Assembly: GCA_902580275.1 (NCBI GenBank)
Contig: CACHJZ010000002.1
Location: 1-64,000 of the forward strand
Direction: 5' to 3'
From: an uncultured Pelagibacteraceae bacterium
GTDB lineage: Bacteria > Pseudomonadota > Alphaproteobacteria > Pelagibacterales > Pelagibacteraceae
Length of the DNA: 64,000 nucleotides
Shown: positions 1 through 64,000 of the stretch, one piece after another
Position numbering within the stretch: the stretch's first letter is position 1
How the letters are laid out: each line of letters opens with the position of its first letter
Notes under the pieces: generated by a model
The model's database searches: none
What the model saw: only the letters and a program-made list of their open reading frames with translations
What the model was told of the DNA's origin: nothing
Program-made: the position numbers and the translations under genes

Positions 1-8
1 TTTTTTGT

Positions 9-137
9 TTAAGAAAAGTTAATAAATCCAAGCCAAGCTAAAATAAACACTGCTAACCAAAGTAAACCTTTTATTAAAAAAAATAAAAAACTCCCTGTAA
101 CGAGATATTTGATAATTTTTTTAATTTGATTTTTCAA
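9..137 (-). CDS. Small hydrophobic protein, 42 aa, TTG start (putative)
   Basis: This short minus-strand frame begins with TTG 12 bases after the stop of the HpsN-like gene and runs 42 codons to a TAA. It has a Lys-rich start (MKNQIKKIIKY if TTG is read as Met) followed by a hydrophobic stretch ending WLAVFILAWLGFINFS, so it would be a one- or two-pass membrane peptide. Position and strand fit a third member of the pta/hpsN-like operon. There is no ATG and no clear ribosome binding site, and I do not recognise the family, so it could be a chance frame in AT-rich DNA. Confidence 0.35.
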   Translation of the reverse strand: MKNQIKKIIKYLVTGSFLFFLIKGLLWLAVFILAWLGFINFS

Positions 138-149
138 TATATACTAGAC

Positions 150-1436
150 TTAATTTGAGTATCCGTATTTTCTCAATCGAACATCACCAGTTCTTGCATG
201 CGCTTCCATTCCTTCATATCTTGATATTCTAGCGGCTGCGGCACCAACTTCTTTGGTAGACTCTTTGGTCATTCTTTGGAAGCTCAATGTTTTAATAAAT
301 TTTCCTACAAATAAACCACCAGTATATTTTCCAGCACCTTTCGTTGGTAAAATATGATTTGTACCTGAACACTTATCTCCGTAAGCAACAGTAGTTTCTT
401 CACCAATAAATAATGATCCGTAGTTTTTTAGACGATCATGAAACCATTTTAGATTTTTTGTTTGTACTTCTAGGTGTTCTGGAGCATATTCATCACTTAT
501 TTTTGCCATTTCTTCATCATTGTCACAAAGAATTACTTCACCATAATCTTTCCAAGCTGCTTCGGCACTTGTTCTTGGTAATTCTGGAAGTTCAGAAATT
601 AATTCGGGAACTCTTTTCATAACTTGCTCAGCAAGTTTTTTACTTGTCGTGTAAAGCCAAGCTGGTGAATTATATCCATGTTCTGCTTGTCCAACTAAAT
701 CCACAGCAACAATTTCTGGGTCAGCACTTTCGTCTGCTATAATTGCAATTTCTGTTGGTCCAGCAAACAAATCAATACCAACTTTTCCAAATAAAATTCT
801 TTTAGCTTCAGCTACAAATTGATTACCTGGTCCAACTAATATATCTGCAGGTTCATTTCCGAATAATCCATAAGTCATTGCAGCAATAGCTGGAACTCCA
901 CCAAGATTTAAAATTACATCTGCTCCACAAAGATTTGCAGTATATATAATAGCTGGATGCGCGCCCATTTTTTCTTTTGGAGGACTGCAAGCAATTATAT
1001 TTTTTACACCGGCAACTTTTGCAGTTGTTACACTCATAACAGCTGACGCTATATGGGCATACCTTCCACCAGGTATGTAACATCCTGCAGTATTAACGGG
1101 AACTAATTTTTGACCAGCATAAAGTCCTTTTGAAAGCTCAACCTCAAAATCTTGTCCGTAATTTTTTAGTTGTGCTTCTGCAAACTTTCTTACTCTTTCA
1201 TATGAGAATTGAATATCATCCTTAGTTTTTTGATCTAGCGACTTATTTATTTGATTAATTTTTTCTTTAGAAACAACTATCTCTCCATCAAATTTATCAA
1301 ATTTTTTTGTAAGTTCTTTACAACCATCCTCTTTAGATTTTTCTAATTCAGATAACAATTTTTGAACAATATCTCTAGTTTTTGTATCATCTGTTGAGGC
1401 AGTTTTGACAGCTTTTTTTAAATATTGAATTCCCAT
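150..1436 (-). CDS. HisD-family dehydrogenase, HpsN (sulfopropanediol 3-dehydrogenase)-like
   Basis: The 428-residue protein is a full-length member of the histidinol dehydrogenase family, which carries out a zinc-dependent double oxidation of an alcohol to a carboxylate with NAD. The catalytic and zinc-binding positions are all visible: Q250 and H253 in GQAEHG, E320-H321 in YAPEHLE, D354 in AYGDKCSGTNH and H413 in EAHARTGD. The N-terminus (MGIQYLKKA) and the replacement of the usual HisD C-terminal text suit the HpsN-like paralogue group rather than the histidine-pathway enzyme, and no his genes surround it. HpsN oxidises 2,3-dihydroxypropane-1-sulfonate to sulfolactate. It lies 24 bases behind the phosphotransacetylase-family gene, presumably in one operon. 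The substrate is inferred; a true HisD cannot be excluded from sequence alone. Confidence 0.75.
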   Translation of the reverse strand: MGIQYLKKAVKTASTDDTKTRDIVQKLLSELEKSKEDGCKELTKKFDKFDGEIVVSKEKINQINKSLDQKTKDDIQFSYERVRKFAEAQLKNYGQDFEVELSKGLYAGQKLVPVNTAGCYIPGGRYAHIASAVMSVTTAKVAGVKNIIACSPPKEKMGAHPAIIYTANLCGADVILNLGGVPAIAAMTYGLFGNEPADILVGPGNQFVAEAKRILFGKVGIDLFAGPTEIAIIADESADPEIVAVDLVGQAEHGYNSPAWLYTTSKKLAEQVMKRVPELISELPELPRTSAEAAWKDYGEVILCDNDEEMAKISDEYAPEHLEVQTKNLKWFHDRLKNYGSLFIGEETTVAYGDKCSGTNHILPTKGAGKYTGGLFVGKFIKTLSFQRMTKESTKEVGAAAARISRYEGMEAHARTGDVRLRKYGYSN

Positions 1437-1460
1437 TTGGCAGTATTTATATTTTGATTA

Positions 1461-2372
1461 TTAATCTAATGCAACTACTGCGGCTGCTATAGAGGCCATC
1501 CTAGCAGTTGCCTCATCAGATCTACTTGTTATTACTACTGGAACTTTTCCACCAACCACAACTCCGGCTGCACATGCACCCATAAAATATATCATCATTT
1601 TTACTAATGCATTACCAGCCTCAACATTAGGAACCAACAAAACATCGGCCTGGCCAGCGACTGAATTTTTAATACCTTTAATTCCAGATGATTTTTTAGA
1701 CACACTATTGTCAAAAGCTAATGGTCCAAAGACATCTGCTTTAAGATTTTCTTTTTTAGCAAGCTCAGTTATTTCTTTTGCATCAATAGAACTTTGAACA
1801 CTGTCTAAAACTTCTTCAGTAGCTGAAAGAACAGAAACTTTTGGTTTTTCAATACCAATTCTGTGACAAAAATTTATTACATTTTTTAAAATATACATTT
1901 TTGTTTTTACATTTGGTGAAACATTTAAAGCGCCATCAGTTATTATTATTGGCTGATCATTCTTTTCTAATGTCATGTGCCAAATATGGCTTAGTCTAGT
2001 CTTTCCTAACAAATTATATTCTTTCTTAATTACCTCCTTCATTAAAACATCTGTATGAATATGACCTTTAACTATAATTTTTATTTTTCCTTGAGAAGCT
2101 AGTTTTGCAGCTATTTTAGCTGTTGAGTTTTCTTTAGGCTCATGAATAATTTCATATTTTGAAATATCAAATTGTAATTCCTCAGCACATTTTTGAATTT
2201 CATCTTTATCACCAATTAAAATAGGATTTATCAAATTCTCTTTGACAGCATCTATTACTGATAGCATTGGAAGCATTTTTCCTGCATTTACAATTCCTGC
2301 AGGAATATCTTTTTTTTTATGTGCAACATCTAGAAGGTTAATTGGACAAATTATTTCTTTATTTGAAAGCAT
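1461..2372 (-). CDS. Phosphate acetyl/butyryltransferase family protein
   Basis: At 303 residues this matches the short PTA_PTB family (phosphotransacetylase or phosphate butyryltransferase) that interconverts acyl-CoA and acyl phosphate in the cytoplasm. The family-type C-terminal half is present, with VLLVPNVEAGNALVKMM near residues 246-262 followed by the Gly/Ala-rich segment GACAAGVVVGGKVPVVITSR. It is the first gene of a minus-strand pair with the HpsN-like dehydrogenase and is divergent from a BASS transporter. In sulfonate degradation a phosphotransacetylase converts the acetyl phosphate released by Xsc to acetyl-CoA; no xsc is in this window, so that role is an inference. Acetate/acetyl-CoA balancing is the alternative. 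Confidence 0.8.
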   Translation of the reverse strand: MLSNKEIICPINLLDVAHKKKDIPAGIVNAGKMLPMLSVIDAVKENLINPILIGDKDEIQKCAEELQFDISKYEIIHEPKENSTAKIAAKLASQGKIKIIVKGHIHTDVLMKEVIKKEYNLLGKTRLSHIWHMTLEKNDQPIIITDGALNVSPNVKTKMYILKNVINFCHRIGIEKPKVSVLSATEEVLDSVQSSIDAKEITELAKKENLKADVFGPLAFDNSVSKKSSGIKGIKNSVAGQADVLLVPNVEAGNALVKMMIYFMGACAAGVVVGGKVPVVITSRSDEATARMASIAAAVVALD

Positions 2373-2380
2373 AAGTTATT

Positions 2381-2409
2381 TTTACATATATTTACGATGT
2401 CTATATAAT
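2381..2409 (+). promoter_or_regulatory. Sigma70-type promoter for the first BASS transporter
   Basis: A TTTACA box at 2381-2386 is separated by 17 bases from a perfect TATAAT at 2404-2409, close to consensus. Transcription would start near 2416, giving a leader of about a dozen bases before the ATG at 2428. It sits in the 55-base divergent gap. AT-rich DNA makes chance -10 boxes common, but the correctly spaced -35 raises confidence. Confidence 0.55.
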
Positions 2410-2427
2410 AAGTTAATATGGCATAAA

Positions 2428-3276
2428 ATGGAAATTGTAACTAAAATTGCCCCAATTGCATTAGCTTTGATAATGTTAACTCTAGGATTAGGACTAACAA
2501 TCAAAGATTTTACAAGAGTTATTAGTCAACCAAAGGATTTTCTTTTAGGTGTCATTTGTCAATTAATTATTCTTCCAATTATTGCTTTTATATTAATCAA
2601 AATATTTAAAACACCTTTAGAACTAGCGTTAGGTGTGATGATTATAGCAGCTGCTCCGGGTGGGGTAACCTCAAATGTACTAACTAAATTTGCCAATGGT
2701 GATGTTGCGTTATCAGTTTCATTAACAGCAATTATTAGTTTAGTAAGTATTATTTCAGTTCCATTTATAGTTTTTAAATCAGCAGATCTCTTACAAATAA
2801 ATTATTCAACTAAAGAAATTTCAATGATTGGAATTTCAATTAAAATGTTTTTGGTTGTAACCTTACCTGTAATTATTGGTATGGTAATTAGAAAATTTGC
2901 TACAATATTTATTTCATCAAATGAAAAATTAATTCAAAGGATTTCACTTTTATTATTTGTTATTGTTTTTTTGGCAATTTGGGTTGAAGAGTGGGAAAAT
3001 ATTACGACTTATCTTAAACAGGCAGGGATTATTACATTAGTACTTAATATAGTTATGATGACTATTGGATATTTTATAGCAAAGTTGTTTGCATCGGGTA
3101 TTGAACAAAGAAGATGTATTTCACTTGAATGTGGATTACAAAATGGAACATTGGCTGTATTTGTTGCATCTCAAATTTTTAATGATGTGATTTACCTAGT
3201 TCCAACAGCATCATATGCACTAATAATGTTCATCACATCAATATTTTTTGTTCTTTTTATTAGAAACAAAAATTAA
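2428..3276 (+). CDS. BASS family sodium-dependent symporter
   Basis: The protein is 282 residues long from the chosen ATG, very hydrophobic, with about nine or ten predicted membrane segments and the family-type text GLGLTIKDF near residue 19 and AAAPGGVTSNVLTKFANGDVA near residue 70. BASS proteins are sodium-coupled symporters of organic anions (bile acids, pyruvate, pantoate and others). The open frame extends upstream to 2242 but would then overlap the divergent gene, and a strong promoter lies just before 2428, so the inner ATG is preferred. It is divergent from the phosphotransacetylase and HpsN-like genes and may import their substrate, which is inference. A paralogue lies at 30999. Confidence 0.85.
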   Translation: MEIVTKIAPIALALIMLTLGLGLTIKDFTRVISQPKDFLLGVICQLIILPIIAFILIKIFKTPLELALGVMIIAAAPGGVTSNVLTKFANGDVALSVSLTAIISLVSIISVPFIVFKSADLLQINYSTKEISMIGISIKMFLVVTLPVIIGMVIRKFATIFISSNEKLIQRISLLLFVIVFLAIWVEEWENITTYLKQAGIITLVLNIVMMTIGYFIAKLFASGIEQRRCISLECGLQNGTLAVFVASQIFNDVIYLVPTASYALIMFITSIFFVLFIRNKN

Positions 3277-3312
3277 ATTCAGGACATTTTGCATCTATTT
3301 GATTAAAAATAA

Positions 3313-3330
3313 ATTGGTATATAAACCAAT
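3313..3330 (+). other. Small inverted repeat abutting a start codon
   Basis: ATTGGT at 3313-3318 and ACCAAT at 3325-3330 form a perfect 6-bp inverted repeat with a 6-base spacer whose last base directly precedes the ATG at 3331. It could be an operator, or a weak hairpin limiting initiation. No protein binding site family is recognised. Confidence 0.3.
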
Positions 3331-3714
3331 ATGCAAATTGAAATAATTTTACCGTCAATCGTTTTAGGCATAATGTTGTTTTTTTCTTTTGCGGTTGCGC
3401 CTATAATTTTCAAAGTCCTTAAGGAAAATGATGCAAGAAAATTCGTGAGAACGATTTTTCCTTATTATTATAGCATAAATTTAATACTGGTTTCTTTAGT
3501 ATGCTTTTTTTTATTTTATAAAGACTTTATAAATTTTGATTTTTATCTTCTCTTATCTGTAGCTATTCTTTTTGCTATCTCATTATTTTTATTAATGCCG
3601 ATGATTAATAATGCAAGAGATCAAAAAAAAGAGAATAAATTTAAATATTTGCATGCTGCTTCTGTGATTATAAACTTTTTACAAATTTTTATTCTTCTTT
3701 ATGTTTTACTTTAA
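3331..3714 (+). CDS. DUF4149 family membrane protein
   Basis: This 127-residue protein has four predicted transmembrane helices: an N-terminal hydrophobic segment containing FFSFAVAPIIFKVL, two central helices, and a C-terminal helix after the text KYLHAASVIINFLQI. The pattern of a Phe/Ala-rich first helix and a His-x2-Ser-x3-Asn motif before the last helix is that of DUF4149 (TMEM205-like) proteins, whose function is not established. It overlaps the next gene by 14 bases, so the two are probably cotranscribed. Confidence 0.7.
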   Translation: MQIEIILPSIVLGIMLFFSFAVAPIIFKVLKENDARKFVRTIFPYYYSINLILVSLVCFFLFYKDFINFDFYLLLSVAILFAISLFLLMPMINNARDQKKENKFKYLHAASVIINFLQIFILLYVLL

Positions 3715-4261
3715 AAAAAAAATATTTATTTTTTTTTTAGTTCTTTTCATCATTCCAAACCAATCTAAAACTGAAGAAAATTTAATAAATACACTTAAAA
3801 AAGGTAAAAATATTATTTTTATCAGACACTCACTAGCACCAGGCAACGGTGATCCTGCAGGATTTATTTTAAGCGATTGTTCAACTCAAAGAAATTTAAA
3901 TAAAAAAGGAATAATCCAATCGAAAAAAATTGGGAACTTTTTTGAAAAAAATCAAATTCCTATAGATTTAGTTCTAAGTAGTGAATGGTGCAGATGTAAA
4001 GATACTGCATTTTATGCTTTTAGTGATTTTAAAACTTTTGATGCTCTTAATTCTTTTTATGATGAAAAGTTTGCTGCTAATGAGGATAAACAAATTAATA
4101 ATTTGAAAAAATTCATAAAAAAATGGAAAGGTGATAAAAACCTAGTCCTAGTCACTCATTATGTTGTTATAAATTCTATTTTAGGTGTGGGATCAGGCTC
4201 AGGTGAGATTGTTGTAGCGGATAAAAATTTAATTTTACAAGGAAGGATTAGCGATTATTAA
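3701..4261 (+). CDS. Exported histidine phosphatase family protein
   Basis: The 186-residue protein begins with a Lys-rich start and a hydrophobic signal segment (residues about 5-22), then a histidine phosphatase core. The RHG-type motif is IFIRHSLAPG near residues 39-48, with Ser where the family has Gly. A second Arg occurs in SSEWCRCKDTA, and the late His is in LVLVTHYVV. Members transfer phosphate through the first His; this one probably acts outside the cytoplasm as a SixA/phosphoglycerate-mutase-like phosphatase of unknown substrate. It overlaps the DUF4149 gene and is followed after 5 bases by the FG-GAP protein gene. Confidence 0.75.
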   Translation: MFYFKKKIFIFFLVLFIIPNQSKTEENLINTLKKGKNIIFIRHSLAPGNGDPAGFILSDCSTQRNLNKKGIIQSKKIGNFFEKNQIPIDLVLSSEWCRCKDTAFYAFSDFKTFDALNSFYDEKFAANEDKQINNLKKFIKKWKGDKNLVLVTHYVVINSILGVGSGSGEIVVADKNLILQGRISDY

Positions 4262-4266
4262 GCATT

Positions 4267-5697
4267 ATGACAGTAGCTAAAAAATTTATAATTTATATAT
4301 TTTTCTTTACTTTTTACTTTTCTTTTGCAGCGGCAGAATTTTTTAAAGATATATCAGATATTATTGAGAACAATGAACCAAGACTTAGTTACGGAGTGGC
4401 AGTTTCAGATGTAAATAATGACAATAAATTTGAGTTTGTAGTTACTGGGTTTGGATATAAAAACTTAGCCTTAGGTTTTGAGAATAATAATTTGGTAAAT
4501 ACAATAGATAATGAAATATTCAACGATACAGAAAGAAAAACTATTGGTGTTGCAGCTTGCGATATTGATAAAGACGGATTCGAAGAAGTTTATTTTTTGA
4601 ATACAGATACTTATAGTGGAGATAAAAAATATTCAGACAGGCTTCTTGATAAAAAACAAAAAAAATTCTTTGATTTATTTGAAATAGAGGAAAATAAAAC
4701 ATCATTAAATCTTACTGCTGGAAGATCTGTTGTGTGCGTTGATCGTAACGGTAACGGTGTATATGGATTTTATGTTGCAAATTACGGTGGCCCTACCAGA
4801 TTTTATGAACTAAATAACAATTTACTAATCGATAAAGCACCAAAATTAAAAATTGATAGAGTTACAGGTGGAAGAGCAGTTGTAGCTGGACATATAATTT
4901 CAGATAATACTGATATTTTTGCTGCAAACGAGAGAGGATCAAATTTTTTATACAAAAATAATAATGGTTCTTTCACAGAATTAGCAAATGAGTATGAGGT
5001 TCAAGACAAATATGAAAATGGGAGAGGCACAACTCTTTCTGATGTTTTTTATAGAGGACAATTAGATATTGTAAGTTCAAACTGGAATGGAAATCATAGA
5101 ATATTTACTTTAGACGGAAATGAATTTAGAGATATTGCTCAACCTGATTTTAACGAACCAACTCGAATAAGAACGGTTATATCGGCAGATTTTGATAACG
5201 ATGGTTTTGATGAAATATTTATGAATAATATTGGCCAACCAAATAAATTATTTAAGATTTTAGATAATGGAGTGTTAAAAAAAATAGATATTCAAGTAGG
5301 TTTAGAATATTTTGGTTTAGGCACAGGAGCGGCAGTTGCAGATATTGATAATGATGGCATATTAGAATTGTTAGTTTCTCACGGTGAAAGTGGCTTGCAA
5401 CCACTGAGTCTTTACAAGGCAGATATAAAAGAAAAGTTCAAATATATTAGGATACAACCACTAAATAAATTTGGTGCACCAGCAAGAGGTGCTACTGTTA
5501 CTTTAATTTCTAATTTAAGAAAACATTCCAAAACTATTGATGCTGGATCTGGATACTTGTGTCAAATGGAACCCGTAGCCCATTTTGGTTTACGAAAAGG
5601 TGAGAAGATTCGAAGTGTTGTTATCCAATGGACTAATGGACAGAAAAAAAGTCTTAAGATATCAAAAATAAATAAAACAATTAAAGTAAAACAATAA
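4267..5697 (+). CDS. Exported FG-GAP/VCBS repeat protein with ASPIC/UnbV C-terminus (CRTAC1-like)
   Basis: The 476-residue protein starts with a signal peptide (hydrophobic residues about 8-23 ending FAAAEF) and continues with repeated calcium-binding-like blades carrying DxNxDxxxE loops: VSDVNNDNKFEFV, CDIDKDGFEEVYF, ADFDNDGFDEIFM and ADIDNDGILELLV. The last roughly 75 residues form an ASPIC/UnbV domain (GAPARGATVTLI, SGYLCQMEP, HFGLRKGEKI, VVIQWTNGQ). Such proteins fold as beta-propellers and are secreted or surface associated; the role is unknown and may involve adhesion. It follows the phosphatase gene closely. Confidence 0.85.
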   Translation: MTVAKKFIIYIFFFTFYFSFAAAEFFKDISDIIENNEPRLSYGVAVSDVNNDNKFEFVVTGFGYKNLALGFENNNLVNTIDNEIFNDTERKTIGVAACDIDKDGFEEVYFLNTDTYSGDKKYSDRLLDKKQKKFFDLFEIEENKTSLNLTAGRSVVCVDRNGNGVYGFYVANYGGPTRFYELNNNLLIDKAPKLKIDRVTGGRAVVAGHIISDNTDIFAANERGSNFLYKNNNGSFTELANEYEVQDKYENGRGTTLSDVFYRGQLDIVSSNWNGNHRIFTLDGNEFRDIAQPDFNEPTRIRTVISADFDNDGFDEIFMNNIGQPNKLFKILDNGVLKKIDIQVGLEYFGLGTGAAVADIDNDGILELLVSHGESGLQPLSLYKADIKEKFKYIRIQPLNKFGAPARGATVTLISNLRKHSKTIDAGSGYLCQMEPVAHFGLRKGEKIRSVVIQWTNGQKKSLKISKINKTIKVKQ

Positions 5698-5761
5698 ATA
5701 GCAAATATTTAGCTAGGACAATTGTGACCAGTACTAATTTTTAACTTTTTGGTATTAAGTT

Positions 5762-5908
5762 ATGATGACCTCATGTTTATTTTCTCTTATCGTTGTTGCA
5801 TTTGTCGGATTAATTGCTTTTGTATTTAGAAAACCATCAGATAAAGAGATTAAAAAATTTAAGGATAAATCCCAGGATAAAGTAAACTGGTCAAGAATGG
5901 GTTTTTAA
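5762..5908 (+). CDS. Small single-pass membrane protein, 48 aa
   Basis: An ATG-initiated frame of 48 codons encodes a protein with one transmembrane helix (residues about 5-22) followed by a charged Lys/Asp-rich tail (KPSDKEIKKFKDKSQDK) ending VNWSRMGF. The topology of a short N-terminal helix with a soluble charged tail is clear, and it fills the gap between the FG-GAP protein and the next exported protein on the same strand. There are two consecutive ATG codons at the start. No family is recognised. Confidence 0.55.
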   Translation: MMTSCLFSLIVVAFVGLIAFVFRKPSDKEIKKFKDKSQDKVNWSRMGF

Positions 5909-5939
5909 GTCAAAAAATAACACAATCTTAAAATTTGAT

Positions 5940-6632
5940 ATGTCAAGATTTTCAAAGTCTATCACAATCATGATTTTATTAATCACTTTTCAATCATCAG
6001 TATTTGCATCTGGTAAGGAATATTATGAAAATTTAGTTTCAAATTGGTCAAAAATTTTTCCTGATCAAAATAGAAATGCTGCTGGGCCAAAGTTTTTTAA
6101 GTTTATTATTGATCAAGATATGAATTACCAAGAATTTGTTGAATATAATAAACTTTATTGTGCAGTTAGTGGATCATTAATAAGTCCAGCAAGTATGCCT
6201 GAATTTCTCTATGTAAATCAAGATAAATCAAATACAAAGATTTGTGGGTATTACTATAGATGTTGTATCCCGTGTTCTTGTGATGTTATGAAATATTCGA
6301 AAGTTAAAAAAATAAATTATCAATTTAAAGATGTAAAAAAAGATATTTATGTTCTTACTATAGATAATCCTTGTGGAAAAGTAGACTTTCCAAAAAGAGT
6401 AAACAAAGATTATTTTTGTAAAAATGATAAATTAGATACAAATCAAGTATTTGAAATAGATGGTAAATTAGTAATTGGTCTTTTACATAAAGCAAAACCT
6501 TGTAATGAACAAAATTTAAATTACATTGCTAAAAACGAAGTGACAGGCGAATATTGTGATATAAGAAATAATACACCTGTAGAAAGTTTACAGTCAGGAA
6601 TGGGAGATATTTTTATTAAGTTAGCTCGTTAA
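5940..6632 (+). CDS. Exported cysteine-rich protein of unknown function
   Basis: The 230-residue protein has a clean signal peptide (hydrophobic residues 8-22, cleavage near VFASG) and a mature part with eleven cysteines, including the cluster CGYYYRCCIPCSCDVM around residues 100-115. Cysteines in an exported protein of this size suggest disulfides or metal binding. I do not recognise a family. It lies 4 bases before the SRAP gene on the same strand. Confidence 0.7.
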   Translation: MSRFSKSITIMILLITFQSSVFASGKEYYENLVSNWSKIFPDQNRNAAGPKFFKFIIDQDMNYQEFVEYNKLYCAVSGSLISPASMPEFLYVNQDKSNTKICGYYYRCCIPCSCDVMKYSKVKKINYQFKDVKKDIYVLTIDNPCGKVDFPKRVNKDYFCKNDKLDTNQVFEIDGKLVIGLLHKAKPCNEQNLNYIAKNEVTGEYCDIRNNTPVESLQSGMGDIFIKLAR

Positions 6633-6636
6633 ATTT

Positions 6637-7266
6637 ATGTGTGGAAGATACGTTGTTACAAATCCAGTTAATAAAACAAAAAAAATTGTTAAAACATCTA
6701 TTAAAGTTGAAAATGATGTGAATTATAATGCACATCCCTCCCAAGAACTCCCAATAATAAAAAAATACTCTAATGGTTTTACACTTGAAAAAGCAAAATG
6801 GGGTATTATTCCATCATGGGCAAAAAAAAAAGATTTCAAAGCTTTAATCAACGCGAGATTAGAAACCATTAATGAAAAAGTCTCTTTTAAAAATTTGATA
6901 AAAAAAACCAGATGTGTATCTGTGATGGATGGATTTTATGAATGGAAGCGTGAGGGTACAATTAAAACACCTCATTATTTCACTAGAGATGATAAAGCTA
7001 CGATGTACGTTGCTGGAATATTTAGTAATGACGAGTTTTGCCTAATTACTGAAGAAGCACAAGATAATATAAAACAAATTCATCATAGGCAACCAGTTTC
7101 ATTACACGAACAAGATATAGAAAAATATTTGGAGAGCAACGAAGATATAACACCATTTTTAATTAAAAGAAATAAACCTAATTTTGAATTTTATGAAATT
7201 TCAAAAGACGTAAATAAACCACAAAATAATAACTCAAATCTGATAGAAAAAGTAAATTTAATATGA
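6637..7266 (+). CDS. SRAP (HMCES/YedK) family protein, abasic-site protection
   Basis: This 209-residue protein is a complete SRAP domain. Cys2 (MCGRYV) is the residue that forms a thiazolidine crosslink with abasic sites in single-stranded DNA after Met removal. The other active-site positions are present: N72 in INARLET, E102 in GFYEWK and H149 in IHHRQP, where family members usually read HDRMP. The protein shields abasic sites at replication forks. Its stop overlaps the start of the following 33-residue frame by ATGA. Confidence 0.92.
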   Translation: MCGRYVVTNPVNKTKKIVKTSIKVENDVNYNAHPSQELPIIKKYSNGFTLEKAKWGIIPSWAKKKDFKALINARLETINEKVSFKNLIKKTRCVSVMDGFYEWKREGTIKTPHYFTRDDKATMYVAGIFSNDEFCLITEEAQDNIKQIHHRQPVSLHEQDIEKYLESNEDITPFLIKRNKPNFEFYEISKDVNKPQNNNSNLIEKVNLI

Positions 7267-7364
7267 AAAAAAAATTTAAATATATAATTTATTTTATAAT
7301 TTATTTAATTCTAGTTTTTGCATTAGCAATAGTATTTTACATGAATGGAATAAGTATAATTTAA
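7263..7364 (+). CDS. Tiny single-pass membrane protein, 33 aa
   Basis: This ATG-initiated frame overlaps the SRAP stop in an ATGA arrangement and its TAA is directly followed by the msrB ATG at 7365, so it fits the gap exactly. The peptide has a Lys-rich start (MKKKFKYII) followed by a single hydrophobic helix and the end YMNGISII. The exact tiling supports translation as part of the SRAP-msrB operon. No known family is recognised. Confidence 0.6.
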   Translation: MKKKFKYIIYFIIYLILVFALAIVFYMNGISII

Positions 7365-7823
7365 ATGAATAAAAGAAAATTTATTAAGTCAATATTCTCA
7401 ACTTTAGCTTTACTTTTTTTATTACCAAAATCTCTACTAGCAAAAGTGGAAAAAAAAATAATTAACAATTCACTTACTGAAGAACAAAAGAAAATAATGT
7501 TTAAAGAGGGTACAGAAAGACCATTTACAAGCAGTTTAAATTATGAAACTAGAGAAGGCTTTTATCACTGTGCAAACTGTAATGCTAAACTTTTTTCTTC
7601 AAGCGCAAAGTTTGACAGTGGAACAGGGTGGCCATCGTTTTCTGAAGCTCTACCAGGTGCATTTAAAACAAAAGTTGATTATTCATTTGGTATGAAACGT
7701 ATTGAATACCATTGTGCTAATTGTGGAGCACACCATGGTCATGTATTTGATGACGGACCCTCAGAAACAGGAAAAAGATTTTGTAATAACGGTCTTTGTT
7801 TAATCTTTATTCCATCTAATTAA
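7365..7823 (+). CDS. msrB: Exported peptide-methionine (R)-S-oxide reductase MsrB
   Basis: The 152-residue protein carries an N-terminal signal or anchor (hydrophobic residues about 10-26) and then an MsrB domain. The two zinc-binding CxxC pairs are CANC near residue 68 and CANC near residue 117, flanked by the family text SGTGWPSF and GHVFDDGPSETGKR. The catalytic Cys lies in KRFCNNGLC, where most members have RYCINS. MsrB reduces methionine-R-sulfoxide in proteins; the leader suggests a periplasmic site. Its end overlaps the convergent 147-residue gene by 4 bases. Confidence 0.9.
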   Translation: MNKRKFIKSIFSTLALLFLLPKSLLAKVEKKIINNSLTEEQKKIMFKEGTERPFTSSLNYETREGFYHCANCNAKLFSSSAKFDSGTGWPSFSEALPGAFKTKVDYSFGMKRIEYHCANCGAHHGHVFDDGPSETGKRFCNNGLCLIFIPSN

Positions 7824-8263
7824 TCTATAAAATTAAGCTTAATTAATTTTTCTTTTTTTATTTCTTTACACCAAAGCTCATATGTTTCACACATTCTCCA
7901 AACTAGACCAAAGGCATTTTGTGAATTTGATAATGGAAAAGAACTTTTTGCAAAATAAGCTTCATTATTTTCTTTAAATTGCTTAATAACTGTATTCTTT
8001 TGCAAGTTAAGCAAATCTATTGTTTCTTTTGGAATTTTATTCCCAGTTTCAAAGTTAATAAAATTATTCTCTTTTATTTTAGCAAAAAGATTATCATGAA
8101 AATTCCCTTTTTTAATTTCATTAAATTCTTTTGTTGCCAAAAATCTTTCTACAAGTTCAATGTTTGTTATTTGTGGATCTGATTCTTTAATTTTAATTAA
8201 TTGAAAATAAATAGATTCTGCTAAATAGAGCATTAATGGTTTTGAAGTATCTTTTTTTTTCAT
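7820..8263 (-). CDS. Unknown 147-aa protein behind a Fur-like box
   Basis: The protein is soluble, Lys-rich and mostly helical by composition, with a C-terminal segment containing NAFGLVWRMCETYELWCKEIKKEK (Trp and Cys rich; quoted in part as LVWRMCETYELWCKE). No signal peptide, membrane segment or known domain is recognised. The start codon is 13 bases from a perfect 7-1-7 palindrome of Fur-box type, and the divergent neighbour is a small zinc-ribbon gene behind a second such box. This suggests metal-dependent control of both, which is inference. The ATG at 8263 is the only good start. Confidence 0.65.
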   Translation of the reverse strand: MKKKDTSKPLMLYLAESIYFQLIKIKESDPQITNIELVERFLATKEFNEIKKGNFHDNLFAKIKENNFINFETGNKIPKETIDLLNLQKNTVIKQFKENNEAYFAKSSFPLSNSQNAFGLVWRMCETYELWCKEIKKEKLIKLNFID

Positions 8264-8275
8264 TTTATTTTTTGT

Positions 8276-8290
8276 TAATGATAATCATTA
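8276..8290. promoter_or_regulatory. Fur-like 7-1-7 operator, proximal to the 147-aa gene
   Basis: TAATGATAATCATTA is a perfect 7-1-7 inverted repeat. It has the GATAATCATT core of the classical Fur box. Its edge is 13 bases upstream of the start codon at 8263, where a bound repressor would block initiation. A second copy lies at 8332-8349. Confidence 0.65.
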
Positions 8291-8331
8291 CCAACTAAAT
8301 TTTTTTTTATTAATTTTATGCATCTTTTTTA

Positions 8332-8349
8332 TGATAATGATTATCATTA
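8332..8349. promoter_or_regulatory. Fur-like operator with two overlapping 7-1-7 palindromes
   Basis: TGATAATGATTATCA at 8332-8346 equals the 7-1-7 Fur consensus TGATAATnATTATCA. The offset palindrome TAATGATTATCATTA at 8335-8349 repeats the motif of the box at 8276 with one central base changed. Overlapping 7-1-7 units are how dimer pairs of Fur bind. It lies 68 bases upstream of the 59-residue zinc-ribbon gene and also upstream of the divergent gene. Confidence 0.75.
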
Positions 8350-8417
8350 GTTTTGAGATTTATTATCAAAAATTTAAAAAAAGTTGAAAAATAATTTTTT
8401 TTTCTTATTTTATTCAT

Positions 8418-8597
8418 ATGGAACTAGAAACTCACAACTGTAGAAAATGTGGTTTAACAATATCGGCAACATGTTCAAAATGTCATAGAGTTGTTGATGT
8501 TAAGAAACTTGATGACGGATGTATCGTAAAAGTTACTAAGTGTGGGGATTGTGCTAATACCCCAGTAATTAAAGATATTTGTTCTAATCAAGCTTAA
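8418..8597 (+). CDS. Small zinc-ribbon protein, 59 aa
   Basis: A 59-codon ATG frame encodes a cysteine-rich peptide with three CxxC pairs: CRKC (residues 8-11), CSKC (19-22) and CGDC (42-45), plus single Cys at 35 and 55 and a His at 23. The spacing fits one or two zinc-ribbon or rubredoxin-like knuckles. It is downstream of the Fur-like operator and divergent from the 147-residue gene. The ordered Cys pattern makes chance unlikely. Function is unknown; metal sensing, metal storage or protein interaction are possible. Confidence 0.7.
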   Translation: MELETHNCRKCGLTISATCSKCHRVVDVKKLDDGCIVKVTKCGDCANTPVIKDICSNQA

Positions 8598-8603
8598 GTT
8601 AAA

Positions 8604-10184
8604 TCAATTAAGAACTAATTCTGAGCCCTTTTCAGCAATCATAAGCACAGGTGCATTTAAATTCGCGCTTGGTATTTCTGGTATTACTGATGCATCAATA
8701 ACTCTTAAATTTTGAACACCCTTTACTTTTAAGTTTTCATCAACTACAGCCATATCATCAATTCCCATCTTGCATGTTCCACATGGATGATAAGCAGTAT
8801 CTGCTTTAGATTTTATATAATCATCTAATTCATCATCGGATTTTGCATCTGAACCAGGACCGATTTCTTTTCCAGCATGCTCAGAAAGCGCAGGTTGAGA
8901 TAATATTTTTCTTGCAACATGGATACACTCCCTTGTTTGTTTTAAATCTTCATCCTCTTTCAAATAATTAAATAATATTTTTGGATATTCATATGGATCA
9001 GAAGAATTTAAAGTAATTTGACCTCTACTTTTTGGATGATTTGGACTTGCATGTAATTGATAACCATGAGTATCAGGGTCAACTAGACCATGATTTATGA
9101 CAAAGGATGGAAAGAAATGAAATTGAATATTTGCAACCTTTCTTTGAGGATTTGATTTTGCAAATCCGCCTGCTTCTAAAAACGATTTTGAACATGGTCC
9201 AGACTTAAAAATAAACCACTGTATACCTGCTAATACTTTTGGTATTAGTTTTGTGTAGGTATATAATGTATTCGGCGTCTTACACTCTTGTTGAATATAA
9301 GTTTCCAAATGATCTTGTAAATTTCTACCAACTCCTTTTAGATCATTTATTACTTCAATACCTTTATCTTTTAAATGATTTGCATCACCAACTCCAGATA
9401 CCATTAATAATTGAGGTGAATTAATTGAACCACCACTTAAGATAACTTCTTTATTTGCATAAATTTTTTTTACTTCATTTTTAATTTTTACTTGTAAACC
9501 TATAGCTTTTTTTCCATCGAATAGAATTTTCTCAACAAATGAATTTTTCAAAATGCTCAAATTTTTTCTATTTTTTACAGGATTTAAATAATATTTACCT
9601 GCACCAGCTCTTTCTCCCTGATGCATAGTTGTATCAAACATGCCAAAACCTTCTTGCTCTTCACCATTCATATCAATATTTATTTTATGACCAGCTTGAC
9701 CAGCAGCATCAATAAAAGCTTTAAACAATGGATTTGAATTTTTTGATAAATTTATTGGTAGAGGACCTAGAGAACCTCTGTATTGATTTTCACCCTCTGA
9801 CCATGTCTCAATTTTTTTAAAGTATGGTAATACCTTTTCGTATGACCAATTTTTTAAACCAAAACTTTCCCATCTAGAGTAGTCATCTTTATTTCCTCTT
9901 ACAAAAACCATTCCGTTATGTGAGGAACAGCCACCAATCATTTTACCTCTTGGACAAAAAATTCTCCTATTATTAAGGTGTGGTTCTGGTTCTGAAAAAT
10001 ATTTCCAATTATATTTTGGATCATGCATTGTGTAAAGAAGTGCCAAAGGCATTTTGACTTTCCAAATATCACTCGATCCCCCAGCCTCAAATATTGCTAC
10101 TTTATTATTTGAATTTTCGGACAACCTATTTGCAAGAACACATCCTGCTGAGCCAGCACCAACAATTAAATAATCGTAATTCAT
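8604..10184 (-). CDS. GMC family FAD-dependent alcohol dehydrogenase (choline dehydrogenase-like)
   Basis: At 526 residues this is a full GMC oxidoreductase. The FAD-binding Rossmann motif GAGSAGCVLANRLSE is at residues 8-22, followed by the family signatures PRGKMIGGCSSHNGMV near residue 78 and SGGSINSPQLLM near residue 251. The active-site His is in TAYHPCGTCKMG near residue 466 and the C-terminal pair falls in PSANLNAPV. Members oxidise primary alcohols, for example choline to betaine aldehyde. It is the last gene of a minus-strand operon with the PQQ-type dehydrogenase (4-base gap) and the Ldh-family gene. No betaine aldehyde dehydrogenase is adjacent, so the substrate is left open. Confidence 0.9.
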   Translation of the reverse strand: MNYDYLIVGAGSAGCVLANRLSENSNNKVAIFEAGGSSDIWKVKMPLALLYTMHDPKYNWKYFSEPEPHLNNRRIFCPRGKMIGGCSSHNGMVFVRGNKDDYSRWESFGLKNWSYEKVLPYFKKIETWSEGENQYRGSLGPLPINLSKNSNPLFKAFIDAAGQAGHKINIDMNGEEQEGFGMFDTTMHQGERAGAGKYYLNPVKNRKNLSILKNSFVEKILFDGKKAIGLQVKIKNEVKKIYANKEVILSGGSINSPQLLMVSGVGDANHLKDKGIEVINDLKGVGRNLQDHLETYIQQECKTPNTLYTYTKLIPKVLAGIQWFIFKSGPCSKSFLEAGGFAKSNPQRKVANIQFHFFPSFVINHGLVDPDTHGYQLHASPNHPKSRGQITLNSSDPYEYPKILFNYLKEDEDLKQTRECIHVARKILSQPALSEHAGKEIGPGSDAKSDDELDDYIKSKADTAYHPCGTCKMGIDDMAVVDENLKVKGVQNLRVIDASVIPEIPSANLNAPVLMIAEKGSELVLN

Positions 10185-10188
10185 AAAT

Positions 10189-11250
10189 TTATGCCTTTTC
10201 CATTATCCATAGACTTTCTTTGCTTAAAAAATAAATCTTACCATTTTTAGGATGTACTTGAATATCCCTAATTCTACCAATTTTTCTTTGAAAAATAATC
10301 TCCTCTTCTACATTTTCTAAATTTTGAAAGTCTAATTTCCTTAAAGACATATCTTTCAAAGATGTAATTAAAGCAGATCCATTCCATTCCTTAAATTCCT
10401 CACCTTTGTAAATAGTTATTGCGCTAGTGGCTATTGATGGAACCCAATATTTAATTGCTTTAGTAAATCCAGGTTTCCATTTTGGTCCAATTTTAGTTCC
10501 ACTATAGTTTGTTCCTCCCCATCCTAAAATTTTCCAACCATAATTTTCTCCTTTTTTTACTTCGCCAAACCAATCCCCACCTTTTGCACCGTGGTTACTA
10601 ATGTAAATTTTTTTATCAAAAGGAGATAAGACCAGACCTTGAGGATTTCTGACACCGATTTGGAATATTTCTGGTAACCAATTTTTTTTATCTAAAAACT
10701 TTGGATTATCCTTAGGAATTTTTCCATCCAAATGAATTCTTATAATACTACCAGGATGTTTGCTTGTATCCTGAGCAATCATACCTTGACCTCTTTCTCC
10801 TACAGACGCATATAAATATTCACCATCAATCGCAAGTCTTGATCCAAAATGATAGGGAGAGTCGATTGGTGGGTGTGCTTGAAAAATATTTGCAAATTCA
10901 ATTGCATTTTTATTAAACTTTCCTCTAGCAATAGATGTACTGGTCTTATAATTTCCACGATCCTCTGTATAGGTAACCCAAACGATATTATCTTTATATA
11001 AGATATCCAACAATCCTCCCTGACCATATTCAAGGACTTCTAAATTATGATTAATTTTTGTTATATTTTTTGTTTTTAGATTTACGAGTTTAATTTCACC
11101 TGATTTTTCCGTAATTAATAATTCATGATCATTTAAAAATGTTGAGCCCCAAGGTTCGTTTAAATTAACAATTTTTTTAAAGCTGAGGGTTGACGCATTT
11201 GAATATGAAAAAATAAGAAGAAAATTAAGACAAATTAAAAATTTTTTCAT
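10189..11250 (-). CDS. Periplasmic PQQ-dependent aldose sugar dehydrogenase-like protein (YliI/GSDH family)
   Basis: The 353-residue protein has a signal peptide (residues about 1-19, ending SYSNAS) and then a glucose/sorbosone dehydrogenase beta-propeller. Family text is visible: EPWGSTFLND near residue 33, GQGGLLDI near residue 77, HFGSRLAIDG near residue 134, IGVRNPQGLVL near residue 197, and GENYGWKILGWGG near residue 234. Members oxidise aldose sugars in the periplasm using PQQ. Its start overlaps the Ldh-family stop by 4 bases. No PQQ biosynthesis gene is in the window, so PQQ would have to come from elsewhere. Confidence 0.88.
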   Translation of the reverse strand: MKKFLICLNFLLIFSYSNASTLSFKKIVNLNEPWGSTFLNDHELLITEKSGEIKLVNLKTKNITKINHNLEVLEYGQGGLLDILYKDNIVWVTYTEDRGNYKTSTSIARGKFNKNAIEFANIFQAHPPIDSPYHFGSRLAIDGEYLYASVGERGQGMIAQDTSKHPGSIIRIHLDGKIPKDNPKFLDKKNWLPEIFQIGVRNPQGLVLSPFDKKIYISNHGAKGGDWFGEVKKGENYGWKILGWGGTNYSGTKIGPKWKPGFTKAIKYWVPSIATSAITIYKGEEFKEWNGSALITSLKDMSLRKLDFQNLENVEEEIIFQRKIGRIRDIQVHPKNGKIYFLSKESLWIMEKA

Positions 11251-12251
11251 AGATCATTTAAATCTCTCAAAATTTTTTTTGGTATATTTATTTTTTTTTT
11301 CATATTTTTTTTATATATTCTGAATTTGCTTTGTCCAGGGTACAAAATTTCCTTAATACCATTTACTTTAGGTAATTTTTTTACGTTTCTGATATTTTGT
11401 TTTATTCTTGAGGTATAGTTATTTAAAAAAAGGTTTGATTTAAAAACAATAAATAAATGACCAACATTTTGGGGTCCTGTAAAATCATCAAAAGGGTCTC
11501 TTACTTTTCCTCCATGGTTTCCTCCCGTTAAAACACCAGACAATATATCAACCATCCAGGCTAATCCTGATCCTCTAAATCCTGCGATTGGTAATTGAAC
11601 CCCTTCTAATGCTTCAATTGCACTTGTGGTTGGTTTTCCATATTTGTTTAGAGCAGATCCCTTAGGGATTTTCTTACCTAGTTTTGCAGCCAATCTTATT
11701 TTACCTCTATTTACCAATGAAACTGATGTATCTAATATGAAGGGTACTTTTGTACCAGTTGGAGTACCAAAACAAATTGGATTTGTTCCAAATAAACTTT
11801 TTTTAGAACCATGTGGTGCTAACGCTGGAGGAGCGTTAGTAAAGCAGAATACTAACATATTTTTTTTAACTGCTTGCTCAGCATAAAAACTTGATAATCC
11901 ATAATGTCCGCTATTTTTTACAGCAACAATACCAATACCAGTGGATTTTGCATTTTTAATAGCTTGTTTAATTCCAATATCGCCACCCACAAAACCAATC
12001 GCGTTATCAGCATCAATTAATGATATTGATTTTGAAATTTTTTTAATTTTTATTTTTGGTGAGTTATTTATCAATTTTCTTTTAATTCTATTTATGTACA
12101 TTTTTAACCTAGATAAACCATGCGATGATGCACCAACCAATTCAGCTTTTATAATTATATCTGCTGATATTTTAGCCTGCTTACTTGTTAATTTATATTT
12201 TTTAAAAATATCAATAGTTTTTTTTTTTAATATTGCTGCAGAAACTTTCAT
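11247..12251 (-). CDS. Ldh family (malate/L-lactate dehydrogenase type 2) NAD(P)-dependent oxidoreductase
   Basis: From the chosen start the protein is 334 residues, the usual size for the MDH2/Ldh (YlbC/ComC-like) family. Family features include GASSHGLSRL near residue 39, the catalytic-region text VKNSGHYGLSSFYAEQA near residue 108, APHGSKKSLFGTNPI near residue 143, and the late motif GGNHGGKV. Members oxidise 2-hydroxy acids such as malate, lactate, ureidoglycolate or sulfolactate with NAD(P). The frame is open back to 12320, but that would overlap the divergent sugar dehydrogenase gene, so the ATG at 12251 (MKVSAAIL) is chosen. It heads the three-gene oxidoreductase operon. The substrate cannot be read. 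Confidence 0.88.
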   Translation of the reverse strand: MKVSAAILKKKTIDIFKKYKLTSKQAKISADIIIKAELVGASSHGLSRLKMYINRIKRKLINNSPKIKIKKISKSISLIDADNAIGFVGGDIGIKQAIKNAKSTGIGIVAVKNSGHYGLSSFYAEQAVKKNMLVFCFTNAPPALAPHGSKKSLFGTNPICFGTPTGTKVPFILDTSVSLVNRGKIRLAAKLGKKIPKGSALNKYGKPTTSAIEALEGVQLPIAGFRGSGLAWMVDILSGVLTGGNHGGKVRDPFDDFTGPQNVGHLFIVFKSNLFLNNYTSRIKQNIRNVKKLPKVNGIKEILYPGQSKFRIYKKNMKKKINIPKKILRDLNDL

Positions 12252-12281
12252 TTTAATATGTTTTAAACTATAACTTAATGG

Positions 12282-13451
12282 ATGAAAGGTGATATTGTAA
12301 TTATTGGTGGAGCTGGCCATATTGGGTTACCATTAGGATTGCTTTTTGCGAATAAAGGAAAAAAAGTGGTTCTTTATGACAAAGATCAAAATAATATAAA
12401 AAAAATAAATGATTTAAAGATGCCATTTATGGAAGATGGAGGAATTAAATTATTAAAAAAAAATAAAGCTAGGATTTTTGCAACTACTGATAAGAGATAT
12501 ATAAAAGGTGCAAAAATAATCATTGTTTGTATTGGGACACCAGTAAAAAAAAATAAACCTAATTTAGTTTATTTTTTTAAAATGTTTCGAGAAGTTAAAC
12601 AATTCCTCAATCATAAAAATTTACTTGTAATTAGGAGTTCTATTTATCCTGGAACATGTTTAAAAATCCAAAAATATTTAGGTCAAAAATTCAATAATAT
12701 ATCCTACTGTCCCGAGCGTGTGGTCCAAGGAAAGTCAATAGTTGAATTGCCAAAATTACCACAAATAGTTTCTGGTGTTTCTCAAAAATCAATTAAACAA
12801 TCACAAAAATTATTTAAATTAATTTGTAGAAAAACAATAGTAACATCAATTCTTGAGGCAGAGTTAATAAAACTTTTTTCAAATGCTTGGAGATATATAA
12901 ATTTCTCCATATCAAATCAATTTTATCAAATATCTGAAAAATTTAATATTAACTATAAAGAATTAAGAAAAAATATGATTGAGGGTTATGAAAGAAATAA
13001 AAGTATGCCAAAGGCAGGTTTTGCTGCTGGTCCATGTCTTTATAAAGATACTGCACAATTAAATGCTTTCTTAAAAAATTCTTTTACATTAGGCATAGCT
13101 GCAACAAAAATAAATCAAAGTTTTCCGAAATTTATTTATGAAAAAATGAAAAAAAAGTTTGGTTCGAAACTAAAATCAAAAAAAATTGGAATATTAGGAG
13201 CAGCATTCAAGTCTGATATTGATGATACAAGAGACTCGTTATCAATTGTTCTTTATAAGTATTTGAAAAGTAAAAAATTGAAAGTAAGCATTTCCGATGA
13301 TTACGTCAAAACGAAAGAGATCATAGATAAAAAAATACTTATAAAAAAATCTAGTATAATAATTTTAGGAGTTCCTCATAATTCATATAAAAATATTAAA
13401 TTTCCAAAAAATAAATATCTTATTGATAGCTGGGGTTTTTTTGAAAGGTAA
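12282..13451 (+). CDS. Nucleotide-sugar 6-dehydrogenase (UDP-Glc/GDP-Man dehydrogenase family)
   Basis: The 389-residue protein has the N-terminal NAD-binding motif GGAGHIGLPLGLLFANKGK at residues 8-26, the second-domain text RSSIYPGTCLKI and CPERVVQGKS, and the catalytic-loop Cys in AAGPCLYKDTAQL near residue 258. The C-terminal UDP-binding fold begins near GILGAAFKSDIDDTRDS. The family oxidises the C6 hydroxyl of nucleotide sugars to uronic acids; WecC-type UDP-ManNAc dehydrogenases are a close pattern. It opens the glycan island and overlaps the next gene by 11 bases. Exact sugar unknown. Confidence 0.85.
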   Translation: MKGDIVIIGGAGHIGLPLGLLFANKGKKVVLYDKDQNNIKKINDLKMPFMEDGGIKLLKKNKARIFATTDKRYIKGAKIIIVCIGTPVKKNKPNLVYFFKMFREVKQFLNHKNLLVIRSSIYPGTCLKIQKYLGQKFNNISYCPERVVQGKSIVELPKLPQIVSGVSQKSIKQSQKLFKLICRKTIVTSILEAELIKLFSNAWRYINFSISNQFYQISEKFNINYKELRKNMIEGYERNKSMPKAGFAAGPCLYKDTAQLNAFLKNSFTLGIAATKINQSFPKFIYEKMKKKFGSKLKSKKIGILGAAFKSDIDDTRDSLSIVLYKYLKSKKLKVSISDDYVKTKEIIDKKILIKKSSIIILGVPHNSYKNIKFPKNKYLIDSWGFFER

Positions 13452-14169
13452 CATTTTATTACTTGGAGGTTCAGGAACTTTAGGATCACGCATAATTAAA
13501 TCAAAAAAATTTTCAAAATTAAAATATCCAAATAAAAAAAAATTAAACATTCTAGATAAAAGAAAAATATTAAATTTTTTAAACAAAAATAAAATTAATA
13601 TGATCCTACACTGTGCAGCTATAGCAAGAGTAAGGGAGTGCGAATTAAATAAAAGACAGGCAAAGAGAGTAAATATAGATGGAACAAGAAATATTGTTTC
13701 ATCAATAAATAAAATAAACAAAAATATTAAATTAATATTTATATCTTCTGATGCAGTTTATGCCTCAACTAAGGGAAATTATAAAGAAACAGATAAATTA
13801 TCACCCTATAATGTTTATGGAAAAACAAAGGTTGAGGGGGAAAAAATAGTTAAACGATTAAAGAATTTTATAATTATTAGGACAAGATTTTTTGATAAAA
13901 AAAAAATACCATTTAAGTATTCTGCTAGAAATATCTATACATCAGCTATAGAAGTAAATAAATTAGTAAAATATATTTCACATTTAGTAAAAAAAGATTT
14001 TCAGGGAATAATAAATGTGGGTGGACCTAGGGTTTCTGATTATAAAAAATATAAAAGATATAATAAAAAACTTATTTCTTGTGATAAAAAAAAAATATTT
14101 AGTGAATTAAATTTTAAAATTGCAACAGATGCTTCGCTAAATTTGAGTAAATTTAAAAAAATTTTATGA
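13441..14169 (+). CDS. RmlD-like sugar-nucleotide reductase/epimerase (SDR)
   Basis: From a TTG at 13441 the protein is 242 residues and starts MKGNILLLGGSGTLGS, so the NAD(P)-binding GGSGTLG falls right at the N-terminus as expected. The catalytic YxxxK is YNVYGKTK near residue 122, and the end (ATDASLNLSKFKKI) resembles RmlD substrate-binding proteins. An earlier TTG at 13423 is also possible; the later one is preferred because GGGG at 13432-13435 forms a ribosome-binding site 5 bases before it. It overlaps both neighbours slightly. Likely reduces a 4-keto nucleotide sugar; extremely Lys-rich. Confidence 0.8.
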   Translation: MKGNILLLGGSGTLGSRIIKSKKFSKLKYPNKKKLNILDKRKILNFLNKNKINMILHCAAIARVRECELNKRQAKRVNIDGTRNIVSSINKINKNIKLIFISSDAVYASTKGNYKETDKLSPYNVYGKTKVEGEKIVKRLKNFIIIRTRFFDKKKIPFKYSARNIYTSAIEVNKLVKYISHLVKKDFQGIINVGGPRVSDYKKYKRYNKKLISCDKKKIFSELNFKIATDASLNLSKFKKIL

Positions 14170-14885
14170 AAAAAATACCACTCGAAATAGTCATTCCCAT
14201 TTTTAATGAAGGTGAAAAAGTTCTAAAATTAATGCAACTTTTCGAAGCTAACATTAAAAGTAAATTTAAAGTTTTATTTTGTTATGATTTAGATGATGAC
14301 AATATTTTTTTGTTAAAAGAAAAATTAAAACTTCTCAGCTTTGAAATTGAATATATTAAAAATCCATCAAGAGGTCCTTGTTCAGCTATCAAGGAAGGAT
14401 TTAAATCTGGAGATTCAGAATGTGTAATTGTTTATCCTGCAGACGATTTCTTAAATATTAATATTTTAGATAAGATGTATGAAGAATATCTTAATGGAAG
14501 TCATATAGTAGCAGCAAGCAGATTTGTAGAGGGAGGATCTATGAAAGGATGCCCAATTATAAAATCTATTTTTGTAAGAACTGCATCATTCACTTTATAT
14601 TATCTATCCAGTATTCCTATAAAAGATGCAAGCAATGGTTTTAGATTATTCTCTAGAAAACTTTTAGACGAAGTAGAAATTGAGTCAAAAGTTGGCTTTG
14701 CATATTCATTAGAATTGTTAGCAAAATGTAATAGACTAAAATATAAAATTTCTGAAATTCCCGCACAATGGGAAGAAAGAAGTGAGGGATCTAGTAGATT
14801 TAAAGTTTTTAAATGGTTACCTCAATATCTAAAATGGTATATTTATGGTCTGGCAACAACATGGCTAAGAAGAAAAAAAATTTAA
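14166..14885 (+). CDS. Glycosyltransferase family 2
   Basis: The 239-residue protein begins IPLEIVIPIFNEGEKVLKLM, the GT2 nucleotide-binding start, with the acidic metal-binding motif in VIVYPADDF near residue 98 and a DPM1-like region (DASNGFRLFSRKLLDEV) near residue 156. It has no strong terminal membrane segments. Such enzymes transfer a sugar from a nucleotide or to a polyprenyl phosphate on the cytoplasmic face. It overlaps the upstream stop by ATGA and runs 25 bases into the next gene, so translational coupling is likely. Confidence 0.85.
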   Translation: MKKIPLEIVIPIFNEGEKVLKLMQLFEANIKSKFKVLFCYDLDDDNIFLLKEKLKLLSFEIEYIKNPSRGPCSAIKEGFKSGDSECVIVYPADDFLNINILDKMYEEYLNGSHIVAASRFVEGGSMKGCPIIKSIFVRTASFTLYYLSSIPIKDASNGFRLFSRKLLDEVEIESKVGFAYSLELLAKCNRLKYKISEIPAQWEERSEGSSRFKVFKWLPQYLKWYIYGLATTWLRRKKI

Positions 14886-15808
14886 AAAAAAATATTCTAG
14901 TAACTGGCGGAAGTGGTTTTATTGGCTCAGCAATTACCAAGTATCTAGTAAAAAAAGGAAAAAAAGTAATTGTTTTCGATAATAATTCAAGAGGAAGAGC
15001 AAGAAGGCTAAAAGATGTGCAAGGAAAAATTAAATTTATCAAAGGCGATATTAGAGATGGTAGAAAATTGCTCCAAATTAACAATGTTGAGACGGTTATA
15101 CATTTAGCTTATGTAAATGGTACAAAGTTTTTTTATAAAAAACCATTTGAGATATTAGATATTGCAGTAAATGGTCTTTTAAATATTTTGAATTTTTGTA
15201 AAAAGAAAAAAGTTAAAAATTTTTTCTTAGCATCGAGTTCAGAAGTATACCAAAACGCATTTAAAATACCCACAGATGAGAAAGAAATGTTGAAAATTCC
15301 AAATATCCATAATCCTAGATATTCCTATGGTGGAGGAAAAATCATATCTGAACTTTATGGCATTCATTTTGCAAAAAAATATTTTAAGAAATTTATAATA
15401 TTTAGACCTCATAATGTTTATGGAAAAGATATGGGAAATGAACACGTTATACCTGAATTCATAAATCGATTAAGAAAATTAAAAAAAAAAAATAAATTTC
15501 TTATATATGGAACTGGAAAAGAAGTTAGAGCATTTACTCACATTAATGATTTTATATCAGGATTTGATAAAATATTTACCAAAGGTAAAAATAATGAAAT
15601 TTACAATATAGGAACAACTGAGAAGATAACAATTGCTAAACTAGCAAATTTAACAGCATCAATTTTAGGTAAGAAAATTAAATTTAAAAAAACTAAATTA
15701 CTTAAAGGAAGCCCAAGTGTAAGATGTCCAAACATTGATAAAATTAAAAAGCTTGGCTATAAACAAAAAATTCGTTTAAAAGATGGGATTACAAAATTAA
15801 TTAATTAG
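14861..15808 (+). CDS. NAD-dependent epimerase/dehydratase (extended SDR, GalE-like)
   Basis: From the ATG at 14861 the protein is 315 residues. A Lys-rich start (MAKKKKNLKKN) leads into ILVTGGSGFIGSAI, and the catalytic pair is YSYGGGKI (Tyr-x3-Lys) near residue 155, with SSSEVYQN upstream. The C-terminal part (IYNIGTTEKITI, PSVRCPNIDKIKKLGY) is typical of UDP-glucose 4-epimerase or 4,6-dehydratase relatives. The frame is open back to 14813 inside the GT2 gene, but the inner ATG places the Rossmann fold correctly. Confidence 0.85.
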   Translation: MAKKKKNLKKNILVTGGSGFIGSAITKYLVKKGKKVIVFDNNSRGRARRLKDVQGKIKFIKGDIRDGRKLLQINNVETVIHLAYVNGTKFFYKKPFEILDIAVNGLLNILNFCKKKKVKNFFLASSSEVYQNAFKIPTDEKEMLKIPNIHNPRYSYGGGKIISELYGIHFAKKYFKKFIIFRPHNVYGKDMGNEHVIPEFINRLRKLKKKNKFLIYGTGKEVRAFTHINDFISGFDKIFTKGKNNEIYNIGTTEKITIAKLANLTASILGKKIKFKKTKLLKGSPSVRCPNIDKIKKLGYKQKIRLKDGITKLIN

Positions 15809-15811
15809 ATA

Positions 15812-17050
15812 ATGACAAAATCTTTTTCAAAACCAGTAACCAAATGCCAAATATCTAATTCCAAAAGTTTAACCTCTTTGCTTTTTTTAGGTTATCTTCC
15901 ACCAGTAAATACTTTACAAAAAATAGGATCCATTGCAAAAGAAGAAATCTCATTTCCTGCAGAGTTATTATATTGCAACAAATCTAAACTTGCTCAGCTA
16001 GGATGTATTGTTAATAAGGAAATATTATTTCCATATTCCTATCCTTATACAAGTAGCACAACTAAAATACTAAGAGAAAATTTCGTTGATTTATACAATG
16101 ACACCAAAAAAATTATTGATCTTAAAAAAAATGACTTGATTATAGATGTAGGTTCAAACGATGGAAACCTTTTAGAAAATTTCAAAAGCGGACATAGAGT
16201 TTTAGGAATTACTCCAGAAAAAATTGGAAAATTAGCTATTAAAAAAGGAATACCAACTATAATAGAATATTTTGATAATAAAATTGCATCAAAAGTAATA
16301 AAAAAATATGGCAAAGCAAAAGTAATCACCGCAACTAATGTATTTGCTCACATTGATAATATTAACAATATAGTTAAATCAATTATAAAGACTCTAAAAA
16401 ATGATGGTGTTTTTATATCTGAGTCACATTATTTATTACCATTAATAAAGACTGTACAGTACGATACAATATATCATGAACACTTAAGATATTATTCTTT
16501 AGAGAGTTTAAATTATTTATTTAAAAAACATAATTTGGAAATTTTCAATGTAAAAGAAATACCTACCCATGGTGGATCAATCCGAGTTTATGCAGCAAGA
16601 AAGGGAGCTTATAAAGTTTCTACAAATGTAAAAAAACAGCTTAATAAGGAAAAAAAATATTTAAATAAAAAAAGTTTTGAAAAATTTAGAAAAAATGTTG
16701 TTACATCAAAACTTAACTTATTTAGTCTTATAAAAAAAATAAAAGATAAAAATAAAAAAATTTTTGGTGTTGGTGCCCCCTCAAGAGCTTCAACTTTGAT
16801 AAATTACCTTGGTTTAGATCAAGATGTGGTTGATTGTGTATTAGAAATTAATGGATCTTATAAAATTGGAAACTATATACCGGGAACAAAAATACCTATT
16901 TTAAATGAAAATATTCTTTCTAAAAACAAACCAGATTATTTAATATTATTTTCCTGGCATATTAAAAATGAATTAAAGAGAAACTTAAAAAGAAAAGGTT
17001 TTAAAGGAAAATTTATTATTCCTTTACCGTCGCCAAAGATAGAATATTAA
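15812..17050 (+). CDS. NDP-hexose C-methyltransferase-like protein (zinc + SAM domains)
   Basis: The 412-residue protein has the three-part layout of NDP-sugar C-methyltransferases: an N-terminal zinc-binding region with spaced cysteines (C13, C51, C60), a SAM-binding domain with DVGSNDGNLLENF near residue 110, and a C-terminal domain beginning near FGVGAPSRASTLINYL. The motif YHEHLRYYSLESL near residue 222 is strongly conserved in this family. It would add a methyl branch to a keto-sugar nucleotide. It ends the plus-strand glycan operon and overlaps the convergent Nudix gene by 4 bases. Confidence 0.85.
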   Translation: MTKSFSKPVTKCQISNSKSLTSLLFLGYLPPVNTLQKIGSIAKEEISFPAELLYCNKSKLAQLGCIVNKEILFPYSYPYTSSTTKILRENFVDLYNDTKKIIDLKKNDLIIDVGSNDGNLLENFKSGHRVLGITPEKIGKLAIKKGIPTIIEYFDNKIASKVIKKYGKAKVITATNVFAHIDNINNIVKSIIKTLKNDGVFISESHYLLPLIKTVQYDTIYHEHLRYYSLESLNYLFKKHNLEIFNVKEIPTHGGSIRVYAARKGAYKVSTNVKKQLNKEKKYLNKKSFEKFRKNVVTSKLNLFSLIKKIKDKNKKIFGVGAPSRASTLINYLGLDQDVVDCVLEINGSYKIGNYIPGTKIPILNENILSKNKPDYLILFSWHIKNELKRNLKRKGFKGKFIIPLPSPKIEY

Positions 17051-17535
17051 TCTCTACTAATAAAATAATAAAAGGCAGCTATGTGAGAAGAGTTGTTGAA
17101 TTTTTTTGATTTAATTAAATTTATAATTTGTTTTTTACTTTTAAAAAAAATTGTTATATTTTTCTCAGGTTTTTTAATTTTCTTTAAATTTTTCGAGTAA
17201 AAACAAAAACAACATCTAGAGTTCCTTCCGGGATCTGGATAAAATTGAAATAATTTTTTTGGTTTTGTAATAGATTTATATCCTGTCTCTTCAACTAGCT
17301 CCCTTTTGGATGCAGTGATAGGAGCTTCACCTTTATCGATCCAGCCCATTGGAAATTCAAAGTTTTTCTTGTTAATAGGTTCTCTTTTTTGTTTTACTAG
17401 GATGAATTTATTTTTAAAGACTGGTACTAATATTACATTATTTGGTTCACTAAAATAGTGATATAACTCATTTTTTTTGTATTTTTTATTAACCAGAGAT
17501 ATTCCATTTGTAAGTTTTTTTATTGATAAAGGCAT
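17047..17535 (-). CDS. Nudix hydrolase
   Basis: The 162-residue protein contains a complete Nudix box at about residues 65-87: GWIDKGE followed by seven residues and then RELVEETGY, matching Gx5Ex7REUxEExGU. The upstream text NVILVPVFKNKFILVKQKREP fits an ADP-ribose pyrophosphatase-like subgroup acting on nucleotide sugars or ADP-ribose. The start is only 2 bases from the divergent membrane-protein ATG. Confidence 0.85.
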   Translation of the reverse strand: MPLSIKKLTNGISLVNKKYKKNELYHYFSEPNNVILVPVFKNKFILVKQKREPINKKNFEFPMGWIDKGEAPITASKRELVEETGYKSITKPKKLFQFYPDPGRNSRCCFCFYSKNLKKIKKPEKNITIFFKSKKQIINLIKSKKFNNSSHIAAFYYFISRD

Positions 17536-17537
17536 AC

Positions 17538-19367
17538 ATGAGTTTTAAACAAATATTTATGAAATTTCAAAAAAAATATATTTATATTATTTTACTTTTT
17601 TTCCTATCGATTTTTGTTTGCACTTTACTATGGAATAGCATTAGATTTGAACCAAGCAGATATGATATTATAGGCCAGTATAGTTTTAATAATTTTAATC
17701 CTTTAAACGAAATTGTAAGATACATTCTATTTATATCATTACCTTTTATAATTTTTTTCGTCTCAAAAATATATTTTTTTAAGATCTCTTATCAAGATAT
17801 TTTAGAAAGTTTTAAAATAAAATATGAAAAAGAATTAGTTGAAAAATATCATTATTATTTATTCTTTCTTTTAATCGCTTATTTATTTTGTGAACTATTT
17901 TCTCAGAATTTTCCTTTACATAAAATTGATATTTACCATGAAGGTCAAAGACTTAGTTCTGCATATAAAAGTCTTTTAGATAATAGTTTGTGGACCGGTT
18001 CATTTGTAACGGTTGGAATAATATATGAGACAATTGGAACTAAATTTATCTGGGGTTTGTTCAACAAAGAGACAATTGGTTTAATGAGAATTTTAGATAT
18101 CTTCTACGTTTTTTTTACCAAAGTTTTATTAGTATATTTATTTTTTGAAATATCAAAGTACACAAAATTCGATTTAAAATTCAAGCTGCTTTTTTTCTTA
18201 TTAGTAACTTTGATGGGTCTCAGTTTAATAAGTTATAATTTAAATAGTTCAGGCAATATTCATTTTAGAGAAATTCCCATTTTAGTTACTTTATTGATTA
18301 TTATTAAATCTTTAGACAAAAGTTCTTTTTTGTTAAACTTAATTTTTGGTTTTTTAAGTGTATTCGTTTATTTGTGGAGTCTTGATAGAGGTATAGTTTT
18401 TTCATTATTGTTAGTTTTGTTTTGTTTTTTTTTGATCTTTAACAATAGATACAGAGATTTTATTTATTTAATAATATGCATTTCCTTTTTTTGGTTTCTT
18501 TTTTATTTTTTCGAGACAGAGGAATTTAAAGCCTTTTGGATAAATACATATGATGTAATAACTGAATTAAACTATATTCATGGAATAATACATCCAACAC
18601 CATTTTCAGATGAACAAAACTCATCTAGAGCAACAAAAAATCTTATTGTTATACTTTTTTCGGTTGTATTCTCGACTAATTTTCTTTTAAACAGGGACAA
18701 TAAAAATTTAAATAAATTTAAATTCATTCTCTTTTTTTTAAGTATAGTTAGTTTTTTAAGCTATATCTATGCTTTAGGAAGAACTGATGGTCCACATCTT
18801 AAACAAACTTTTGGGTTCCCTTCAATTTTTTTAATAATAACAATTACATATTTTATATTAAAAATAATTTCAGATTTTATTATAAAAATACAAAAAAATT
18901 TTAGTTATTTAAATTTTATTCCTTTCATAATTGTTATTTCAATGGGTTTATTTTTCTTAGATTATAAAAATATTTTTAATTATAAGGAAAGATTTTTAAA
19001 TTATGTGGACTTGAGCGATGATAAATTTTTGTCTCAAGAAGATAATATATTTATTGAGAATGCATCAAGTATACTTAAAAATGAAGAATGTATTCAATTA
19101 TTTACAAATGATGCTGCATTGCTTTACCTACTCAAAAAACCAAGTTGTACAAAATTTTATTTCTTCTGGTCAATAGGATCTGAAAAAAATCAGAAAATTT
19201 TAATAAATAATTCAAAAAATATTAAATATGCCGTTTCTAATGGAAACACTGATCAATGGTCACAGCCAATAGAGATAAAAAATCCGATTTTATATAATTA
19301 TATCGATAAAAATTTTCAAATAATAAATAAAATTGGAAATAGAAATATTTTGTTAAAAAAAGATTAA
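17538..19367 (+). CDS. Large polytopic membrane protein, possible GT-C type glycosyltransferase
   Basis: About 609 residues, with roughly ten to twelve strongly hydrophobic segments spread over residues 15-470 and a soluble C-terminal part of about 120 residues. An acidic first extracytoplasmic loop (PLHKIDIYHEGQRLSSAY near residue 130) recalls the Asp/Glu loop of GT-C enzymes, but no family is firmly recognised. Its setting between glycan genes supports a role in surface polysaccharide or glycolipid assembly. Possible starts are 17538 or 17559 (ATG), the second leaving more room for promoters next to the divergent Nudix gene. Confidence 0.6.
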   Translation: MSFKQIFMKFQKKYIYIILLFFLSIFVCTLLWNSIRFEPSRYDIIGQYSFNNFNPLNEIVRYILFISLPFIIFFVSKIYFFKISYQDILESFKIKYEKELVEKYHYYLFFLLIAYLFCELFSQNFPLHKIDIYHEGQRLSSAYKSLLDNSLWTGSFVTVGIIYETIGTKFIWGLFNKETIGLMRILDIFYVFFTKVLLVYLFFEISKYTKFDLKFKLLFFLLVTLMGLSLISYNLNSSGNIHFREIPILVTLLIIIKSLDKSSFLLNLIFGFLSVFVYLWSLDRGIVFSLLLVLFCFFLIFNNRYRDFIYLIICISFFWFLFYFFETEEFKAFWINTYDVITELNYIHGIIHPTPFSDEQNSSRATKNLIVILFSVVFSTNFLLNRDNKNLNKFKFILFFLSIVSFLSYIYALGRTDGPHLKQTFGFPSIFLIITITYFILKIISDFIIKIQKNFSYLNFIPFIIVISMGLFFLDYKNIFNYKERFLNYVDLSDDKFLSQEDNIFIENASSILKNEECIQLFTNDAALLYLLKKPSCTKFYFFWSIGSEKNQKILINNSKNIKYAVSNGNTDQWSQPIEIKNPILYNYIDKNFQIINKIGNRNILLKKD

Positions 19368-19375
19368 ATTTAGAC

Positions 19376-20260
19376 TTACTCAAACCATTTTGAGTATTTA
19401 TCTTTATTTTTAACTAAATACTCTGGCAAATTATCATCACCAATTTTTTTGAGTTTATGTTCAAAGCTATATTTATCAGTTGCAGTTTTATCAGCCTTAT
19501 GATTATAAAATGCTAACCTATTATCAATTCTTTTTTGCAATTCATTAACTGAAATTTTAGACACATCAAATTCGTTATGATGTCCTTGATTAATCAATTT
19601 TGTGTAAAGTTCTTCAGCAGTTTTTAAATTATTAAAATGCCATCCTCCATTTTTAATAATCTCAATATTCATTGATTTTAGTTTGTTAAAAAATACATCG
19701 AGTCTCCAAAAAGGGTATTTTTTATTTTTCAAATTTTTTAACCATGGAAAAGATTTGATTATTTTAAATTTACAAGCTCTTGAACCGTACCAAGGAATTA
19801 GATCGTAAAATAAATTGAATTTATAATTGAACATTTTTTGTTCAAAAATATAAATCTTATTTCCTATAGTATTTAAATCACATTTACTGAGGTTTGGTAT
19901 CTCATCGTTATCGCTCAATAAAATTACATCCTCCTGGTTTGCATCTTTTAAACCAAATTTAATGTGATCATAAGATTGCTCAAGTCTTTTAATACTATTC
20001 AATCTTTTAGCAGCAGAGTCTGTATTATCATTTTTTATTTCAATTAGATCCTTTGGCTCATCATCTATTACTAAATAGATTATTTTATCCTTAAACTTTT
20101 CATATTTATTTATGTCAAAGTTCAGTTTTTTTTCTTTCCCGCTATGAGAAAATCTAGACTCAACAACAATAAACTTCTCAACATATTTATTTAAAATATT
20201 GAATCTTAATTCCATCATTAAATGTTCCTCAAAGAATGTGGTACAATCAAAAATTTTCAT
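19376..20260 (-). CDS. Glycosyltransferase family 17-like protein
   Basis: From the ATG at 20260 the protein is 294 residues and begins MKIFDCTTFFEEHLMMELR, the start typical of GT17 (beta-1,4-N-acetylglucosaminyltransferase-related) proteins. The following text VEKFIVVESRFSHSGKEK and the acidic motif VILLSDNDEIPNL near residue 114 are the family's nucleotide-sugar and metal-binding signatures. The frame is open to 20296 but that would overlap the tauC end. Bacterial members act in surface glycan synthesis; the acceptor is unknown. It ends 8 bases from the convergent membrane protein. Confidence 0.82.
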   Translation of the reverse strand: MKIFDCTTFFEEHLMMELRFNILNKYVEKFIVVESRFSHSGKEKKLNFDINKYEKFKDKIIYLVIDDEPKDLIEIKNDNTDSAAKRLNSIKRLEQSYDHIKFGLKDANQEDVILLSDNDEIPNLSKCDLNTIGNKIYIFEQKMFNYKFNLFYDLIPWYGSRACKFKIIKSFPWLKNLKNKKYPFWRLDVFFNKLKSMNIEIIKNGGWHFNNLKTAEELYTKLINQGHHNEFDVSKISVNELQKRIDNRLAFYNHKADKTATDKYSFEHKLKKIGDDNLPEYLVKNKDKYSKWFE

Positions 20261-20277
20261 ATTTATTTTTTTATTTT

Positions 20278-22203
20278 TTAACCTTTTCCACGCCAAGGTA
20301 TGGTTTTATCTATTATTTTTCTCAGAGTAATATCAAATAGCAAACCAAGCATTCCCATTATAAATATCGTTATCCAAATAACTTCATACTGAAAATATTT
20401 TTTTGCAACATTTTCAACGAACCCTATTCCTGTTGTCCCCGCTAAAAATTCAGCAGCTACTAACGTTCCCCAGCACATACCAACTGCTACTCTTATACCT
20501 GTAAGTATTTCAGGTAGTGAATTTGGAAATATTACATGTCTTAATATTTGTTTTTTTGAAGCACCTAATGAGTGAGCAGCATGTATCTTAGATAATTGAG
20601 TCCCAGATGCTCCCGCTCTTGCTGAAATTATCATTATTGATAACGACACCATAAATAGTAAAAAAACTTTTCCTGTATTATCAATTCCTAAAACCGAAAT
20701 AATAAGTGGGGCCCACGCGAGTGGAGGAACAGGTCTGTAAAGTTCAATTAAAGGATCAAAAAATCCTTTTGCAAATCTATTTAATCCCATAAATAGACCA
20801 AGAGGTACACCAATTAATATTCCAAAAACTAATCCAAGAAAAACTCTTAAAAAAGAATCCCAAATATGTCCATAAGGCACAGGTACTTTAAACAAATTAA
20901 AATCACCAGTTACAATTTTTAGAACTCCACCTTTGAAGTTCTGTTTTACTATTCCATCTTTAGTATGAACAGGATATTCACCTGGTAAAACATCTGCAAT
21001 CCAGTCTGGCAAAATGAAGCCAATCATTTTGCTCACATCAACCATTTGTATCCACAAAAGAGGAATATCTTTGTAACCCACACTTGGTTTTGACATTAAT
21101 ATAAATTTATTGAAAGTATCGGATGGTTTAGGTAGCCATCTACCTGATCCTTGTTCTGAACAACTAGGACCACTAGCAACAATAGTTCCTGCAGGAAATA
21201 ACAAAATATCGATTAATCTTAATCCACCTTGTTCTTTTTTTTGAGCATTATCAAATTTCACAATCGCTGACTGCATCTTATCTAGTGAATTTGGAGGATA
21301 GATACTTGCAAATTCAATTCTTCTAGCAATCTTAACAATATTCTTTGCGTATGTTGAAGCCACCTCCTCACTATCACTTAAGTCTTTTCTATAAGATTTA
21401 ATTTCCTCTTTTAGTTCTTTAATCTTGCTTTTAAATTGGGGGTTATGATTTCTTAACTTAAAAAATTCATCACTTATTAAATTTAATTCTTGGGCGGCGG
21501 CATGAAATTTTAAACCCCTATATGTTGCAGGCACCAAAGGTACCTCTAACGTATTTTCAATAGATCCTGACCCTGCATCTACTTTAGTAATACCCCAACC
21601 ACCTTCTTCATCTACAGCTTTCAGTCTTTCATTAAGCTCTTGCTCGGTTTCAAAAGGGTAATCACGTTTTTGGAAATTTTCAGTTAATAAATTAATTTTT
21701 CCAGTGATGTCATCTATTTTTTGTTGGGTCTCAATTTCTAATAAATCTTCATTTGTAAGTAATGGGATGAGTTGATTAGTTTTACTTATGTAACTAATTA
21801 GTATTGTTTTTTGTTTGCTATTAAGTTCCTCGGAATTTTGAATTTCATTTTGAATTAATTTTAAATTTTTGTTCTCTTTTTTGATTTGTGAAGTGCTTTT
21901 GAACTCTCTTTCCTCAATTGGAAATTGATATTTCAATCCGAGAAGAGAGTCATTCACTTTTGCAACTTGGCAAAGCTCATTTGCGGACTTTGGATAAAAT
22001 CCTTTAGCAATATCCCAGGAATAATAGAGCCAAATTAAAAGTAAAAAACTACTTCCAACAATTACCCAGTGAGTTCCACCTAAAGCTCTTTCTGGATTTC
22101 CAAATACTGCATCTACTTTTTCAGTTCTTATTAATCTTCGTCCATAAAGAATACAGCCAACTACAGCGAAGAATATTAGAAAAGTTAATATTTGAGTTAA
22201 CAT
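20278..22203 (-). CDS. tauC: Taurine-type ABC transporter permease with long N-terminal extension
   Basis: The 641-residue protein is much longer than the usual 250-280 residues of TauC/SsuC permeases. The C-terminal 200 residues form the canonical permease with the cytoplasmic EAA loop (AAHSLGASKKQILRHVIFPNSLP). Before it come two transmembrane segments (about residues 5-20 and 46-63) and some 350 mostly soluble residues with a Lys/Glu-rich coiled-coil-like region (about 100-300) and the segment RGLKFHAAAQELNLI. It abuts the ATPase stop. Taurine as substrate is inferred from tpa and ald across the divergent gap. Confidence 0.85.
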   Translation of the reverse strand: MLTQILTFLIFFAVVGCILYGRRLIRTEKVDAVFGNPERALGGTHWVIVGSSFLLLIWLYYSWDIAKGFYPKSANELCQVAKVNDSLLGLKYQFPIEEREFKSTSQIKKENKNLKLIQNEIQNSEELNSKQKTILISYISKTNQLIPLLTNEDLLEIETQQKIDDITGKINLLTENFQKRDYPFETEQELNERLKAVDEEGGWGITKVDAGSGSIENTLEVPLVPATYRGLKFHAAAQELNLISDEFFKLRNHNPQFKSKIKELKEEIKSYRKDLSDSEEVASTYAKNIVKIARRIEFASIYPPNSLDKMQSAIVKFDNAQKKEQGGLRLIDILLFPAGTIVASGPSCSEQGSGRWLPKPSDTFNKFILMSKPSVGYKDIPLLWIQMVDVSKMIGFILPDWIADVLPGEYPVHTKDGIVKQNFKGGVLKIVTGDFNLFKVPVPYGHIWDSFLRVFLGLVFGILIGVPLGLFMGLNRFAKGFFDPLIELYRPVPPLAWAPLIISVLGIDNTGKVFLLFMVSLSIMIISARAGASGTQLSKIHAAHSLGASKKQILRHVIFPNSLPEILTGIRVAVGMCWGTLVAAEFLAGTTGIGFVENVAKKYFQYEVIWITIFIMGMLGLLFDITLRKIIDKTIPWRGKG

Positions 22204-23001
22204 TTAATTATCTTTCCCCATAATTTCTTCTTCCATGTTCCAGATCATTTCAAGGATTTCTTCTCTTTTTTGTGAAAATTCTTTATTTTTTTTTATTTCT
22301 CTTAAATCTTCTTTCAAACCCATTTCTGCAAAAGGAAGATTGTATTCTTTATGAATTCTTCCTGGTCTTGGAGCCATTACATATAATCTTTCACCAAGCA
22401 ACAATGCTTCTTCAACTGAGTGAGTAATTAAAATAATTGTTTTTCCAGTCTCTTTCCAAATTTTTAATACCAGGGACTGCATTTTTTCTCTTGTTAAAGC
22501 ATCAAGCGCTCCCAAAGGTTCATCCATCAGAATTAAATCTGGATCGTTAATTAAACATCTTGCAAGAGCCACTCTTTGTTGCATTCCACCCGATAATTGA
22601 TAAGTAGGAGTATTACCAAAACCTTTAAGACCCACTATTTCTAGCCACTCTTCAACTTTTTTTGCAGTTGAAACAGGATCTTCTTTTTTCATTCTAAGTC
22701 CAAAGTTTACGTTCTCAGCAACTGTTAACCATTCGAATAACGCACCTTGTTGAAATACCATACCTCTATCAACTCCTGGTCCATTAATTTCCTTTCTACC
22801 CAATGTAATAGTTCCAGATGTTGGTCTTATGAAGCCTGCTGCAATATTTAAAAGTGTAGTTTTTCCACAACCAGAAGGACCTAAAACAGTTAAAAGCTCT
22901 CCCTTTTTAATTGTGAAGTTTAAATCTTTCAATGCGTGAACAGTTTCTCCTTTTGGAGATTTGAAAATCATATTTAAATTTTGAGAAACAAGATCGCTCA
23001 T
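22204..23001 (-). CDS. tauB: Taurine-type ABC transporter ATP-binding protein
   Basis: The 265-residue ATPase has all the ABC motifs: Walker A GPSGCGKTT near residue 41, signature LSGGMQQRVALARCL near residue 136, Walker B LILMDEPLGALD near residue 156 and switch His in ILITHSVEEAL. The sequence VFQQGALFEWLTVAENV around the Q-loop is typical of the NitT/TauT family. It lies between the binding protein and the permease, separated from the former by a stem-loop and abutting the latter. Confidence 0.92.
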   Translation of the reverse strand: MSDLVSQNLNMIFKSPKGETVHALKDLNFTIKKGELLTVLGPSGCGKTTLLNIAAGFIRPTSGTITLGRKEINGPGVDRGMVFQQGALFEWLTVAENVNFGLRMKKEDPVSTAKKVEEWLEIVGLKGFGNTPTYQLSGGMQQRVALARCLINDPDLILMDEPLGALDALTREKMQSLVLKIWKETGKTIILITHSVEEALLLGERLYVMAPRPGRIHKEYNLPFAEMGLKEDLREIKKNKEFSQKREEILEMIWNMEEEIMGKDN

Positions 23002-23032
23002 AAATGCTTTATATAAAAATTTAAATAAAAAA

Positions 23033-23065
23033 AATAGGCACCAATTTTAAAAATTGGCGCCTATT
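23033..23065 (-). terminator. Stem-loop behind tauA, terminator or attenuator
   Basis: The arms 23033-23048 and 23050-23065 form a 16-base-pair stem with a minimal loop. On the minus-strand RNA the only non-Watson-Crick position is a G-U wobble (23058/23040), while on the plus strand it would be an A-C mismatch, so the structure belongs to the tau transcript. The next minus-strand bases are T-rich, as in an intrinsic terminator. It lies between tauA and tauB and would reduce expression of the ATPase and permease relative to the binding protein. Confidence 0.75.
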
Positions 23066-23086
23066 AAATTTTAATTTACCTTCAAA

Positions 23087-24028
23087 TTATAGAGGTAAGA
23101 AACTAGTATCTACGTTTCCTCTTGGTGTTCCCATTCCTTTAAGGAATGCATCAAGATTTCCACTTTCCATAGACTGTTTAGTTTCCTCAGGTGTTAGAAA
23201 TTTGAATCCACTTAAAGTTTCTTTCATATCAGCAACTTTCATTTCTGAAGCTTTTGACATAGCATTCATATCGCTTTTTCCAGCTCTATATCTTGCATTT
23301 GCTTCGTGAGTTACTTCAATAAAAGTTCTAAGCATTCCAGGATTTTCCTTCATAAACTTTGTAGTTACTGAAGTAATATCTATTCCCAAAATACCTGCAT
23401 CTCTAGCTTCTTGAACTGTAAGCAATCTAGATCCAACTGCGGTTGCAGCTTTAATAGAGTTACCACCAAATAAACACGCCATCACAACATCACCGCTTAC
23501 TAAAGCAGCAGCTCCTTCTTCAGGATCCATTTGAATGATATCCATTTTTTTTCTATCAGCACCGACCACTTTCATACTTTCATCGAAAACATACTCAGCC
23601 ATTGTTCCTAACGGAACAGCAACTTTTTTACCTTCTAATTCAGTAGCATTTGCTTTTGTGATACCAGATGCATTAGATGTTACACAAGTTGTTCCACCCA
23701 TTCCATATTCCATTGCTATATCTACAAGCTTGATTGGTGCTTTAGATTTAACAGCGTTTATAAATGGTACTAATCCTTGAGAATAAGAAATATCAATGTC
23801 ACCTGCTAGCATAGCATCTGTCATAGCTCCACCATTTGTGAAGTTAGTCCACTTAACTGGAACACCCAATGCTTTTGCAAAGTTTTTTTTCATCATGTCC
23901 TCTAAATTTGGACTTGGCCATTCTAGAAAGTAAGCCACTCTAACTTCATTTGCTGCAGAATTTGCAGTTGAAATAGTTAAGTTAAGAGCAACAAAACAAC
24001 CTAGAAGAAAACTAATTATTTTTTTCAT
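23087..24028 (-). CDS. tauA: Taurine-type ABC transporter substrate-binding protein
   Basis: The 313-residue protein has a signal peptide (residues about 1-25, cleavage near NSAANE) and a NitT/TauT periplasmic binding fold: VRVAYFLEWPSPN, NFTNGGAMTDAMLAGDIDISYSQG region near residue 62, and EGKKVAVPLGTMAEYVF near residue 130. It would deliver taurine to TauBC. It is first in the minus-strand operon and divergent from tpa across a 199-base regulatory region. Taurine specificity is inferred from the metabolic neighbours. Confidence 0.9.
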   Translation of the reverse strand: MKKIISFLLGCFVALNLTISTANSAANEVRVAYFLEWPSPNLEDMMKKNFAKALGVPVKWTNFTNGGAMTDAMLAGDIDISYSQGLVPFINAVKSKAPIKLVDIAMEYGMGGTTCVTSNASGITKANATELEGKKVAVPLGTMAEYVFDESMKVVGADRKKMDIIQMDPEEGAAALVSGDVVMACLFGGNSIKAATAVGSRLLTVQEARDAGILGIDITSVTTKFMKENPGMLRTFIEVTHEANARYRAGKSDMNAMSKASEMKVADMKETLSGFKFLTPEETKQSMESGNLDAFLKGMGTPRGNVDTSFLPL

Positions 24029-24227
24029 TTTTCCCCTTTTTCTTTATTATTTATAAGTATATTTAAATTCAAAATTAAACTGATGTAAATGATCATTTAG
24101 TTTAATTTAAGCTTAAGAATTTAATTAAACAATCTAGGGTTGTATAATTTTATCCAAGTGTTAAACTAAGAAAATTTTCTAGTTAAAAATAAATAATTAG
24201 TCTAGAAACTAAGTATCAACGAAATTT
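24029..24227. promoter_or_regulatory. Divergent tauA/tpa control region with 14-bp palindrome
   Basis: This is the longest gene-free stretch in the window. It holds a perfect 14-bp palindrome TAAATGATCATTTA at 24086-24099, flanked by outer inverted AAACT (24077-24081) and AGTTT (24099-24103), which looks like an operator placed between the two divergent transcripts. A TATAAT at 24143-24148 is a candidate -10 for tpa with only a weak -35. No riboswitch fold is recognised. Confidence 0.5.
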
Positions 24228-25574
24228 ATGAGCACAGACAACAAAACAAAAATTCCAAATTCTTTAAATGAGCATTGGATGCCATTTACATCTAATAAAG
24301 ATTTCAAAGAAAGACCAAGACTAATAACAGAAGCTAAAGGTTGCTATTTAAAAAACCATGAGGGAAAAACAATGATAGATGCTAGCTCTGGATTATTTTG
24401 TAACCCGTTAGGTCATGGAAGAAAAGAAATTATTGATGCAATTACAAATCAATTAAAAGTATTGGATTATTGTCAACCTTTCCAACAAGGTTTTGGTGGA
24501 TCATTTGATTTAGCAACAAAAATTTCAAAACACACACCAGGAAATTTAAATAAGATATTTTACACAATTTGTGGATCCACAGCAGTTGAAACAGCAATTA
24601 AAATTGCAATTGCTTATCATAAAGCAAGAGGTGAGGGTCATAGATATAGATTTGTTGGCAGGGAAAGAGCTTACCATGGCATGAATATTGGCGCTACCTC
24701 TGTTGGTGGAATGATTAATAACGTAAAAACTTTTGCTAGTGTTTTAATGCCTGGTGTTTTACATATGAGACATACTCATTTACCTGAGCATAAATTTGTA
24801 AGCGGTCAACCAGAAACTGGCGCTGAAATGGCAGATGATTTAGAAAGAATTTGTGTAAACTTTGGTTCAGAAAATATAGCAGCATGTATCGTAGAACCGG
24901 TTGCAGGATCTACTGGTACACTTGTTCCACCAAAAGGATATCTACAAAGATTAAGAGAAATTTGCGACAAGCATGGAATACTTTTAATTTTTGATGAAGT
25001 AATTACTGGTTGGGGAAGAATGGGCTCTCCATTTGGTTCACAAGAGTTTGGAGTTACACCAGATATAATGACAATGGCGAAAGCTACAACGAATGGAATA
25101 AGTCCAATGGGTGTAGTTGCTTGCAAAGATGAAATATATGATGGGATAGTTGATAATGCTCCAAAAGGTACAATTGAATTATTTCATGGTTATACTTACT
25201 CTGGAATTCCTATATCAGTTGCAGCAGCTTTAGCAGTCCAAGATATAATTGAGAAAGACGATATTTTTAAAAGAGCTAAAGAAATGTCTTCTTATTTTCA
25301 AGAAGGATTATTTTCTCTTAAAGATATTGATGTTGTAGACAACATCAGAGGTTACGGAATGATGGGTGGTATTGATATTAAAATGGATAAGAAACCTGGT
25401 GTTGCAGGTCTCACTACCTTCAAGCATTGTTATGAAGCAGGAGTAAATTTCAAAGCTACAGGTGACTGCTTGATTATAGCTCCAATGTTTATTTCAGAGA
25501 AAAAACATATTGATGAAATTATTGAAAAATTAAGAACGGGAATTACAAATTATTCAAAAAGCAAAAAAAATTAA
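24228..25574 (+). CDS. tpa: Taurine:pyruvate aminotransferase (class III)
   Basis: The 448-residue protein is a class III PLP aminotransferase. PLP-binding features are CGSTAVETAIKIA near residue 113, the catalytic-site text LLIFDEVITGWGRMG near residue 246, and the Schiff-base lysine K285 in TMAKATTNG. Tpa moves the amino group of taurine to pyruvate, giving sulfoacetaldehyde and alanine. The assignment among class III enzymes rests on the adjacent alanine dehydrogenase and the divergent tauABC genes. It begins the plus-strand catabolic operon. Confidence 0.85.
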   Translation: MSTDNKTKIPNSLNEHWMPFTSNKDFKERPRLITEAKGCYLKNHEGKTMIDASSGLFCNPLGHGRKEIIDAITNQLKVLDYCQPFQQGFGGSFDLATKISKHTPGNLNKIFYTICGSTAVETAIKIAIAYHKARGEGHRYRFVGRERAYHGMNIGATSVGGMINNVKTFASVLMPGVLHMRHTHLPEHKFVSGQPETGAEMADDLERICVNFGSENIAACIVEPVAGSTGTLVPPKGYLQRLREICDKHGILLIFDEVITGWGRMGSPFGSQEFGVTPDIMTMAKATTNGISPMGVVACKDEIYDGIVDNAPKGTIELFHGYTYSGIPISVAAALAVQDIIEKDDIFKRAKEMSSYFQEGLFSLKDIDVVDNIRGYGMMGGIDIKMDKKPGVAGLTTFKHCYEAGVNFKATGDCLIIAPMFISEKKHIDEIIEKLRTGITNYSKSKKN

Positions 25575-25591
25575 TTTTCATTTGGAGGGAT

Positions 25592-26707
25592 ATGAAAATT
25601 GGTGTTCCTAAAGAAATAAAACCACAGGAAAATAGAATTGGTCTTACTCCAGAGAGTGTAAAAGATCTTATTAAAAATGGTCATGAAGTATTAGTGGAAA
25701 ATAATGGTGGTTATGAAGCAGGTTTTGAAAATAAACAATATGAAGACGCTGGAGCTAAGATAGTAAACAAAGCTGAGGATATATTTAACGATTCTGAAAT
25801 AATTGTTAAAGTTAAAGAACCTCTATCAAATGAGGTTAAAATGATAAGAGAAGATCAAATTATTTTTACATATCTACACCTTGCAGCAGCAAAAGAACTT
25901 ACTGATGAATTAATAAAATCTAAAGGTGTTTGTATTGCGTATGAAACTGTTACAGATAATAACGGAAGATTACCACTCTTAGCACCAATGAGCGCTGTTG
26001 CAGGCAGAATGTCAGTTCAAGCTGGGGCACATTGTTTAGAAAAAAATCAAAAAGGCAGAGGTGTATTATTAGGTGGTGCTCCAGGAGGAGATCCTGCTGA
26101 TGTTGTTATTCTTGGTGGTGGTGTTGTAGGGGAGAATGCTGCAATAATTGCTACTGGCATGAGAGCAAAAGTTCATGTCGTTGATAAATCTCAAGAAAGG
26201 CTTGATCAATTAGTTAATATGTTTGGTGATAAGATTATACCTGAACTTAGCGACAAGTGTGATCTAAATAAATTAATTTCGGAGTGTGATTTATTGGTCG
26301 GTGGAGTTTTAATACCTGGTGCAGAAGCACCGAAATTAGTAACAAAAAAAATGTTAAAAGATATGAAACGTGGCTCAGTTATTGTTGATGTTGCAATTGA
26401 TCAAGGAGGATGTGTTGAGACAAGTAAACCAACAACACATGCAAACCCTACATACATAGTAGATGATATTGTACACTACTGTGTCGCTAACATGCCTGGT
26501 GGAGTTCCTAGAACTTCAACTTTTGCACTAAATAAGGCAACTTTACCTTTTTTAAATAAACTAGCTAAACATGGATATAAAAAAGCTCTTAGTGAAGATA
26601 AAAATTTTCTTGCAGGATTAAATATTTGTAAAGGCGATGTGACATATAAAGCAGTAGCAGACGTTTTTGGACACCGTTATGTTTCACCTGATAAAGCAAT
26701 AAACTGA
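25592..26707 (+). CDS. ald: Alanine dehydrogenase
   Basis: The 371-residue protein matches alanine dehydrogenase in length and active site: R15 in ENRIGL, K75 in VKVKEP and H96 in TYLHLAA, with the NAD motif VVILGGGVVGENAA near residue 171. It deaminates alanine to pyruvate and ammonia. With Tpa this regenerates pyruvate, so taurine nitrogen is released as ammonium. It has a good GGAGGG ribosome binding site and follows tpa by 17 bases. Confidence 0.95.
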   Translation: MKIGVPKEIKPQENRIGLTPESVKDLIKNGHEVLVENNGGYEAGFENKQYEDAGAKIVNKAEDIFNDSEIIVKVKEPLSNEVKMIREDQIIFTYLHLAAAKELTDELIKSKGVCIAYETVTDNNGRLPLLAPMSAVAGRMSVQAGAHCLEKNQKGRGVLLGGAPGGDPADVVILGGGVVGENAAIIATGMRAKVHVVDKSQERLDQLVNMFGDKIIPELSDKCDLNKLISECDLLVGGVLIPGAEAPKLVTKKMLKDMKRGSVIVDVAIDQGGCVETSKPTTHANPTYIVDDIVHYCVANMPGGVPRTSTFALNKATLPFLNKLAKHGYKKALSEDKNFLAGLNICKGDVTYKAVADVFGHRYVSPDKAIN

Positions 26708-26722
26708 CAAATAGGGTAATAA

Positions 26723-27163
26723 ATGTATAGGCCATTGCCAGACGGATTAACAATAAAAAATTCACCTATTGAGGGATTAGGCTTATTTACCAATGTTAAT
26801 ATAAAAAAAAACACATTTATAGGTGTAACACATATAAGAGATGAACAATTTGAGAATAAATACATTAGAACTCCATTAGGTGGATTTTACAATCATTCTG
26901 ATGATCCAACAGTTGTTAGAATGGTAACAGACTCATTGCCAAAACTTAAGTTTGGAGATGTATTAGATGTGGATGCAACTACAAAAAAATTTCCAGGAAA
27001 TGATAATGATGGTGAAAATGTTTTCTTCAATTTACAAGAAAAGCCTGACGCAAAATATTTTTTTATGGTTGCTGCAAAAGATATAAAAGCTGGTAGTGAA
27101 TTAACAGCGAATTATAATCTTTATACATATCCAAAAACCGGTGTCGGATTGCAAATGATTTAA
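26723..27163 (+). CDS. SET domain protein
   Basis: The 146-residue protein is essentially one SET domain: the start IKNSPIEGLGLFTNVNIKKNT, the substrate/cofactor motif GGFYNHSDDPT near residue 53 (NHS), and DIKAGSELTANYN near residue 119 in place of GEELTxxY. SET proteins use SAM to methylate lysine or other targets. It sits in frame within the taurine catabolic operon, 15 bases after ald and 12 before the DMGDH-like gene. What it modifies is unknown; no histone is expected in this host. Confidence 0.85.
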   Translation: MYRPLPDGLTIKNSPIEGLGLFTNVNIKKNTFIGVTHIRDEQFENKYIRTPLGGFYNHSDDPTVVRMVTDSLPKLKFGDVLDVDATTKKFPGNDNDGENVFFNLQEKPDAKYFFMVAAKDIKAGSELTANYNLYTYPKTGVGLQMI

Positions 27164-27175
27164 TTTTTTAAATAA

Positions 27176-29620
27176 ATGCAAAAAGAACTTCCAAAGTCTG
27201 CAAAAGTTGTTGTTATTGGAGGTGGTGTAGTTGGTTGTTCTTGCGCTTATCATTTAGCAAAATTTGGTTGGAAAGACGTTATTCTCTTAGAAAGAGACAA
27301 ACTTACTTCAGGAACTACTTGGCATGCTGCAGGACTAGTTAGTCAATTAGGTCCATCCGCAACAATAACCAAAATAAGAAAGTACTCTTTAGATTTATAT
27401 AAGGAATTAGAAAAAAAAATAGGTCACTCTGCAGGACTGCGTTTAAATGGTGCAATGTCCATTGCTCAAGAGGAGGGTAGGTGGCAGGAATTAAAGAGAC
27501 AAGCAACTACTGCTCAACTTTACGATGTAAAAGTCGAAATTTTAAATAAAGATGAAATTAAAGATAAAGTTCCTTTAATAAAAAATGATGATTTATTAGG
27601 TGGAATATTTATGCCAGGAGATGGGGCGGGAGATCCATCTGGAATAACACAACTACTTGCGAAAGCAGCAAGAGCAGAGGGAGCAAAAATATTTGAAGAC
27701 TCACCTGTTGATGACATTTTAATTAAAAATAAAAGAATAGAGGGAGTTGTTGTGAATGGAAAAAAAATAGATTGTGAATATATTGTTTTAGCAACTGGAA
27801 TGTGGTCTAGACAAATTGGAGAAAAAGTTGGTGTAAGTATTCCACTTTATCCAGCTGAGCACTTTTATGTCATAACTGAACCAATAAAAGAAATACCAAA
27901 AACTTTACCAGTGATTAGAGATTTTGATAGTAGAACTTATTTTAAAGAGGATGCTGGTAAATTATTGTTAGGTATATTTGAGGGTAAATCAATACCAGCT
28001 TTCGACAAAACAAATAAAGTACCAGAAGATTTTTCTTTTGGAGAATTTCCTGAAAACTTAGAACATTTTGAGCCCTATTTAAATGCATGCATGAAAAGAT
28101 TTCCAATCTTAGAAAATACTGGAATTAGAAAATTCTTTGCAGGACCGGAATCTTTCACCCCAGATACAAATTCACTTTTAGGAGAAGTGCCAGAGGTTAA
28201 AAATTTTTTTGTTTGTTGCGGATTAAACAGCATAGGTATCGCAAGTGCAGGCGGTGTTGGAAAAGTTACTGCCGAATGGATAATTAATGGGCACCTTAAT
28301 GAGGATATATTTAATTATGATATTAAAAGGTTTGAGAAATTTCACTCAGAAATTAAGTTTATAAAAAATAGAATTACTGAAACTCTAGGTGATTTATATG
28401 GCATGCATTGGCCATATAAACAACATTCAACTTCTCGTGATCAAAAACTACTTCCATATCATGATGAGCTTAAAAAAGCAGGAGCATGTTTTGGATCAAC
28501 AGCAGGTTACGAAAGACCCATGTGGTTCTCATTGAATGGGAAAGATACAAAATATGATTATAGTTACAATTTCCAAAATTGGTATCCATCAGCAGAATAT
28601 GAAACAATAAATACAAGAAAAAATGTCGGACTTTTTGATTTATCTGCTTTTTCTAAATTTGATTTAAAGGGGGAGGGTGTACACGATGAATTACAGAAAA
28701 TAAGTACAGCGAATGTAAAAAATTTTCCAGGCAAAACGACTTATACACAAATGCTTAATAAAGACGGAGGGATAGAGATGGATTTAAGTATTGCGTGTAT
28801 TAATAAAAACCACTTTAGAATTGTGAGTTCTGCATCTACCAGAGAACATGATAAAGCCCATATTGTTAAATATTTACCTGATAAAATTCATTTAAAGGAT
28901 GTAACTGAGGAATATTGTTGTTTTGGTTTATTTGGCCCAAAAAGTAGGCAAATGATGAGTAATTTAAGTAAAGATGATTTTACAAATCAAAATTTTAAAT
29001 TTGGATCGGCCAAGTATATTAAAATAAATGATACTGATATATGGGTGCAGAGACTATCTTATGTTGGTGAATTAGGATACGAACTTTATGTCAAAAGTCA
29101 TGAGGCAAAAAAAATATATAATACTTTAATTTTAGAGGGAAAAAAGTTTGATTTATCTCATTGTGGAATGCATGCAATGGATATAATGAGGATGGAAAGT
29201 GGTTTTTTGCATTGGGGCCATGACATTTCACCTGAGGAGAACCAGTATCAAGCAGGTCTACATTTTGCGATAAGTTATAAAAAAAATATAAATTTTATTG
29301 GAAAAGACGCCTTGATGAAGATTAAAGATAAAGCGCCCTCAAAGCGATTTATTATGCTCACACTTAAAAATAATAAACCAGGGGATCCACTTTTATTACA
29401 TGATGAGCCCATTTATTTAAATGATAAAATTATTGGCCGTACAACATCTGGTAATTACTCTTTTTGTTTTAACAAAAACCTCACATTTGGATATATTGAT
29501 GGAAATATTCCAACAGAAAAACTTCAAAATGATAAAATATATGTTGAGGTTGCCAAAAAAAAGCATGATGCAGTATTACAAATAAAAAGTCTCAATCAAA
29601 ATAATTACAAATCAATTTAA
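27176..29620 (+). CDS. DMGDH/sarcosine dehydrogenase-like FAD oxidoreductase fused to GcvT domain
   Basis: The 814-residue protein has two halves. The N-terminal DAO half starts with the FAD motif VVVIGGGVVGCSCAYHLAKF (residues 11-30) and contains TSGTTWHAAGL with H50, the residue that binds FAD covalently in dimethylglycine dehydrogenase. The C-terminal half is a GcvT-type tetrahydrofolate-binding domain (from about residue 430) with YVGELGYELYV and MDIMRMESGF. Such enzymes demethylate N-methyl amines and pass formaldehyde to folate. In this operon an N-methylated taurine or a methylated glycine are candidate substrates, which is inference. Confidence 0.88.
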   Translation: MQKELPKSAKVVVIGGGVVGCSCAYHLAKFGWKDVILLERDKLTSGTTWHAAGLVSQLGPSATITKIRKYSLDLYKELEKKIGHSAGLRLNGAMSIAQEEGRWQELKRQATTAQLYDVKVEILNKDEIKDKVPLIKNDDLLGGIFMPGDGAGDPSGITQLLAKAARAEGAKIFEDSPVDDILIKNKRIEGVVVNGKKIDCEYIVLATGMWSRQIGEKVGVSIPLYPAEHFYVITEPIKEIPKTLPVIRDFDSRTYFKEDAGKLLLGIFEGKSIPAFDKTNKVPEDFSFGEFPENLEHFEPYLNACMKRFPILENTGIRKFFAGPESFTPDTNSLLGEVPEVKNFFVCCGLNSIGIASAGGVGKVTAEWIINGHLNEDIFNYDIKRFEKFHSEIKFIKNRITETLGDLYGMHWPYKQHSTSRDQKLLPYHDELKKAGACFGSTAGYERPMWFSLNGKDTKYDYSYNFQNWYPSAEYETINTRKNVGLFDLSAFSKFDLKGEGVHDELQKISTANVKNFPGKTTYTQMLNKDGGIEMDLSIACINKNHFRIVSSASTREHDKAHIVKYLPDKIHLKDVTEEYCCFGLFGPKSRQMMSNLSKDDFTNQNFKFGSAKYIKINDTDIWVQRLSYVGELGYELYVKSHEAKKIYNTLILEGKKFDLSHCGMHAMDIMRMESGFLHWGHDISPEENQYQAGLHFAISYKKNINFIGKDALMKIKDKAPSKRFIMLTLKNNKPGDPLLLHDEPIYLNDKIIGRTTSGNYSFCFNKNLTFGYIDGNIPTEKLQNDKIYVEVAKKKHDAVLQIKSLNQNNYKSI

Positions 29621-29700
29621 GGTAGAATATTCAATACGATCTCAAATTATAAATTGAAACCTCAAATTGAACAACCTATAGATTGTAAAAATTTTAATTC

Positions 29701-29943
29701 ATGGTTTATTTAGGGATGTCTACAGAACAGTTGTCTAAAAAAACTACACATTTAATGATCGATCCTGAAGATATTTCATCAGAATTTGAAAATAAAACAA
29801 CTAAAAAAAATAAAAAAGTTGATATAAACTTGTTGATGGACAAGGTAAGAGAAGAGAAAAAAAAAGAAAAGAAAGAAAATCTAATATTTATAAGTTTAAT
29901 TGCATCGGTAGTACTCATTACTGGAGCGATTGCATCTTTTTAA
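29701..29943 (+). CDS. Small tail-anchored membrane protein, 80 aa
   Basis: The protein has a soluble N-terminus, a Lys/Glu-rich middle (VREEKKKEKKEN) and one C-terminal transmembrane helix (about residues 60-78), so it would be anchored by its tail. A second ATG at 29716 (MSTEQLSKK) would shorten it to 75 residues and reads more naturally. It is 80 bases after the DMGDH-like gene and 8 bases from the convergent regulator. No family recognised. Confidence 0.6.
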   Translation: MVYLGMSTEQLSKKTTHLMIDPEDISSEFENKTTKKNKKVDINLLMDKVREEKKKEKKENLIFISLIASVVLITGAIASF

Positions 29944-29951
29944 TTATATAA

Positions 29952-30941
29952 CTAATTATTATATATCCTAGCAGCATTAAATAATTTACATGACATCTCA
30001 GAAATTTTATTTACATTTTCTAATCTATATTTATCAATCTCTTTCACATTGCTAGAATTTGATACAACATATAAACTATTCTTATTTTTATCCACAAATT
30101 TATTTTTAACTAAATAATTTAATTTTCTAATTACAGTTGGTCTTGGTATTCCAGTTAAATCTGAAATTGTCATTGCATTTAACCCCAAAGTTTCTGTTAG
30201 GGATAAAAGCTCAGAAAGATAAGTATCCTTTACTTTGTCAGGATATTTCGGACTTGTTTTAATTTTTTTATTTAGAGCTAAATTTTGGTTATAAACAATC
30301 ATTGCCCATATTTGTACTGTTTCGTAATCTCTGAAAAACTTTTTTTTAAATTCAGTTAACATCTTGATTTGAAATTTTAAAAAGTAATTCCAACAATGTG
30401 TATAATTATTCTTTATTAATAATTCTAAATCTAATGCAGATATTTGTTGTTTGATTATATTTGATTTTTGTAAATGTTTTGAGAGATTCGCTAAAAATTT
30501 AGATATCATATGTATTGAGGTTACAGGTTTTTGAAGGTTATATGCGTTTCTATTAATAGTAACGGCTTTTTTATTTTTTTTTATAATACCAATTTTTTCT
30601 AACTCTAGAATTTTTCTTCTTGCTGTTTCTTTTGATATTGATAATTCATTTGCAATATTAACAATATTAAATTTTTTTAGTTCATACTGATCAATGTTAT
30701 AAAATTGATCAAAGTTATATTTAATGAAATATTCTCCATAGCTGTCAAAGGTTTTGCTAACTAAACTCATTAATATAAAATATTTATCAAGATCTTTAAA
30801 AGTCGTGTAAGCATTGTTAAGCCATATTCTCTGTAATTCAAAATAATCAGTTATCACTTCAATATAATTTTTTGAAAGAACATTATAAACCTCAATTACA
30901 TCTACCTCAGTTGAGAATTTAAAGCGTTTTTCTTGAGACAT
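29952..30941 (-). CDS. Transcriptional regulator with two winged-helix domains
   Basis: The 329-residue protein holds two helix-turn-helix segments. The first is around residue 95-125 (NIANELSISKETARRKILELEKIGIIKK) and the second around 262-295 (MTISDLTGIPRPTVIRKLNYLVKNKFV); each is followed by a wing-like strand. Between them is a helical region with conserved aromatic residues. It is not a recognised family such as Crp or GntR. It is divergent from the second BASS transporter with an inverted repeat in the 57-base gap, so it probably controls that gene and itself. Confidence 0.75.
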   Translation of the reverse strand: MSQEKRFKFSTEVDVIEVYNVLSKNYIEVITDYFELQRIWLNNAYTTFKDLDKYFILMSLVSKTFDSYGEYFIKYNFDQFYNIDQYELKKFNIVNIANELSISKETARRKILELEKIGIIKKNKKAVTINRNAYNLQKPVTSIHMISKFLANLSKHLQKSNIIKQQISALDLELLIKNNYTHCWNYFLKFQIKMLTEFKKKFFRDYETVQIWAMIVYNQNLALNKKIKTSPKYPDKVKDTYLSELLSLTETLGLNAMTISDLTGIPRPTVIRKLNYLVKNKFVDKNKNSLYVVSNSSNVKEIDKYRLENVNKISEMSCKLFNAARIYNN

Positions 30942-30961
30942 ATTTTTTTTAATATAAACTT

Positions 30962-30997
30962 AATTTAATTACAAAAACAAATTATGTAAATTAAATT
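30962..30997. promoter_or_regulatory. Inverted repeat between regulator and BASS transporter
   Basis: AATTTAATTACA at 30962-30973 and TGTAAATTAAATT at 30985-30997 are inverted copies apart from one extra base, separated by 11 bases. The right arm ends one base before the ATG-proximal TA of the BASS gene. It is the obvious candidate operator for the divergent two-HTH regulator, with the caution that AT-rich sequence easily gives such repeats. Confidence 0.4.
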
Positions 30998-30998
30998 T

Positions 30999-31841
30999 AT
31001 GGAATTCGTAAAATTAGTCGGACCTTTTGGCGTATTTTTTATAATGTTCGCTCTTGGTTTGAACTTAAATATTAGAAGATTTTTGAGGGTCTTTAGTAAA
31101 CCAAAAAATTTTGTAGTAGGTATATTATGCCAAATAATTGTGCTTCCAATTATTGGTTTACTAGTAATTAGTTATTTACCAATGGATAAAGAATTTCAAA
31201 TTGGAATATTGCTTTTATTAATTATGCCGTCTGCAGCAATGTCTAATTACGCGACAAGGATTGCTGATGGAAATGTACCATTATCTATATGTTTAACATC
31301 GATATGTGCATTAGTTTCATTTATAACCGTGCCATTATATTTAAATCTTTTTTCAAAATTTTTATATAACCAAAGTTTCGATTTACAATTATTTGTATTT
31401 TCAATTAAGACATTCTTATTTATTACTTTACCAGTTTTTATTGGAATCTATTTAAGAGAAAAATTTAATAATTTTTTTAAAAAATACACATTCACACTAG
31501 ATAGAATAGCTTTTGTAGTATTTTTGGTAATTGTTTTTATAGCAATATTTACTGAAAAGGATAACTTAATAAATTACTTTGATGATGTTGGTGTTACTAT
31601 GAGTATAATTTTAGTTTTAGTATTTTTTTCATCATTTATTATAACACAAATATTTGTAGATGATGTTCAATCAAAAAGAGCCATAAGAATTGAAGCTTTA
31701 CTCCAAAATGGAGCCATGGGTTTTGTTATTGGGGCTTTAATTTTCTCAGAAATTAAATATCTTATTCCTATAACCATATATGCACTTTTACAGTACTGTT
31801 TTCTTTTATTTTATTTAGGAAATATGAAAATAAAAAAATAA
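30999..31841 (+). CDS. BASS family sodium-dependent symporter (second copy)
   Basis: The 280-residue protein aligns by eye with the transporter at 2428: MFALGLNLNIRRF, CQIIVLPIIG, ADGNVPLSICLTS and the late LLQNGAMGFVIGAL correspond to its paralogue's text. About nine membrane segments. The gene has its own divergent regulator and is followed 8 bases later by an aldo/keto reductase, so the pair may import and reduce a keto or aldehyde compound; the solute is unknown. Confidence 0.85.
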   Translation: MEFVKLVGPFGVFFIMFALGLNLNIRRFLRVFSKPKNFVVGILCQIIVLPIIGLLVISYLPMDKEFQIGILLLLIMPSAAMSNYATRIADGNVPLSICLTSICALVSFITVPLYLNLFSKFLYNQSFDLQLFVFSIKTFLFITLPVFIGIYLREKFNNFFKKYTFTLDRIAFVVFLVIVFIAIFTEKDNLINYFDDVGVTMSIILVLVFFSSFIITQIFVDDVQSKRAIRIEALLQNGAMGFVIGALIFSEIKYLIPITIYALLQYCFLLFYLGNMKIKK

Positions 31842-31849
31842 ATTAAAGA

Positions 31850-32770
31850 ATGAAATATGGATCAATTAATGGACTGGATAAAAAAATTTCTAAAATAATT
31901 CTTGGTAATGATAAACAAAAAAATTATAACTCGGCTGTAAAATTATGGGATTGCTTTTATGAAAAAGGAGGCAACGCTTTAGATAATTCAATTTATTATA
32001 GAAATGGAGAAAACGAGACATTTTTAGGGAAATGGATAAAATCAAGAAATATAGAGAAAGATATTGTTATAATTTCAAAAGTTGGAGAAGAAAGTTCACA
32101 GCCTTCAGAGATATCAAGCTTATTAGAAACATCTTTAGAAAGACTGCAATCAAATACTGCAGATATATTAATTTTACATCATCATAACAAGCAAATACCA
32201 ATTAGCGAATACGTAGATGCGTTAAATGAAATTAAATTTTCAAGAAAAATTAAATTATTTGGAATTTCAAATATTAATAAAGAAAGTTTTGATGAGTCAT
32301 TAAAATGGTCAAAGAAAAATAATAAAATTCCTTTTTCAATAATAAACAACCAGTTTTCATTAGCAAAAATGGAAAAACCACTTTGGCCGGATTGTCTAAG
32401 TATCTCTGATGAAAATTATATGAATTATATGAAAAATAATAACATTTCTCATTTTGGATGGTCAAGTCAAGCTAGAGGGTTCTTTATAAAAGATAAATTA
32501 TTTAAAAAAATTTTCAGAAGGAAGTTTCATAAATATCTTAAAGATTGCTTTAACAGTATAGATAATATTGAAAAAAGAAAAAGATCTGAGAAATTAGCAA
32601 AGAAACATAATTGTTCATCAAACGATATAGCATTGTCTTGGGTTATTAATCAAAAATTTCCATCCTATGCAATAATTGGTCCAAAAAATAAGTCAGAACT
32701 AATTTTTTCAATGAATTCTCTTAATGTAGAGTTATCTGAGGATGAAAAAAAATGGTTAAGTTTAATTTAA
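31850..32770 (+). CDS. Aldo/keto reductase
   Basis: The 306-residue protein shows the AKR catalytic tetrad in order: Asp in NALDNSIYY, Tyr in the same motif, Lys in VIISKVGEE and His in LILHHHNKQ. Further family text is KLFGISNINKESF, the NADPH-proximal ending ALSWVINQKFPSYAIIGPKNKSEL. It would reduce an aldehyde or ketone with NADPH. It follows the BASS transporter and precedes the tRNA gene. Confidence 0.88.
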   Translation: MKYGSINGLDKKISKIILGNDKQKNYNSAVKLWDCFYEKGGNALDNSIYYRNGENETFLGKWIKSRNIEKDIVIISKVGEESSQPSEISSLLETSLERLQSNTADILILHHHNKQIPISEYVDALNEIKFSRKIKLFGISNINKESFDESLKWSKKNNKIPFSIINNQFSLAKMEKPLWPDCLSISDENYMNYMKNNNISHFGWSSQARGFFIKDKLFKKIFRRKFHKYLKDCFNSIDNIEKRKRSEKLAKKHNCSSNDIALSWVINQKFPSYAIIGPKNKSELIFSMNSLNVELSEDEKKWLSLI

Positions 32771-32842
32771 GCAAACATAATTATTGGTCCACTGGTGGTC
32801 CACAGAGAAAAGCTTATTAAACGCAATTTCTTAATTTCTTGT

Positions 32843-32870
32843 TTGAATGAAAAAAAATAAGTAGTATAAA
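32843..32870 (+). promoter_or_regulatory. Candidate promoter for the tRNA gene
   Basis: TTGAAT at 32843-32848 and TATAAA at 32865-32870 are spaced by 16 bases and end 16 bases before the mature tRNA 5' end. Position and spacing suit a sigma70 promoter for a single tRNA transcript. Confidence 0.45.
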
Positions 32871-32886
32871 TCAACAACAATTTAAT

Positions 32887-32963
32887 GGCGGGGTAGCTCA
32901 GTTGGTTAGAGCGCGGGACTCATAAGCCCGAGGTCAGTGGTTCGATCCCACTTCCCGCTACCA
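32887..32963 (+). tRNA. tRNA with anticodon CAT, probably elongator Met
   Basis: The 77 bases fold into a cloverleaf: acceptor GGCGGGG/TCCCGCT with G-U pairs at both ends, D-arm GCTC/GAGC, anticodon loop CTCATAA, T-arm AGTGG/CCACT with TTCGATC loop, discriminator A and encoded CCA. The anticodon is CAT. The D-arm and loop match elongator Met; an initiator is unlikely because G1-U72 and the loop differ. A lysidine-type Ile tRNA also reads CAT and is not excluded. The anticodon stem has an A31-G39 mismatch. Confidence 0.92.
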
Positions 32964-32975
32964 TAATATTTTTAT

Positions 32976-33671
32976 ATGGAACTCAATAAATTAAAACTTT
33001 CTACTTATAAAGATGTTAAGAATTATTATGATGAAAACAAAATAAAAAATGTTATTTTATTTTCACAAGCAAGATCAGGATCTACTTTTGTTACTAATTA
33101 TCTTTCAAATTATTTAAAATTCGATAAAAAAAATATTTTCCCAGAAAATTATTTTATAAATCGTCATTTTAGTTATTTAAAAGAATTTGTAAAAAAACAC
33201 GATAATTTTTTTATAAATATCAATACGTTCGTATATCGTAGAATTGACATAGAGAAAGAAAATACATTATTTATTTATTTATACAGAGATACAAATGAAA
33301 TTTTGGAGTCTTATGAAAAAGCAAAAAAAAACAATTATTATCTTGGTTGGGAAGAATACTACAGCAGATATAAAGAGTTTTATCCTGAGATAGATAGGTC
33401 TGTTTCAATACCTGAGTTTAATCATCTTGTTTGGCAAAAACAAATCAACGCATTTAATCATGCAATAACCTTATCTTTTGATAGCTTTAAAGATGTTTCA
33501 GATTTTTTAAAAAATAGATCAGAGATTAAAAAGATTAAACAGATAGATGCAAGCGGTAAAGAATATATTCCTGATATGAAAAATAGAATTAATTTTTCAC
33601 TGACTAAAAAATTTTATTTATTTTTATTAAGAAAAGCAGATAGTAAAAAAAATTCAGTAAAAAATTATTAA
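32976..33671 (+). CDS. Sulfotransferase-like P-loop protein
   Basis: The 231-residue protein begins its core with VILFSQARSGSTFVTNYL near residue 26, a 5'-phosphosulfate-binding type loop, and has IYLYRDTNEILESYEKA near residue 98, like the 3'-phosphate-binding segment of PAPS-dependent sulfotransferases. The C-terminus is Lys-rich. It would sulfate a glycan or lipid head group. It neighbours the rml genes, in keeping with surface-glycan modification. Family assignment is by motif only. Confidence 0.6.
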   Translation: MELNKLKLSTYKDVKNYYDENKIKNVILFSQARSGSTFVTNYLSNYLKFDKKNIFPENYFINRHFSYLKEFVKKHDNFFININTFVYRRIDIEKENTLFIYLYRDTNEILESYEKAKKNNYYLGWEEYYSRYKEFYPEIDRSVSIPEFNHLVWQKQINAFNHAITLSFDSFKDVSDFLKNRSEIKKIKQIDASGKEYIPDMKNRINFSLTKKFYLFLLRKADSKKNSVKNY

Positions 33672-33682
33672 ATAACTTATAT

Positions 33683-34546
33683 TTAAAGCATTTTTAAATA
33701 ATTTGAATATTCGCAGTTACCATAAAATTTTATTGCATTTTGTATTTTAGATTTATTAATCCACTTATTATTTAGTGCGATTTCCTCTAGGCATGCAATT
33801 TTAAAACCCTGCCTATTCTCAATGGCAGATACAAAAGCACTTGTTTTATAGTAATCCTCAATTGAGCCAGAGTCTAACCATGCACCACCCCTGCCAATTA
33901 AATCAGCACTTAATTTTCTATTATTTTTATATTTATTGATTAAATCAACAATTTCTAATTCATTTCTTTTTGAAGGTTTAAGTTGTTTAGCAAATTTGAC
34001 GACATTATTATCAAAGAAATATAATCCTGTTATTGCAAGATCTGAAATAAATTTCTTTGGCTTTTCTTTTATACTTGTAACTTTATTTCTGCTGTTGATT
34101 TTTGCCACGCCATAAAGCTCAGGTTTATTCACCTTATGAAGAATGATTTTAGCTCCTTTTTTTAATTTCACAGAATTTAATAATTGTGAAGTCAGGTTTT
34201 GTCCGTAAAAAAAATTATCACCTAGTATAAGTGCTACGTTTTCTTTCCCAATAAATTTTTCACCTAATATGAATGCATCTGGAAGACCTTTAGGATAAGT
34301 TTGTTCTTTATAAGTAATTTTTATTCCAAGGTTGTCCCCGTTAGGAATTATTTTTCTGTATTGATTGAGTTGGCCTTTATTAACAATTATTAATATATCC
34401 TTTATTTTTGCCAACATTAAAATTGAAAGAGGATAAAAAATTAATGGTTTATCGTAAATTGGAAGAAGTTGCTTATTTACAGCTTTTGTCAAGGGGCTCA
34501 TTCGAGTTCCCATGCCTCCAGATAAAATAATGCCTTTTTTAATCAT
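33683..34546 (-). CDS. rmlA: Glucose-1-phosphate thymidylyltransferase
   Basis: The 287-residue protein begins KGIILSGGMGTRMSPLTKAV, the nucleotidyltransferase signature, and contains LPIYDKPLIFYPLS, ALILGDNFFYGQ near residue 106 and GGAWLDSGSIEDY near residue 220. It makes dTDP-glucose from glucose-1-phosphate and dTTP, the first step of dTDP-deoxysugar synthesis. It overlaps the rmlB stop by 4 bases. RmlC is absent from the window. Confidence 0.93.
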   Translation of the reverse strand: MIKKGIILSGGMGTRMSPLTKAVNKQLLPIYDKPLIFYPLSILMLAKIKDILIIVNKGQLNQYRKIIPNGDNLGIKITYKEQTYPKGLPDAFILGEKFIGKENVALILGDNFFYGQNLTSQLLNSVKLKKGAKIILHKVNKPELYGVAKINSRNKVTSIKEKPKKFISDLAITGLYFFDNNVVKFAKQLKPSKRNELEIVDLINKYKNNRKLSADLIGRGGAWLDSGSIEDYYKTSAFVSAIENRQGFKIACLEEIALNNKWINKSKIQNAIKFYGNCEYSNYLKML

Positions 34547-35568
34547 TTAATTTTATCACCTAATCTTGCTGTTATATCCTTTTTTTTTAAAGATAAATAA
34601 TACTTTGGATTATTTAAATACCAATTAAAAGTTTTTCGCAATCCCTTTGAGATACTTGTTTGAGGTTTCCATTTAAGTTTTTTTATTAATTTGTTACTAT
34701 TTAGAGCATATCTCATATCATGACCAGGACGGTCTTTTACAAGTTTAATTTTTACATTTTTTCCAAGAGAAAATTTTATTTGTGCAATTTTAATTAATTT
34801 TTTTGAAATCTGAATATTATTAAGATTTATATTTGAACCTATATTATAAAAGTTTCCGATTTTGCCTTTTTCAAAAATTTTTACTAATGCTTCGCAATGA
34901 TCATCCACATAAATCCACTCTCTCGAGTTTAATCCTTTGCCATAAATTGGCAAATTTTTATTATTTAAAATATTGTATATTAATTTAGGAATTAACTTCT
35001 CCGGATGCTGTCTTGGACCATAATTATTAGAGCAGTTTGTTATTATTGCAGGAATTTTAAACGTTCTTATAAACGAATATACTAAATGATCAGAGGAGGC
35101 TTTTGAAGCTGCATATGGAGAACTAGGTCGGTAAGGATCCTCCTCTTTAGACCTACCTCTTAAAATATCACCATAAACTTCATCTGTAGAAATATGAATT
35201 AATAAAGATTTTTTATTTTTTTCTAAATACTTTCTGAAAGCTTGCAATAAATTAAATACACCAAGAATATTACTTTTAATAAAGCTTTCAGGTCCATCTA
35301 TTGATCTATCAACATGAGTTTCTGCAGCAAGATTAAAAATAGCATTCGGTCTAAATTTCTTCATAATTTGAAGAATTTTTTTTTCATTATTAATATCAAT
35401 TTTGAAAAACTTATAATTTTTACTACTGGAGAAATTATTTACATTATAAAAACTTGATGAATATGAAAATTTATCAATATTTATTACAAAATATTTTTTT
35501 TTAAGAAGAATTTTTATTAAATTACTACCTATAAAGCCCAATCCACCAGTAACTATAACTTTTTTCAT
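34543..35568 (-). CDS. rmlB: dTDP-glucose 4,6-dehydratase
   Basis: The 341-residue protein is an extended SDR with VTGGLGFIGSNLIK at the N-terminus, NLAAETHVDRSI near residue 79, the dehydratase signature HISTDEVYGD near residue 127 (Asp-Glu pair) and YAASKASSDH with the Tyr-x3-Lys pair near residue 153. It converts dTDP-glucose to the 4-keto-6-deoxy sugar. It is transcribed ahead of rmlA as a two-gene unit and is divergent from a GT2 gene. Confidence 0.93.
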   Translation of the reverse strand: MKKVIVTGGLGFIGSNLIKILLKKKYFVINIDKFSYSSSFYNVNNFSSSKNYKFFKIDINNEKKILQIMKKFRPNAIFNLAAETHVDRSIDGPESFIKSNILGVFNLLQAFRKYLEKNKKSLLIHISTDEVYGDILRGRSKEEDPYRPSSPYAASKASSDHLVYSFIRTFKIPAIITNCSNNYGPRQHPEKLIPKLIYNILNNKNLPIYGKGLNSREWIYVDDHCEALVKIFEKGKIGNFYNIGSNINLNNIQISKKLIKIAQIKFSLGKNVKIKLVKDRPGHDMRYALNSNKLIKKLKWKPQTSISKGLRKTFNWYLNNPKYYLSLKKKDITARLGDKIK

Positions 35569-35617
35569 TAATTTTTTTTACAATAAATGTCTATTTAAGT
35601 ATACTTTTTTAATTTTA

Positions 35618-36460
35618 ATGAAATTAAATTTAGACGATATAACATTTATTATAGTAACTTATCAAAGTGAAAAAATTATAAAAAATTGTTTAGACTCACT
35701 ACCGAGAGAGTCAAAAAAAATTATCGTCGAAAATTCAAATAACATCAATTTAGACGAAGAATTAAGAGATAAATATGACAATATTGAGGTGATATTCTCC
35801 GAAAATTTGGGTATGGGTGCTGGAAATAATATCGGATTAAAATCTTGCAAAACAAATTATGCATATGTTCTTAATCCAGATACTAAATTCAATAAAGACA
35901 CAATCCCAAATCTTTTAGAAACTTTAAATGGTATATCAGATTTTACGTTAGCATCTCCATTAAACGATAATAAAAATTTTCCAAATTTTAAGAAAAAAGA
36001 AAAGGAAACTAGTAAAAATAAAAATTTTATATCAGTTGACAGTATCGATGGATTTTCAATGTTGTTTAATCTTCAAAAGTTTAAAGATAAAACTTATTTT
36101 GATGAAAATTTTTTTCTTTATTTAGAAAATGATGATTTATGTTTAAGAGTTAAACAAAAAAAAGAATTTATTTATATTATTACTAATTCCTTAATCAACC
36201 ATAAAGGAAGTATATCATCAGACGACAATTTGGAAAATTTAAGAAACTGGCATTGGATGTGGTCGAAGTTTTATTATAACAAAAAACATTATGGATTTTT
36301 GATAGCTATAAAAAATACATTTTTTAATTTTACTGGCGCTTTGATAAAATATTTCATATTTTTAATTTTTTTCCAAGAAAAGAAAAAAAAGATTTATGAA
36401 ATGAGAATTAAGGGAATTTTTAATGCATTTATTGGAAAAGAATCTTGGTTTCGAATTTAA
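35618..36460 (+). CDS. Glycosyltransferase family 2, rhamnosyltransferase-like
   Basis: The 280-residue protein starts ITFIIVTYQSEKIIKNCLDSL and has NLGMGAGNNIGLKSCKTNYAYVLNPD near residue 65 (quoted in part), the GT2 subgroup text of rhamnosyl- and related transferases, and an acidic FFLYLENDDLCLRVK near residue 165. A hydrophobic segment near residue 235-250 may anchor it. It lies divergent to rmlBA and probably uses a dTDP- or GDP-deoxysugar. Confidence 0.85.
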   Translation: MKLNLDDITFIIVTYQSEKIIKNCLDSLPRESKKIIVENSNNINLDEELRDKYDNIEVIFSENLGMGAGNNIGLKSCKTNYAYVLNPDTKFNKDTIPNLLETLNGISDFTLASPLNDNKNFPNFKKKEKETSKNKNFISVDSIDGFSMLFNLQKFKDKTYFDENFFLYLENDDLCLRVKQKKEFIYIITNSLINHKGSISSDDNLENLRNWHWMWSKFYYNKKHYGFLIAIKNTFFNFTGALIKYFIFLIFFQEKKKKIYEMRIKGIFNAFIGKESWFRI

Positions 36461-36463
36461 AAT

Positions 36464-37363
36464 TTATTTTGCTTTTTCGTATAAAAATTTAAACCATTTC
36501 TCAAAGTGAGGTTGGAAATAAAAATCGTAGCCATTTTTACCAACTGGTTGAACCAAAGGAGTTTCGGGGCTGGCCTCCAATAATCTTGGAACTTTTAAAG
36601 CTTCAGCGATTGGAAAACATACGGATTGATTTCCTATAAATAATTTTGAAGATTTTATAATTTGAGCAATTTCCAAAAAGTCTTTCGGATTATAGAATTC
36701 TAAATTTGGAATCTGAATTTTTAAGTCATCATATTCTTCTTTTACTCCTACAAATAAAGCATCTTCATAGTTTCTAAGAAAATTATAATTAATATACATG
36801 TTTCTATGTCTAAAAGTTCTTTGAATGACAATTCTTTTTTTTATTGTTGAATGATTGACTACATCTAAGTATGGTTTACTCAGATCTGTCTGTTCTCCAG
36901 CTATATGAAAGTACCACCTTGGTGAGTTAAACGTGTTATTCCAAGGCATCTCTCTAAATAGATCTAAGTTTATGTCTATTTCTTCATCTTTATGTTTTTT
37001 AACTTCATTAAAAAAAGTTTGGCTTTTTAATAAAGGAATTAATAGATCATACATTTTTTCACTTATTAAAAAACCCTCCCCTGTATGTTTGTAATATTCG
37101 TACGTGAATTTTTTATTTACTCCAATATAAAAATTACATTTATGAGTAAGAGATAGTTTTTTAATAAGAGGAAAAGAATAAATTAAATCCCCTGAGGTTC
37201 CGGAATGTAAAAAATTTAATTCTTTTTTACTTTCGATTGCAGTATTAATTTGATTAATTAGATTTTCATATTTATTTTTAAATAAATTTATTCTTAAATT
37301 ATTTTTGAATTCATTTTTTTTATCTGGTTTAAATATTTTGTAATATAATTTTTTAAAACTCAT
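36464..37363 (-). CDS. GT-B-like glycosyltransferase (family 9-related) or unknown
   Basis: From the ATG at 37363 the protein has 299 residues. It contains FLHSGTSGDLIYSFPLIKKL near residue 51, which resembles the N-terminal Gly-Asp turn of heptosyltransferases, and KLFIGNQSVCFPIAEALKVP near residue 237, resembling the C-terminal donor site. Overall similarity to GT9 is weak, so the call is tentative. The frame continues to 37384, but this would overlap apt; TAG of apt and the chosen ATG are 2 bases apart. Confidence 0.5.
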   Translation of the reverse strand: MSFKKLYYKIFKPDKKNEFKNNLRINLFKNKYENLINQINTAIESKKELNFLHSGTSGDLIYSFPLIKKLSLTHKCNFYIGVNKKFTYEYYKHTGEGFLISEKMYDLLIPLLKSQTFFNEVKKHKDEEIDINLDLFREMPWNNTFNSPRWYFHIAGEQTDLSKPYLDVVNHSTIKKRIVIQRTFRHRNMYINYNFLRNYEDALFVGVKEEYDDLKIQIPNLEFYNPKDFLEIAQIIKSSKLFIGNQSVCFPIAEALKVPRLLEASPETPLVQPVGKNGYDFYFQPHFEKWFKFLYEKAK

Positions 37364-37364
37364 A

Positions 37365-37892
37365 CTAATGTCCAGGAAATTCAATTAAATTATGAACTTT
37401 AAATCCAGCACTGGTAAGTCTATTGCAGCCCCCAAGGTCAAACAAATTTATTACGAAAATAAACCCAGCAACTGAACCTTTAGATATTTTTACTAGCTTC
37501 GCAGCGGCTTCTGCAGTACCTCCTGTTGCAATTAAATCGTCAATTATTAATACTTTATCATTTTTTTCAATCGAGTCTTTATGAACCTCTATTGTTGCAG
37601 ATCCATATTCAAGCTCAAAGTCAACAGAATATGTGTCTGATGGAAGTTTATTTTTTTTTCTCAACATTATAAAAGGTTTTTTAACGAGGTAAGATACTGC
37701 AGATGCAAAAACAAAGCCTCTAGATTCTATTGCAGCTACCTTGTTAAACTTAAACCCGTTAGATTTTTCTACAATTAAATCTATGCAGTTTGCGAATGCT
37801 TTTTCGTGTTTTATTAGGGTGGTAATATCTCTAAATAAAATTCCTTTTTTGGGATAATCAGGTATCGATCTAATATAATCTTTTAAATCCAT
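37365..37892 (-). CDS. apt: Adenine phosphoribosyltransferase
   Basis: The 175-residue protein has the PRPP-binding motif VLIIDDLIATGGTAEAA near residue 118 and the family start IPDYPKKGILFRDITTL. It converts adenine and PRPP to AMP. It is divergent from mtnP, which releases adenine from methylthioadenosine, so the pair links adenine release and recapture. Confidence 0.95.
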   Translation of the reverse strand: MDLKDYIRSIPDYPKKGILFRDITTLIKHEKAFANCIDLIVEKSNGFKFNKVAAIESRGFVFASAVSYLVKKPFIMLRKKNKLPSDTYSVDFELEYGSATIEVHKDSIEKNDKVLIIDDLIATGGTAEAAAKLVKISKGSVAGFIFVINLFDLGGCNRLTSAGFKVHNLIEFPGH

Positions 37893-37932
37893 AAATTTTT
37901 GAGTTATAAATAATTAAATCATTTTAAATAAT

Positions 37933-38802
37933 ATGACAAACAAATTAGCTATCATTGGTGGAAGTGGCTTATATGATGTGGAAGAGTTTAAGGAACGTGA
38001 ATTATTAGAGATTAAAACTCCTTGGGGGAATCCGTCAGATAAAATATTAAAAACTAAATATAATGATAAAGAAGTCTATTTTTTACCAAGGCATGGCAAA
38101 GGACATTTTGTGTCACCTTCTAAAATAAATTTTAGGGCAAATGTTGATGCTTTAAAACAACTAGGAGTATCTGATATTGTTTCGATTTCTGCCGTTGGAT
38201 CTTTGAAAGAAAACTTATCACCAGGAAAGTTTGTCATTATAGACCAATTCATCGACCGTACTTTTGCAAGACATAAAACTTTTTTTGATGATGAAATTGT
38301 TGCGCATGTTTCAATGGCAAATCCCACATCTACTGGTCTTATGAACGCTTGTGAGGACTCAATAAAAAAATCTAATATTGGATATCAAAGGGGAGGTACA
38401 TATTTAGTTATGGAGGGCCCACAATTTTCAACCTTAGCTGAGTCGAAATTATACAGATCTTGGAAAGCTGATGTTATTGGAATGACTAATATGCCTGAGG
38501 CAAAATTAGCTAGAGAAGCAGAAATTAGATATGCGTCAGTATCAATGGTAACAGACTATGACTGTTGGCATCCAGATCATGAAAATGTAGATGTTCAAAA
38601 AGTTATAAAGGTACTTTTAGATAATGCAGCCAAGGCAAAAGAAATGATTAAAAATTTAATAGACAATTATGAAAAGCATATTGATCCGAATGACCCAACT
38701 AATAACTGTTTAGATGTGGCAATAATTACTTCTCCAGAAAAAAGAACAAAAGAAACTATTAAAAAACTTAAACATATTGCAGGAAGAGTTTTATTAAAGT
38801 GA
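37933..38802 (+). CDS. mtnP: S-methyl-5'-thioadenosine phosphorylase
   Basis: The 289-residue protein begins LAIIGGSGLYDV and contains the phosphate-binding and purine-site text FLPRHGKGH near residue 51, YLVMEGPQFST near residue 157 and GMTNMPEAKLAREAEI near residue 182. The Asn-Met-Pro text and MTDYDCWH-like ending (VTDYDCWHPDH) fit MTA phosphorylases. It splits methylthioadenosine to adenine and methylthioribose-1-phosphate. The stop overlaps the GTG start of the next gene. Confidence 0.93.
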   Translation: MTNKLAIIGGSGLYDVEEFKERELLEIKTPWGNPSDKILKTKYNDKEVYFLPRHGKGHFVSPSKINFRANVDALKQLGVSDIVSISAVGSLKENLSPGKFVIIDQFIDRTFARHKTFFDDEIVAHVSMANPTSTGLMNACEDSIKKSNIGYQRGGTYLVMEGPQFSTLAESKLYRSWKADVIGMTNMPEAKLAREAEIRYASVSMVTDYDCWHPDHENVDVQKVIKVLLDNAAKAKEMIKNLIDNYEKHIDPNDPTNNCLDVAIITSPEKRTKETIKKLKHIAGRVLLK

Positions 38803-39260
38803 CAAAAAAAAAAGAACTTAAAGGTAGATGTGGTTGTGGAAATGTAAAATATATCATAAAAGATGAGCCATTATTTACTCAGGCGTGTCATTGTAAGGAT
38901 TGTAAAATTTCTACTGGATCATCTTTTGTAATTCACACTATGGTTTTAGAAAAAGACTTGGAGGTCAAGGGTGATGTTGCATCTATAGAACTTCCAACAG
39001 GTAGTGGAAAAGGTGTGAATGCTTATTTTTGTATTATTTGCGGTGTTTACGTTTATTGCAAATATAACATCTCGCAAGGCAGAATTGCAATCAGAACCCA
39101 AACTTTGCAAAATTCCATTACACCACAAGCTCATATTTTTTTGAAAGACAAGGATCCATGGATTGAGGTAAAGGATAAGAAAATTTGCTACGAAAAATTT
39201 TATGATAGAGATAAAATTTGGCCAAAAAAAAGTTTAGATAGAATTAAAAATGAAAATTAA
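38799..39260 (+). CDS. GFA/CENP-V (Mss4-like) zinc family protein
   Basis: The 153-residue protein has the zinc ligands of the GFA family: GRCGCGNVKY at residues 7-16, ACHCKDCKISTGSSF at 33-47 and CIICGVYVY near residue 87. Related enzymes bind glutathione adducts of formaldehyde, though most members are uncharacterised. It starts with GTG, overlaps the mtnP stop by GTGA and runs 11 bases into mtnA, so it is cotranslated with the MTA pathway genes. Confidence 0.85.
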   Translation: MTKKKELKGRCGCGNVKYIIKDEPLFTQACHCKDCKISTGSSFVIHTMVLEKDLEVKGDVASIELPTGSGKGVNAYFCIICGVYVYCKYNISQGRIAIRTQTLQNSITPQAHIFLKDKDPWIEVKDKKICYEKFYDRDKIWPKKSLDRIKNEN

Positions 39261-40320
39261 TTCAAAAGAATACCGTACTATTTGGTTTGAAAATAATATT
39301 GTTAAAATCATTGATCAAACAAAACTACCTCATATATTTGAAATTAAGGAACTTAAAACAGCTAATGATGCAATAAATGCAATCAAAATAATGGAAGTAA
39401 GAGGTGCACCATTAATAGGTGCGACAGCTGCTTATGGACTGGTATTGTCAATTTTAGAAAACAATGATCAATCCTTTTTAAAAAATTCGGCAGAAGGACT
39501 TATTAAGTCAAGACCTACTGCAATTAATTTAAAATGGGCAGTTGATAGAATGATGAATAAATTGTCAGGAGTAAGCAGTGACAAAATTTTTGAAATTGCC
39601 TTAAATGAAGCTAAAGAAATTTGCAATGAGGATGAAAAATTTTGTGAAAAAATTGGATTAAATGGACTTAAAATAATTGACGAAATTTACAATAAAAAAA
39701 AAGATACAGTGAATATTTTAACTCATTGTAATGCTGGATGGCTCGCAACAATTAATTGGGGTACAGCAACATCTCCAATATACCATGCTCACAAGAAAGG
39801 TATTCCTATTCATGTATGGGTAGATGAGACTAGACCAAGAAATCAAGGTGCTAATCTGACATCATTTGAGCTTAACGAAGAACAAGTTCCTAATACACTA
39901 ATTGCTGACAATACAGGCGGATTATTAATGCAAAGAGGTAAAGTAGATATATGTATAGTTGGATCTGATAGAACTCTAGGAAATGGGGATGTTTGTAATA
40001 AAATTGGCACTTACCTTAAAGCATTAGCTGCTAAAGATAATAAAGTTCCTTTTTATGTTGCCCTTCCAAGTTCTACAATTGATTGGGATATCAAAGATTA
40101 CAATGATATACCAATTGAGGAAAGAGATTCATCAGAATTATCACATTTAGAGGGATTGGATGAAAATAATAATGTCAAAAAAATTCTTATATATCCAAAA
40201 AAAAGTAAATCAATGAACCTTGCTTTTGACATAACGCCGGCGAAATATATTTCTGGTCTTATTACTGAAAGAGGAATATGCGAAGCATCTACAAAAGGTT
40301 TAAAAAAATTATTTAATTAG
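39250..40320 (+). CDS. mtnA: S-methyl-5-thioribose-1-phosphate isomerase
   Basis: The 356-residue protein carries both catalytic residues at the positions known from Bacillus MtnA: C160 in LTHCNAGWLA and D240 in IVGSDRTL. The flanking text MEVRGAPLIG and WVDETRPRNQGANLT is typical. It isomerises methylthioribose-1-phosphate to the ribulose form. It follows mtnP and the GFA-like gene with overlap. Confidence 0.95.
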   Translation: MKINSKEYRTIWFENNIVKIIDQTKLPHIFEIKELKTANDAINAIKIMEVRGAPLIGATAAYGLVLSILENNDQSFLKNSAEGLIKSRPTAINLKWAVDRMMNKLSGVSSDKIFEIALNEAKEICNEDEKFCEKIGLNGLKIIDEIYNKKKDTVNILTHCNAGWLATINWGTATSPIYHAHKKGIPIHVWVDETRPRNQGANLTSFELNEEQVPNTLIADNTGGLLMQRGKVDICIVGSDRTLGNGDVCNKIGTYLKALAAKDNKVPFYVALPSSTIDWDIKDYNDIPIEERDSSELSHLEGLDENNNVKKILIYPKKSKSMNLAFDITPAKYISGLITERGICEASTKGLKKLFN

Positions 40321-40324
40321 AGAT

Positions 40325-41557
40325 ATGAATTCAAAAGATAAAATATTTTTAAAAAAATTAATTAACAAATATTCTAAAAAGGAAAAAAAAAAGTACTTAC
40401 TCACACCTGACTCATTTTCGAATGACGATATAATAGCAGGAGCCCAGACGCTCTTAAAAAAACAAATTACAATGTCTGTTTTAACAAAAAAATTTGAAAA
40501 AGAATTTGCAAAGTATGTTGGAGCTAAATATGCATTAATGGTTAACTCAGGATCATCTGCAAATTTATTAGCTTTTTTTGCATTAATAAATCCATTAAAA
40601 AAAAAACGTCTTAATTATGGAGACGAATGTTTGATCCCATCTCTTTGCTGGTCAACATCTTTGTGGCCCATAGTTCAGTCAGGTTTAAAGCCTAAGTTTA
40701 TAGATATTGATACCAAAACATTAAATGCTTCTATAGATCAAATTAAAAAAAATATAACAACAAAAACTAGAGCAATAATGGCTGTGCATGTATTAGGAAA
40801 CTCTACCAAAATGGATGAACTAAAAAAAATTACAAAAAAAAGAAAAATTTATCTTATAGAGGATACATGCGAGTCTTTAGGATCAAAGTATAGAAAAAAA
40901 CACTTGGGTACTTTTGGTGATTTTGGAACTTATTCCTTCTATTATTCACATCAGATAACATCTGGTGAAGGTGGGATGATTGTATGTAATGATAAAAAAA
41001 ATTTTGAAATCATTCATTCTTTAAGAGCTCATGGATGGGACAGAGGTTTAAAAAAAAATTCTAATAAAAAATTTAATTTTATGAATTCTGGTTTTAATTT
41101 AAGACCAACTGAAATATCAGCTGCAATTGGTTACTCTCAACTTAAAAGACTAAATAGATTTAAAAAAATTAGAAAAATAAATAGAAATAAGATAATAAGT
41201 AAATTGAAAAACTCAAAAAAGTGGGCAAGACAATTCACTTTTATCGAAGCAATTAAAAATTTAGATCCGAGTTGGTTTGGACTACCAATTCTTATAAATA
41301 GGCCTTTTTTAAAAAAAAAGGAAAAATTTCTTACATATCTTAATGATAATTTTATTGAGACAAGACCAATTATAAGCGGAAATTTTCTAAACCAACCTTC
41401 AGTAAAACTTTACAAGTTAAATGGAAGCAAAGATAAATTTCCTAATTCACAGGAGGTAGAGGATAGAGGTTTCTTTATTGGTATTCATGTTAACCCTATC
41501 AGCGACGAAACTCTTAATATCCTTGAAAAAAAACTACTTAAAATTGATGAAATATAA
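40325..41557 (+). CDS. PLP-dependent sugar 3-dehydratase, ColD-like (DegT fold, Lys replaced by His)
   Basis: The 410-residue protein has the DegT/DnrJ/EryC1 fold with MVNSGSSANLLAF near residue 72 and IYLIEDTCESLGSKY near residue 175. The lysine that normally binds PLP is replaced by His: H209 in GTYSFYYSHQITSGEGG. A His at this position marks 3-dehydratases such as ColD (GDP-4-keto-6-deoxymannose) and RfbH rather than aminotransferases. The Cys cluster that holds the [2Fe-2S] centre in RfbH is absent, which favours the ColD type. It sits 4 bases after mtnA. Confidence 0.8.
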   Translation: MNSKDKIFLKKLINKYSKKEKKKYLLTPDSFSNDDIIAGAQTLLKKQITMSVLTKKFEKEFAKYVGAKYALMVNSGSSANLLAFFALINPLKKKRLNYGDECLIPSLCWSTSLWPIVQSGLKPKFIDIDTKTLNASIDQIKKNITTKTRAIMAVHVLGNSTKMDELKKITKKRKIYLIEDTCESLGSKYRKKHLGTFGDFGTYSFYYSHQITSGEGGMIVCNDKKNFEIIHSLRAHGWDRGLKKNSNKKFNFMNSGFNLRPTEISAAIGYSQLKRLNRFKKIRKINRNKIISKLKNSKKWARQFTFIEAIKNLDPSWFGLPILINRPFLKKKEKFLTYLNDNFIETRPIISGNFLNQPSVKLYKLNGSKDKFPNSQEVEDRGFFIGIHVNPISDETLNILEKKLLKIDEI

Positions 41558-42359
41558 TTTTGGTATAACTGGACATACAGGTGTACTGGGCTCGGAATTT
41601 ATAAAATATAACTCTTCAAAAAAATTTATAAAATTCAAAGGCAACATAACTAAAAAAAAGGACGTCAGGGAATGGATAAGTAAAAAAAATATTAATTTCC
41701 TATTTCATTTTGCAGCAGTAGTTCCAACAAAAATTGTAACCAGTAATTTTAATTATGCAAATAAAGTGAATTTTATAGGAACAAAAATTCTTGTAGATGA
41801 GTGTTTAAAGTCAAAAAAGATCAAATGGTTCTTTTTTGCATCCACTTCACATGTTTATGGATTTTCAAATAAAAGAATTAAGGAGACAAAAAAAACAAAG
41901 CCAATTTCTAAATATGGTCTTACAAAATTAAGAGCAGAAAATTATATTATAAAAATATTTAATAAAAATAATATACCATATTGTATTAGTAGAATATTTA
42001 GTTTTACACACAAGAATCAAAGCGACAATTTTGTTGTACCATCAATAATGAAAAAAATTGATAAAGAAAATTATACATTTGAAAACGTTAATCATTACCG
42101 AGACTTTATTAGTACCAAAGATATTTGTTCAGCTATAAGAATATTATTTAATCATAAAGCTCAGGGAATTTATAATATAGGTTCAGGAAAAAAGATTTTA
42201 ATTTCAGACTTAATAAAAATTATTGCTAGAAAAAAAAATAAAAAAATTTTATTAAAAAAAAATAAAAAAAGGACTTGTTTATTTGCAGATATTAGTAAAA
42301 TTAAAAAATTAAAATGGAAACCAAAAAAAAATATAGCAAGTATTATTAATGATTTTTAA
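41547..42359 (+). CDS. NAD-dependent epimerase/reductase (extended SDR)
   Basis: From the ATG at 41547 the protein is 270 residues and begins MKYNFGITGHTGVLGSEFI, with FFASTSHVYGF near residue 95 and the catalytic pair in KYGLTKLRAENY near residue 127. It follows the ColD-like gene with an 11-base overlap and would act on the 3,6-dideoxy or another keto sugar nucleotide, possibly like ColC, which is inference. The open frame back to 41478 lies inside the previous gene. Confidence 0.8.
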   Translation: MKYNFGITGHTGVLGSEFIKYNSSKKFIKFKGNITKKKDVREWISKKNINFLFHFAAVVPTKIVTSNFNYANKVNFIGTKILVDECLKSKKIKWFFFASTSHVYGFSNKRIKETKKTKPISKYGLTKLRAENYIIKIFNKNNIPYCISRIFSFTHKNQSDNFVVPSIMKKIDKENYTFENVNHYRDFISTKDICSAIRILFNHKAQGIYNIGSGKKILISDLIKIIARKKNKKILLKKNKKRTCLFADISKIKKLKWKPKKNIASIINDF

Positions 42360-42567
42360 TCAAATCAAAAAAAACAGATATTTAATATTATTTTTAATCA
42401 TAGCATTTTTTATGCTTTATATTTCAAGAATTGAATACGGATCTCACAGTTTAGATAAATCAATGAAAGCATGTATAATTGCTCAAAAAAAATTAGATAA
42501 AAGTAAAAATATTGATGACATTAAATCTTTTTGTGAGAGAGAAATAAATAAAAAACTTAAAAAATAA
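42349..42567 (+). CDS. Small membrane protein, 72 aa
   Basis: The protein has one N-terminal transmembrane helix (residues about 10-26) and a charged tail with two cysteines (KACIIAQ and SFCEREI). It overlaps the previous gene by 11 bases, and its stop shares a base with the next start (TAATG). The tight coupling supports expression. No family recognised. Confidence 0.65.
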   Translation: MIFNQIKKNRYLILFLIIAFFMLYISRIEYGSHSLDKSMKACIIAQKKLDKSKNIDDIKSFCEREINKKLKK

Positions 42568-43226
42568 TGTTAGATAAAAAGCAAGAGGTAATAGATTATG
42601 CAAAAAAACTTAATACTAAAAACCTCTCACCTTTGAGATCTGGAAATATTTCGATAAGAGGAGTTAATGAAGAAATAGATGGTTTCTTCATTACACCTTC
42701 CGGAGTAAAATACGATGATCTAACTACAGATAGTATTGTTTTTTTAGAATTAAATGAAAATAATAATATAAAAAAAATTTCAGATAAAGTTATTAATCCA
42801 TCTTCTGAATGGCGTTTTCATCAAGATATTTACATAGAAAAAAGTGATGCTCATGCGATAGTTCATGCTCATTCGGCTAATGCTGCAGCTGTTTCAGCTC
42901 ATGGTAAGAATATTCCTGCATTTCATTATATGATCGCTTTAGCTGGCGGAAATAATATAAAGTGTGCAGAATATGCAACCTTTGGAACAAAAGAATTATC
43001 ACAAAATATTCTAAAAGCACTAGATGGAAGAAAAGCATGTCTTATGTCTAATCATGGACAGGTTGCATTTGGCAAATCTCTTAGTGAGGCATTTGAACTT
43101 GCTGAAGAGATCGAAAATATTTGTCATCAATACATAAATACAATAAAATTAGGTCAACCTAAGATTCTTTCAGATGAAGAAATGAAAAAAATTTTAGACA
43201 AAACAAAGGATTATAAAAAAAACTAA
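42567..43226 (+). CDS. Class II aldolase, candidate methylthioribulose-1-phosphate aldolase
   Basis: The 219-residue protein has the zinc site of the FucA/AraD class II aldolase family: E81 in SSEWRFH, H100 and H102 in VHAHSAN and H163 in SNHGQ, with SGNISIR at the phosphate site. Class II aldolases cleave sugar phosphates to DHAP and an aldehyde. With mtnP and mtnA upstream and a MTA-producing enzyme downstream it fits the aldolase of the DHAP shunt. MtnB-type dehydratases share the fold and cannot be fully excluded. Confidence 0.8.
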   Translation: MLDKKQEVIDYAKKLNTKNLSPLRSGNISIRGVNEEIDGFFITPSGVKYDDLTTDSIVFLELNENNNIKKISDKVINPSSEWRFHQDIYIEKSDAHAIVHAHSANAAAVSAHGKNIPAFHYMIALAGGNNIKCAEYATFGTKELSQNILKALDGRKACLMSNHGQVAFGKSLSEAFELAEEIENICHQYINTIKLGQPKILSDEEMKKILDKTKDYKKN

Positions 43227-43235
43227 AACTTTTAT

Positions 43236-44276
43236 ATGACTAAAGTTGGTGAACATATAACGTTAGATATTATAGGTACGATTAAAGAATATGATCCAAA
43301 ATTCTTTGAAAAACTAGTTTATAAAATTGCAAAAAAGGCTAAAGTAACAGTTTTAGAAATATCAAAGTACAAATTTGAACCTCAAGGCTTTACATTAGTC
43401 GCACTTTTAGCTGAAAGTCACATAAGTTTTCATACTTTTCCTGAAAAAGGAATTATAAGTTTTGATTTTTTTACATGCGGAAAAGTTAACCCAATTGTCG
43501 CCTTAGATATCATTAAAAAAGATATTAAACATAAAAAAATTGTAAAAAAAGAATTCAATAGAGACAATATTATTTACTATGATGATATTTATAGTTCACC
43601 AGGACTTAAAAAATATTATTTAGTTAAAGATGTTTTAGAAGATTTCAATTCTAAAGTTGGTCAGCATATAGAAATTTTAAATCTAGAACAGTTTGGAAAA
43701 TCCTTATTTATTGATAACGAACTTCAAGTTGCCGAAAGTGATGAACATTTGTATAGCTCAACTTTCGTTAATTCTGGTATTAAATTAAATCCACACAAAG
43801 AAAAATCTGCAATCATTGGTGGTGGAGATGGTGGTGTTGCAAGAGAATGTATATCACAAGGATTTAACTATATAGATTGGTTTGAACTTGATCCAGAGGT
43901 AGTCGAAGTTTGTGAAAAACACTTATCCAAAATTGGTAAAAAAGCTACAACAAAAAATTCAGTTAAGTGTGTTTGGGGTGATGCTTTTGAAAGTATTAAA
44001 AAAGTTGAGGATAATAAATATGATAAAATATTCGTAGACCTTAATGATGATCAATACTGTATTGATCTTGCAGCAAAAAATATAAACTCGCTTAAAAGAA
44101 TTTTGAAGCCTAATGGTACAATAACAGCACAAGTTGGAAGTCAGGATAAAAAACCAAAGCAGGTAAAAAAATGGCTTAATTTGTTTGAAAAAAGCTTTGG
44201 CAATACATCTTTAGATAGAATTTATATACCCAGTTTTGATTGTTCTTGGAATTTTGCATCTTCATTAAATAAATAA
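43236..44276 (+). CDS. speDE: S-adenosylmethionine decarboxylase-spermidine synthase fusion
   Basis: The 346-residue protein joins two enzymes. Residues about 1-115 are a SpeD proenzyme with self-cleavage at E60-S61 (LLAESHIS), H66 and C81, the same spacing as the active site of bacterial SpeD. From about residue 120 follows an aminopropyltransferase with GGGDGGVAREC near residue 193 and IFVDLNDDQYC near residue 265. The latter replaces the usual DSSDP motif. The protein would make decarboxylated SAM and transfer its aminopropyl group, releasing methylthioadenosine. Confidence 0.88.
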   Translation: MTKVGEHITLDIIGTIKEYDPKFFEKLVYKIAKKAKVTVLEISKYKFEPQGFTLVALLAESHISFHTFPEKGIISFDFFTCGKVNPIVALDIIKKDIKHKKIVKKEFNRDNIIYYDDIYSSPGLKKYYLVKDVLEDFNSKVGQHIEILNLEQFGKSLFIDNELQVAESDEHLYSSTFVNSGIKLNPHKEKSAIIGGGDGGVARECISQGFNYIDWFELDPEVVEVCEKHLSKIGKKATTKNSVKCVWGDAFESIKKVEDNKYDKIFVDLNDDQYCIDLAAKNINSLKRILKPNGTITAQVGSQDKKPKQVKKWLNLFEKSFGNTSLDRIYIPSFDCSWNFASSLNK

Positions 44277-44333
44277 TTTCTTTTTAAATCTTTTAATTTG
44301 TGAAATACTTAATAAAAAAATATTGGAGGCGAA

Positions 44334-45161
44334 ATGAATATTGTTAAAAAATTTAGCTTAGGAGTTTTGATTACTTTGTTTTTATCATTTTCTGCTAACG
44401 CTGATAAAATTAAAATCGGAACAGAGGGGGCATACCCACCTTGGAATTCAAAAGATGCTTCAGGCAAATTAATTGGATTTGAAGTTGAGCTTGCTTGGAC
44501 GCTTTGTAGATATATAGGTCAACAATGTGAGATAGTTGAGCAAGATTGGGATGGAATGATACCAGCTCTTATTATGAGAAAATTTGATGCAATAATGGCA
44601 GGAATGTCCATTACCGCTGAAAGACAAAAAGCAATTAGTTTTTCTCAAGGATATGCAGATGAAGTTGCTTCATTGGCAGTTATGAAAGGATCAGACCTAG
44701 AAGGTATAGACACACCCGCAGGAATTAATTTAACCAAACCTAATGCTGCTGCGAAAAAAGCACTTAAAACGCTTACAACTGCATTAGCGGGTAAAACTGT
44801 TTGTGTGCAAACTGCAACAATTCACCAAAACTTTTTAGATTCAGGCGATGTTGGAAAAGTAAACGTTAGAACATACAAAACTCAAGACGAAGTAAACTTA
44901 GATTTAGCATCAGGAAGATGTGATGCTGCATTAGCTGCAGCTGTAGCTTTTAGTGATTATGCAGAAAAATCAGGTAAACCGGTTGTGTTAGTTGGACCAA
45001 CATTTTCAGGTGGTGCATTTGGTAATGGTGTAGGTGTCGGTATAAGAAAAGACGATACAGAGTTACTCAACGCATTTAATAAAGCAATCGATAAAGCAAG
45101 AAAAAATGGCGACATTAGTAGAATTGCTACTAAATGGTTCGGCTTTGATGCATCTATGTAA
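44334..45161 (+). CDS. Polar amino-acid ABC transporter substrate-binding protein
   Basis: The 275-residue protein has a signal peptide (residues about 1-23, cleavage near ANADK) and a family-3 binding fold (KIGTEGAYPPWNSKDASG, LIGFEVELAWTLC, WDGMIPALIMRKFDAIMAG). Cysteines at about 57 and 64 match the disulfide of Lys/Arg/Orn/His-binding proteins. A GGAGGC ribosome binding site precedes the start. Its substrate is probably a basic or opine-type amino acid. It is followed by a stem-loop and two permeases. Confidence 0.88.
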   Translation: MNIVKKFSLGVLITLFLSFSANADKIKIGTEGAYPPWNSKDASGKLIGFEVELAWTLCRYIGQQCEIVEQDWDGMIPALIMRKFDAIMAGMSITAERQKAISFSQGYADEVASLAVMKGSDLEGIDTPAGINLTKPNAAAKKALKTLTTALAGKTVCVQTATIHQNFLDSGDVGKVNVRTYKTQDEVNLDLASGRCDAALAAAVAFSDYAEKSGKPVVLVGPTFSGGAFGNGVGVGIRKDDTELLNAFNKAIDKARKNGDISRIATKWFGFDASM

Positions 45162-45175
45162 ATATTTTTAGATTT

Positions 45176-45198
45176 GGCGGCTATAATATATAGTCGCC
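45176..45198 (+). terminator. Stem-loop between binding-protein and permease genes
   Basis: GGCGGCTATA (45176-45185) and TATAGTCGCC (45189-45198) pair over 10 bases with one G-U wobble and a 3-base loop. It is followed by AGTCTTT and the permease ATG 7 bases later. There is no long T tract, so it is an RNA-stability or translation element or a weak attenuator. Similar stem-loops follow tauA and dctP. Confidence 0.6.
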
Positions 45199-45205
45199 AG
45201 TCTTT

Positions 45206-45898
45206 ATGGAACTTCTTTCATTCGGAAAAACTGGTTGGGGCGATGAACTGTTAATCGCAACAATAATGACAATTGCCGTATCTATTACGGCTATGCTTAT
45301 AGGTTTTCTTTTTGCTTTAATATTTACTCCACTTAAACTTTCAAAAAGTAAATTTTTAAATCTTATTGGAAATTGTTACACAACAGTAATAAGAGGAGTT
45401 CCTGAATTATTAGTTATCTATTTATTTTTTTTTGGTGGAAGTGGCGCTGTTATGTATGTAGCATCTATATTTGGATATAATGAATACATTGAAATTAACG
45501 CATTTATTACAGGGTCATTTGCAATTGGAATTATTTCAGGAGCATACTCAACAGAAGTTTTTAGAGGTGCAATTCAATCGATTGATAAAGGACAATTTGA
45601 AGCGTCAAAAGTTTTAGGTTTAAAAAAACCTATTCACTTTTTTAAAGTTATTATGCCTCAAATGTTGAGGCTTGCTATTCCTAACTTGAGTAACGTTTGG
45701 CAAATTACTTTAAAAGATACTTCGCTCATCTCAGTGACTGGTTTAGTAGAGATAATGAGACAATCTTACATTGCGGCGGGATCAACTAGGGACCCTTTAT
45801 TTTTTTACTCATTCGCAGCAGTTTTATACCTACTGCTCACATATTTAAGCATGAAGTTAATTAATAAATTAGAAGTAAGATACAGTAGGGGTTATTAA
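45206..45898 (+). CDS. Polar amino-acid ABC transporter permease (HisQ/M type, first)
   Basis: The 230-residue protein has five or six membrane segments and the EAA cytoplasmic loop EASKVLGLKKPIHFFKVIMPQ near residue 133. The N-terminal part (ATIMTIAVSITAMLIGFLFA) and RGVPELLVIY are typical of HisQ/ArtQ-type permeases. Its stop overlaps the next start. It follows the binding protein after a 44-base gap holding the stem-loop. Confidence 0.9.
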   Translation: MELLSFGKTGWGDELLIATIMTIAVSITAMLIGFLFALIFTPLKLSKSKFLNLIGNCYTTVIRGVPELLVIYLFFFGGSGAVMYVASIFGYNEYIEINAFITGSFAIGIISGAYSTEVFRGAIQSIDKGQFEASKVLGLKKPIHFFKVIMPQMLRLAIPNLSNVWQITLKDTSLISVTGLVEIMRQSYIAAGSTRDPLFFYSFAAVLYLLLTYLSMKLINKLEVRYSRGY

Positions 45899-46569
45899 TG
45901 GATTTTGAATTAATGATAACTAGTTTGCCTAAATTGCTTAATGCTACTTTAATAACTCTAAAACTATTATCTGCATCATTAATTTTTGGATTATTTATTG
46001 GTCTCTTTTTTGCAATTCTAAGAGTTAATAAAAACCCAATAATAAATAAATTTGCTTACGTCTATTCTTATGTGTTTAGGGGGACACCACTTTTAGTTCA
46101 AATATTCATTATTTATTTTGGGCTAGGTCAAATAGAATATTTAAGATCAACAGTATTATGGGTAATTTTAAAAGAACCTTATTGGTGTGCAATAATTGCT
46201 TTTTCGCTGAATACTGGAGCTTACACATCTGAAATATTACGATCTGCATTTCAAACAATTAAACCTGGAATAATCGAAGCAGGTCAGAGTTTAGGAATTA
46301 CGAGTAAAATTATATTTTATAAAATTCAAATTCCCATTGCTATCAGACAATCTTTGCCAGCTTATGGTAATGAAATCATTTTAATGATGAAAGGTACTTC
46401 TTTGGCAAGCACTGTTACTCTGATGGATCTTACAGGCGTTGCAAAATATATAATATCTACAACATTCAAACCAATTGAGGTTTTTATAGTTGCTGGTGGA
46501 ATTTATCTTTTTATGACCTTCATAATTCATAATGTCATAAAGTTTTTAGAGAGAAAATATAGTTATTAA
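45898..46569 (+). CDS. Polar amino-acid ABC transporter permease (HisM type, second)
   Basis: The 223-residue protein is the partner permease, with RGTPLLVQIFIIYFGL near residue 63 and the EAA loop EAGQSLGITSKIIFYKIQIP near residue 129. It forms a heterodimer channel with the first permease. No ATPase gene follows; the next gene is on the other strand, so the ATPase must be encoded elsewhere. The end overlaps the DUF6165 gene by 4 bases. Confidence 0.9.
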   Translation: MDFELMITSLPKLLNATLITLKLLSASLIFGLFIGLFFAILRVNKNPIINKFAYVYSYVFRGTPLLVQIFIIYFGLGQIEYLRSTVLWVILKEPYWCAIIAFSLNTGAYTSEILRSAFQTIKPGIIEAGQSLGITSKIIFYKIQIPIAIRQSLPAYGNEIILMMKGTSLASTVTLMDLTGVAKYIISTTFKPIEVFIVAGGIYLFMTFIIHNVIKFLERKYSY

Positions 46570-46955
46570 TATGATGTGTACTCTTTAATTTCTCTGATTT
46601 TAGATCCAGAATGATTATTCATTTCAAGCTTAATTTTTCCTCTCTCATCATTTAGAAAATGTATATCTCTTGATGTTTTAATAAAAACTTCACCAAAGTC
46701 TGAATTTTTTTCACATAATCTTTTCTCATTCTCAATATCCCAAAGTTTGTTGTTAATTTCTTTTAATGACTGAAAAAGCTTATCGAGTTTACTATCTGTT
46801 TTTATATTTTTTTTGAATTGCTCTGTTAGCAACTCAAGCTCTTCATTAATAAATTTAAGTTTATTTTGATCTTTTATTTTTTCCTTTTTAATTTCTAGGA
46901 TAGAAATTTTATCTAATAATTCACCAACCGAAACTTCAATAAGTATTTTATTCAT
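46566..46955 (-). CDS. DUF6165 family protein
   Basis: The 129-residue protein begins with IEVSVGELLDKISILEIKKE, the hallmark of DUF6165, and continues as a helical, Lys/Glu-rich coiled-coil-like protein with a conserved late segment RDIHFLNDERGKIK. It lies divergent from a GT9 heptosyltransferase-like gene. DUF6165 genes are often found in polysaccharide clusters; function unknown. Confidence 0.8.
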   Translation of the reverse strand: MNKILIEVSVGELLDKISILEIKKEKIKDQNKLKFINEELELLTEQFKKNIKTDSKLDKLFQSLKEINNKLWDIENEKRLCEKNSDFGEVFIKTSRDIHFLNDERGKIKLEMNNHSGSKIREIKEYTSY

Positions 46956-46987
46956 AAATTTTTATATTATGTTAAGTTGTTTTAAAT

Positions 46988-47920
46988 ATGTCTAATATTT
47001 TAATTATTAAACATGGATCTTTAGGTGATATAGCCCAAGCAAGTGGTGCAATTCAAGATATTTATGAAAATCACAAAGATCATAACCTATATATAATGAC
47101 CTCAAAACCTTACGTAGATTTGTATAAAAAAAGCCCTTTCATTACAGATGTAATTTTGGATAAGAGATTATCTAGATTTAACCTTATTTACTTGTATCTA
47201 CTGATGAGAAAAATTAAAAAGCTTAAATTTGTAAAAGTATTCGATTTACAAAATTCATCTAGAACATCATTTTATAAAAAAGTATTATTTCCAAATTCAA
47301 ATTATAATTCTTGGTCATCATCTCAAACCACATTACCATCAAATACAACTAAGGAAGAATTTGATAAACTTTCAGTTTTGGAGAGATTTGACCACCAATT
47401 AAAAACCTCAGGATTAAAAACTAAGCATACTCTAAAACCAAATTTTGATTGGTCTTGTACAGATATATCAAAAATTAATTCTAAATTTAAATTAGAGAAA
47501 TATATTATTTTATTTCCGTTTTGCTCCCCGCATCTCCATTTGAAAAAATGGCCACACTACAATGAGCTAATAAAGTTAATAAAAGATGAATTGAAAAATG
47601 ATTATAAAGTTGTAATAGCACCCGGGCCAAGTGAAATACAAGAGGCAAAAAATTTTAATGCAGAATGTATCTTGGATGATGGTAAAGCTTTAAACATTCC
47701 TCAACTTGCATCTCTAATCAAAAATAGTTCTTTTGTAATCTCCAATGATACAGGGCCAGCACATATTTCTGCTCATATAGGTGCAAAAGGTGTTGCTCTT
47801 TTTGGTTCACACACTACAGCCTACAAAGTAAACATTGAGAGAGAACAGTTCAAAGCTATCCAAGTTTCTGATTTAAGTAAATTAAGTGCTAGTAAAGTAT
47901 TTGAAAAGATTGAACTATAA
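46988..47920 (+). CDS. Glycosyltransferase family 9 (ADP-heptose transferase-like)
   Basis: The 310-residue protein begins ILIIKHGSLGDIAQASGAIQ, the N-terminal signature of GT9, and has the C-terminal donor site text KNSSFVISNDTGPAHISAHIG near residue 247. Family members add heptose to LPS core. It could also use other sugars. It overlaps the convergent GT4 gene by 6 bases. Confidence 0.87.
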   Translation: MSNILIIKHGSLGDIAQASGAIQDIYENHKDHNLYIMTSKPYVDLYKKSPFITDVILDKRLSRFNLIYLYLLMRKIKKLKFVKVFDLQNSSRTSFYKKVLFPNSNYNSWSSSQTTLPSNTTKEEFDKLSVLERFDHQLKTSGLKTKHTLKPNFDWSCTDISKINSKFKLEKYIILFPFCSPHLHLKKWPHYNELIKLIKDELKNDYKVVIAPGPSEIQEAKNFNAECILDDGKALNIPQLASLIKNSSFVISNDTGPAHISAHIGAKGVALFGSHTTAYKVNIEREQFKAIQVSDLSKLSASKVFEKIEL

Positions 47921-48997
47921 AATTTTTTGATAATTTTTGATAATTTGTTCCCAATGAAAATTTTTTGAAAATTCCTTAGCCGATTTACCGTATTCTTTAT
48001 ATTTGTGATCTTTGAGCATTTTATCTATAGAGAAATATATTTCTTCAAGATTATTTCCGTCACAAATTAAACCTGTTTTGTCATGAACAATTGCATCTGA
48101 CGCACCTCCATCTTTACCACCAATTGATGGTATCCCGTATTGTGCAGCTTCAATATAAGCAATACCGAAACCCTCGACCGATTTATTATGAATTATTGAG
48201 GGCATAACAAAGATATTTGATTTGTATACTAAAGCATTCTTAAGTCCATTATCTATATTTTTTAGGAAAATAACATTGTTGGTTAAATTAAGTTCATTGA
48301 CTAAATTTTTTAAATTATTTTCTTCTTCTCCATAACCCACACAAACATAAATAATATTTGGGTATAACTCTTTTAAATTTCTGATTGCCATAATCACTTT
48401 TTCGTGGTTTTTTCTTTTGTCGAATCTGGAAACAGTAATTAATCTATTAGATTTTCCACTAAAAATTTTTTCAGCTTTTTCTATATCTTTGTCTGAAATT
48501 TCACTCACATCTTCAACTCCTGGATTGATTACAATTATTTTATTTTCATTTACACCCTTATTTATTGCTAAATTTTTTGTAAAAACAGAGTTGGATATTA
48601 CATAATCAACATTATTTAAAATTTTTATTAACCTTTTATTTTCTCTTGTACCTTTTTCATGATTTATTTCTTTAGAATGAATTAAGCATATTTTTTTTTT
48701 ATTTGTATTTATGAGCTCTAAACTCTTCCAATGATCAGCTATTATACAACTAACGTTTTTGTTATTTTTTAAAAATTCATTAATTAAATAAGATTTTCTA
48801 TATTTTCTAAGTAATTTTGGACCTCCAACCCTCTCGATTGAGAAATTAACATTATCATCAAAATTTGAATAATTCTCATGATAGTCGGCGAAAACTTTTA
48901 CTAAATTTAATTTAGATAAAGACTTAGTTAAGCCATGCATTAAGTTTTGCATACCACCTATATCAGGTGGGAAATTTCTCGTTATAATTAAAAACAT
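47915..48997 (-). CDS. Glycosyltransferase family 4
   Basis: The 360-residue protein has the GT4 layout: PPDIGGMQNLMHGLTKSL at the N-terminus, LITVSRFDKRKNHEKVI near residue 185 and the C-terminal EGFGIAYIEAAQYGIPSIGG with the E-x7-E motif near residue 278. It would add a sugar to a lipid-linked glycan on the cytoplasmic face. It is convergent with the GT9 gene and lies 5 bases from the redoxin gene. Confidence 0.9.
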   Translation of the reverse strand: MFLIITRNFPPDIGGMQNLMHGLTKSLSKLNLVKVFADYHENYSNFDDNVNFSIERVGGPKLLRKYRKSYLINEFLKNNKNVSCIIADHWKSLELINTNKKKICLIHSKEINHEKGTRENKRLIKILNNVDYVISNSVFTKNLAINKGVNENKIIVINPGVEDVSEISDKDIEKAEKIFSGKSNRLITVSRFDKRKNHEKVIMAIRNLKELYPNIIYVCVGYGEEENNLKNLVNELNLTNNVIFLKNIDNGLKNALVYKSNIFVMPSIIHNKSVEGFGIAYIEAAQYGIPSIGGKDGGASDAIVHDKTGLICDGNNLEEIYFSIDKMLKDHKYKEYGKSAKEFSKNFHWEQIIKNYQKIL

Positions 48998-49002
48998 TTA
49001 AT

Positions 49003-49557
49003 TTACTTTATCCATTTAATATTACAGCCCATACTTGGGTGTTGTTCTTTTGGACCTTCACCTGTTTTTGAAATTAATTTTAACGCTTTGAATAGCTCAC
49101 TTTCACCAGCATCTATAGGTTGTAAATCTTTCAGTTGTTTAATTCGACCTCTGTACTGAAGTTCTAAGTTTCCGTTAAATGCAAAAAAATCTGGTGTGCA
49201 AACAGCATCATATACTTTCGCTACTTCTTGTGTTTCATCATGAAGATATGGAAATGAAAAATTATTTTCTTTTGAAAAAGTAATCATATTTTCAAAAGAA
49301 TCCTCTGGATAATTTTTAACATCATTAGAACATATAGCAGCTGAGCTTATCCCAAATTTTTCTAAATTTTTACAGTCTTGAACTAAATCTTTAATTATTG
49401 CTTTTACATAAGGGCAGTGATTGCAAATAAACATTATTAGTGTTCCTTTTTCTCCTTTAATATCATTTAAAGAAATTATTTTGTTATCTGTAGATTTTAG
49501 TTTAAAATTTTCTGCTTTTTTTCCAAAATCGCATATTGGAGTTTTTGTAAGAGCCAT
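49003..49557 (-). CDS. Thioredoxin/AhpC-like redoxin family protein
   Basis: The 184-residue protein has a redoxin fold with a CxxC site CNHCPYVKAII at about residues 45-55 and the cis-Pro region AVCTPDFFAF near residue 124. The CPYV motif and size are those of the PRX-like thioredoxin family proteins seen in many alphaproteobacteria. It is cytoplasmic (no signal peptide). Peroxide or thiol reduction is the likely role. Confidence 0.85.
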   Translation of the reverse strand: MALTKTPICDFGKKAENFKLKSTDNKIISLNDIKGEKGTLIMFICNHCPYVKAIIKDLVQDCKNLEKFGISSAAICSNDVKNYPEDSFENMITFSKENNFSFPYLHDETQEVAKVYDAVCTPDFFAFNGNLELQYRGRIKQLKDLQPIDAGESELFKALKLISKTGEGPKEQHPSMGCNIKWIK

Positions 49558-49577
49558 GATAGAACAATATATAATTT

Positions 49578-50090
49578 ATGTTTTATGATTTAAAAGATAA
49601 AAAACCAAAAAACTCTGGCGAAAATTGGGTAGCACCTAATGCAGTTATAATAGGGGATGTAACATTAGAAAAAAATACAAGTATATGGTTTAACGCAACT
49701 TTAAGAGGTGATTTAGAAAATATTCATATAGGTGAGGGATCTAATGTGCAGGATGGATGCGTCCTTCATACTGACCCTGGTTACCCTTTAATGGTAGGAA
49801 AAAATGTTACTGTTGGCCATTTGGTTATGCTCCATGGGTGTTCAATTGGAGACAACAGTTTAATTGGAATTGGGGCAGTTATTTTGAATAATGCTAAGAT
49901 TGGAAAAAATTGTATAATAGGCGCAAAAGCTCTGATAACAGAGAATAAAGAGATACCAGACAACTCTTTAGTAATAGGCTCACCAGGAAAAGTTGTTAGA
50001 GAAGTTACTGAAGAAGAAAAAAAGGCAGTATTTGAAAATACAAAACATTACCAAGATAATTGGAAAAAGTATTCTAAATCAATATTTTAA
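49578..50090 (+). CDS. Gamma-class carbonic anhydrase family protein (YrdA/PaaY-like)
   Basis: The 170-residue protein is a left-handed beta-helix of hexapeptide repeats. Three histidines sit in the metal-binding pattern: LHTDPGYP near residue 60, VGHLVMLHG near residue 83. Family members bind zinc or iron; some hydrate CO2 and others are acyl transfer or regulatory proteins. It is divergent from the redoxin gene by 20 bases. Confidence 0.9.
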
Positions 50091-50092
50091 AC

Positions 50093-50905
50093 ATGCCTGA
50101 AACTAAAAATCTCAAGTCAATTGCAGAGATTTATAAATCGGATAAAACTGAACATCAATATATTAAGGTTTATGAAAGTTATTTTGAGAAAATAAGAGAC
50201 AATAAGTTAAAAATACTTGAAATTGGCATAGCAGATGGAAAATCTTTATTAACATGGAGCGATTATTTTAAAAACTCAATCATAGTTGGAATTGATATTC
50301 ATAAGATAAATATTGTAGAAAAGAAACTTAACAGAAATAACATTGAAGTTCACCAAGGCTCACAAAGTGATCAATCTTTTATTCAGCAAATTATTTCTAA
50401 ATATAAAGAGTTTGATATAATTATTGATGACGGGAGCCATTTATCTAAAGACGTTAAAAAAAGCTTTAATTTATTATTCTCAACATTAAAAGATGATGGT
50501 CTTTATATTATTGAAGATATTCAAACAAGTTATAATCATTTTTTTGGTGGAAATCCTTTTGATTTAAAATACTCAAATTCTCATATGAATTTTTTTAAAC
50601 ATTTAACTGATAGTTTGAACTACCAAGAGGTAGCTAATCCTTTTTACATCAAAAGGAAATATGACGGGAAAATTACTAATATTTCATTTTATCATAATTT
50701 AGTTTTTGTCAGAAAAGGTATAAATGATTTGAAAAGTAAAGAGGTAATAAATAATTCTTATGAGGACATGAAGTATTTAGAAAAATCCAGCAGAACAGGA
50801 AAAAAATTCCAATACTTTGTTAAGTATAAGATATTTTATAAAGCATATACAATTTTCTTATTTGTATTTAATACAATTAAAAAAATACTTCTTTTAAGAA
50901 TTTAG
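50093..50905 (+). CDS. SAM-dependent methyltransferase (macrocin O-methyltransferase/CmcI-like)
   Basis: The 270-residue protein has a Rossmann methyltransferase core with LKILEIGIADGKSLLTW near residue 38 and DIIIDDGSHLSKDVKK near residue 106, then YIIEDIQTSY. The Asp-Asp-Gly-Ser-His text is that of metal-dependent O-methyltransferases of the CmcI/macrocin group, often found acting on sugars. The C-terminus is Lys-rich with a possible membrane segment. It follows the gamma-CA gene by 2 bases. Confidence 0.78.
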   Translation: MPETKNLKSIAEIYKSDKTEHQYIKVYESYFEKIRDNKLKILEIGIADGKSLLTWSDYFKNSIIVGIDIHKINIVEKKLNRNNIEVHQGSQSDQSFIQQIISKYKEFDIIIDDGSHLSKDVKKSFNLLFSTLKDDGLYIIEDIQTSYNHFFGGNPFDLKYSNSHMNFFKHLTDSLNYQEVANPFYIKRKYDGKITNISFYHNLVFVRKGINDLKSKEVINNSYEDMKYLEKSSRTGKKFQYFVKYKIFYKAYTIFLFVFNTIKKILLLRI

Positions 50906-50907
50906 AT

Positions 50908-51297
50908 TTAAACTTTCATTATTTTAAAGCTTACTTTTAAATGAGGATGTTTCTTATTTAATTCTTTTTTAATTTTGATAAATGATTCTTTATGAATTTT
51001 ATTTTCAATTGATAAATTGAATTTATCCTTACAATTTACAATTTTTGCTGCACCACAATCGTAATGATTTATAACAATTAAACTGGTAATTTTATGAAGT
51101 TTAATTGAAGTTGCTAAGTTTTCCCAGAATGTAGAATGCCATTTTTTAAATTTTCTTGCTGTCACACCTATCCCACCTCCCGCAATTGTAAAAGCACTAT
51201 ATTTACCAATTAATTTTTTGTTTTTTAAATAATTGAATACTTTTGGTTGAAACCTTGGATCAATACAAGATAACACCATTGCTTTATACTTTTTCAT
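50908..51297 (-). CDS. Short beta-carbonic anhydrase-like protein
   Basis: The 129-residue protein has the beta-CA zinc site: C11 and D13-R15 in SCIDPRF, with H78 and C81 in INHYDCGAA. It lacks the additional roughly 70 residues of a classical beta-CA, matching the short carbonic-anhydrase-like family whose activity is not firmly known. It overlaps the start of the upstream PNPOx-like gene's stop by 1 base. Confidence 0.78.
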   Translation of the reverse strand: MKKYKAMVLSCIDPRFQPKVFNYLKNKKLIGKYSAFTIAGGGIGVTARKFKKWHSTFWENLATSIKLHKITSLIVINHYDCGAAKIVNCKDKFNLSIENKIHKESFIKIKKELNKKHPHLKVSFKIMKV

Positions 51298-51896
51298 TAC
51301 GGCACTAACCAGCTATTTTTATTATTTTTAAAATCAAACTTTGCTCTTCTATGACCCTTAGCGGCTAGATATAACCACTCTATAGAATTAATTTTACAAT
51401 TAATTACTGTAAAATTTTTATAACCCTCTTCACTTTGTTCCATTGTGTAATTAAAATCCTCTAACTGGGATATCATTCCTGAGGTTGGATTTTCTGAAAT
51501 TGTACCAGGAGGACTATCAGTTAAATAACATCTTCTACTAATATGTTGGGTTCTTTTCCAAGATACTTCAGTAATAGAATTTTGATTATTTATTTCACAA
51601 TCAACTTTAACTCTTAATTGTATTTTCTCTTCTTTATCATAAAAAAGTAATGAAGCTTTATTGTTTTTTTTTAATATATCTACCTTTGGAGATCTAAAGT
51701 CGGTATGAAATTGTAGTAAATTATTCTTCCTATCTGATCCTCTTAAAACAACTATTCTACCGTCTATCTGATTCTGATTAGAACACATGAAAACAGGAAT
51801 TCTAAAAGGTGAACTTCTGTTAGAAACCGCGTCATCTAGCATAGACCAGTACTTATTTTGAATTTCATTTATATTATCGTAATATTTAGGTTTCAT
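51297..51896 (-). CDS. PNPOx-like (Alr4036 family) FMN-binding protein
   Basis: The 199-residue protein has the split-barrel FMN-binding pattern of pyridoxamine-phosphate oxidase-like proteins: IVVLRGSDRKNNLLQFHTD near residue 49 and KVDILKKNNKASLLFYDK near residue 71, followed by SWKRTQHISRR and a C-terminal LYLAAKGHRRAKFDF. It may bind FMN and reduce or oxidise a small molecule. It shares a 1-base overlap with the CA-like gene. Confidence 0.78.
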   Translation of the reverse strand: MKPKYYDNINEIQNKYWSMLDDAVSNRSSPFRIPVFMCSNQNQIDGRIVVLRGSDRKNNLLQFHTDFRSPKVDILKKNNKASLLFYDKEEKIQLRVKVDCEINNQNSITEVSWKRTQHISRRCYLTDSPPGTISENPTSGMISQLEDFNYTMEQSEEGYKNFTVINCKINSIEWLYLAAKGHRRAKFDFKNNKNSWLVP

Positions 51897-51908
51897 GTAT
51901 TAAAAAAA

Positions 51909-53024
51909 TTAATCAAATTTATTTGCTTTCATCTTACTGATTATGTACTTGCAAACAATTTCATTTCCGTATGCAGTGTGGTGGTCAAACCATAAAAGTC
52001 TTAATTTTTTATCATCTAACTTATAAAATTCATTTGATGTATCAATAACTAAAATATCATAATTCTTTAAATATTTATTGATTATTGTTTTTACTTTTTC
52101 GTTCATTATTAGATATTTTGATTTTTTAAAATCTTCCCCATACTGATACAAAATAATTTTTTTTTCTATATTTATTCCGTTAAATTCTTTTAAAAGAAAC
52201 TCAATATTTCTCTCTAAAGAAGGATACTCAATACCATAAAATGTCTCCTCCTTTTCTAAATTTTCATTTTCCTTTCCCCTTTTATCTTTGAATATATTTT
52301 TAATTCTGGGAATTATTTTATAGTCAAAGTGGTACACTAAAAAAGAATACTCCTTTAAATATCCATATAATAAATTTTCTTGAGTGGAGGCTTTATTTTC
52401 TTTATCTACTATATTGTTATTGAATTCTAATTTATCATTTTGATTAGAAATAATTAAATTTTTAGAAAAATCTCTCTCAAAATCATGAAAAAAGATTGAC
52501 CATATTATGTGTGAATATTTTCTTTTTCCACTTTCAATAATTCCTTTTCTTACAGATTGCCCAGCACTATATCCGCCAAATCCACCATTATCTGTTTTTA
52601 TTTTTAATTCTCGTTCTAAACAAGATGGCCAAGTTGATTGATCTGATACTTGATCCCCAAATGTGAACGAGTCACCAACTGCTAATATTCTCAATTTATT
52701 ATTTTCAAATTTCATATTATTAAAATTATTCCTAAAACCTAATGAGTTAGAACTTATTCTCGCATTTTTTTCAAATCTAGGTATATCTACATCAATTATT
52801 TCTAAGTTTGATTTTAAACTTTGTATTAATTTGTCATCAAACTTGCCAAGTTTATTAGATGATCTTAAGTTAGGATCTGCTCTATACCATGTTTTACCAA
52901 AATAACTAAGAACAGGTATATTATAATTTTTGATGGTTAAAGCTACTCGCCAACCTATCTCAGATAAAATAATTAATAAACTTAAAATTATTATATTAAA
53001 AAAAATGATTTTTAAGATTTTCAC
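51909..53024 (-). CDS. Membrane-anchored SGNH/GDSL-like hydrolase
   Basis: The 371-residue protein has an N-terminal membrane anchor (residues about 4-30) and an SGNH domain with LAVGDSFTFGDQVSDQSTW near residue 115 (catalytic Ser) and a late WFDHHTAYGNEIV near residue 347 (Asp and His). It would act in the periplasm, possibly as an O-acetyl esterase or transferase on glycans. It lies between the PNPOx-like and hydroxyacid dehydrogenase genes. Confidence 0.78.
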   Translation of the reverse strand: MKILKIIFFNIIILSLLIILSEIGWRVALTIKNYNIPVLSYFGKTWYRADPNLRSSNKLGKFDDKLIQSLKSNLEIIDVDIPRFEKNARISSNSLGFRNNFNNMKFENNKLRILAVGDSFTFGDQVSDQSTWPSCLERELKIKTDNGGFGGYSAGQSVRKGIIESGKRKYSHIIWSIFFHDFERDFSKNLIISNQNDKLEFNNNIVDKENKASTQENLLYGYLKEYSFLVYHFDYKIIPRIKNIFKDKRGKENENLEKEETFYGIEYPSLERNIEFLLKEFNGINIEKKIILYQYGEDFKKSKYLIMNEKVKTIINKYLKNYDILVIDTSNEFYKLDDKKLRLLWFDHHTAYGNEIVCKYIISKMKANKFD

Positions 53025-53042
53025 AATATTTTTAAAATAGGA

Positions 53043-53912
53043 TTATTTTCTTAATCTTTTAATCAAGCTAGATGTATCATATCTATTACCACCCATTTTT
53101 TGTACTTCTTCATAATAATTATCTATTAGTTCCGTAACTGGTAATAATGATCCATTATTTTTTGCTTCATCCATTGCAATTTTTAAATCTTTTCTCATCC
53201 AATCGACTGCGAACCCAAAATCAAATTTGTCATCAATCATTGTTTTATATCTATTTTCCATCTGCCAGGATTGAGCAGCACCTTTTGAAATAACTTCTAT
53301 AACATCTTCCATATTTAAACCTGCTTTAATACCAAAATTAATTCCCTCTGATAGTCCCTGAACTAAACCTGCGATACAGATTTGATTTACCATTTTCGCT
53401 AGCTGTCCATTGCCAGGTTTGCCAAGCAACTTCATTTTTTTGCTATAGCAGTCAATTTTATCTTTTGCTTTATCGAAATCTTTTTGATCTCCACCAATCA
53501 TTACTGTAAGAGCACCATTTTCAGCACCAGCTTGACCACCTGATACTGGAGCATCTAATGCACCAAATCCATTTTTCTTTCCATATTCATAAATTTCTCT
53601 TGCAATTGTTGCAGACGCTGTTGTGTTATCAACATATATCGCCCCTTTTTTAATTGCTTTAAATGCACCATTATCACCAAAGGTAACTTCTCTTAAATCA
53701 TTATCATTTCCAACGCAGGTAAAAATATATTCTGCATCTTTTGCAGCTTCTGCTGGAGTTTTAGCTATTTTGCCTTTAAATTCATTTATCCATTTTTCTG
53801 CTTTTGAGTGTGTTCTGTTAAAAACAGTTACATTGTGTCCACCTTTTGATATATATCCAGCCATTGGATAACCCATTACACCAAGACCTATGAAAGCAAC
53901 TTTACAAGTCAT
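53043..53912 (-). CDS. 3-hydroxyisobutyrate dehydrogenase/2-hydroxy-3-oxopropionate reductase family
   Basis: The 289-residue protein has the NAD motif FIGLGVMGYPMAGYI near residue 6, the substrate-binding DAPVSGGQAGAENG near residue 119 and the catalytic Lys in GNGQLAKMVNQI near residue 170. These define the beta-hydroxyacid dehydrogenase family. Substrate choice among tartronate semialdehyde, hydroxyisobutyrate or succinic semialdehyde cannot be read. It is divergent from the MFS gene. Confidence 0.9.
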   Translation of the reverse strand: MTCKVAFIGLGVMGYPMAGYISKGGHNVTVFNRTHSKAEKWINEFKGKIAKTPAEAAKDAEYIFTCVGNDNDLREVTFGDNGAFKAIKKGAIYVDNTTASATIAREIYEYGKKNGFGALDAPVSGGQAGAENGALTVMIGGDQKDFDKAKDKIDCYSKKMKLLGKPGNGQLAKMVNQICIAGLVQGLSEGINFGIKAGLNMEDVIEVISKGAAQSWQMENRYKTMIDDKFDFGFAVDWMRKDLKIAMDEAKNNGSLLPVTELIDNYYEEVQKMGGNRYDTSSLIKRLRK

Positions 53913-53920
53913 TTTTTTTT

Positions 53921-55129
53921 ATGTTTAAAAATTTAAGTTTAAAAGTAATTTTATTTGGATTCATTTTTACATTTTTTTCAAGCTTTGGACAGAGTTTTTT
54001 TCTTGGTCTTTTCAACTCAAGTATAAGGGATGCACTTTCAATTACTCATGGACAATTTGGCTCAATTTATGCATCAGCAACTTTACTTAGCAGCATAATC
54101 CTAGTTTGGTTTGGAAAAAAAATTGATGATATTAATATTCTCAAATTTTCTTACTTGGTAATAATTTTATTGGCATTTTCTTGTTTTTTCTTTTCAAAGA
54201 TATCATCAGTTTATTTCTTATTTTTGGCAATTCTTTTTATGAGATTTTCAGGTCAAGGTATGATGTCTCATACAGCATCAACAACGATCTCAAGATTTTT
54301 TACAAAATCTAGAGGGAAAGCTTTAAGTACCTCTTGGTTTGGTTTATCTACATCAGAATTTATTTTACCAGTACTAATAATTTACCTTTTAACCATTTAT
54401 GAGTGGAGAGATATCTGGATTGTAATTTCATTAATCGTAATATTATTTTTACCGACAGTTTCATTTTTTTTAGTAAAGAACTTAAACTTAGAATCTAGGG
54501 AAAACGATAATTTAGAAAATAAAGGTAATAATAAGATTAAAGATTGGAAAAGAATAGATGTGTTAAAAGATTATAGATTTTATATTATTAGCGCAAATAT
54601 GCTTGCTATGCCTTGGATAGCTACAGGAACTTTTGTTTATCAATCTTTTATATTAGAGTCTAAAAATTGGGGACCATACATTATAGCTCAATCTTTTATG
54701 GTTTATTCGATTATGTCAGTGATCACATTATTTGTATCAGGTTTTTTAATTGATAAATTTACTAGCAGAAAAATATTAATTTACATGAATTTACCACTTT
54801 TATTTGCGACAATAGTAATAATTTATTTCAACAATCCTCTTACAGCATTTGTTTTTTTGGGTTTAATCGGAATTTCCAATGGTTTCGCAAACGTATTGGG
54901 GTCTTCTACTTGGGCAGAGATATATGGTGTTAAATATATTGGCTCAATTAAAGCTTTGACAACAGCATTGATGGTATTCTCAACAGCTTTTGGAACAGCT
55001 TTTTTTGGAATATTGATTGACCGTGGTTTTTCTATTGAGAAAATTGCGGTAATATCAAGTGTTTATATATCAATATCTTTGATCATGCTTTTTATTATCA
55101 GGTCTAAACTTAATCCTGTTAAAGTATAA
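53921..55129 (+). CDS. MFS transporter
   Basis: The 402-residue protein has about twelve transmembrane segments, with the loop 2-3 MFS text LVWFGKKIDDINILKFS near residue 64, a central hydrophilic loop near residue 195-215, and a second-half repeat with LFVSGFLIDKFTSRKILIY. It is similar in layout to monocarboxylate/OFA-type MFS proteins. The substrate is unknown. Confidence 0.88.
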   Translation: MFKNLSLKVILFGFIFTFFSSFGQSFFLGLFNSSIRDALSITHGQFGSIYASATLLSSIILVWFGKKIDDINILKFSYLVIILLAFSCFFFSKISSVYFLFLAILFMRFSGQGMMSHTASTTISRFFTKSRGKALSTSWFGLSTSEFILPVLIIYLLTIYEWRDIWIVISLIVILFLPTVSFFLVKNLNLESRENDNLENKGNNKIKDWKRIDVLKDYRFYIISANMLAMPWIATGTFVYQSFILESKNWGPYIIAQSFMVYSIMSVITLFVSGFLIDKFTSRKILIYMNLPLLFATIVIIYFNNPLTAFVFLGLIGISNGFANVLGSSTWAEIYGVKYIGSIKALTTALMVFSTAFGTAFFGILIDRGFSIEKIAVISSVYISISLIMLFIIRSKLNPVKV

Positions 55130-55171
55130 AAATACCTTGATTTTATTTATAAGCAGGTATAAATACCCCGC

Positions 55172-55681
55172 ATGGCCAGAGTAACAGTTGAAGATTGTGT
55201 AGATAAGGTAGAAAGTCCTTACGAATTAGTTTTAGTTGCTAAAGAGAGAACAACACAATTAAACTCAGGTGTTGAACCAACAGTCAGTATTGATAACGAC
55301 AAAAATACGGTAATTTCTTTAAGAGAAATTGCAAATGAGAATGTTAAAGTTTCAGATTTAATTGATAGTGGAGTATATAAACTTAGAAAGCATGTAGAAC
55401 AAGTTGATGACTCATTAACAGAAGATGAGGAAGTAGGTGATGATTTTGAAAACTTGTATAAGGGTGAAATATCTAAGAGCGGGACACCAATATTACCATC
55501 TAAAAGAGCTAGAAAAATCCCAGAAAAAACACAAGCCTTTTCTAAAGAGGATATAGCTCAAAGTGCTCCAACACAACCTACTGAACAAGCTGAGCCCTCT
55601 GGAGAAACGGAAGATGCATCAGTTGAAGATTTAAAAGATCAAGAGATTAAAGAACCAAGCGAAGACGCAAATCAAGACTAA
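55172..55681 (+). CDS. rpoZ: RNA polymerase omega subunit with acidic C-terminal extension
   Basis: The first roughly 80 residues are Rpo[21 protein letters not shown], and [18 protein letters not shown]. Omega assists assembly of RNA polymerase. At 169 residues the protein is nearly twice the length of the E. coli subunit; the extra C-terminus is acidic and rich in Glu, Asp, Gln, Pro and Ser and probably disordered. It overlaps the convergent CaiB gene by 4 bases. A palindromic GGTATAAATACC sits just upstream. Confidence 0.92.
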
Positions 55682-56823
55682 TTGCAAAACTCTTTAATAA
55701 TCTTTTTTCGATGTTCGTCCAAGTCTGGAATATCTCCTCTTTTTGTCTCATCTTTATAAGAGGACATTTTGATTGGGTTACCTGCCGTTTTAAAATCACC
55801 AACAACCTTGTGAAAAGTATCAACTATCATATTTCTTGATTTTATTTGCGGATTTTCTACAGCATCTTTAATATTAAAAATAGGACCACACGGAATTTTT
55901 TCATTCTCCATTTTTTTTATCCAATCCTTAGTATTTAAAGATTTGAGTTTTTCCTCCATAATTAATTTAAGATCATTCATATTTTCACAACGAGAAGAAT
56001 TACTTTTAAATTTTTCATTCTTGGGTAAATCATTTAATTCAAGAACAATACATAATTTTTCAAAAAGTTTGTCATTTCCTGCAGCAATTATTATGTAGCT
56101 ATCTTTTGTTTTAAAAGCCTCAAATGGTGCAATAGATGGGTGTCTTGACCCCATTGGTTTTGGTATTTCATTTTTTGATAAATAACGTGCAATAGCATTT
56201 TCTAAAATTGCAATTTGACAATCGAGCATTGAAACATCGATAAACATTCCCTTACCTGTTTTTTCTCTATCATAAAGAGCAGCATTGATTCCAATTGTTG
56301 TAAATAATGCAGCCGTAATATCACCAATAGACGTACCAACCCTCGTAGGTTCAGAATTAGGTTGTCCGGTAACACTCATTAAACCGCCCATTCCCTGAAC
56401 AACCATATCGTATGCTGGTAATTCTTTTAATGGTCCAGTTTGACCAAAACCGGATGCAGAAGCATAAATTAATTTCGGAAATTTTTTACAAATATCTTTC
56501 CAACCAAAACCCCATTTATCTAATGTTCCTGGCTTAAAATTTTCAACAAGAATATCTGCTTTACTTAATATATTTAAAAATATTTTTTTATCATCTTCAT
56601 CTTTTAAGTTTAAGGCAATACTTTCTTTTCCTCTGTTTAACGACATGAAATAGGCCGAATTATCTTTGACAAAAGGACCAAATTTTCGAGAGTCATCACC
56701 TATACCTGGTGCTTCTACTTTTATCACTCTTGCACCCATATCAGAGAGCATCATTGTGCAATAAGGCCCCACCAATACTCTTGTTAAATCAACGACTAGT
56801 AAGTTTTTTAAAGGTCCGTCCAT
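55678..56823 (-). CDS. CoA transferase family III (CaiB/BaiF)
   Basis: The 381-residue protein has [30 protein letters not shown] at its start (quoted in part as [14 protein letters not shown]), [14 protein letters not shown], and the catalytic Asp in [11 protein letters not shown] near residue 196, all typical of the family. It transfers CoA between organic acids. It is divergent from the TRAP operon, so the acid could be a TRAP solute; this is inference. Confidence 0.9.
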
Positions 56824-56858
56824 AAATTAATATAGTTATATATGAGTAAATAGCGAAC

Positions 56859-56887
56859 TTGACTCTTAATCATATCTTATCTTTAAT
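56859..56887 (+). promoter_or_regulatory. Sigma70-type promoter for the TRAP operon
   Basis: TTGACT at 56859-56864 and TTTAAT at 56882-56887 are spaced by 17 bases. The dctP ATG follows about 34 bases later behind AAGGGG, a strong ribosome binding site. The box pair is the best promoter match in this gap. Confidence 0.5.
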
Positions 56888-56920
56888 ACACTTTTTTTAA
56901 TAACTAAAGAAGGGGAAAAA

Positions 56921-57931
56921 ATGTTTAAAAAAATATCTTTATTTTTAACTTCATTAGTATTTGTCCTAACCACAGTTGGATCGGCTTATGCGGTTACTTT
57001 AAAAGCGAGTCACCAATGGCCAGGTACGCCTAGAGCTGATGGCTCTTATGATCCAAGACACGAAATGGTACAGATAATTGCTGATGAGATGAAAAAAGCA
57101 AATGTAGGAGTAGATATCAGAATTTATCCTGCAAAATCACTTTACAAACCAAAAGAACAGTGGAAACCGATGACAACTGGACAATTGGATATTTCTGCTT
57201 TTCCATTGGCATATGCATCTAAGTTTCATCCAGAATTTGATGCAACTTTAATGCCAGGAACAGTTAAAAATCACGATCATGCACTGAGATTTAATAAAGG
57301 TCCAATGATGACTGAGATTAAAAAAATTATTAATGACGCTGGTGTAGTTGTATTATCTGACGCTTGGTTAGGGGGAGGTTTTGCATCTAAAACAAAATGC
57401 ATTAAAAATCCTAGTGATGCTAAGGGGCAAGTTATGAGGGCAGCTGGTAAAGCTTTTAACCAAATGTTAGAGGCAGCTGGTGCAGGTATACAAAGTATGC
57501 CATCATCTGAAATTTATACTGGTCTTCAAACTGGAGTACTTACTGGTGCAAATACTAGTTCAGGAAGTTTTGTAAGTTATAAGATTTATGAACAAGTAAC
57601 TTGTGCAACTCCTCCAGGTAAGTTTGGTTTATGGTTTATGTACGAGCCAATTTTAATGTCAAAAATGAGTTTCGATAAATTAAACTCTAAACAACAAGAT
57701 GCTTTAATGAAAGCTGGAAAAGTTGCTGAAAAATATATGACTGCTCAAGTCGAAAATTTAGATAAAAAATTTGAAGACGCTTATAAAGCAGCAGGTGTAA
57801 AATTAGTATATATGAATGCAAAAGATCATGCAGCTTGGGTTGAGATTGCTAAGAAATCTTCCCACAAAGCATTTGCTGAAAAAGTTCCAGGTGGCGATAA
57901 GCTAATGGAAATGGCTTTATCAGTTAAATAA
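56921..57931 (+). CDS. dctP: TRAP transporter substrate-binding protein DctP
   Basis: The 336-residue protein has a signal peptide (residues about 1-24, cleavage near AYAVT) and a DctP fold: LKASHQWPGTPRADG near residue 27 and GQVMRAAGKAFNQML near residue 170 with the conserved Arg that pairs with the solute carboxylate or sulfonate. Residues ISAFPLAYASKFHPEF lie in the lobe hinge. It feeds DctQM. The substrate is an organic anion, not known. A terminator follows. Confidence 0.92.
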   Translation: MFKKISLFLTSLVFVLTTVGSAYAVTLKASHQWPGTPRADGSYDPRHEMVQIIADEMKKANVGVDIRIYPAKSLYKPKEQWKPMTTGQLDISAFPLAYASKFHPEFDATLMPGTVKNHDHALRFNKGPMMTEIKKIINDAGVVVLSDAWLGGGFASKTKCIKNPSDAKGQVMRAAGKAFNQMLEAAGAGIQSMPSSEIYTGLQTGVLTGANTSSGSFVSYKIYEQVTCATPPGKFGLWFMYEPILMSKMSFDKLNSKQQDALMKAGKVAEKYMTAQVENLDKKFEDAYKAAGVKLVYMNAKDHAAWVEIAKKSSHKAFAEKVPGGDKLMEMALSVK

Positions 57932-57948
57932 AAAAATATATAAAGAAG

Positions 57949-57981
57949 AACCCCTATTTAATTTTAAATAGGGGTTTTTTT
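57949..57981 (+). terminator. Intrinsic terminator-attenuator overlapping the dctQ ribosome binding site
   Basis: CCCCTATTTA (57951-57960) and TAAATAGGGG (57965-57974) form a perfect 10-bp stem, extended by AA/TT, with loop ATTT and followed by seven T's. This is a textbook Rho-independent terminator. The ATG of dctQ comes directly after, with AGGGG in the 3' arm 7 bases before it, so the same bases serve as the ribosome binding site. Confidence 0.85.
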
Positions 57982-58476
57982 ATGAAAAAAAAGTATTTAA
58001 AGTTTTGTAATCTTGTTGCACAGGCTTGCGGGGCTTTTGCTGTTTTAGCATTATTATTATCTATTTTAGTTATTGTAGAATTAGTATTCGAAAGATACTT
58101 TTTCCAAAGAGCAATTACATGGCAAACAGAGCTAGTTACAATGCTCTTAGTTGCATCAACATTTATTGGGAGCGCATATGTTCTAAGTGAAAAAGCACAT
58201 GTTAGCATGGAATGGATATATGATTTTTTATCTAATAAAAATATTATTAGATTAAAAATTTTTACATCTTTTTTAAGTTTATTTTTCTTCTTAATACTAT
58301 TTTATTTTGGTTTTTTAATGGTTGAGGAAGCGTTTACAAAAAATTACTCAACAGGAACAGTTTGGGATCCTCCGCTTTGGATACCGTATTCTTCTATGAT
58401 GATAGGAGCTATTTTGATGATACTTCAGTACATAGCAGAAATTATAAAATTAGTTGACGACAAGGATTACAATTAA
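57982..58476 (+). CDS. dctQ: TRAP transporter small permease DctQ
   Basis: The 164-residue protein has four transmembrane segments, with VIVELVFERYFFQRAITWQTEL near residue 31 (quoted in part as ERYFFQRAITWQTEL), the family text SEKAHVSMEWIYDF near residue 71, and a C-terminal hydrophobic pair. It pairs with DctM. The stop overlaps dctM's ATG by 1 base. Confidence 0.9.
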   Translation: MKKKYLKFCNLVAQACGAFAVLALLLSILVIVELVFERYFFQRAITWQTELVTMLLVASTFIGSAYVLSEKAHVSMEWIYDFLSNKNIIRLKIFTSFLSLFFFLILFYFGFLMVEEAFTKNYSTGTVWDPPLWIPYSSMMIGAILMILQYIAEIIKLVDDKDYN

Positions 58477-59807
58477 TGGATCCATTGATAATAGCATTGA
58501 TTGTTGCAGTTTTTACTTTGATTGTTCTTTTCTCAGGAATCCCAATAGCTTTTGGTTTGAGTTTTGTTTCTATAGCACTACTTGTTGCTTTTGAAGGTTT
58601 TCAAATGCTAGATGTTTTTGCTGAAACATTTTATGCAGGACTAAATTCTTTTGTTCTACTTTCAATTCCAATGTTTATTTTAATGGGAATGGCAGTAGCC
58701 AATTCACCAGCTGGTAAGGATTTATATATTGGTTTAGATAGATGGTTATGGAGAGTTCCAGGTGGATTAGTTATTTCTAATATAGGTGCATGCTCAATTT
58801 TTGCGGCCTTAAGTGGTTCAAGCCCAGCTACGTGTGCTGCAATTGGGACTATGGGCATACCTGAAATGAGAAAGAGAGGATATTCAGATCAAATCGCTAC
58901 AGGAACCATTGCTGCTGGAGGAACTTTAGGAGTTTTAATTCCACCAAGTATAGTTTTAATTGTTTATGGTATTGCAACTGGTACTTCTATCGGAAGATTA
59001 TTTTTATGTGGCTTAATACCTGGATTCATGCTTGCGGGAATGTTTGCAATATGGGCATTAATTCATAGTTACTTTATTGATAAAGATGCTGCGAAAGCTC
59101 TGAAGAACAGAAAAAGACCTACATTAAAAGAAAAACTTGAGGTTTTGCCAAGAATTTTTCCTTTCTTAGCAATCATTGCTGGAGTTCTATATGTTTTATA
59201 CGGAGGGGTTGCAACTCCATCTGAAGCCTCAGGTGTTGGAGCATTTTTAGTTTTTGTAATGATTGCAGTTGTTTATAAAATTTATCAACCAAAAAAAATA
59301 TGGAACATAGTTAAAGTTTCAATGAAAGAAAGTGTAATGATAATGTTCATCATTGCAGCATCATACCTTTTTGCATTTACTCTTTCACAACTTTATGTAA
59401 CACAATCTTTAGCTCAGAGCATGGTAGAGCTCAGCTCAAACAAATGGGTTATATTTATTTTAATAAATATATTTCTATTAATCGCTGGTTTCTTTTTACC
59501 CCCAGTTGCAGTAATTGTCATGACTTCAGCAATTTTATTACCAGTTATTACAACTCTCGGTTTCGATCCTTATTGGTTCGCCATTGTATTTACAATTAAT
59601 ATGGAGATTGGATTGATTACTCCGCCAGTAGGTCTAAATCTTTATATAATTAAAGGTATAACACCCGATGTTAGTTTAAAGGAAATTCTAAAAGGATCGG
59701 TGCCCTTCATGATAATAATGGCGCTAGCAATTTTAATACTATGCATTTTTCCAGAAATTGTTACATGGTTACCTGATAAAGTAATGGGTAAAGCTCTTGG
59801 ATATTAA
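58476..59807 (+). CDS. dctM: TRAP transporter large permease DctM
   Basis: The 443-residue protein has about twelve transmembrane segments and conserved loops: LSIPMFILMGMAVANSPAGKDLY near residue 63, FAALSGSSPATCAAIGTMGIPEM near residue 109 and the second inverted-repeat motif NMEIGLITPPVGLNLYIIKG near residue 384. It is the sodium-coupled translocator. It overlaps dusA by 11 bases. Confidence 0.93.
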   Translation: MDPLIIALIVAVFTLIVLFSGIPIAFGLSFVSIALLVAFEGFQMLDVFAETFYAGLNSFVLLSIPMFILMGMAVANSPAGKDLYIGLDRWLWRVPGGLVISNIGACSIFAALSGSSPATCAAIGTMGIPEMRKRGYSDQIATGTIAAGGTLGVLIPPSIVLIVYGIATGTSIGRLFLCGLIPGFMLAGMFAIWALIHSYFIDKDAAKALKNRKRPTLKEKLEVLPRIFPFLAIIAGVLYVLYGGVATPSEASGVGAFLVFVMIAVVYKIYQPKKIWNIVKVSMKESVMIMFIIAASYLFAFTLSQLYVTQSLAQSMVELSSNKWVIFILINIFLLIAGFFLPPVAVIVMTSAILLPVITTLGFDPYWFAIVFTINMEIGLITPPVGLNLYIIKGITPDVSLKEILKGSVPFMIIMALAILILCIFPEIVTWLPDKVMGKALGY

Positions 59808-60801
59808 AGAAAAAATAAATAGAAAAATTTCAGTTGCTCCTATGATGGATTGTACTGACCGTCACGATAGATATTTCTTAAGACTTATAAGTAAAAATGT
59901 AATGCTTTATACAGAAATGGTTGTTACTAAAGCAGTATTACGTGGTGATAAACATAAATTACTTATGTTTAATGACTTGGAAAAACCATTAGCTTTACAA
60001 GTTGGTGGTTCTGATAAAAAAGAACTAGCAGAAGTTGCCAAAATTGCTGAGGATTATGGTTATGATGAGATTAATATAAATTTAGGTTGTCCTAGTAAAA
60101 AGGTTCAAAAAAACTCTTTTGGTGCTTGTTTAATGAAAGAACCAGACCTTGTATCCGAATGTTTGGCTGAGATGAAAAATTCCTGCAATATTCCAGTTAC
60201 TGCCAAAACTAGAATAGGGTTTGATGATACAGAGGAATTTGATTATTTAAATATGTTTGTAAATAAAATGAAACAAACTGGGTGCAAAACTATAATTTTA
60301 CATGCTCGAAAAGCAATACTAAAAGGTCTAACTCCAAAGCAAAATTTAAATATTCCAAAATTAAACTATGGAATGGTTTATGAAATTAAGAAATCAAATC
60401 CAGATTTAGAAATTATAATTAATGGAGGAATTACCACTATAGATCAAATCAAAAACCATTTAAATTATTGTGATGGTGTAATGATTGGTAGAGCGATTTA
60501 CCAAAATCCATATTTTTTAAAAGATATTGAGAGAGAAATATTCAATAATTCAAACGTATCATCGAGAGAAGATGTTGTTAAACATATTTTAGAATATCTT
60601 GAAAAAGAAATTAAAACTGGAACCAAAGTAAATCAAGTAATGAGACATACTGTTGGACTTTATTATGGTCAACCAGGTTCGAAAGAATGGAAAAAATATT
60701 TGAGCGACAATATGATGGCAAGAGATTCTGATTTTCAAAAAGCAAAACATATTATGGATATTGCTCAAAATAATGAAAAAGCAAATCAATTAACTGCCTG
60801 A
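59797..60801 (+). CDS. dusA: tRNA-dihydrouridine synthase A
   Basis: The 334-residue protein has the FMN-binding TIM-barrel pattern: VAPMMDCTDRHDRYFLRLI near residue 12, NLGCPSKKVQKNSFGACLM near residue 97 with the catalytic Cys, and INGGITTIDQIKNH near residue 207. The FGACLM text and the length indicate DusA. It reduces uridines at D-loop positions of tRNA. The start is TTG within dctM. Its stop overlaps the TauE/SafE start. Confidence 0.92.
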   Translation: MDIKEKINRKISVAPMMDCTDRHDRYFLRLISKNVMLYTEMVVTKAVLRGDKHKLLMFNDLEKPLALQVGGSDKKELAEVAKIAEDYGYDEININLGCPSKKVQKNSFGACLMKEPDLVSECLAEMKNSCNIPVTAKTRIGFDDTEEFDYLNMFVNKMKQTGCKTIILHARKAILKGLTPKQNLNIPKLNYGMVYEIKKSNPDLEIIINGGITTIDQIKNHLNYCDGVMIGRAIYQNPYFLKDIEREIFNNSNVSSREDVVKHILEYLEKEIKTGTKVNQVMRHTVGLYYGQPGSKEWKKYLSDNMMARDSDFQKAKHIMDIAQNNEKANQLTA

Positions 60802-61637
60802 TGGAAAATATAGATTCAGGGATCATATTAAATCTTTTAACAGTATTAGCTATTGCCGCAGCGGTTGCCGGTTTTATGGCAGGATTACTTGGAGTAGGGG
60901 GAGGTATAATAATGGTTCCTGCTCTCTATTACGCATTCAGTGTTCTTGACTTTGACATTGTTACAAGAATGCATTTGTCTGTTGGAACTTCTCTTGCAAT
61001 TATTATTCCAACATCAATAATTTCAACAAAAACACATATGGAGTATGATGCTGTAGATTTTAAAATGGTTAAAACTTTCGGTATTTTAATTGTACTAGGG
61101 GTTTTGGTCGGAACATTTTTGGCAGTAAATTTAAAAACTTCAGCATTAGTTTTATTCTTTGCGATCTTTTCATGTTTTGTAGGATTATTTTTTATTTTTC
61201 TAAGAGAAAAGCTTGTTGAAAGTCCAAAAAAAATATCAAATACAATTAAAAATATTTCAGGTTTATTAATTGGTTTTATTTCAGTGCCTTTAGGAATTGG
61301 TGGCGGTTCATTAATGGTACCATTCATGAGAACCTTTGGATATGATATTAGAAAATCTATTGGCACTGCAGCAGCAGTTGGATTTTTAATAGCAGTTACA
61401 GGCACCACCACAATGATAATAGGTGGAAATATTATTGATAATGTTAATACACCATATAGCGTTGGTTATATAAATCTTTTAGGGTTTGCTGTATTCGTGC
61501 CAGTAACAATGGTTATGGCAAGAATAGGCGCAAAGGTTGTGTATAAAATTGACAAAAAATTATTAAGTAGAATATTTGGCTGTTTTTTATTAATTGTATC
61601 TGCTAGATCGTTCTTTGAATACTTTAGTATAACTTAA
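60801..61637 (+). CDS. TauE/SafE sulfite exporter family protein (first copy)
   Basis: The 278-residue protein has about eight transmembrane segments and the family motif AGLLGVGGGIIMVPALYYAF near residue 29, repeated in the second half as VPLGIGGGSLMVPFMR near residue 160. TauE/SafE proteins export sulfite, sulfoacetate or other anions. The start overlaps the dusA stop (TGATG). A paralogue follows directly. It may release sulfite from organosulfonate degradation, which is inference. Confidence 0.9.
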   Translation: MENIDSGIILNLLTVLAIAAAVAGFMAGLLGVGGGIIMVPALYYAFSVLDFDIVTRMHLSVGTSLAIIIPTSIISTKTHMEYDAVDFKMVKTFGILIVLGVLVGTFLAVNLKTSALVLFFAIFSCFVGLFFIFLREKLVESPKKISNTIKNISGLLIGFISVPLGIGGGSLMVPFMRTFGYDIRKSIGTAAAVGFLIAVTGTTTMIIGGNIIDNVNTPYSVGYINLLGFAVFVPVTMVMARIGAKVVYKIDKKLLSRIFGCFLLIVSARSFFEYFSIT

Positions 61638-61650
61638 TAAAAAGGTTTTT

Positions 61651-62484
61651 CTGTCACTAACATATTTAATCAATGAATATTGGTACTTCTTACTACTAAT
61701 AATATTTGCAGCAGTTGCTGTTGGTTTTTTTGCAGGTTTATTTGGTATCGGTGGTGGTTTAATTTCTGTTCCTTGCCTCTTTTTTATATTTGAAACATTA
61801 AATTTCGATAAAAATTATTTGATGCATTTAACTGTGGGAACAGCATTTACTATTACTATTTTTACATCAACAGTTTCTGTCATAACCCACCACAAAAACA
61901 AACTAGTAGATTTAAGCGTGGTTAAGACTTTTGGTATATTTGTGGTTATTGGAGTGCTGATAGGCACTTTTTTTGCATCTATCATGAAAACCAAGATGTT
62001 AGTTCTGTTCTTTTCTATAGTTGTATATGTTTTTGGGGCTTATTTAATGTTAGCACAGGAAAAAATTAAAAAAATTAAATCTAATCCATCACTTTCTCCA
62101 CGTATTATTTTTGGAATTTTGTCTGGATTTATTTCAGCACCAATGGGTATTACTGGCGCAATGATGAATGTACCAATATTAAGATATTTGGGATATCCGA
62201 TTAGCAAATGTATCGGAAGCGCTGCTGCTATTGGTTTTTTTATATCATTTACTGGATCTATAGGCTTTTTAATTTCCGGATTTTATTTTGATGTAAATTT
62301 ACCTTTTAGCATTGGTTTTATTAACATTCCTGCTTTTATTCTCTTTGTACCGATTACAAGTTTTATGGCAAGAGTAGGAGCGAATACAGTTTATAAAATG
62401 GATAAATTAAAAGCTCAAAGATTGTTTGGAGTTTTTTTATATACTGTAGGTACAATATTTACTTATAGATATTTTAATATTTAA
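61651..62484 (+). CDS. TauE/SafE family protein (second copy), putative CTG start
   Basis: The frame from 61651 encodes 277 residues, the same length as the paralogue at 60801, with AGLFGIGGGLISVPCLFFIF near residue 30 and APMGITGAMMNVPI in the second half. No ATG, GTG or TTG lies in this frame between the previous stop and a TTG at 61819, which would delete the first conserved motif. CTG at 61651 is preceded by AAAGG with 5 bases spacing. A non-standard start or a single-base sequence error at an upstream ATG are the two explanations. Confidence 0.7.
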   Translation: MSLTYLINEYWYFLLLIIFAAVAVGFFAGLFGIGGGLISVPCLFFIFETLNFDKNYLMHLTVGTAFTITIFTSTVSVITHHKNKLVDLSVVKTFGIFVVIGVLIGTFFASIMKTKMLVLFFSIVVYVFGAYLMLAQEKIKKIKSNPSLSPRIIFGILSGFISAPMGITGAMMNVPILRYLGYPISKCIGSAAAIGFFISFTGSIGFLISGFYFDVNLPFSIGFINIPAFILFVPITSFMARVGANTVYKMDKLKAQRLFGVFLYTVGTIFTYRYFNI

Positions 62485-63930
62485 TTAAATTTTTTGATCG
62501 TATTCACCAACCTTACCAGTTTGATGTAAAAGATTATCAATAAAATTAAAAATTTCTTTTTTAATTTTATCTGAGGTCGGACTTTCAGTAACTATAACTA
62601 GTGAAGGTTTATTTGATGAAGCTCTAATTAATCCCCAAGACCCATCTTTAAGAGTAAATCTTACACCGTTTACTGTCAAAATATCTATTATCTCTTGGCC
62701 TTCAATTTTTATATTTTTATTTTTTAAATCTTTAATTTTAAAAGTTATGTCATCTATGACATCATATTTTTCATTATCTTTACAAAAAGGGCCCATAGTA
62801 GGACTTTGATATGTTTTTGGTAGAGCATTGATTAAAACATCTAAATATTCATTTTGATTGTCTAATAATTTACATACTTGAATTGCAGAATTAATACCAT
62901 CATCATATCCGTATCCTAGTGGTTTATTAAAAAAGAAATGACCACTTTTTTCAAACCCTGCTATTGCATTATCTTCATTTACCTTTCTTTTAATATATGA
63001 ATGGCCCGTCTTCCAATAAATAGTTTCACAGTTATTTTTTTTTAAAATTTCATCTTTCATAAATAATCCTGTTGATTTAACATCTACAACAAACTTTGAA
63101 TTTTTATGAGCATTAGAAATATCTCTTGCAATTAATAGACCAATTTTATCTGCAAATATTTCATTTCCCTTATTATCTATTACACCAACTCTATCACCGT
63201 CCCCATCAAACCCAAAACCAACATCTGCTTTATTTTCTTTAACACATTTAGCGATTTCATGAAGCATCGCCATATCTTCTGGATTAGGGTTATACCTTGG
63301 AAAAGTATAATCTAAATTGCAATCTAATTCTATTACATCACAACCTATACCTCTTAAAATATCTGGGGCAAAAATACCAGCAGTGCCGTTTCCACAAGCT
63401 GCCACTACCTTTAGTTTTTTCTTAATTTTATTTTGTGATAGTTCATGAATGTAAGTTTTATTAAAATCTTTCACCTCTTCATATTTTCCAGATCCTTTTG
63501 AAAATTTTTCATTCAATACTATATCTTTTAGATCTGACATTTCATCCTTGCAATGAGTTAAGCCTTTTTCAATACCCATTTTTATTCCTGTCCATCCGTT
63601 TTCATTATGACTTGCAGTTATCATTGCTACTGCATCAGAATTTAATTTAAATTGAGAAAAATATACTGTAGGTGAGAGGCACAAACCTATATCTTTAACG
63701 TTGCAACCTGTTGATAATAGCCCTTTAACAAAATTTTTTTTTACATTTTCACTATATGATCTATAATCATGTCCAACTATCACTGTTGGATTTTTTATTT
63801 TAGAAATAACTTGAGTCCCAAATCCCTTTCCAACTGAATCGATTCCCTCCTCATTAATGCTTTCTGGAAATAACCACCTTGCGTCATATTCTCTAAAGCC
63901 TAAGGGATCTATTTTTTTAAGATTAGACAT
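62485..63930 (-). CDS. Phosphomannomutase/phosphoglucomutase
   Basis: The 481-residue protein is an alpha-D-phosphohexomutase: phosphoserine S107 in ITASHNENGWTGIKMG, metal-binding FGFDGDGDRVGVID near residue 238, sugar-binding GFEKSGHFFF near residue 323 and the phosphate-binding RASSNKPSLVI near residue 436. It interconverts hexose-6- and hexose-1-phosphates, supplying GDP-mannose or UDP-glucose for the glycan genes here. It abuts the convergent TauE/SafE gene. Confidence 0.92.
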   Translation of the reverse strand: MSNLKKIDPLGFREYDARWLFPESINEEGIDSVGKGFGTQVISKIKNPTVIVGHDYRSYSENVKKNFVKGLLSTGCNVKDIGLCLSPTVYFSQFKLNSDAVAMITASHNENGWTGIKMGIEKGLTHCKDEMSDLKDIVLNEKFSKGSGKYEEVKDFNKTYIHELSQNKIKKKLKVVAACGNGTAGIFAPDILRGIGCDVIELDCNLDYTFPRYNPNPEDMAMLHEIAKCVKENKADVGFGFDGDGDRVGVIDNKGNEIFADKIGLLIARDISNAHKNSKFVVDVKSTGLFMKDEILKKNNCETIYWKTGHSYIKRKVNEDNAIAGFEKSGHFFFNKPLGYGYDDGINSAIQVCKLLDNQNEYLDVLINALPKTYQSPTMGPFCKDNEKYDVIDDITFKIKDLKNKNIKIEGQEIIDILTVNGVRFTLKDGSWGLIRASSNKPSLVIVTESPTSDKIKKEIFNFIDNLLHQTGKVGEYDQKI

Positions 63931-64000
63931 GTTGATATTTGTATATTTTTTTTAATTTTTTATTGCTAAATTTTTTATTATGTTCTATAAATGTTCTGTT
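63909..64000 (-). CDS. Possible C-terminus of a gene running off the right edge
   Basis: One minus-strand frame is open from the window edge to a TAG at 63909-63911 inside the start of the phosphohexomutase gene; the other two frames are closed in this stretch. It would read NRTFIEHNKKFSNKKLKKN and end after about 30 residues. Overlap with the next gene is in line with local packing, but the piece is short and may not be real. Confidence 0.25.

Follow-up and report, generated by a model that had tools for sequence, protein, structure and literature searches.

Several small iron-sparing factors are controlled by Fur and are active when iron is short, including the RyhB-type RNAs and three small basic proteins of Bacillus subtilis. 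For the SAR11 group, which includes some of the most abundant bacteria in the ocean, a comparable promoter is that of sfuC, which encodes an iron-binding protein of iron uptake. In HTCC1062, sfuC mRNA is reported to rise 16-fold under iron limitation (PMC2864753). A survey of HTCC1062 is described as finding no matches to three Fur-box models, and it proposed relaxed, non-classical motifs (PMC3090418).

Here we describe a gene for a 59-amino-acid protein whose promoter has tandem boxes of the same 21-bp palindrome class as the sfuC promoters of SAR11. The two kinds of promoter differ in layout: at sfuC, the usual distance between boxes is 22 bp and the first box seems to overlap the -10, whereas the box pairs of the 59-amino-acid protein gene are mostly 28-61 bp apart and lie upstream of the -35. 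The likeness to the iron-sparing factors is one of description only and, unlike them, the protein has eight cysteines. Based on comparisons of sequences, we propose that this gene is probably a single-gene, Fur-controlled unit of SAR11 and an iron-dependent companion of KatG peroxide defence.

The window (the whole stretch of DNA that was analysed, 64 kb) lies at the start of contig C2, in a genome of 1.18 Mb. The 154-base divergent gap of the original prediction is there, between ATGs at 8263 and 8418, and is 87% A+T. The features in and around it are:

7820..8263, minus strand: gene for a 147-amino-acid protein, the divergent neighbour; a real open reading frame with a family of its own
8273..8293, no strand: distal Fur-type box, a 21-mer around a perfect 7-1-7 palindrome, centred at -135 from the ATG at 8418
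8332..8352, no strand: strong Fur-type box with two overlapping perfect 7-1-7 palindromes, centred at about -76
8354..8368, no strand: weak third box, TGAGATTTATTATCA, 13/15, centred at about -57
8384..8389, plus strand: predicted -35, TTGAAA; TTG followed by two non-G letters is found within -40 to -27 in 77/77 upstream sequences
8406..8411, plus strand: predicted -10, TATTTT, after a 16-bp spacer and 6 bases before the ATG; identified by column conservation
8418..8597, plus strand: gene for the 59-amino-acid protein, the putative regulated gene, with cysteines C8, C11, C19, C22, C35, C42, C45 and C55

The palindromes are at exactly the coordinates that had been claimed: TAATGATAATCATTA is a perfect 7-1-7 palindrome at 8276-8290, and TGATAATGATTATCA, a perfect palindrome at 8332-8346, is overlapped by TAATGATTATCATTA at 8335-8349. 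The weak third box was absent from the original prediction. It is where other clades have their proximal box. The proximal box is centred at -55/-56 in 70 of the 80 loci described below; in the window's clade (ten loci), it is centred at -76.

Under an order-2 Markov model of the window, about 0.003 perfect copies are expected for each 15-mer, and one and two were seen. If up to two mismatches are allowed, then there are six matches per pattern against about two expected, which is not rare. Across the 1.18-Mb genome, the perfect AATGATNATCATT core occurs at three places, of which two are here and the third is within a reading frame. With at most one mismatch, the core occurs at 21 places, and 17 of these are inside reading frames; the other four are the two boxes reported here, one site before sfuC, and one at the start of hemB. 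A Fur-like box, TTCCAGTGATAATCATTCTCA (G000:C2:188278-188298, L040), overlaps the hemB start as called. A PF05118 (Asp_Arg_Hydrox) gene follows it after 76 bases, and related genes are also found in the katG clusters of many relatives.

Conservation of the boxes and the protein family behind them

When the 59-codon reading frame is compared with five orthologues, the substitutions are mainly at third codon positions, and therefore it is a real gene. Among 101 genomes we found 27 matches to the protein, namely 23 orthologues (L001-L023) and four sister forms of 63 amino acids (L024-L027). In genome_contigs, tblastn confirmed 307 relatives, of which we kept the best 80; all of these are from Pelagibacteraceae, Pelagibacterales, or Ca. 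Pelagibacter. The two sets partly overlap (for example, G009 corresponds to L051 and G037 to L058), and the 23 include more distant orthologues.

We counted as a box any match of at least 16/20 to a generic 20-position consensus (TGATAATGATNATCATTATCA) within 160 bp upstream of the gene. The boxes are Fur-type, as had been proposed, and they are conserved at this position: 75 of the best 80 relatives and 16 of the 23 orthologues have two or more. The 12.8 kb of upstream sequence from the 80 loci contains 155 boxes, whereas the rest of these loci, 747 kb in all, contains 17. When 20,000 random windows were scanned, 54 had one box and none had two. Among the 23 orthologues, 20 have at least one box and three have none at this threshold; in the seven with fewer than two boxes, the second box or both score 13-15. 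Although the gap is rich in A+T and matches with two mismatches are common, the conservation of the boxes upstream of the gene refutes the idea that the palindromes arose by chance, and we consider the probability of this to be practically negligible.

The distance between the two best boxes at each locus, regardless of their scores, is 22 bp in one of the 80 loci; in the other 79 it is 28-31, 49-51, or 58-61 bp. We make no claim of strict helical phasing (about 3, 5, and 6 turns), as the overlap of palindromes allows some 3 bp of slack and the related genomes are not independent. Boxes, promoter, and gene form a block that is found in nine or more different neighbourhoods. These neighbourhoods (whose gene names were mostly read from the proteins) include a katG cluster with a PF05118-like gene and DUF2061; dapB-dnaJ; the vicinity of a YjbQ-like gene; and others. 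The window's own neighbourhood has msrB and a GMC oxidoreductase.

The two divergent genes had been proposed to form a metal-regulated module, with boxes expected before the orthologues of both. This holds for one gene of the two. The 147-amino-acid family is present in 36 of the 101 genomes, and it shares the boxes only in the window's arrangement, which is found in 10 of the 80 loci. Of the 15 copies of the 147-amino-acid gene that we examined, boxes were present only at the two that adjoin the 59-amino-acid gene; the 13 copies elsewhere had no box of 15/20 or better (the best was 14/20 in the two that were rechecked). Because these copies have none, the boxes belong to the 59-amino-acid gene, and the neighbour's sharing of them looks incidental to the window's clade. 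Furthermore, the presence of the two genes is not associated: the 147-amino-acid gene is found in 16 of 23 genomes with the 59-amino-acid gene and in 20 of 38 without it (p = 0.28). We therefore abandon the two-gene module. The 147-amino-acid protein matches no Pfam family, and its match in NCBIfam is far below the cut-off. At two loci (L080 and L083), a 138-amino-acid member of its family is downstream of the 59-amino-acid gene, which is a second, different arrangement. Also, in several genomes, a member of this family and sfuC are on one contig, separated by some 24-34 kb (examples are G012:C1:838902, G004:C4:113636, and G046:C4:68052).

The 59-amino-acid protein has three CxxC pairs along with C35 and C55, and all eight cysteines are invariant in both alignments that we made (10/10 and 26/26 sequences). 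From this pattern, our guess is that the protein might have two four-cysteine metal sites. The protein had been described as a tiny zinc ribbon. The CxxC pairs are indeed there, but the assignment to a family was only a guess from the cysteines and is not supported: in neither Pfam nor NCBIfam does a family score above its curated cut-off, and the best Pfam match, the double zinc ribbon (PF12773, DZR), which also has CxxC pairs, scores 15.1 and 19.4 bits against a cut-off of 27.3. The statement that this is not a known iron gene is supported. Among solved structures, there was no convincing relative (the best E value was 0.11), and the AlphaFold2 model has a mean pLDDT of 57, a confidence that is too low to use for the fold. 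We also considered a phage or viral origin and rejected it: 53 pattern matches in viral_contigs yielded no confirmed relatives, and phage records contained no match to the protein (best PHROG E value 0.055).

The 63-amino-acid sister proteins have a CCGxDMxC tail. They occur in 4 of the 101 genomes, and none of the four shows the 59-amino-acid form. The two forms have a common N-terminal half, which includes two CxxC pairs (identity is 32-39% in the three sisters that were aligned), but the C-terminal cysteines of the sisters differ. The sisters also lack paired Fur boxes: L024 has one match of 12/15, L025 has two overlapping matches of 12-13/15, and there is no box match upstream of L026 or L027. 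The RCKP rubredoxin-like family (NF045720) has similar CxxC pairs, but its match is far below the cut-off and is to the 63-amino-acid sister only. In G011 the gene order is dnaJ, a 272-amino-acid gene, the 63-amino-acid gene, and dapB, which puts the sister gene near the slot of the 59-amino-acid gene in G016, G032, and G035.

Fur, Zur, or Irr as the regulator

The genome encodes three proteins of the Fur family. One is a strong match to FUR, one is Irr-like and adjoins katG, and one is Zur-like and lies in the znu cluster (the subfamily names are our reading of the proteins). We think that Fur is very likely the regulator of the 59-amino-acid gene, because the same motif is found in front of sfuC, which is induced by iron limitation in SAR11, and because the box in front of znuA is different. 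The negative outcome of the HTCC1062 survey counts against this reading. The sfuC gene of the window's genome carries a Fur-type box as well. With the generic consensus, 27 of 30 sfuC genes have an upstream box; in the remaining three, the start was either missed (one gene) or misplaced (two genes). A motif drawn from the sfuC family itself matches 43/43 at 15/21 or better, which is circular.

Given that there are three Fur-family genes and that the box does not reveal the metal specificity of its reader, the boxes could instead be read by Zur, by Irr, or by a manganese-responsive regulator. We consider this to be very improbable. In the one genome that was read at this site, that of the window, the upstream region of znuA contains the perfect palindrome TGTTATAATATAACA (L176, G000:C2:97900-99900), which is likely to be a Zur box. 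The boxes of the 59-amino-acid gene differ from it, and we rejected Zur for this reason. We also rejected Irr: an ICE-type box precedes the 59-amino-acid gene in 11 of 80 loci, which is near the background of 485 in 5,000 random windows. The motif in common with sfuC also argues against another reader.

Co-occurrence with KatG

The association of the 59-amino-acid gene with KatG is new to this analysis and was missed by the original prediction. katG is among the three nearest genes on one side in 48 of the 80 loci. Across 61 genomes of the genus, 22 have both KatG (PF00141) and the 59-amino-acid gene, one has the gene only, seven have KatG only, and 31 have neither. In other words, KatG is present in 22 of 23 genomes with the gene and in 7 of 38 without it (Fisher test, p = 2e-9, ignoring phylogeny). 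The one genome with the gene but without KatG is 72% complete, and among the 11 genomes that are at least 90% complete, eight have both, three have neither, and none are discordant.

Because the gene adjoins katG in 48 of the 80 loci, part of this co-occurrence is linkage. Where the gene is away from katG, KatG is still present in 9 of 10 genomes of the genus and in 28 of 30 further genomes, and both of the misses are in genomes of about 0.8 Mb. (These 30 are the 32 such loci among the 80 minus L051, which is G009, and L058, which is G037.)

As controls, photolyase is present in 15 of 23 genomes with the gene and 18 of 38 without it (p = 0.20), and the widespread sfuC in 20 of 23 and 24 of 38 (p = 0.075). 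The result for sfuC implies a bias towards more complete genomes among those with the gene, so that positive associations are somewhat inflated. We also counted independent pairs on quickly built trees. On an rpoB tree with 29 rows, four or five pairs went the same way and none the opposite way (p = 0.06, not significant alone). On an SfuC tree with 43 rows, which is not a species tree, six to eight pairs went the same way and at most one the opposite way (median p = 0.016, range 0.008-0.125). Incomplete genomes and a shared ecology may lie behind part of the KatG association.

It could also be that the 59-amino-acid protein serves in iron stress generally and is functionally unconnected to KatG, and that both are co-inherited markers of offshore, low-iron lineages. 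katG is reported from most offshore SAR11 genera (PMC12636525), which would fit, as would the p value of just 0.06 from the rpoB tree and the inflation by incomplete genomes. On the other hand, the gene is found in nine neighbourhoods, KatG is retained when the two are apart, and the control accessory gene is not associated. On balance we find these markers a somewhat unlikely explanation, and we retain the iron-dependent link to KatG as our preferred reading. The boxes and the co-occurrence with KatG together suggest that the protein is an unrecognised part of the link between iron supply and peroxide defence.

What Irr would do at katG is taken from other alphaproteobacteria. All 45 of the readable katG upstream regions match the Irr consensus at 11/14 or better, as compared to 485 of 5,000 random windows. 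The distinct katG boxes that were listed score 12-13, are mostly TTTAGAATCATTATAAA or TTTAGAATAATTATAAA, and are within the likely core promoter. For instance, in L084, L099, and L125, TTTAGAATCATTATAAA is in or beside this promoter; in L087 and L121, the best Irr-type match is a second box that is further upstream. In the three loci in which both were found, an irr-like gene immediately precedes katG, and it does so in the window's genome as well, where a similar Irr-type box was seen, by eye only, in the katG gap.

Promoter geometry and the direction of control

We aligned 77 distinct upstream sequences of the 59-amino-acid gene by anchoring them on the ATG. All 77 have a TTG-type -35 near -34, and most have a TATTTT-like -10 at -12 to -7. 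Just four of the 77 have a motif that resembles a ribosome-binding site. Since the predicted -10 is so close to the ATG and such motifs are rare, the transcript is likely to be leaderless, starting at the ATG.

Repression by Fur usually involves a box that overlaps the -35 or the -10, and this is not obligatory. At the 59-amino-acid gene, the boxes end upstream of the predicted -35 and overlap neither element. Because they lie upstream of the -35, unlike at sfuC, where the first box seems to overlap the -10, plain repression by occlusion of the promoter is not obvious, and this placement would suit activation and repression equally well. We lean towards repression by Fur as fairly probable and take activation by Fur to be a real possibility.

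More specifically, Fur might activate the gene in iron-replete cells from boxes that serve as upstream activating sites, and the protein would then be a partner of KatG or a co-made protectant against iron stress. In 70 of 80 loci, the proximal box is at -55/-56, upstream of a conserved -35, which is consistent with this. So is the Irr-type box at the katG promoter: given the role of Irr in other alphaproteobacteria, katG would be on when iron is ample. There is also precedent in Caulobacter, whose Fur is reported to be a positive regulator as well, with some direct activation, but the predicted Fur sites there are at 16 repressed genes and at just 3 activated genes (PMC3751524). The variable spacing of the second box, from 22 to 61 bp, also counts against activation. 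This fuller account of activation is possible, if not what we would expect.

Whichever the direction, iron-loaded Fur would bind the 21-bp boxes, of which there are two or three, and these immediately precede a predicted promoter of the sigma-70 type (TTGAAA-16-TATTTT); transcription would probably start at the ATG. Under repression, which we prefer, iron shortage would cause Fur to release the 59-amino-acid gene while Irr turned katG down, and the protein would protect the cell or spare iron when KatG cannot be made. Under activation, the protein would be made when iron is ample, together with the haem enzyme KatG. This specific physiological role of the protein beside KatG is rather doubtful. 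Still more speculative, and rather improbable as a whole, is a two-regulator iron switch in which Irr shuts katG and Fur frees a leaderless mRNA, whose protein takes over from KatG or spares iron at its expense. If true, then some of the most abundant ocean bacteria would spare iron as RyhB-type RNAs do, but by means of a protein.

While the survey of HTCC1062 is described as finding no classical Fur boxes (PMC3090418), classical or near-classical boxes mark a gene family here. If our reading is right, then iron status could be read in metatranscriptomes from this short promoter, and the balance between the cost of iron and the damage from peroxide in streamlined ocean cells would gain a defined test gene.
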